Virus record (IMG/VR): IMGVR_UViG_3300017917_001718 | Location: 1-20,543 of that record | DNA: 20,543 nt | Strand: one strand, 5' to 3' | From: a virus | Shown here: in pieces, positions 1 to 20,543 of the stretch | Numbering within the stretch: the first letter of the stretch is position 1 | How the letters are laid out: every line of letters begins with the position of its first letter | Position numbers and translations under genes: made by a program | Notes under the pieces: model-generated | What the model was told of the DNA's origin: nothing | The model's database searches: none | What the model saw: the letters and a program-made list of their open reading frames with translations, nothing else

Positions 1-297
1 TGCTGCGGCAACAGCTTTTGGATCCCTTGCTCCGTATTTTGCAGCCTGTTTCTCGACTTTGGCGAAGCCTGGCCCAGGCTTGCCAAGATCAGCGCCACTT
101 CTTGCTTTTTTGACTACTGCTGATTTTTCTGCTTTGGTCATTCCGGCACTTGGGTGGCTCCTTTCAAACATCCTTGCCAACTCTTGGACTCGTTGAAGTT
201 CATAGTCTCCCATATGTTCTCTGCACATTTCTTCAATCTGCTGAGCAAGTCTACCAATTTCCTGTGCTTTCAGCATTATCTCTTTTTCGTATGCCAT
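1..297 (-). CDS. Small phage protein of unknown function (3' end outside window)
   Basis: The first 99 codons of a minus-strand gene are present; the stop lies beyond the window edge. The start is the ATG at 297, preceded by a good ribosome site (AGGAGA, 7 nt spacing). Residues 1-50 are charged and helical. From about residue 52 comes a basic, Gly/Ala/Lys-rich segment (KAEKSAVVKKARSGADLGK, then KPGPGFAKVEKQAAKYGA). Similar Lys/Gly-rich tails occur in small proteins of T4-like aquatic phages, but I know of no assigned function. The ribosome site is buried in a 12-bp hairpin (separate entry), so translation is probably regulated. The gene follows the 882-residue protein in the same direction across an 81-bp structured leader. 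Confidence 0.75.
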   Translation of the reverse strand, partial: MAYEKEIMLKAQEIGRLAQQIEEMCREHMGDYELQRVQELARMFERSHPSAGMTKAEKSAVVKKARSGADLGKPGPGFAKVEKQAAKYGARDPKAVAAA

Positions 298-301
298 AAA
301 A

Positions 302-333
302 AAGTCTCCTATATTTTAATTTATAGGAGACTT
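302..333 (-). promoter_or_regulatory. Hairpin hiding a ribosome site, with an internal late-promoter-like box
   Basis: A perfect 12-bp inverted repeat (302-313 and 322-333) has an 8-nt loop. Read on the minus strand, the 3' arm holds the Shine-Dalgarno of the gene starting at 297, and the 5' arm pairs with it exactly. A T4 late-promoter-like TATAAATT (325 down to 318) spans the end of the 5' arm and the loop. Initiation about 6 nt past that box would give mRNA lacking the 5' arm, leaving the ribosome site free. Six T residues follow the stem, so an intrinsic terminator is the alternative reading. Confidence 0.6.
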
Positions 334-338
334 AAACG

Positions 339-369
339 AACGTACTAATACGTTAGTATATATTATACT
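339..369. repeat. Cluster of overlapping small palindromes
   Basis: Three short inverted repeats overlap in 31 bp: 339-344 with 349-354 (AACGTA/TACGTT), 343-348 with 353-358 (TACTAA/TTAGTA) and 355-360 with 364-369 (AGTATA/TATACT). The first two share bases, so only one can form at a time. Together with the hairpin at 302-333 they fill most of the leader between two genes. Function is unknown; the sequence is AT-rich, so some of this could be chance. Confidence 0.45.
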
Positions 370-378
370 TAATGTGTA

Positions 379-3027
379 TTATTTTACTAAACTTTCAGTA
401 GTCTGTTGCGTTTGTGCTAGTGCAGATTGCATTGCCGGAGTTAACGAGTTGTAAACTTCCTCACCAAAATTATCTAGAATTTTGTTTTCATCTCTTAAAT
501 CTACAAACTCACCCTTGACCATAAATCCCAATACAGTTCTGAGATTAATGCTTCTCCAAGCGCCTTTTGCAGCTTCAGCTTTTGCGGCATCGTCGTCCAT
601 TCCGGAGCTTCTCAATTCCTTTAACTTCTTAATGTATGCATTCACATCTACAACTTTTTTAATGTCGTTGTTTTGCTCAACATTCTTTTGTTTGTCAGTC
701 TTTTCCCTAGTACTTGGAACATATGAATCAAGTGTTCTCTTAATAGCCATATGACGGACAGTTCCATCTTTTTTGACAAATGCAACACTGACGATTACGT
801 TGTTATCGATGGCATCTCTTAGCATTTGAAGATCATCTCGTTCCATAAATCCACGATAATCTTCGTCAGTTTGAAGTCCGGCTAACGATTTAATTTTAGC
901 TAGTTCTTGCAATTCTGGATCTGTGCTATCGGACTCTCTAAATCTACTTCTGTAACTATTTGACGACATAGAATGTCTGCTTCCAAGTGCAGGTAGACCT
1001 TCGCCACTGAGCAGCAAATCATACATTAGCTTAATGACTTCAGCTGGCCGTGTCTTTTGAGCTAATGATTGTTTGAAGTATTCTACTTTCTCAGGTTTCA
1101 TTGGTCGCTTGCTTGGACGACTAATTAACTCAAATGCCTTAGCTTTTAGGGCCTCCAAATCATTAATGCTTTGTAAAGATTGAATATCTTCTGGACCAAA
1201 ATTAACGTCGGATTTTGCCTCTTCGATGTTCTCATCATCAGAAACTTCTTCAACTTTTGCCTTAATATTGCCTACTAATTCTTTTAATCTTGCCAAACCA
1301 TCGTCAGCATCAACTTGATGACTAGCGTGTCTTTGTTCCCATTCCATGGTGAGCTTCTCCATAAATTTCTCTGCCATCATTCGAGCTTGCTGGCCAGCAC
1401 TTTCGCCAAACTTTTCACTAATTTTTTTCTCAACATCGAGTGCAATGCCCTCACCGCCGCGGAATGGCCCAACTTCAGGATTGTCACGATTATAAAAACT
1501 CTTAACAATTTTGGCAACTTCTTTAACTATGCTGCTTTGATCTGCTCCAGCTTCTTCTGGCTCTTCAGCAGATGAATCTTCGTTCTCCGATTTACTCATC
1601 CCCAATGCAACAAGTAATTCTGGATAGTTATCTCTTGCCCAAACTTGTAATACCTCTATAGGATCAGTACTAGAATCTAGATCCGCTGCACTCTTTAGTT
1701 TGTCTTTTAAGTCACTATCAGTCAATCCAAAGCTGCTAAAAAATTGCCAAGCTACTTGTCCCTCTGGTCCTAATTCCAATTGTTCAGTATCTTGCAATGC
1801 ATTCCTTAAATCTTGAATTTGATCATCAGTAAGTTTTCCTTGTTCAACTGCCTCAACCCATTCTACAAATTGTCCAAAATCGTCAGTGTCTTGATGTTCT
1901 TTAACAGCGTGATCCTTGCAGTGACTGTATCCTTCTTTTTTATCTCGTTTGAATTCACCACCACACTGGCTGCAATGCACAGTATATTCACTTGTTCCTT
2001 CTTCAACGTAGTCTTCTAAATCTACTGTGTTTGTTTCTTGCATAATGCTGTGTAATAGTGGGAAGAAACTAGCTAGTTCTTCCTTGAAACTGGATTGTGT
2101 AAACGTTTGTTTATATGTTTCCATAGTCACATCATCGAGCTCGCCTAAAACTGGCTCTTCTTGATCCACAAAACTCTCAATCCATGATTCGTAATAATGT
2201 CTCTTACTAAGTGCTTCAATTTCTGCTTTGAGCTCGTTCAATCGGCCTACAGCCCTTTCAGTAATGCCCATTGCATCGTCATGTAAACTTGTATGCTGAA
2301 CTTGTCTGCTAAACTCTTGTAATTGAGCAATTTGTTCACTCATTCTAATAATTGCTTTGCCTGCTGGATCGTGAGGAACTCCACCATGATCAACGTGCTG
2401 GGCCATTGCAAACGCCCCAGCTGGATGAATAAATGGATACTTAAATCGCTCACCATCTCTATTTTGAATAAAAATTGCCTTAATATTTTTCTTTCGACTT
2501 CTAGCACCCGGACTCATCTCGTCAACAGGACTATGGTGTCTAACAATAACTTCAGTTGCGCCTTTAACTGCTCGGCTAGTTTTTCTGGAACTCTTTTGAT
2601 TCCAGCGTGATTCATTCATAGTATTCATAGCAGGTTCTTCTTCTTTAGGTGCTTGCGTAGTAGCAAGATGTTGGAAATCATTTTTATCTAAATTAGTTTT
2701 AGCAACGTCTCGAGTATCAAATCTTAACAATCTGCGCATTGCAAACAGTCGCATTTCTTTAAGAAATTTATACCAGATTTGTTTACTATCATCGTCTTGA
2801 TTCTCAGTAATTCCTTGACTATAATAGACCTTTAGGCTACCGAGATCATTTAGGCTAATGCTAACTCTTCCAAGAGTAACCCCTTCGTTCACAAAGTCGA
2901 AATCAAAAAATCTTGCTTCTACAGGGTCAATAGTAACTGCACCAGATTCGTCGCCCATTTCTAAATTCGTAAATCTACTACGAATCTTATCAAAAAGGTC
3001 TTGGGAAATTATTTGAATTGCTTTCAT
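379..3027 (-). CDS. Large virion-associated protein of T4-like aquatic phages, zinc-knuckle-like, unknown role
   Basis: An 882-residue protein with no recognised enzyme domain. Visible parts: an alpha/beta N-terminus (1-110); a conserved-looking block at 180-230 (KNIKAIFIQNRDGERFKYPF, then HPAGAFAMAQHVDHGGVPHD); a candidate metal site with C352 and C355 followed by H369, C370, H373 and H378; acidic helical linkers (380-500); and a C-terminal segment (about 735-845) reading VIVSVAFVKKDGTVRHM...WRSINLRTVLGFMV, which resembles the small SH3-like beta-barrel domain common in T4-like phages, here with a long charged insertion. It lies directly after the large terminase, so a capsid or packaging-related structural role is plausible but inferred. 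The ATG at 3027 has no Shine-Dalgarno and sits 6 nt after an ATAAATA box. Confidence 0.8.
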   Translation of the reverse strand: MKAIQIISQDLFDKIRSRFTNLEMGDESGAVTIDPVEARFFDFDFVNEGVTLGRVSISLNDLGSLKVYYSQGITENQDDDSKQIWYKFLKEMRLFAMRRLLRFDTRDVAKTNLDKNDFQHLATTQAPKEEEPAMNTMNESRWNQKSSRKTSRAVKGATEVIVRHHSPVDEMSPGARSRKKNIKAIFIQNRDGERFKYPFIHPAGAFAMAQHVDHGGVPHDPAGKAIIRMSEQIAQLQEFSRQVQHTSLHDDAMGITERAVGRLNELKAEIEALSKRHYYESWIESFVDQEEPVLGELDDVTMETYKQTFTQSSFKEELASFFPLLHSIMQETNTVDLEDYVEEGTSEYTVHCSQCGGEFKRDKKEGYSHCKDHAVKEHQDTDDFGQFVEWVEAVEQGKLTDDQIQDLRNALQDTEQLELGPEGQVAWQFFSSFGLTDSDLKDKLKSAADLDSSTDPIEVLQVWARDNYPELLVALGMSKSENEDSSAEEPEEAGADQSSIVKEVAKIVKSFYNRDNPEVGPFRGGEGIALDVEKKISEKFGESAGQQARMMAEKFMEKLTMEWEQRHASHQVDADDGLARLKELVGNIKAKVEEVSDDENIEEAKSDVNFGPEDIQSLQSINDLEALKAKAFELISRPSKRPMKPEKVEYFKQSLAQKTRPAEVIKLMYDLLLSGEGLPALGSRHSMSSNSYRSRFRESDSTDPELQELAKIKSLAGLQTDEDYRGFMERDDLQMLRDAIDNNVIVSVAFVKKDGTVRHMAIKRTLDSYVPSTREKTDKQKNVEQNNDIKKVVDVNAYIKKLKELRSSGMDDDAAKAEAAKGAWRSINLRTVLGFMVKGEFVDLRDENKILDNFGEEVYNSLTPAMQSALAQTQQTTESLVK

Positions 3028-3033
3028 ATGTCT

Positions 3034-3040
3034 TATTTAT
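3034..3040 (-). promoter_or_regulatory. Late-promoter-like ATAAATA, 6 nt before the start codon
   Basis: ATAAATA on the minus strand matches the T4 late-promoter core (TATAAATA). It abuts the terminase stop codon and ends 6 nt before the ATG at 3027. There is no Shine-Dalgarno sequence between. A transcript from it would be nearly leaderless. Confidence 0.5.
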
Positions 3041-4621
3041 TTAATAATTGCTAATATAGATTGGCATTGGCATTTCGAATTCATCATCCCGCTCCTCCCG
3101 CATCTTATCGTAGATTGCAGGATCCCAATCTTGAAGCACTAGCGCCATTCTTATTGCCAATAGCAATGCACTCACAAGGTCATCGTGTGTGCCAACTTTT
3201 GCTTCAAAGCTAACGCCCTTAGCAATATAGGATTTGAGCTCACCTATAAGTGCCTTAGACGATATTGCCAATCTGTTACTTTCCAATAAGTGCTTCAGCT
3301 TGGCACATGCATTAATCTTGCTAGAGTTCGTTGTATTAAATCCTTTGCGGAATCTACGCACATGCCCTTTTTTGATTGGCTCGCTTAAAAATAGCCCCGG
3401 TATACTCTCTTCTCCAAGCTCATCTATTGCAACTAGTGCAGCTTCTCCAATATTGTTATTTTCGACGCTATAATATATACTTGACTGAACACCTTTGGCT
3501 GCACATTCGTCGTTGATGTAGTTGCACAAGTCTCGCATAATACGAACTTGTCCCTGTATAGTGGTTAAATTGTGTTGCCATTCTGCAACTTGGTCAAAAC
3601 TCGGAAGTTCTATAACTTGAATTGCAGCAGGATCTCCACCTGTCCCCAAGCTAGGGTCTAAAGCAATCAAATATGTATTCATTGGGTTGATTTTCTTGTA
3701 CCAGCGGGCCTGGCCCATCTTCATGTATGGCTCTTTGCCAACAAGACTTGCTAGCTTGATACTGTTGATGAGGGTTTCATCGAATACTAAGAATTCACAG
3801 TCGTGTTCTCGACGGAATCGCTCTTCACCAATTCGACTACGCTCTTCATTTGCCCAATTTTCGTCTCTATCGGGGTGTTCGTTCCAGTACGCTCTGAATG
3901 GGAAGAATCCGTTACGCCCAAGCTCTTGTTCGTTTCCGAATTCATCAAACTTGTAATTGGCTTCTTTCCATATATTTGCGAATTGGTCTTCATCGCTGTT
4001 TGGTGTGCTTGTAATAATTGCTTTACCACCAGTTGCTAATGTAGGTGAAATAGAAGTCCAAAATTCTGTTGCAATATTAGGTTCAACGAATGCAAACTCG
4101 TCAGCATATAATAAGGAAAGAGACAAACCTCGACCAGTGGTTTCAGTAGTGGTTTGTGCAATAATACGTGAACCGTTGTCGAACTCAATACTCTGTTTGT
4201 TGTAACTTTTTACACCACATCGTATGTGATCAGGGCACAATTCGTATGCATAACGTATGCGGCTCATAATTTCTTGTGCACCAGTAAATTTATGAGCTGC
4301 AACTAACACTGTAGCGTCCGGAACAAACATCGCATACCATAACAAATAGCCTGCCGCAGTAGTAGTTTTGCCCGTCTGTCTAGGTAATAAATTTATATTA
4401 AATCTGTGTTGATGGTAACTATCAATCAATCTACGCTGATAGTCGAATGGTTCATATCTCAACTTACCTTTTACTGGGTGCTGAATATAGAAAAAATTGT
4501 CGAGGAAATAATGAGGACCGTTGATAGGATCAGTGCATTTTAGTAACTCTTCAATGTGCTGTTCAGTATATTTTTGAGTACTATATGCAGTCTTAACTAA
4601 TTTGTTATCAGTATACGCCAT
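3041..4621 (-). CDS. gp17: Terminase large subunit (T4 gp17 type)
   Basis: DNA-packaging motor ATPase and headful nuclease; it docks on the portal, translocates DNA into the prohead and cuts the concatemer. The 526 residues (T4 gp17 has 610) contain a Walker A-type loop at 79-87 (LPRQTGKTT), the same non-classical R-Q-x-G-K-T-T form as T4. A Walker B follows at 170-179 (LLYADEFAFV) and a coupling motif STP near 205. The RNase H-fold nuclease has its acidic residues at D322 (IALDPSLGTGGD), E387 (YSVENNN) and D480/D481 (GTHDDLVSALLLA). The gene starts immediately after a strong terminator with a TTAAATA box 5 nt before ATG, so it probably forms its own late transcription unit. The small subunit lies three genes upstream in the same direction. 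Confidence 0.97.
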   Translation of the reverse strand: MAYTDNKLVKTAYSTQKYTEQHIEELLKCTDPINGPHYFLDNFFYIQHPVKGKLRYEPFDYQRRLIDSYHQHRFNINLLPRQTGKTTTAAGYLLWYAMFVPDATVLVAAHKFTGAQEIMSRIRYAYELCPDHIRCGVKSYNKQSIEFDNGSRIIAQTTTETTGRGLSLSLLYADEFAFVEPNIATEFWTSISPTLATGGKAIITSTPNSDEDQFANIWKEANYKFDEFGNEQELGRNGFFPFRAYWNEHPDRDENWANEERSRIGEERFRREHDCEFLVFDETLINSIKLASLVGKEPYMKMGQARWYKKINPMNTYLIALDPSLGTGGDPAAIQVIELPSFDQVAEWQHNLTTIQGQVRIMRDLCNYINDECAAKGVQSSIYYSVENNNIGEAALVAIDELGEESIPGLFLSEPIKKGHVRRFRKGFNTTNSSKINACAKLKHLLESNRLAISSKALIGELKSYIAKGVSFEAKVGTHDDLVSALLLAIRMALVLQDWDPAIYDKMREERDDEFEMPMPIYISNY

Positions 4622-4626
4622 ACGTT

Positions 4627-4633
4627 TATTTAA
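4627..4633 (-). promoter_or_regulatory. Late-promoter-like TTAAATA, 5 nt before terminase ATG
   Basis: TTAAATA on the minus strand ends 5 nt before the ATG at 4621, directly downstream of the terminator hairpin. No Shine-Dalgarno is visible. A gene placed just after a terminator needs its own promoter, which supports this box as real. Confidence 0.5.
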
Positions 4634-4635
4634 TG

Positions 4636-4663
4636 AAAAAAATAGCCTCCGAAGAGGCTATTT
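4636..4663 (-). terminator. Rho-independent terminator with UUCG tetraloop
   Basis: On the minus strand a 10-bp perfect stem (AAATAGCCTC with GAGGCTATTT) closes a TTCG loop and is followed by a run of seven T. The C(UUCG)G loop is unusually stable. It ends the transcript of the acidic 326-residue gene and insulates the terminase gene. Confidence 0.9.
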
Positions 4664-4680
4664 GGTAAAAGCTAGTTTTA

Positions 4681-5661
4681 TCAGTTTTCACTAACAAAAC
4701 GCTTATACTGTGCAAACAAATCAGCTACTGCTTCATTCATGTCTGCGTATGCTTTTGGACGATCTCCGTCCATTCTATCGCCTTGCCCTGGCTGATTCTC
4801 TCTATGTGCATATTGATTTGCATCAAATGGGTTCTTTTTATTAGGGTCTGCAGGAGTATTATCGTACTCGTCAACTGGTTCTTTCTTTTCTAACCCGTGA
4901 TCATCCATGTCGTGATCACCGTCGTCATCTAAATCGCCCTGGGCTTGATTAACGGTGTCAGAATCGGCATCTTGATCTGCATCTGGATTCATTTTGTCAA
5001 TTACTGACCGCATAGAATCAGCTGGACTCATATCATCAGTTGGTTCTAACACTTGCGGTGTAGCACTCATTGGGGCAGGTGCAGCTGGTTGATTAATACC
5101 CGCAAGCTGCATAATATCCCTTAACATTCCACTTAATTCTGGCCCGCTTGCTGCGGTCATATTGATAGTCGCAGGTGTATGTGGTTTATCCATTGTTGTC
5201 ATTCCCATATCTGGCATCATCCCACATTCGTCTAATTGTGGCTCTGCGCTTTCATAAAAATCATCCCTATCTGGGATATCAAAATCATCATCTTTAGAGG
5301 ATTCTGCGTCTCTCCAAATTGCATCTTCGATATCGTCTAATATATTTTTATCAGAAATATCTAATTCCTGCCCAGTAGTCAAATCGTAAACTTTATATTC
5401 ATCGATATTGCTGAAGCTGCCGCGTTCGTCACTGTCGCTGTAAATTGAATAATTGACTCCGACATCAATTTCTTCAGGAGGTGGATTATTTTCGTCACCT
5501 GTACCGTTTTCCCATGCAATATATGCGGGGTTAATAATTTTGGTTTCTAAATCGTAATGTGCAGCACCTGCAGGTTGAGTAGGTGCTGTGTTTTCTTTAA
5601 TTACGTTAGGGTTTTTTGCATCTAGCTCTGCAAGACGCTGTAACACATCGATCATATTCAT
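4681..5661 (-). CDS. Acidic, low-complexity virion/prohead-associated protein, function unknown
   Basis: 326 residues, very rich in Asp, Pro, Met and Gln. A first part (1-130) looks foldable (NYSIYSDSDERGSFSNIDEY). Then come acidic linkers, a short helix SGMLRDIMQLAGI near 180, and an acidic stretch with calcium-loop-like DLDDDGDHDMDDHG near 245-258. The C-terminal helix is DLFAQYKRFVSEN. Acidic proteins of this layout are common in T4-like aquatic phages next to head and packaging genes. A scaffold or prohead-core role is a guess from composition and position only. The start overlaps the preceding stop (ATGA at 5661-5658); the second ATG (5655) could be used instead. Confidence 0.8.
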   Translation of the reverse strand: MNMIDVLQRLAELDAKNPNVIKENTAPTQPAGAAHYDLETKIINPAYIAWENGTGDENNPPPEEIDVGVNYSIYSDSDERGSFSNIDEYKVYDLTTGQELDISDKNILDDIEDAIWRDAESSKDDDFDIPDRDDFYESAEPQLDECGMMPDMGMTTMDKPHTPATINMTAASGPELSGMLRDIMQLAGINQPAAPAPMSATPQVLEPTDDMSPADSMRSVIDKMNPDADQDADSDTVNQAQGDLDDDGDHDMDDHGLEKKEPVDEYDNTPADPNKKNPFDANQYAHRENQPGQGDRMDGDRPKAYADMNEAVADLFAQYKRFVSEN

Positions 5662-6254
5662 TTTCTTGGGTCCTTTGCCTGCTGCAATACCGATGTTGTT
5701 CCCGCAGGACTATCTGTATTAAATTTAGCAGATCCTTCTGATGGAATTTCTTCTCCTCGGTCTTTACGCTGGAGTTTTAAGATATCATTTAATTCTTTAA
5801 TGAAATCACTGTTATACTTATCACCATAGTAATCTTCAAATTTAGCGTTAGCTGATTCTTTGTAGTCGGGATCATCAAGTAATGCGCCTTCTCGTGCTGG
5901 CTCTTCTCGTTGATACTCTTCCGTTGGCTCGAACGGTGATTTAACAACTAAGTGCTCTTTGCCAACACCCATTTCAGTTGCCAAGTATTCTTTTAGCTCA
6001 TATGGCGTAGTCGGATAATCTAGAGAAACTTCGTAAATGTTAACTTCACAATTTTTAACTTGTGGAAAATCTAAAGGAAGTGATTGTATAGGAGTCTTAC
6101 TTTTCTTAAATCCAGTCAGTGTTTCTCCAACTGCAAAGCGCCCAAGAAGTGATTTTAATCTAGACTCTTGTTCAGAAGTAACATCGCCCGCAATTTTAAT
6201 GCGGAAATCATACTTCTTTTTAGACTCTGTTAGATATTCAGTAAATGATTTCAT
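5658..6254 (-). CDS. Conserved T4-like phage protein, probable virion component, function unknown
   Basis: 198 residues beginning MKSFTEYLTESKK, a start typical of prohead or virion proteins in T4-like aquatic phages. The body reads as alternating strand/helix with KIAGDVTSEQESRLKSLLG, then PLDFPQVKNCEVNIYEVSL and YPTTPYELKEYLATEMGVG, followed by a charged tail. The KIAGDV...LDFPQ...YPTT pattern matches my memory of a family of unknown function in these phages. A TTG two codons upstream (6260) is open, but the ATG at 6254 fits the MKSF start. The ATG follows an ATAAATA box at 7 nt and no Shine-Dalgarno is visible. It sits between small terminase and the acidic protein. Confidence 0.82.
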   Translation of the reverse strand: MKSFTEYLTESKKKYDFRIKIAGDVTSEQESRLKSLLGRFAVGETLTGFKKSKTPIQSLPLDFPQVKNCEVNIYEVSLDYPTTPYELKEYLATEMGVGKEHLVVKSPFEPTEEYQREEPAREGALLDDPDYKESANAKFEDYYGDKYNSDFIKELNDILKLQRKDRGEEIPSEGSAKFNTDSPAGTTSVLQQAKDPRK

Positions 6255-6260
6255 AGTCAA

Positions 6261-6752
6261 TTATTTATTCAAATTTTTAAGTTTTTCGAGTATGCTGTTA
6301 CGATCGGTTATAATATAACCCTCACCTTCAACAGTATTTCCCGATTGTTCACCGTGCTTTTTGTCAATCGCCAACTTCTTTAACTGTAAATCGACCATTT
6401 TTAGCTTCTTATCAATCTTATTTGTTTTAGCTTGTATCGCAGCAGTCATCATGCTTGCAGCAACTTCAAACATTCTGGCACCGTATCTTGCTTCAACGTT
6501 CATACCCAGGTCCATTAAGTCATCGTAGGCTTTTTCTGCCTTTTCTGCCAATGCATCGAGTTCTGCATCACTAATATCACCAAGACCTTTTACCCTAGGC
6601 AACGCCGCAGCAATTTTGTCAAATTCTTCTAGTTTCTCCTGCAAATCAATTGCTTGTACAGGAGTTGCATCTACAGGCTCTGCCTCAACGACTGGCTCTG
6701 AATCGTCGACATTAGGAGGTAAATTTAGTAATTCTTCTAAGCGTTTTGTCAT
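6261..6752 (-). CDS. gp16: Terminase small subunit (T4 gp16-like)
   Basis: 163 residues: an acidic Pro-rich N-terminus after LEELLNLPP, then a long helical core (about 75-135: EKAYDDLMDLGMNVEARYGA, RMFEVAASMMTAAIQAKTNK, IDKKLKMVDLQLKKL) and a short C-terminal tail. The pattern of two long helices with an R-x-F-E-x-A-A-x-M-M face is what T4-type small terminases show; they oligomerise on DNA, start packaging and stimulate the large subunit. No zinc or enzyme motif is present. Recognition is by length, helical pattern and location near gp17, not by a signature motif. The ATG at 6752 lies 4 nt after the gp4 stop and lacks a clear ribosome site, so translation is probably coupled. Confidence 0.68.
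   Translation of the reverse strand: MTKRLEELLNLPPNVDDSEPVVEAEPVDATPVQAIDLQEKLEEFDKIAAALPRVKGLGDISDAELDALAEKAEKAYDDLMDLGMNVEARYGARMFEVAASMMTAAIQAKTNKIDKKLKMVDLQLKKLAIDKKHGEQSGNTVEGEGYIITDRNSILEKLKNLNK
6262..6268 (-). promoter_or_regulatory. Late-promoter-like ATAAATA, 7 nt before the start codon
   Basis: ATAAATA on the minus strand overlaps the stop codon of the small-terminase gene and ends 7 nt before the ATG at 6254. No Shine-Dalgarno lies between. Being in AT-rich sequence, chance cannot be excluded for this copy alone. Confidence 0.42.
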
Positions 6753-6756
6753 ATTA

Positions 6757-7203
6757 TTACTTAGTTCTTGTTTTAGGATTATGAAAAATATCTCCCTCGT
6801 TTAGGATCCTAAACTTAATACCCTGCTGTTGACACCATTGCGTAGCAGCAGCCCACTTGGCTTGATTCTTAACAAATTGCGCCTGATTATAAACGCTTTT
6901 TCCAACTCGTTCTTTTAGAGTTTGATTGGCTGGTTTAATTTCCCATAACTCTGCATGTTTCTTTTGATTTCTATCTACATACACTACTAGAAAGTCTGGA
7001 ACATATATAGTTTGTTTGCCAGTTAGCGGATCTCTGTACGGTATTTTTACAGGCTCACTACTCCATTGTTGAACTGCTGGGTTATTATCACAAAATGTCA
7101 TAACCGTAAACTCCCAGCTACTCCTATAAATAGGTACCCTATTTCCTACATATTTTTCTGGATTTTTTAACTTAAATCCACCTTTGCTGAATGTAAAACT
7201 CAT
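6757..7203 (-). CDS. gp4: Head completion nuclease (T4 gp4-like, PD-(D/E)XK fold)
   Basis: 148 residues with the T4 gp4 pattern: KGGFKLKNPEKYVGNRVPIY then RSSWEFTVMTFCDNN, VQQWSSEPVKIPY, and a PD-(D/E)XK-like core with PDFLVVY (about 68-74) and ELWEIKP (about 85-91), followed by a helix with NQAKWAAATQWCQQQGIKF. T4 gp4 acts at head completion, joining filled heads to tails; the family shares the TnsA N-terminal nuclease fold. The predicted metal ligands (D of PDF, E and K of EIK) are intact. The start codon overlaps the preceding stop (ATGA), indicating translational coupling with the upstream tail-protein gene. Confidence 0.85.
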   Translation of the reverse strand: MSFTFSKGGFKLKNPEKYVGNRVPIYRSSWEFTVMTFCDNNPAVQQWSSEPVKIPYRDPLTGKQTIYVPDFLVVYVDRNQKKHAELWEIKPANQTLKERVGKSVYNQAQFVKNQAKWAAATQWCQQQGIKFRILNEGDIFHNPKTRTK

Positions 7204-8411
7204 GGATATACTGTCTCGTCAGTCGGGTCTAAGAATCCTAAATTATTTTCCAAATCATATTTGAATACTGCAACACGTTCTCCAATGGACGTAGGAGAAG
7301 TAGACTTTAACACAACTGTCTTTAGATCAGAATCAAGAACTGATGTCCTAGTAGCAGTGGGGTTGACCCAATTGAATCCCTCTTTGACCATAGTTCCTCC
7401 CAAGTAAGTACTAACCCTCAATCTTATAGGATCCGTACCAACGACACTATACCACTGCGCCCTACAATCAAGAACTAGATTAGTTACTGTTGGATTAAGT
7501 TCTCGAAAATTCTTAACATTGAATAAAATTGCCTCAGTGCCTGTACCAGTATTGTCACCGCTCCATTGTAGAATATCGGGAATAGTAGATGCAGGGAACC
7601 CCCAACCTAAATAGTTTCCAATTTTTGGTTCAGCAATTCTTGTTCGAGTGTCCAAATCTCTACCTGATAAGAATCGGTACTCTATTACAATATAATCTGC
7701 TTTAGTCGAAATAACTGATTTTAATATTAATGTACTCGCAAATGCAACAACTGGATTAGTAGGCGTCCGCTTCCTCAAGCTAAAAGTCATCGTTTCGTTC
7801 GATTCTGGCGTTGAAGACTTTACGGTTCCAACTATTACTGATGCAGTATTTCTGTTTATAACAACCGTTCCGCTCATTATTCCGCCTACAATATCGTCAG
7901 AATTTAAGCCAGGTCCCGATAAGTCCCAAAATAACACAGTGCCATCTGAAACATTTGTTGTTTTAATAGTAAACGTAACAGAATCACCCTCGTTAATAGA
8001 GTTTGCAGATGCAACAACTTCGTACTCCATTGGCATTGAGGGAACATCTATGATGTTTCTATACACAGTTTCGTTTGGAATAATTGTCTGTGCAATTCCG
8101 AGACTACTTGTCTTGAATCGATTATAATTCAATATTTCAGAAACAACTGAAGATAAAGTTACAGAGTCTAGACCTCTTAGAGAGTCGAGAATCTGCATAG
8201 GGTTATAACCGTCCTGTTTTGCCTGTGTAATAATAGTCACTGCAATAGATTCTGCCGCAACTTGACCGAATCCTTTGCTAGTAAAATAACCAGTCATAGC
8301 CGCTAATACAGACGAATTTATCTCAACTGGTGAGGAATAGTAGTTGTTGAACGACTCAACGGTACTGTTCTTAGTTTTAGAAATAGGTATGTTAGAATAC
8401 ATATTTGTCAT
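7200..8411 (-). CDS. Tail-associated structural protein with Calx-beta/Ig-like domain
   Basis: 403 residues. Residues about 28-105 are a helical domain (VLAAMTGYFTSKGFGQVAAE, QDGYNPMQILDSLRGLD, VVSEILNYNRFKTSSLG) seen, as far as I recall, in virion proteins of T4-like aquatic phages. Residues about 128-225 form a Calx-beta/Ig-like strand domain with the hallmark INEGDSVTFTIKTTNVSDGT and a closing ETMTFSLRKR. The rest (230-403) is beta-rich without a recognised fold. Such Ig-like domains decorate phage tails and capsids and often bind cell-surface sugars. The gene starts 2 nt after the tube-like gene's stop and overlaps gp4. The start could be the ATG at 8411 or the one three codons later. Confidence 0.8.
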   Translation of the reverse strand: MTNMYSNIPISKTKNSTVESFNNYYSSPVEINSSVLAAMTGYFTSKGFGQVAAESIAVTIITQAKQDGYNPMQILDSLRGLDSVTLSSVVSEILNYNRFKTSSLGIAQTIIPNETVYRNIIDVPSMPMEYEVVASANSINEGDSVTFTIKTTNVSDGTVLFWDLSGPGLNSDDIVGGIMSGTVVINRNTASVIVGTVKSSTPESNETMTFSLRKRTPTNPVVAFASTLILKSVISTKADYIVIEYRFLSGRDLDTRTRIAEPKIGNYLGWGFPASTIPDILQWSGDNTGTGTEAILFNVKNFRELNPTVTNLVLDCRAQWYSVVGTDPIRLRVSTYLGGTMVKEGFNWVNPTATRTSVLDSDLKTVVLKSTSPTSIGERVAVFKYDLENNLGFLDPTDETVYP

Positions 8412-8413
8412 AA

Positions 8414-9526
8414 TTACGGCCTTGGTGGGAATATAATAGCTGCTGGGTTCGCCCTAATTTTTCCATCAACACTGGTATTCAAACCTTTGAAAATGTTAAT
8501 GCCAACCCCGCCAGGCAATTTGAAGATACCGGGCTGGCTCTGAGCGCTGGGCGGTGTCGCATATTTCCCAGCTCCGGATGTACCTAGTGCTCCAAGAACT
8601 CCTCGCGCAACGTTGTATCCCACACTGCCCGCTTTTCCTAATCCATTCTTATTCACATAGTTCTTTGCCAGTATTGTTGCAATATCGACTAGCGGATTGC
8701 CACTCTTGTATTCACCGCCAACTACCCGTGCTCCAGATAAATCATACGGATTTCTAGGATTGCCGCCTACCGAATTAGGGCTAGGTGTACTATCGTAATA
8801 CTCAGCTGTCCAAGATTCGGGCTGCACTCCGGGAATAATTGCACCTTCTCTGTAGACTACATTTTCATATGATAATGTTAATTTATTCCTAAGAATTTTA
8901 GAACCTTCCCCTTGTTCAACAGAATCATGTGCCCATTCTGAAATTTTAGGATTGACTAAGCTATAATGAGTAAATCTTTTATTATGTAAAACATAGATAT
9001 CCACAGCAGTAAAAAATTCACCCTTTTCACCGTTAGCATATCTACCATAAGTGTAGTCTTTAGTGCCGTATTTTGTATCAGTAAACGCACCTGCACCTGT
9101 TTGATTAAACGTACCGCCTATTGCTGAATTACTGTAATTGCCATCTGCATAGTAGTGCTTGAAGTAATTTACCCATAAATTATGCGTTAAGTCACTGTTA
9201 TCATCGTGTAATTCTATACCTAACGGTGCATAAGATAACTTAGTTTGAACTACAGTTTTTCTGTTATATTGATTTAGGGTTTCATTGGCTATCGTAAACC
9301 TAGGCAAATCACAGCGTTTCGCCAAAAGTCCGACATTCCTAGAATCTTTCAACCAAGTTTGGTCAATTACTGCGACTGGGTTGATCTTAAAACTGACAAA
9401 GTAAAGAAAGCCAACTTTAGGTGATTTTGCATAAGTGTCAGTTACGTATAATCGACTGGCGTGCTGATAGTCCCTGAGTATAACGTCAGAAGTTCCAGAC
9501 AAATAATTTGAAAAAGCAGTACTCAT
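8414..9526 (-). CDS. Tail tube-like structural protein (gp19/gp54 type candidate)
   Basis: 370 residues. The N-terminal half carries features of the T4 tail-tube fold: KVGFLYFVSFKINP, then LPRFTIANETLNQYNRKTVV, LSYAPLGIELHDDNSD and LTHNLWVNYFKHYY. The DVYVLH-like strand (VDIYVLHNKRFTHYSLVNPK) and KLTLSYENVVY also fit a tube/baseplate-initiator protein such as T4 gp54. From about 260 it is Gly/Ser/Pro-rich and probably flexible. It lies directly downstream of the tube gene gp19, but behind a terminator and with its own CTAAATA box 5 nt before ATG. The gp54 role is inference; it may be another tube-associated protein. Confidence 0.72.
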   Translation of the reverse strand: MSTAFSNYLSGTSDVILRDYQHASRLYVTDTYAKSPKVGFLYFVSFKINPVAVIDQTWLKDSRNVGLLAKRCDLPRFTIANETLNQYNRKTVVQTKLSYAPLGIELHDDNSDLTHNLWVNYFKHYYADGNYSNSAIGGTFNQTGAGAFTDTKYGTKDYTYGRYANGEKGEFFTAVDIYVLHNKRFTHYSLVNPKISEWAHDSVEQGEGSKILRNKLTLSYENVVYREGAIIPGVQPESWTAEYYDSTPSPNSVGGNPRNPYDLSGARVVGGEYKSGNPLVDIATILAKNYVNKNGLGKAGSVGYNVARGVLGALGTSGAGKYATPPSAQSQPGIFKLPGGVGINIFKGLNTSVDGKIRANPAAIIFPPRP

Positions 9527-9531
9527 AATGA

Positions 9532-9538
9532 TATTTAG
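9532..9538 (-). promoter_or_regulatory. Late-promoter-like CTAAATA, 5 nt before the start codon
   Basis: CTAAATA on the minus strand ends 5 nt before the ATG at 9526 and lies just after a strong terminator. The same CTAAATA with the same 5-nt spacing precedes gp13 (15096-15102). No Shine-Dalgarno is visible. Confidence 0.55.
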
Positions 9539-9543
9539 CCAAA

Positions 9544-9570
9544 GAAAAAGCCCGGGTTTTACGCCGGGCT
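9544..9570 (-). terminator. Rho-independent terminator after tail tube gene
   Basis: On the minus strand AGCCCGG pairs with CCGGGCT across a short AT-rich loop and is followed by a T-run (CTTTTTC). It lies 19 nt past the gp19 stop. It would let the abundant tube mRNA end here. Confidence 0.9.
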
Positions 9571-9589
9571 AACGTCTTATAATGTAAAA

Positions 9590-10240
9590 TTATCCGCCAG
9601 TTGCGAGACCTTGAGCGCCTGCAGGTCTTACTGTACGTCCGACTTCTAGTCCGATACCGCTCGCTGCGCCGCCTGGTGCCTCAAGCTGGATTGCGTTATC
9701 GTATGTGATTGTTAGTGCAATGTCCATAGGGTCATTACTTGCATAATCTCCGCCTTGATATACTGCACCTTTGATAAAACAACCTAAGAATTCGAAACTT
9801 TCCAATGTTACGGGCTCAAATGCACCGTTACCACCGTCTAGAATTTCTACACGCATTCTGAACTTATAATCGATAGCACTTGCTGCGCCGCTTTGTTCGA
9901 AGAAGTCGAACTGCTTTTGCAATTGCTCACCGATTTTTCGTGTAACTACTCCGCTAGCATCGTCTCTGATGGTTAGCTTGGCATCAGCAAAACTGTGTTT
10001 ACCTAGAATCTTAACAGTACTATTATATACTGGTAACTTAATTTCTTCAAAGCTAACTTCAGGTCTAGATACGTTCATTACTTGTTTAGTCAACTCGGTA
10101 CTAGGTGCCCCAGCTATACCGAAATTGTCTAGTGTAACTCGGAAACGATATTTTAGCTTTGGCATCAACAGACCTTGTGTGCTAGCTGCCTGAGTAGCAC
10201 TTAAAGGTACTGTAAATCTATTCAAACTTGCGATTGGCAT
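9590..10240 (-). CDS. gp19: Tail tube protein (T4 gp19-like)
   Basis: Forms the hexameric rings of the inner tail tube through which DNA passes. The 216 residues (T4 gp19 has 163) show the tube pattern: KLKYRFRVTLDNFGI, then VMNVSRPEVSFEEIKLPVYN and FADAKLTIRDDASG, followed by DYKFRMRVEILDG, FEFLGCFIKGAVY and MDIALTITYDNAI. The order of strands and the final ITYDNA segment are characteristic. The ATG has a strong ribosome site (AAGGAG) and an ATAAATA late-promoter core 22 nt upstream, and a terminator follows, so the gene is a compact high-expression unit. It lies directly after the sheath gene, the usual T4-like order 18-19. Confidence 0.93.
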   Translation of the reverse strand: MPIASLNRFTVPLSATQAASTQGLLMPKLKYRFRVTLDNFGIAGAPSTELTKQVMNVSRPEVSFEEIKLPVYNSTVKILGKHSFADAKLTIRDDASGVVTRKIGEQLQKQFDFFEQSGAASAIDYKFRMRVEILDGGNGAFEPVTLESFEFLGCFIKGAVYQGGDYASNDPMDIALTITYDNAIQLEAPGGAASGIGLEVGRTVRPAGAQGLATGG

Positions 10241-10262
10241 GTAACTGCTCCTTATTCTTTAA

Positions 10263-10269
10263 TATTTAT
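10263..10269 (-). promoter_or_regulatory. Late promoter of tail tube gene (ATAAATA)
   Basis: ATAAATA on the minus strand lies 22 nt before the gp19 ATG, with AAGGAG (10253-10248) between. The spacing is that of a normal T4 late transcript with a leader and ribosome site. Confidence 0.65.
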
Positions 10270-10270
10270 T

Positions 10271-13216
10271 TTATAGCCCAGCCTTGATATCGCCAGTATT
10301 CTTTAAGCGGAGTGGAATATAAATGAATTCCACAGCCTTAACTGGTTCAATAGCAATGTCTAGATACAACTCGCTGCGGTCAATTCTTGCAGGAGTATTG
10401 TTGGTTTCGTCGCATACTACAATAAAATCGTATAATGCACGTTGACCGACCAACTCTAACATTAAACTTTCTGCCGCAGCTTTGATTTCTCTACGAGTCT
10501 GTGCATCATTTGGTTCAAACAAGAATGGTCTTGCTAGAACATCTAGCTGTCTTCGTAGATAGCACACTAGTCGAGCAACGTTGATTCTATCTAAAGAACT
10601 TGCATTTCTTGCGCGAGTTCTCTGTCCATAAGCAACAACCCCTACGCCTGGAAGCGTTGCAATTGGGTTGATCTTGACATCGTCAAGAACGTCTCTTAGA
10701 CTCTGATGTAAAGCAACAGTTCTAAATTCGCCTTCACTTGTGATATATCCAACACTACTTGCGTTATCAACACCACCGCGTCTTGTACCTGCAGGAGCAA
10801 ACCATGGATAACTTCTAGCATCACTGTTAACAATGGTACGTAGCATCATATGGCTTGGCGGAACAACAATATTATTACCAGTGTTGTCGTTTGTATATCC
10901 GCTTGGATAGTACATTGCCATGTACTCGTCATATGAAGTTGCACCGTCGTCGCCGTTGTCTAATGCGCCTTTCGTATTTAGACCCCACTCCCTTAGTGCA
11001 GTACCGTTGGGCTGCAATCTAAATGGTGTGTCACCTACCACAAATGCAGTGATTCCACGATCTACGTTGAACGCAACTAAGTTTTGAATTAGCTCTGGAT
11101 ATCCAGGTGCAGCAATTAAGTTGAAATTCAAAGTATCTGTATCACGGATAGAACTGTTAGAAGTAACTAGTTCTTTGAGTGCGTTTACTACTTGAGCTCT
11201 CTGAGCTAGTCGACCAAACTGTGGACTTCCGTCAGCAGATGTAGGATATTGTGTAACCCAACGATCAGACACATATCCTTCCATCGATTCGTCATTAAAT
11301 CGAACGTTTGTGCCGTTGTTAGCTGCTAGATTAATATGTCCAGAAATGTACTTCTTAACATTAAATCCACTACGACGAGTATTCCACAAACGCATTCCGC
11401 GAGGATAAATTGCAGGATCTGGGGAATCAGGATCAACGTAGTTTGAATTTCTCAATGCAGCGATTGGAGCAGGATCAGCTTGATCGCCAGCAGTTCCCCA
11501 ACGAGCATCAGCAAACAACCATCCATCTGGTGTTGATTGGTCAGTGACATCTTGTTTGATCCACTTTGCACCGTCATAAACATAAATGTCTTTTCCGTAT
11601 GCATCTAGGTTGTCAGTGCTAACCCAAATATCCCCTTCAACCAACGGGCTACCATCAGATTGTTCAGTCGGTTCAACAACACCAACAATCGGTCCATTAG
11701 GATCGCTGTTAGGGAATGCAGTTGCGTATCCTACCCATTTTGCACCATCGTGATACATAATATCAACTTCATCGTGAATAGAAGAGAACCATAATGTTCC
11801 GTCAGCCGGTGTTGTAATTGGAGTTGAATTTCTTGCTTCGTAAACCAAAGGTTTCCAGTTGGTAGCAATGAATGTGTATCCAGCGTTGATACTTGGTGCA
11901 GCATATAAATTAGCTGTTCCAGTCTTGGTAGCCATATTATATGCGCTAAAGCCAGCAGCAACTAGCAACCCTGAGGTATCTTCAATTGTAAAATCACCAC
12001 CCAACTTATGACTAATTGTCAAGATTCCAGTTGTGGAATTGTAAGAAGATACAATGTTTGTAAACCCAGCTGCGCTAATCGCTGCTGGAATTAAGGATGC
12101 AATGTTTTGTGTAGGTGATGCTGTAATAGTGACTGTTTTTGGAGCACCGAACACGCCACTTCCTGCGGTTGTTTCCCTGATCTTAAATGTTCCACCGCCA
12201 AATGCGTTTGTATAAGTAGAACCACTTAGAGAAATTGTTGTAGCGCCGACTGCTGCACGTCTCCACATTTTGAAAGTAGCAGTAGCTTGGGCGTTGTCTT
12301 CATAGTTAGTTTCTGCAAATACAGTACCTACAGAAATTGCTTTTCCACCTGTTGGATCTATTCCAAATGTTGCAGCAGCTACTGTTTCGTAAACTGGTGC
12401 AGAAACAGTAGACCAGCTGTTCAATGCAGCATTGTAAACTTTTACACTTAGGTTAAATCCTTGTCCTGGTGTAGTAGTTTTGATCCATACACTGCCAGTT
12501 AATGTAGTATTAGTCCAGTTAGGATACTGGTAGTGAGGACTGATCTGAACACTCTTACCGTTGTCAAACTGATCTTGGACACGGACCCATGCATTTGCAT
12601 TTGTTTTATAAAAAATGGTGTTAGTGTTGTCTTTTGTAAGGACAACACAGTAATCACCTTGCTGGCCCAATGCAGTTTGGGGGACTCCCGATGCTAAATC
12701 AGAAGCTGGGGAATCATCGTTTAACACTGCGATAGGTGTCTTAACAGTAAACTTTCGAGTAGCAGAATTCCATTCGTTGATACCAAACAAAGATGCATTA
12801 GTATCGATCCAGTATGTTCCAGAAACTGGTTTACCAGTAGGAATAGAACTAGTAGGTGTTAGTTGCTTTGTATCTAAATCAGCACGTACGATGTATGCGC
12901 GGGAACTCGCACCGAGTAAACTGTAAGCAGCTTGGAGTCCATATTCATTCTGTTCATCTCCATGACGTGGATTTCCACTAGCGTCAGTCGGGAACAACGG
13001 AGTGCCAAATGTGTCAGTTAGGTCACGTTGGCTTGTGATCAACCAAACTTTACCAGCGTTGGCTGCGGTAGTTCCAGGGGCAGTAGATCCGCTTGGGTTT
13101 ACTTTGTCTTGAGCAGACGCAACGAATATCATCGGTACAGTGCCCGGTGCTGCCGGAGTGTAAAAACTCTCGTCGATAACTGATACGCTTACGCCTGGTG
13201 ATTCTAATATTGCCAT
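10271..13216 (-). CDS. gp18: Tail sheath protein (T4 gp18-like) with large repeat-bearing insertion
   Basis: Contractile sheath subunit. At 981 residues it is far longer than T4 gp18 (659). The N-terminus (ESPGVSVSVIDESFY, then GTVPMIFVAS and VWLITSQRDLTDTFGTPLF) and the C-terminal sheath domain are typical. The latter includes GVGVVAYGQRTRARNASSLD, INVARLVCYLRRQLDVLARP and IEPVKAVEFIYIPLRL. Residues about 125-560 are an insertion. It has at least five degenerate copies of a beta-hairpin unit, 'G-x-W-[IVF]-x-[ST] ... Y-x-[YH][DN]-G-A-K-W', near 131, 186, 239, 472 and 527. A beta-rich segment lies between (about 320-425, ending GGDFTIEDTSGLLVAAGF). The start has AAGGAG and a late-promoter-like GTAAATA 31 nt upstream. 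Confidence 0.96.
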   Translation of the reverse strand: MAILESPGVSVSVIDESFYTPAAPGTVPMIFVASAQDKVNPSGSTAPGTTAANAGKVWLITSQRDLTDTFGTPLFPTDASGNPRHGDEQNEYGLQAAYSLLGASSRAYIVRADLDTKQLTPTSSIPTGKPVSGTYWIDTNASLFGINEWNSATRKFTVKTPIAVLNDDSPASDLASGVPQTALGQQGDYCVVLTKDNTNTIFYKTNANAWVRVQDQFDNGKSVQISPHYQYPNWTNTTLTGSVWIKTTTPGQGFNLSVKVYNAALNSWSTVSAPVYETVAAATFGIDPTGGKAISVGTVFAETNYEDNAQATATFKMWRRAAVGATTISLSGSTYTNAFGGGTFKIRETTAGSGVFGAPKTVTITASPTQNIASLIPAAISAAGFTNIVSSYNSTTGILTISHKLGGDFTIEDTSGLLVAAGFSAYNMATKTGTANLYAAPSINAGYTFIATNWKPLVYEARNSTPITTPADGTLWFSSIHDEVDIMYHDGAKWVGYATAFPNSDPNGPIVGVVEPTEQSDGSPLVEGDIWVSTDNLDAYGKDIYVYDGAKWIKQDVTDQSTPDGWLFADARWGTAGDQADPAPIAALRNSNYVDPDSPDPAIYPRGMRLWNTRRSGFNVKKYISGHINLAANNGTNVRFNDESMEGYVSDRWVTQYPTSADGSPQFGRLAQRAQVVNALKELVTSNSSIRDTDTLNFNLIAAPGYPELIQNLVAFNVDRGITAFVVGDTPFRLQPNGTALREWGLNTKGALDNGDDGATSYDEYMAMYYPSGYTNDNTGNNIVVPPSHMMLRTIVNSDARSYPWFAPAGTRRGGVDNASSVGYITSEGEFRTVALHQSLRDVLDDVKINPIATLPGVGVVAYGQRTRARNASSLDRINVARLVCYLRRQLDVLARPFLFEPNDAQTRREIKAAAESLMLELVGQRALYDFIVVCDETNNTPARIDRSELYLDIAIEPVKAVEFIYIPLRLKNTGDIKAGL

Positions 13217-13247
13217 TCTCTAAATCTCCTTAATGGATTGCTTAGAG

Positions 13248-13254
13248 TATTTAC
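13248..13254 (-). promoter_or_regulatory. Late-promoter-like GTAAATA upstream of sheath gene
   Basis: GTAAATA on the minus strand is followed by CTCTAAG and, 31 nt on, by the sheath ATG with AAGGAG between. A divergent TTAAATA lies 24 bp away for the opposite gene; both are followed by C[TA]CT, and both have a 30-31 nt leader. Confidence 0.55.
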
Positions 13255-13278
13255 CTAATCATTCAAAAAAAATAGGTG

Positions 13279-13285
13279 TTAAATA
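13279..13285 (+). promoter_or_regulatory. Late-promoter-like TTAAATA upstream of the zinc-ribbon/HNH-like gene
   Basis: TTAAATA on the plus strand lies 30 nt before the ATG at 13316, with two AAAAGGG ribosome-site-like tracts between. It mirrors the sheath promoter on the other strand. Confidence 0.5.
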
Positions 13286-13315
13286 CACTGAAAAGGGCAA
13301 CGAAAAGGGCGCGAA

Positions 13316-13651
13316 ATGAGAGATTTATGTAGTAAATGTAATCAAAGACCTGTCGCTATCAATTATCATAAAGGTGGAAAGACTTATTATAGGTCAAAGT
13401 GCGATCACTGCGCCAAGGACAGAAAAGAAGGCAAACCTTTGTGGCAAAAAGCCGGATATAAAAAGAAAGCCACATGTGATAAATGTAGCTTTACTTCGAA
13501 ATATCAAGAACAGTTTGATGTATTTTACGTAGACGGTGATCCTACGAACTGTAGATACAGTAACTTAAAAACTGTATGCGCCAATTGTCAACGAGTATTG
13601 CACAAGTTTAAGCTGCCATGGAGGCAGGGCGATCTTCGACCAGATTTTTAA
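13316..13651 (+). CDS. Zinc-ribbon / degenerate HNH-like protein of T4-like phages
   Basis: 111 residues with four CxxC knuckles: C5/C8, C29/C32, C54/C57 and C88/C91. The C-terminal half has the HNH-like frame VFYVDGDPTNCRYSNLKTVC then ANCQRVLHK. The usual catalytic His before the VDGD stretch is replaced (FYVDGD), so nuclease activity is doubtful; it may only bind zinc and nucleic acid. I recall close relatives with the same start (MRDLC) and end (QGDLRPDF) in T4-like cyanophages. It is the only plus-strand gene inside the minus-strand tail block, has its own promoter, and its last 44 bp overlap the 3' end of the dNMP kinase gene on the opposite strand. Confidence 0.82.
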   Translation: MRDLCSKCNQRPVAINYHKGGKTYYRSKCDHCAKDRKEGKPLWQKAGYKKKATCDKCSFTSKYQEQFDVFYVDGDPTNCRYSNLKTVCANCQRVLHKFKLPWRQGDLRPDF

Positions 13652-14264
13652 TTTGCTCGAACAGTGCATCGATCGACGAATCATTCCAAACAGTATAATC
13701 GATGTCTCCGCCGACCCACGCAGTTTCGCTAGCATGAATGTTTAGCTGATTCAGCTTTGTTTTACTTAAACTCCAAGTGGCATTACTATCTGGACCTTTA
13801 TTCACGCTTGCTGCGGCTTCGTACCACTCAGGGTCTTCGCCCCGCTTTATTCGAACTACAATTCCGCCTGCATCGTGAATTGCTTTAATCTCGTTAGGAA
13901 ATCGAACATCGCTGATAACAATATTATCAGTAGTCTTACGCATTTTATTTTCTAATGATGCAATCCAAATATCATCATGAAATCCGTTACGGCAAACTTC
14001 TGTTCCCCAATTTTGCAAAACCCACCTCGGTGTTAAGTTTGGAATGTTCAAGCGATGTGACCACCATTCGTCCACCTGTTCTCGCCATTCCCTAGCTTCT
14101 TTTGTTCGTCCTTCCAATAAAACGCGGTCCCAACCGAATACAGCTGAAACCGCGTCTTTTAATGTGTTAGCAAATGAGTCTCTGCGAAACCCGTGAAAAT
14201 TAACCAAGTAATCTGCGGCTGTATCTTTTCCGCTACCAATAAACCCTACGAATCCTATAATCAT
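13608..14264 (-). CDS. Deoxynucleoside monophosphate kinase (T4 gp1-like)
   Basis: 218 residues. The P-loop is GFVGFIGSGKDTAADYLV at 4-21, the G-x-x-x-S-G-K-D-T-x-A-D form of T4 gene 1 dNMP kinase. It is followed by the substrate-lid region (GRTKEAREWREQVDEWWSHR), WVLQNWGTEVCRNGFHDDIW, a Walker B-like strand IVISDVRFPNEIKAIHDAGG and VVRIKRG. The enzyme phosphorylates dNMPs to dNDPs for phage DNA synthesis. It has a sigma70-like promoter (TTGACA) as expected for an early gene, in contrast with its late neighbours, and a TTGAGG ribosome site. Its last 14 codons are antisense to the conserved end of the facing gene. Exact nucleotide specificity cannot be read from sequence. Confidence 0.88.
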   Translation of the reverse strand: MIIGFVGFIGSGKDTAADYLVNFHGFRRDSFANTLKDAVSAVFGWDRVLLEGRTKEAREWREQVDEWWSHRLNIPNLTPRWVLQNWGTEVCRNGFHDDIWIASLENKMRKTTDNIVISDVRFPNEIKAIHDAGGIVVRIKRGEDPEWYEAAASVNKGPDSNATWSLSKTKLNQLNIHASETAWVGGDIDYTVWNDSSIDALFEQIKNLVEDRPASMAA

Positions 14265-14285
14265 AATAACCTCAAGTGATATTAT

Positions 14286-14314
14286 AATTTATATTCGTAG
14301 ATTTACCCTGTCAA
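14286..14314 (-). promoter_or_regulatory. Sigma70-like (early) promoter of dNMP kinase
   Basis: On the minus strand a perfect TTGACA (14314-14309) is followed after 17 nt by TAAATT (14291-14286), itself part of TATAAATT (14293-14286). The start codon is 21 nt further. The -10 match is 4 of 6. Because TATAAATT also resembles a late box, the site could serve both phases. Confidence 0.55.
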
Positions 14315-14331
14315 TAGTTTTGTTGTTCAAT

Positions 14332-15090
14332 TTAACCAGTTACCCATGTTAGAGGCATATCACCGGCTTTGTAATTGATTAAGTCTTGTTCTAGCAAATC
14401 TAGCTCTGCTTTAGCTTCGGATTTCAGAGCAGTACCGTTTAGACTAGTTCCTCCTTGAGGGCTAGCAATTTGATTAAACTTCTCACGAGCTTCCCCCAGC
14501 ATCATTTTACAAGTTGCCAAGGCATAATCTTTTAACCACTGACCGGCATAATCGTCCTGCAAAAGATTAAAATCAGGTCTGTAGTTGTATACCCAAAGTA
14601 GCACTTCTTCTTCACTTCTGGGACGCTGCATCAGAGTGAGCTTTTTACTGGTCTTGTTGAATGTAAAGTTAATCTCACTACCGAACATTTTACCAACTTG
14701 TTTTTGGTAACTTGCAAATGCGTAGTATGTAGCTAGCCCGCCCATATTTGTTGCAGTTAGTAAGTAGGTATTAGAGTATGCAAGGTTAAACGGTTCAAAT
14801 AACGTACCTCCCTGACCTCCGCCGGATCTAGAACCAATGCTGCGTCTAAAAATTTGACGAACATTCGTAACTTCCTTAGGCAATGTATAGTCGTTTCTAT
14901 CCACTTCTATCGTCAGAAATGCAAAACTTTCTTCAACTGCATTGCTACTGCGCTGTCGAAACTTGCTCAATGCCTTATCGATAGCAGTATTATAATGCAC
15001 TGGATCTAGTTCTACATCAATCATACCAGATCCCAGCATAGTTTTGCAATAATCTATTACGTGTTGGCGGGCATTTTCTGTTTCAGTCAT
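14332..15090 (-). CDS. gp13: Neck protein (T4 gp13-like)
   Basis: 252 residues. The N-terminus ARQHVIDYCKTMLGSGMIDV then ELDPVHYNTAIDKALSKFRQ is the helical layout of gp13-type head-closure proteins. Next come strands with DYTLPKEVTNVRQIFRRSIG, a Tyr-rich middle, KLTLMQRPRSEEEVLLWVYN and a C-terminal helical bundle (WLKDYALATCKMMLGEAREK). T4 gp13 and gp14 form the neck that seals the filled head and accepts the tail. The open frame extends upstream to a TTG at 15129, but the ATG at 15090 fits the family and follows a CTAAATA box at 5 nt. It diverges from the gp14-like gene, its probable partner. Confidence 0.75.
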   Translation of the reverse strand: MTETENARQHVIDYCKTMLGSGMIDVELDPVHYNTAIDKALSKFRQRSSNAVEESFAFLTIEVDRNDYTLPKEVTNVRQIFRRSIGSRSGGGQGGTLFEPFNLAYSNTYLLTATNMGGLATYYAFASYQKQVGKMFGSEINFTFNKTSKKLTLMQRPRSEEEVLLWVYNYRPDFNLLQDDYAGQWLKDYALATCKMMLGEAREKFNQIASPQGGTSLNGTALKSEAKAELDLLEQDLINYKAGDMPLTWVTG

Positions 15091-15095
15091 AACAA

Positions 15096-15112
15096 TATTT
15101 AGTCGATAAATA
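15096..15112. promoter_or_regulatory. Back-to-back late promoters for gp13 (-) and gp14 (+)
   Basis: CTAAATA on the minus strand (15102-15096) and ATAAATA on the plus strand (15106-15112) are separated by only 3 bp, forming a near-palindrome. The minus box lies 5 nt from the gp13 ATG; the plus box lies 28 nt from the gp14 start, with AAGGAG between. The whole intergenic region is 50 bp. Confidence 0.62.
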
Positions 15113-15127
15113 TAGTTAACCTCATTC

Positions 15128-15133
15128 AAGGAG
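15128..15133 (+). promoter_or_regulatory. Strong ribosome site that points to an ATT start
   Basis: AAGGAG is followed after 7 nt by ATT (15141). No ATG, GTG, TTG or CTG in frame lies between this site and GTG at 15222, 88 nt away. The site therefore decides the start of the gp14-like gene. Confidence 0.7.
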
Positions 15134-15140
15134 AACTAAA

Positions 15141-16346
15141 ATTCCTCGCCTAAGCCTATATAGACCTGAAAAAGGTAACGATTTCAAATTTTTAGATCGT
15201 GCAATTAGCGAACAGTTTCAAGTGGGTGGAACTGATGTGTACCTACACAAGTATTTAGGGCCAGTGACTCCCGAAGATGGGACTAGTACCCCTAGTACAC
15301 CTACAAATACTAACATTTTTGGTGAATTAGGGATACAAGATTTAATATTCATGGAGAACCGAGATAGGCATTACGATCCGGATGTATATGTTATTCGTGG
15401 AATCTATACGTTACAAGATATCGATTTCAATCTAAGTCAATTTGGCCTGTTCCTACAAAACGATAACATCATGATTACCTTCCATCTAAGGGATAGTTTT
15501 GGTGCTTTGGGTAGGAAAATCATGGCAGGGGATGTTATAGAACTACCACATCAAAAAGACGAATATGCGCTTGATGACAGCCTAGTTGCACTAAAGAGAT
15601 TTTATGTTGTCAGTGAGGTTACTCGCCCTGCAAGCGGTTACAGTCAAACTTGGTATCCCCATTTACTAAGGGCAAAATGTGCACCATTAGTTGATACTCA
15701 GGAATTCAAAGAAATACTAGATCAGGATAGCGGTGCAGGAGACGGTAGTACTTTACGGGATTTAATGACAACTTACCAAAAGAATATAGAAATTAATGAT
15801 CAAATTATAGCCCAGGCCGAACTTGATGTTGGTAAAAGCGGCTATGACACAGACCACCTGTATGTTGTTCCATATAAAACTCACGAAGAAGTCGATATTG
15901 CCGATGCATCTGATGTAAATGCTGATGCAAGCATGGATAATCATGCGTTAGATGCTAGTATTATTCTAAATTCTCCACGAGAAAATTTCTATGTCGGTTA
16001 TTTAACTGGGGACGGTGTTCCACCAAATGGTGCACCGTACGGATTTGGTATTTCGTTCCCATCAGATCCAGCTACTGGCCAGTTCTATCTAAGAACAGAT
16101 TATATGCCAAATCGTTTATTTAGATATGACGGAAGGCATTGGATCAAGTTTGAGGATAATGTAAGAATGACAATACGTCAAACTGGCGAAACTCAAACTA
16201 CTGATCCAGATAAGGTCAAAAAGACGCAGAAGGCATCTTTCATTAATAATACGACAACATCTACTATTGCAGGAGAAGTTGTTCCTGAGAAACAGGCATT
16301 GAGCAAGGCATTAAGGAATAAGCTAAAACCAGAGGCAGATAATTAA
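15141..16346 (+). CDS. gp14: Neck protein (T4 gp14-like), predicted non-AUG start (ATT)
   Basis: 401 residues from the chosen start. It opens IPRLSLYRPEKGNDFKFLDR, then FQVGGTDVYLHKYLGP, LGIQDLIFMENRDR, LSQFGLFLQNDNIMITFHLR, LGRKIMAGDVIELPHQKDEY and a TWYPHLLRAKC strand. This matches my recollection of a T4-like aquatic-phage neck family usually starting MPRL. The GG-x-[DE] ... LIF-E order parallels T4 gp14. The first ATG/GTG/TTG in frame is GTG at 15222, which would remove 27 conserved-looking residues. The frame is closed upstream by TAA at 15117. AAGGAG (15128-15133) ends 7 nt before ATT at 15141, exactly where Met is expected. A W-G-type hairpin module lies near 285-330 (GQFYLRTDYMPNRLFRYDGR). 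Confidence 0.78.
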   Translation: MPRLSLYRPEKGNDFKFLDRAISEQFQVGGTDVYLHKYLGPVTPEDGTSTPSTPTNTNIFGELGIQDLIFMENRDRHYDPDVYVIRGIYTLQDIDFNLSQFGLFLQNDNIMITFHLRDSFGALGRKIMAGDVIELPHQKDEYALDDSLVALKRFYVVSEVTRPASGYSQTWYPHLLRAKCAPLVDTQEFKEILDQDSGAGDGSTLRDLMTTYQKNIEINDQIIAQAELDVGKSGYDTDHLYVVPYKTHEEVDIADASDVNADASMDNHALDASIILNSPRENFYVGYLTGDGVPPNGAPYGFGISFPSDPATGQFYLRTDYMPNRLFRYDGRHWIKFEDNVRMTIRQTGETQTTDPDKVKKTQKASFINNTTTSTIAGEVVPEKQALSKALRNKLKPEADN

Positions 16347-16347
16347 A

Positions 16348-16878
16348 ATGTATATCTATAAATTTACACATATCTCAACAGGCAGGTGTTATATAGGTCA
16401 GACTATACAGGATCCCAATCGACGTAGGTCAGAACATATTTCTGATAGTAGACATACTTCTAAAGAGTATCACTTTCATAACGCCTTACGAAAGTACGGT
16501 GTAGATTCATTTACATTCGAAGTAATTGCAACTGCTTCAACTATAGACGAATTAAATTTATTAGAAGAAAAATATGTAAAACAATTTGATTCTATTAATA
16601 ACGGTTTTAATATTAGACAGGCGGGCGGGAACAAACTTCACTCTGCAGAAAGTAAAGAGAGAATGAGCATTTCACAAAAAGAAGCCCATGCAAGGCGTCG
16701 TCAAGAAGGTAAAGATACTTTTACGAAAACTCGAAAAACAGCAGGATGGAAATGGGATAGTACTTCAAAAAAGAAACATTCCGAAACCATGACTCGATTA
16801 GGATCCAATTACCGAGGTAAAACTTGGAAATTAATTGACGGTAAACGAGTTTGGTTAAACAAGGAGGCTTCGGTTTAA
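16348..16878 (+). CDS. GIY-YIG homing endonuclease, free-standing
   Basis: 176 residues. The GIY-YIG core is at 2-19 (YIYKFTHISTGRCYIGQT), with YIY in place of GIY. The catalytic Arg region follows (DPNRRRSEH, about 22-30), then a FHNALRKYG helix and the late Glu region LLEEKYVKQFDS with NNGFNIRQAGG. The C-terminal half holds NUMOD3-like DNA-binding motifs (KLHSAESKERMSISQKEAH; KKKHSETMTRLGSNYRGKTW). Such genes cut recipient DNA and spread between phages, as T4 Seg proteins do. It is wedged between gp14 (1 nt after its stop) and gp15 with no own promoter or ribosome site. It is an insertion in an otherwise normal neck operon, and AT-rich. Its stop TAA is in the same frame as gp15. Confidence 0.92.
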   Translation: MYIYKFTHISTGRCYIGQTIQDPNRRRSEHISDSRHTSKEYHFHNALRKYGVDSFTFEVIATASTIDELNLLEEKYVKQFDSINNGFNIRQAGGNKLHSAESKERMSISQKEAHARRRQEGKDTFTKTRKTAGWKWDSTSKKKHSETMTRLGSNYRGKTWKLIDGKRVWLNKEASV

Positions 16879-16893
16879 CACCGATGTAATAAA
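16861..16893 (+). promoter_or_regulatory. Ribosome site and small hairpin at the homing-endonuclease/gp15 junction
   Basis: AAGGAGG (16861-16867) lies inside the last codons of the endonuclease gene. It is followed by a 5-bp stem (TCGGT 16870-16874, ACCGA 16880-16884) and then an ATG directly followed by TAATAA (16884-16892), a start-stop minimal ORF out of frame with gp15. If the stem forms, the site moves to an effective 11 nt from ATC at 16894. Confidence 0.4.
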
Positions 16894-18288
16894 ATCGACT
16901 ATTTTTACGACGGGCAAGTACGCCGATATTTGACACAATTCATGAATGTCATGAGTAACTTTGCATACAAAGACAGCAAAGGACAGTTGGTACGAGTCCC
17001 TGTTCGATATGGAGATATGACAAGGCAAGTTGCACAGATCATTAATAAGAACAGTGAAAATACAATGCCAACTGCACCGTTCATCGCTTGCTATATTAAA
17101 GATCTGCAATTTGATCGTCCTAGATTACAAGATCCAACATTTGTCAGCAAGATACACATAAGAGAACGTGCATGGGACGAGCAAGGGCAAGAATATCTAA
17201 AAACTCAGGGAAGTAATTACACTGTAGAAAGAATAATGCCCAGTCCTTGGTTAATCACATTTGCAGCAGATATATGGACAACGAATACTGACATGAAGCT
17301 GCAAATATGGGAACAGTTATCAGTGCTGTTTAATCCTAGCTTTGAGATACAAACTACTGATAATTACATCGATTGGACTAGTTTGACTGTTCTAGATTTA
17401 GCAAATCAGACATGGAGTTCAAAAACAATTCCGCAGGGAGTAAGTGAAGATATCGACATATTAACAATGGTGTTCACATCTCCCATTTGGATTACGCCGC
17501 CTGCTAAAGTTAAGAAATTGGGAGTAATTACAAAGATAATTTCTAATGTATATGCCACTGGTGGTGGCACGATTGGATCAGTTTACGATAAAGAAGGTGC
17601 CACTGAGATTTTTGGAGAAATCAGTCCAGATGCTAGTATCACAGTCACTGCTGGAAATTATGATTTACTCGTATTAAACAATAAGGCACATTTGATCAAA
17701 TCAACAGGGCAAGACACCGTAGACGTTACAGATCCTAAAAATATTGCATCATGGCATAAATTATTAGACTTGTATCCAGGAAAATTTACGGCCGGATTAA
17801 GTCAGCTAAGATTTACTCAGCCGGACGATACCGAAGTAGTTGCCTACATTAGTATGGATCCCACTGATGACTCTTGTATGCTTATTAACATAGATACTGA
17901 TACTATTCCAAGCAATACTGTACTATCAGGAAGAGGAACTGTAGACGCTATCATAAATCCAGAAAATTTTAATCCGGACAATGTTGTATCAGGAACAAGA
18001 TATTTGATTTTGGAAGATATCAACGTTCATTCTTATTATAACAATCAGGATTTTGACGGGCCAGATGCATGGAAAAACATGGATGGGTCTAACTTTCAAG
18101 CACATGCAAATGACATTATAGAATGGGACGGTGATAAGTGGAACATCGTGTTCGATTCTACGCTAGAGTCAGAAGTCATTTACATAACTAATTCATATAC
18201 TGGAACACAATATAAATGGGATCAAGGTTCGTGGTCCAAGACATATGAGGGCGTTTATGACGCAAGGCTATGGCGGTTAATACTATAA
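16894..18288 (+). CDS. gp15: Tail completion and sheath stabiliser (T4 gp15-like), start codon unclear
   Basis: T4 gp15 caps the tail tube and sheath and connects the tail to the neck. The N-terminus IDYFYDGQVRRYLTQFMNVM then SNFAYKDSKGQLVRVPVRYG mirrors T4 gp15 (YFYNSSFRRYATLMGDLF ... RVPITYAS). Also present are ERIMPSPWLITFAADIWTTN, IWEQLSVLFNPSF and TMVFTSPIWITPPAKVKKLG. The C-terminal half (about 230-464) is an extension not in T4 and ends with two W-type hairpin units (IIEWDGDKWNIVF; QYKWDQGSWSKTY). No ATG, GTG or TTG lies in frame between the endonuclease stop (16876) and TTG at 16930, and starting at TTG would cut off YFYDGQVRRY. ATC at 16894 is my best guess; TTG at 16930 is the alternative. 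Confidence 0.85.
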   Translation: MDYFYDGQVRRYLTQFMNVMSNFAYKDSKGQLVRVPVRYGDMTRQVAQIINKNSENTMPTAPFIACYIKDLQFDRPRLQDPTFVSKIHIRERAWDEQGQEYLKTQGSNYTVERIMPSPWLITFAADIWTTNTDMKLQIWEQLSVLFNPSFEIQTTDNYIDWTSLTVLDLANQTWSSKTIPQGVSEDIDILTMVFTSPIWITPPAKVKKLGVITKIISNVYATGGGTIGSVYDKEGATEIFGEISPDASITVTAGNYDLLVLNNKAHLIKSTGQDTVDVTDPKNIASWHKLLDLYPGKFTAGLSQLRFTQPDDTEVVAYISMDPTDDSCMLINIDTDTIPSNTVLSGRGTVDAIINPENFNPDNVVSGTRYLILEDINVHSYYNNQDFDGPDAWKNMDGSNFQAHANDIIEWDGDKWNIVFDSTLESEVIYITNSYTGTQYKWDQGSWSKTYEGVYDARLWRLIL

Positions 18289-18713
18289 ATCAAAAAATAA
18301 TTTGCAGTGGGGGACTAATATTAGCTCGGGATACCAAGCGATTTCTGTTCTTACTTAGGACACAGGGTAAAACTGCTGGAACGTGGGGACTTGTAGGCGG
18401 GAAGAAAGAGCCACAAGATGATACACCGTACGATGTCCTTAAAAGAGAAATAGTCGAAGAGATTGGTGTAACTCCCGCAATCAAAAAAGCTATACCGTTA
18501 GAACTGTTCACAAGCAATGACTACAATTTTCAATACAATACGTATGTGATTATTGTTGAACAAGAGTTCACACCAATCCTAAATATTGAGCACAGTGGGT
18601 ACGCATGGGTAGGATACGACCACTGGCCAAAACCGTTACATCAGGGCGTAAAAAATAGCCTTAATAATAAAATTACTAAGGCTAAATTGGAAGTAATATT
18701 TGAGTTAATTTAA
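18270..18713 (+). CDS. Nudix hydrolase
   Basis: 147 residues with a Nudix box at 44-67: GKKEPQD then DTPYDVLK and REIVEEIGV. The catalytic R59, E60, E63 and E64 are intact; the loop before REIVEE is one residue longer than the consensus GX5EX7REUXEEXGU, and Asp stands for the first Glu. Nudix enzymes cleave nucleoside diphosphates linked to another group (NADH, ADP-ribose, dinucleoside polyphosphates, oxidised dNTPs). The substrate cannot be told. The gene overlaps the end of gp15 by 19 nt and is the last of the plus-strand operon; its stop overlaps the stop of the facing DUF2061 gene. A nearby nucleotidyltransferase raises the possibility of a NAD-related role. Confidence 0.9.
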   Translation: MAVNTINQKIICSGGLILARDTKRFLFLLRTQGKTAGTWGLVGGKKEPQDDTPYDVLKREIVEEIGVTPAIKKAIPLELFTSNDYNFQYNTYVIIVEQEFTPILNIEHSGYAWVGYDHWPKPLHQGVKNSLNNKITKAKLEVIFELI

Positions 18714-18913
18714 CACCTTCCCCAACGAATTTTATTCCATATTCTCTCGTGAATATAGTATAATATCGTGTTGGAAGTAAGTTGAACTACGGCAATAGTA
18801 CCTGCCATAGAAAAGTTTCCAGAAATAAAGTAACTTACAAGAAAGGTAGCGCCTGAACCAGTTAGGCGCCAGCTTACTGTCTTTACTATGCTCCTAGTAG
18901 ATGAGTCAGTCAC
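18710..18913 (-). CDS. DUF2061 small membrane protein
   Basis: 67 residues matching the DUF2061 pattern: STRSIVKTVSWRLTGSGATF, then LVSYFISGN, a second hydrophobic helix (MAGTIAVVQLTSNTILYYIH) and ERIWNKIRWGR. Two membrane-spanning helices are predicted with a basic C-terminus. As far as I recall, bacterial DUF2061 is often fused or adjacent to APS kinase (cysC), and here it lies directly after an APS-kinase-like gene. The start is GTG at 18913 inside the preceding stop (GTGA), showing tight translational coupling. Its biochemical role is unknown. Confidence 0.88.
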   Translation of the reverse strand: MTDSSTRSIVKTVSWRLTGSGATFLVSYFISGNFSMAGTIAVVQLTSNTILYYIHERIWNKIRWGRC

Positions 18914-19704
18914 TTTAGACCCATTGATTTACGAATTTTTGTTGCACTAATTGAGTGAATTTCCTCATCAAATACTTCTTGCTCAATCTTGTATCCGACA
19001 TCTCTACCATAGGTAATGTTCACAATATTAGGTACAACTTGTATCTCATATTGTCCTTGATACAACATATCTAAATCTCGCTTAATGAAAGATTTTACTT
19101 TCTCAATTTCGAATGGATTAGATCCTTGCCATCCTTGGCAATCACGAATTTGTATAACAACTTGTCCAGTCTTAGCAATGGCACGTTCAAATAATGCACG
19201 ATGTCCTGCATGCCATGGTTGCCATCTTCCGAGCATTTGGACTGTTTCTTTCTTCCAATCAAACACAGGACGTCGTCTATCATCCAGTATATGTGCTGCG
19301 ATAAACTCTCCCCACTTTTCACCGTGTTGTTCAGTAATTCTAAAATCATAGACTTCAGGCGGCACAAATGCCCGATTCGTGTCTTCATATCGACCTTTAT
19401 CAATAGTATCAACCCAAACTGTCCAATCAGCCTTAAAATTATGGCGCATTTCTGGAAGTGGGGCAACAAAATCGCAAATTACATAGTCCATATCAGACAT
19501 AGCATCTGCAAGTTCCCTCATACGAAGACTTTGCCTAATTCTACCCTCTTTGCTAAAATCCCAATCGTTGTACTTTTTACGAACATCATCAGCATTCAGC
19601 CAACTTACTCGTTTTTTTTCAGCTTGGAGATGTTCTAGAATATATTGTGCAAGATAAGTCTTACCGGATCCAGGTAATCCCATAACTAGAATGCGTTTTG
19701 CCAT
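18910..19704 (-). CDS. Fusion of APS-kinase-like P-loop kinase and NMNAT-like nucleotidyltransferase
   Basis: 264 residues. The N-terminal kinase (1-145) has P-loop GLPGSGKTY at 9-17. NADDVRKKYNDWDFS at 37-51 takes the place of the DGDNVR...FS motif of APS kinases, followed by GRIRQSLRMRELA and a Walker B-like VICDFVAP. The C-terminal domain (about 155-264) is a HIGH-type nucleotidyltransferase: GRWQPWHAGH at 159-168 and ISATKIRKSM at 252-261, as in NMN adenylyltransferases. Kinase plus NMNAT recalls NadR, but NadR has the opposite order. Possible reactions are NR to NMN to NAD, or activation of another phosphorylated metabolite. The DGD to NAD change argues against plain APS kinase activity. 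It is coupled to DUF2061 downstream. Confidence 0.88.
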   Translation of the reverse strand: MAKRILVMGLPGSGKTYLAQYILEHLQAEKKRVSWLNADDVRKKYNDWDFSKEGRIRQSLRMRELADAMSDMDYVICDFVAPLPEMRHNFKADWTVWVDTIDKGRYEDTNRAFVPPEVYDFRITEQHGEKWGEFIAAHILDDRRRPVFDWKKETVQMLGRWQPWHAGHRALFERAIAKTGQVVIQIRDCQGWQGSNPFEIEKVKSFIKRDLDMLYQGQYEIQVVPNIVNITYGRDVGYKIEQEVFDEEIHSISATKIRKSMGLK

Positions 19705-19713
19705 ATTGTGCCT

Positions 19714-19911
19714 TTATTCTTTGTTTGATTCTGTGCTGTTTTGTTGAGTTTCTTGTTGCATACTTTGCAGTTGACTAGTGGCTTGATCGTTAATTAGTCT
19801 CATTAATGGCCATACGCCAGTTTCAGTTGGTAATTTTCCCAATGCGCCCAAAACTGCATTTATTTGATCCACATTTAGTTGTAGTGTTAAAATCGGTGTT
19901 TGTTGTTCCAT
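19714..19911 (-). CDS. Small conserved phage protein, function unknown
   Basis: 65 residues: a short strand (PILTLQLNVDQINAVLGALG), KLPTETGVWPLMRLINDQAT, then a Gln/Ser/Asn-rich tail. The 'L-x-V-x-Q-I-N-x-V-L-x-x-L-x-x-L-P-x-x' start recurs in many small phage proteins without assigned function. The ATG has an AAAGGA ribosome site. It lies between the 99-residue gene and the kinase fusion, 9 nt before the latter, in one operon. Confidence 0.72.
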   Translation of the reverse strand: MEQQTPILTLQLNVDQINAVLGALGKLPTETGVWPLMRLINDQATSQLQSMQQETQQNSTESNKE

Positions 19912-19930
19912 TTTTGTCCTTTAATGGTAA

Positions 19931-19955
19931 GTTAGGGGAGACACTCTCCCCTAAC
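19931..19955. other. Strong 10-bp stem-loop between genes, no U-tract
   Basis: A perfect inverted repeat GTTAGGGGAG / CTCCCCTAAC has a 5-nt loop. No T-run follows on either strand, so it is not a standard terminator. It may stabilise or process the mRNA of the upstream 99-residue gene, or attenuate the genes below. Confidence 0.7.
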
Positions 19956-19958
19956 AAA

Positions 19959-20258
19959 TTACGCAGCGGCCAAAGCTGTTTTGACTGCTGCCATCAAGTC
20001 TGCATTGGTCCAAGTATCACGAACTGCATCATAAGATTCGCGATCCCAAACTAACACACCTCTGCGACCAGAACCACGAATTTCAGTTTCTCCATTTGGA
20101 CGCTCTTCTGTGACAAAAGGTCCTAGATCAACTTCTACACGAACAAATCTATTTTGAATAGATTCATGAACTTCTACAATTCGAAACTCTGTAGTAGCTC
20201 TTCGTTCTGTGATAACAATCTCAGTTTCTAGAGCCTGTGTATCGGTAATTGCTGTCAT
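19959..20258 (-). CDS. Small protein with tube-like beta features, function unknown
   Basis: 99 residues: IVITERRATTEFRIVEVHES, IQNRFVRVEVDLGPFVTEER, GETEIRGSGRRGVLVWDRES and a C-terminal helix (YDAVRDTWTNADLMAAVKTA). It is mostly beta-strand with one closing helix. I do not recognise a named family. It has the best late promoter in the window (TATAAATA, 31 nt upstream) and a strong AAGGAG site, and a stable hairpin follows, all consistent with high late expression, hence a possible virion component. Confidence 0.75.
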   Translation of the reverse strand: MTAITDTQALETEIVITERRATTEFRIVEVHESIQNRFVRVEVDLGPFVTEERPNGETEIRGSGRRGVLVWDRESYDAVRDTWTNADLMAAVKTALAAA

Positions 20259-20289
20259 TTTTTTCTCCTTAAAAGTAGCTGTAGCGTAT

Positions 20290-20297
20290 TATTTATA
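20290..20297 (-). promoter_or_regulatory. Late promoter, exact TATAAATA
   Basis: A perfect T4 late-promoter octamer on the minus strand, overlapping the stop of the preceding gene. It lies 31 nt before the ATG at 20258, with AAGGAG in the leader. Confidence 0.72.
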
Positions 20298-20543
20298 GTT
20301 GTCGGCCTTGAACTGGTAGTATCTTCCTATTAGGCGGCGATATCCAGTGTAGCCGTTCAATCTGGGCAAAGTTCGATGCTTTCCAAAAACTCATTGGAGA
20401 ATATCGGTCCCACAACTCTCCAGGCAATATGCTACTGCGGTCCTTATATTCAACTTTTCTCCGAACACTATGCAGTCCTTTGATTTTCGCTTGATCATCG
20501 AACTCATCATAGCTATCCTCAACATTATCAAAATCGTGCTCAA
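20293..20543 (-). CDS. C-terminal part of a phage protein of unknown function (5' end outside window)
   Basis: 82 codons and the TAA stop are inside the window. The visible part begins acidic (EHDFDNVEDSYDEFDDQAK), then KGLHSVRRKVEYKDRSSILP, LWDRYSPMSFWKASNFAQIE and RLHWISPPNRKILPVQGRQL. It is coding-like: Trp/Tyr-rich, no stops, and in the same direction as the neighbours. No family is recognised. Confidence 0.65.
   Translation of the reverse strand, partial: EHDFDNVEDSYDEFDDQAKIKGLHSVRRKVEYKDRSSILPGELWDRYSPMSFWKASNFAQIERLHWISPPNRKILPVQGRQL

Follow-up and report, generated by a model that had tools for sequence, protein, structure and literature searches.

The start codon of a gp14-like neck gene

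Where does translation of this phage neck gene begin? The window, by which we mean the whole IMG/VR fragment of 20,543 bases analysed here, carries a reading frame that is open from an in-frame TAA at 15117-15119 and in which the first ATG, GTG, TTG or CTG thereafter is the GTG at 15222, as had been noted in a first-pass annotation and as we confirmed on the sequence. A Shine-Dalgarno sequence (SD) nonetheless points to an ATT at 15141. The elements around this codon are:

14332-15090, minus strand: gp13-like neck gene, divergent, ATG start, serving as internal control (PHROG 211, head-tail adaptor; AUG in all relatives examined).
15105-15112, plus strand: late-promoter-like GATAAATA, 28 nt before the start (the same motif lies 4-8 nt before ATG in probably leaderless relatives).
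15128-15133, plus strand: SD AAGGAG, spacing 7 nt (AACTAAA); 66 of the 68 distinct ATT members share this spacing.
15141-15143, plus strand: ATT, the apparent initiation codon (aligned with the ATG of 78 relatives and the ATT, ATC or ATA of 107 contigs).
15141-16346, plus strand: gp14-like neck protein gene, 401 aa, ATT start (N-terminus conserved from codon 2; AF2 model matches T4 gp14).

The product of 15141-16346 is, by its predicted fold, a neck protein of the T4 gp14 type. The best solved-chain match to an AF2 model of residues 2-188 (pLDDT 62) was T4 gp14 (Z 11.5, 9lu6_M), and the model matched the T4 neck complex with a Foldseek E of 3.5e-5. It was structure that placed the protein: no match was found in Pfam or, by sequence, in the PDB, the divergence being too great for sequence, and a BLAST search of isolates, in which all relatives were below 60% identity, did not place it as gp14. 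A PHROG search matched it to PHROG 11591 (virion structural protein). The gene order 13-14-15 is present, with the gp13-like gene (PHROG 211) and a gp15-like gene (PF16724) on either side. Because T4 gp13-gp14 structures have sixfold symmetry (PDB entry titles), few gp14 copies should be needed per virion.

The first-pass annotation had taken AAGGAG with 7-nt spacing to mark ATT 15141 as the start, at the codon where relatives carry Met. The alignment agrees: of the best 80 relatives (71-82% identity), 78 carry ATG here, and the 2 with ATT are divergent (80% and 78% amino acid identity), each having its own GGAG leader. The absence of NTG codons is by itself unremarkable, with a chance of about 0.4 over 26 codons at the NTG usage of this gene. 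The ATT is significant because the N-terminus is conserved, codons 2-27 evolving as coding sequence, and because a non-AUG codon recurs at this position. The window shares with AUU-initiated genes an AUU at a conserved N-terminus, a properly spaced SD, and the lack of an alternative start.

Recurrence of non-AUG starts among relatives

We searched viral contigs for the conserved PRLSLYRPEK preceded by ATH, and separately for BTG starts. The ATH scan returned 107 viral contigs (98 ATT, 8 ATC, and 1 ATA), each with GGAG just upstream, and the BTG scan added 55 contigs that start at TTG or GTG. An SD core lies upstream in all 72 distinct AUH cases; these usually have an in-frame stop no more than about 15 codons upstream and no NTG in between; UUG or GUG accounts for 31 of the 103 distinct SD-bearing non-AUG starts. 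One ATH-start relative comes from a bacterial MAG bin (Calditrichota MAG contig JAJRSO010000066.1), into which a phage contig was probably binned. When other genes were surveyed, AUU starts proved very scarce beyond gp14 and gp15, so these phages do not use AUU generally. A phage initiator tRNA for AUU was also considered, and the window contains no tRNA gene, a weak test given that it is a contig fragment. In our literature search, neither start-codon capture nor a recurrent AUU start of a phage gene turned up. AUU starts are usually counted as near-absent oddities and are cut off by gene callers; here AUU is the normal start in some hundred viral contigs.

These data bear on two simpler readings of the locus. 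One, raised in the first-pass annotation, is a G-to-T sequencing or assembly error in a true ATG, as the ATG of 78 of the 80 best relatives might suggest; but ATT in 98 contigs and ATC or ATA in 9 occupy the same codon, always with an SD leader that the AUG relatives lack, and because unrelated contigs share the ATT we regard an error as excluded for practical purposes. The other places the start at GTG 15222, the first canonical start and the choice of a mechanical ORF list, leaving the first 27 codons untranslated. We consider this very improbable: codons 2-27 of the ATH-start genes show a pS of 0.86 against a pN of 0.19, indicating purifying selection, residues P2, L4, S5, Y7, P9, E10, K11, and G12 are invariant, and the SD points at the ATT. 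We conclude from this comparative evidence (the 107 ATH contigs, their SD leaders, and the N-terminal alignment) that AUU at 15141 is the real start of the gp14-like gene, as first proposed.

Homing endonucleases at the gp14 start

In empty relatives, gp14 is preceded by the late promoter and ACT-ATG. At loci L010, L126, and L163, these elements instead head an HNH endonuclease gene of 221-247 aa, the last codons of which (..KGELKF) contain the SD and AUU of gp14. A domain search placed NUMOD3 above cut-off in L163 and L010, with HNH matches slightly under the curated cut-off. The empty locus L021 and the occupied locus L010 are 90% identical in amino acids and have a common leader, GGGGGCTAAATATAAGACT-ATG; in L010, this shared ATG is the start codon of a 246-aa HNH endonuclease gene, and that of gp14 is ATT. 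An erosion series leads from 247 aa in L163 to 51 aa in L105 and from 241 aa in L352 to 11 aa in L324, with further remnants of 47 aa (L183), 40 aa (L164), and 37 aa (L158), and all five remnants retain the SD and a non-AUG codon. By profile search, an upstream endonuclease or fragment was found in 18 of 96 non-ATG loci versus 1 of 148 ATG loci, and no trace was detectable in 78 of the 96. Of 60 trace-free AUH genes, 29 retain the endonuclease-frame stop, versus 33 of 154 AUG genes, an enrichment based on counts that ignore relatedness. The comparative evidence is strong that HNH endonucleases captured the gp14 promoter and AUG in several loci. Elsewhere, in one locus, an HNH endonuclease is inserted upstream of the late promoter and gp14 keeps its ATG, an insertion without start capture.

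The free-standing homing endonucleases of T4-like phages are likewise intergenic HNH or GIY-YIG genes able to displace promoters and overlap their neighbours (PMC2988022). Here, in contrast, the insertion lies exactly at the start codon, takes promoter and AUG, and hands the target an SD and a non-AUG codon. Such capture would be a route for selfish genes to rewrite the translation of their neighbours.

The window itself has no full endonuclease at this site, but its leader contains a candidate trace:

15121-15153, plus strand: probable 3'-end remnant of an HNH homing endonuclease, frame LIQGELKFLA*, overlapping the SD, the ATT, and gp14 codons 2-5 (residues as in the decayed endonuclease end of L158; erosion series).

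This candidate remnant has 10 residues and the stop in common with L158, and is short enough to fall below profile detection. Leader and start are identical to those of L158 and L094 at 21 of 25 positions. The gp14 codons 2-20 have 82-88% nucleotide identity to these two loci, which falls to 62-64% just beyond, and the rest of the gene is more like the ATG lineages. Such a mosaic 5' end is what homing with co-conversion would leave. We therefore read the window leader as probably the scar of a lost HNH endonuclease, for which the evidence is good but short.

The gp15-like start

The gene downstream of gp14 shows a similar arrangement, with an endonuclease of another family still in place:

16348-16878, plus strand: GIY-YIG homing endonuclease gene, its ATG lying where the gp15-like ATG lies in empty relatives (PF01541; flank comparison).
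16861-16867, plus strand: SD AAGGAGG inside the endonuclease 3' end (from the sequence).
16868-16886, plus strand: covarying hairpin between the SD and gp15-like codon 1; looped out, it would leave an effective spacing of 7 nt (covariation).
16894-18288, plus strand: gp15-like gene (tail sheath stabiliser), probably starting at ATC 16894 (PF16724; conserved N-terminus DYFYDGQVRRYL).

In empty relatives, the gp15-like gene begins ATG-GAC-TAT. In the window, the GIY-YIG gene starts at the ATG right behind the gp14 stop, and the gp15-like N-terminus resumes after ATC 16894 with no in-frame NTG upstream. Apparently the endonuclease captured the gp15-like ATG, and gp15-like translation then probably starts at AUC 16894. 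At two other loci at least, the endonuclease at the gp15-like start has shrunk to the ATG and its last codons. Gp15-like genes with a strong SD close by mostly have ATC, ATT or TTG as codon 1 (seven loci). The hairpin is supported by changes on both sides in 5 of 7 pairs, with 82.5% of cells paired and a covariation score that was reached by 0 of 500 shuffles. It resembles the split ribosome binding sites of T4 genes 25 and 38, where a hairpin between SD and start also shortens the spacing (PMC3014915), but differs from these in its codon 1, mostly AUC, AUA, AUU or UUG, and in the location of the SD within an endonuclease 3' end. Five further loci have the same hairpin leader with TCG as gp15-like codon 1 and no in-frame NTG upstream. 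The probable endonuclease scar, the recurrence of this pattern in the next gene, and the probably leaderless AUG alternative described below go beyond the first-pass annotation.

Coupled changes of start codon and SD

Among the gp14 relatives that start at AUG (120 ATG-start contigs sampled, among the matches listed), nearly all lack an SD, and TAAATA ends 4-8 nt before the ATG in 150 of 155 listed. The geometry of T4 late promoters predicts a leader of about 0-3 nt for these genes, and from this promoter spacing their late mRNA is probably leaderless. The non-AUG relatives, in contrast, have an SD and a longer leader, the distance to the promoter being usually 20-24 nt. With the 14 distinct cases from a complete scan for GGAG with ATG, the 117 distinct SD-bearing starts comprise 103 non-AUG and 14 AUG codons. 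This dedicated scan refuted the notion that SD and AUG never occur together; nearly all of the 14 distinct cases fall in one subclade.

On a tree of 225 representatives, we counted 33 changes between AUG and non-AUG and 32 changes of the SD, numbers that recombination may inflate. In 19 supported independent pairs, SD and AUG changed in opposite directions in about 15.7 and in the same direction in 0 (p about 3e-5), and a separate analysis of start/SD coupling had a similar outcome. As reconstructed here, start codon and SD have switched together repeatedly. The correlation is partly expected, because leaderless mRNAs require AUG (PMC5622118, PMC4611024). The avoidance of AUG by SD-bearing gp14 starts, however, has no such mechanistic necessity. 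Among SD-bearing genes of the same contigs, ATG is the start of the gp13-like gene in 43 of 43 cases, of the tail-tube gene in 27 of 27, and of further genes whose start is unambiguous in 167 cases. The pairing of weak codons with stronger SDs recalls the compensation between start codon and SD described for prokaryotes; in that genome-wide study, however, 1 of 61,358 ancestral AUG starts had changed to AUU, whereas AUU is here the commonest SD-bearing start of one gene (PMC5622118). The roughly 30 switches in the gp14-like gene amount to a natural evolutionary experiment in which selection on initiation rate is directly testable.

A proposed origin and function of the weak start

Our preferred explanation, to which we give a probability of roughly 0.6, joins an SD-placed AUU start to an origin by endonuclease capture and to retention of the weak codon for low dose. 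The present state would probably go back to an HNH homing endonuclease gene that inserted exactly at the gp14 AUG and took over the late promoter and AUG; the 3' end of the endonuclease would have given gp14 a new SD and a non-AUG codon, and later loss of the endonuclease would have left a scar leader as in the window. Translation would then start at AUU 15141, positioned by the strong SD at 7 nt and presumably read by fMet-tRNA. The weak codon would be kept because SD and AUG together would overproduce a protein needed in few copies, and a leaderless AUG without SD would be the alternative state, with a similar level of output. We infer that weak initiation is the selected property and low dose the reason. 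We give about even odds to a broader reading, in which low-copy neck and tail-completion genes of phages have lost their AUG to homing endonucleases time and again and received from these an SD and a near-cognate start, with selection holding two states of equal output in which start and SD co-evolve as a dose setting.

It had been suggested at first pass that a weak start could keep this neck protein at few copies. The suggestion is supported indirectly, in that SD with AUG is rare for the gp14-like gene though one mutation away, and that the gp13-like and tube genes keep AUG with an SD; the effect on dose itself is something we infer. The specific role then assigned to IF3 fared less well. 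IF3 discriminates against AUU, AUC, and AUA as starts and acts against leaderless mRNAs as well, but accepts UUG and GUG (PMC4611024). Both gp14 states could therefore be IF3-sensitive; since UUG and GUG, which IF3 does not discriminate against, fill the same role in nearly a third of the distinct SD-bearing non-AUG starts, plain weakness fits better, and control by IF3 in particular is not supported.

Two other accounts retain the AUU start and differ in how it arose or why it persists. A low-dose weak start might have arisen in the window without an endonuclease, the leader gaining an SD and the start codon weakening to compensate. Most SD-bearing non-AUG loci do lack an endonuclease trace and have ordinary short leaders, and non-AUG codons interchange inside SD lineages; we still think this unlikely for the window, where similarity to endonuclease-tail loci covers the leader and the first 20 codons, and the frame of the candidate remnant is kept. 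Somewhat less probable again is a non-adaptive or immunity scar, in which the endonuclease left a non-AUG codon that persists since AUG would restore the recognition site or since selection is weak. Two endonuclease families leaving non-AUG codons at two genes would suit such an account. The scar leaders, however, are already unlike the empty site and should thus tolerate AUG; bacterial non-AUG starts revert to AUG readily (PMC5622118), yet SD with AUG is rare here; and SD-bearing gp13-like genes keep their AUG. On balance we favour capture by an endonuclease followed by retention of the weak codon for low dose.

AUU also initiates infC (which encodes IF3) and pcnB in E. coli and serves as an internal start in T4 gene 26, which is likewise a phage tail gene. 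The gp14-like AUU differs from these in being the main start of a neck gene, in having evolved repeatedly, in being interchangeable with AUC, AUA, UUG, and GUG, and in alternating with a probably leaderless AUG. Two other phage genes, at loci L083 and L084 (AAGGAGAACTAAAATT leaders; products beginning IPNWNSNFL.. and IPILTCPVP..), also apparently start at ATT, and the leader of L084 ends like an HNH endonuclease (DNCKLKEN*).
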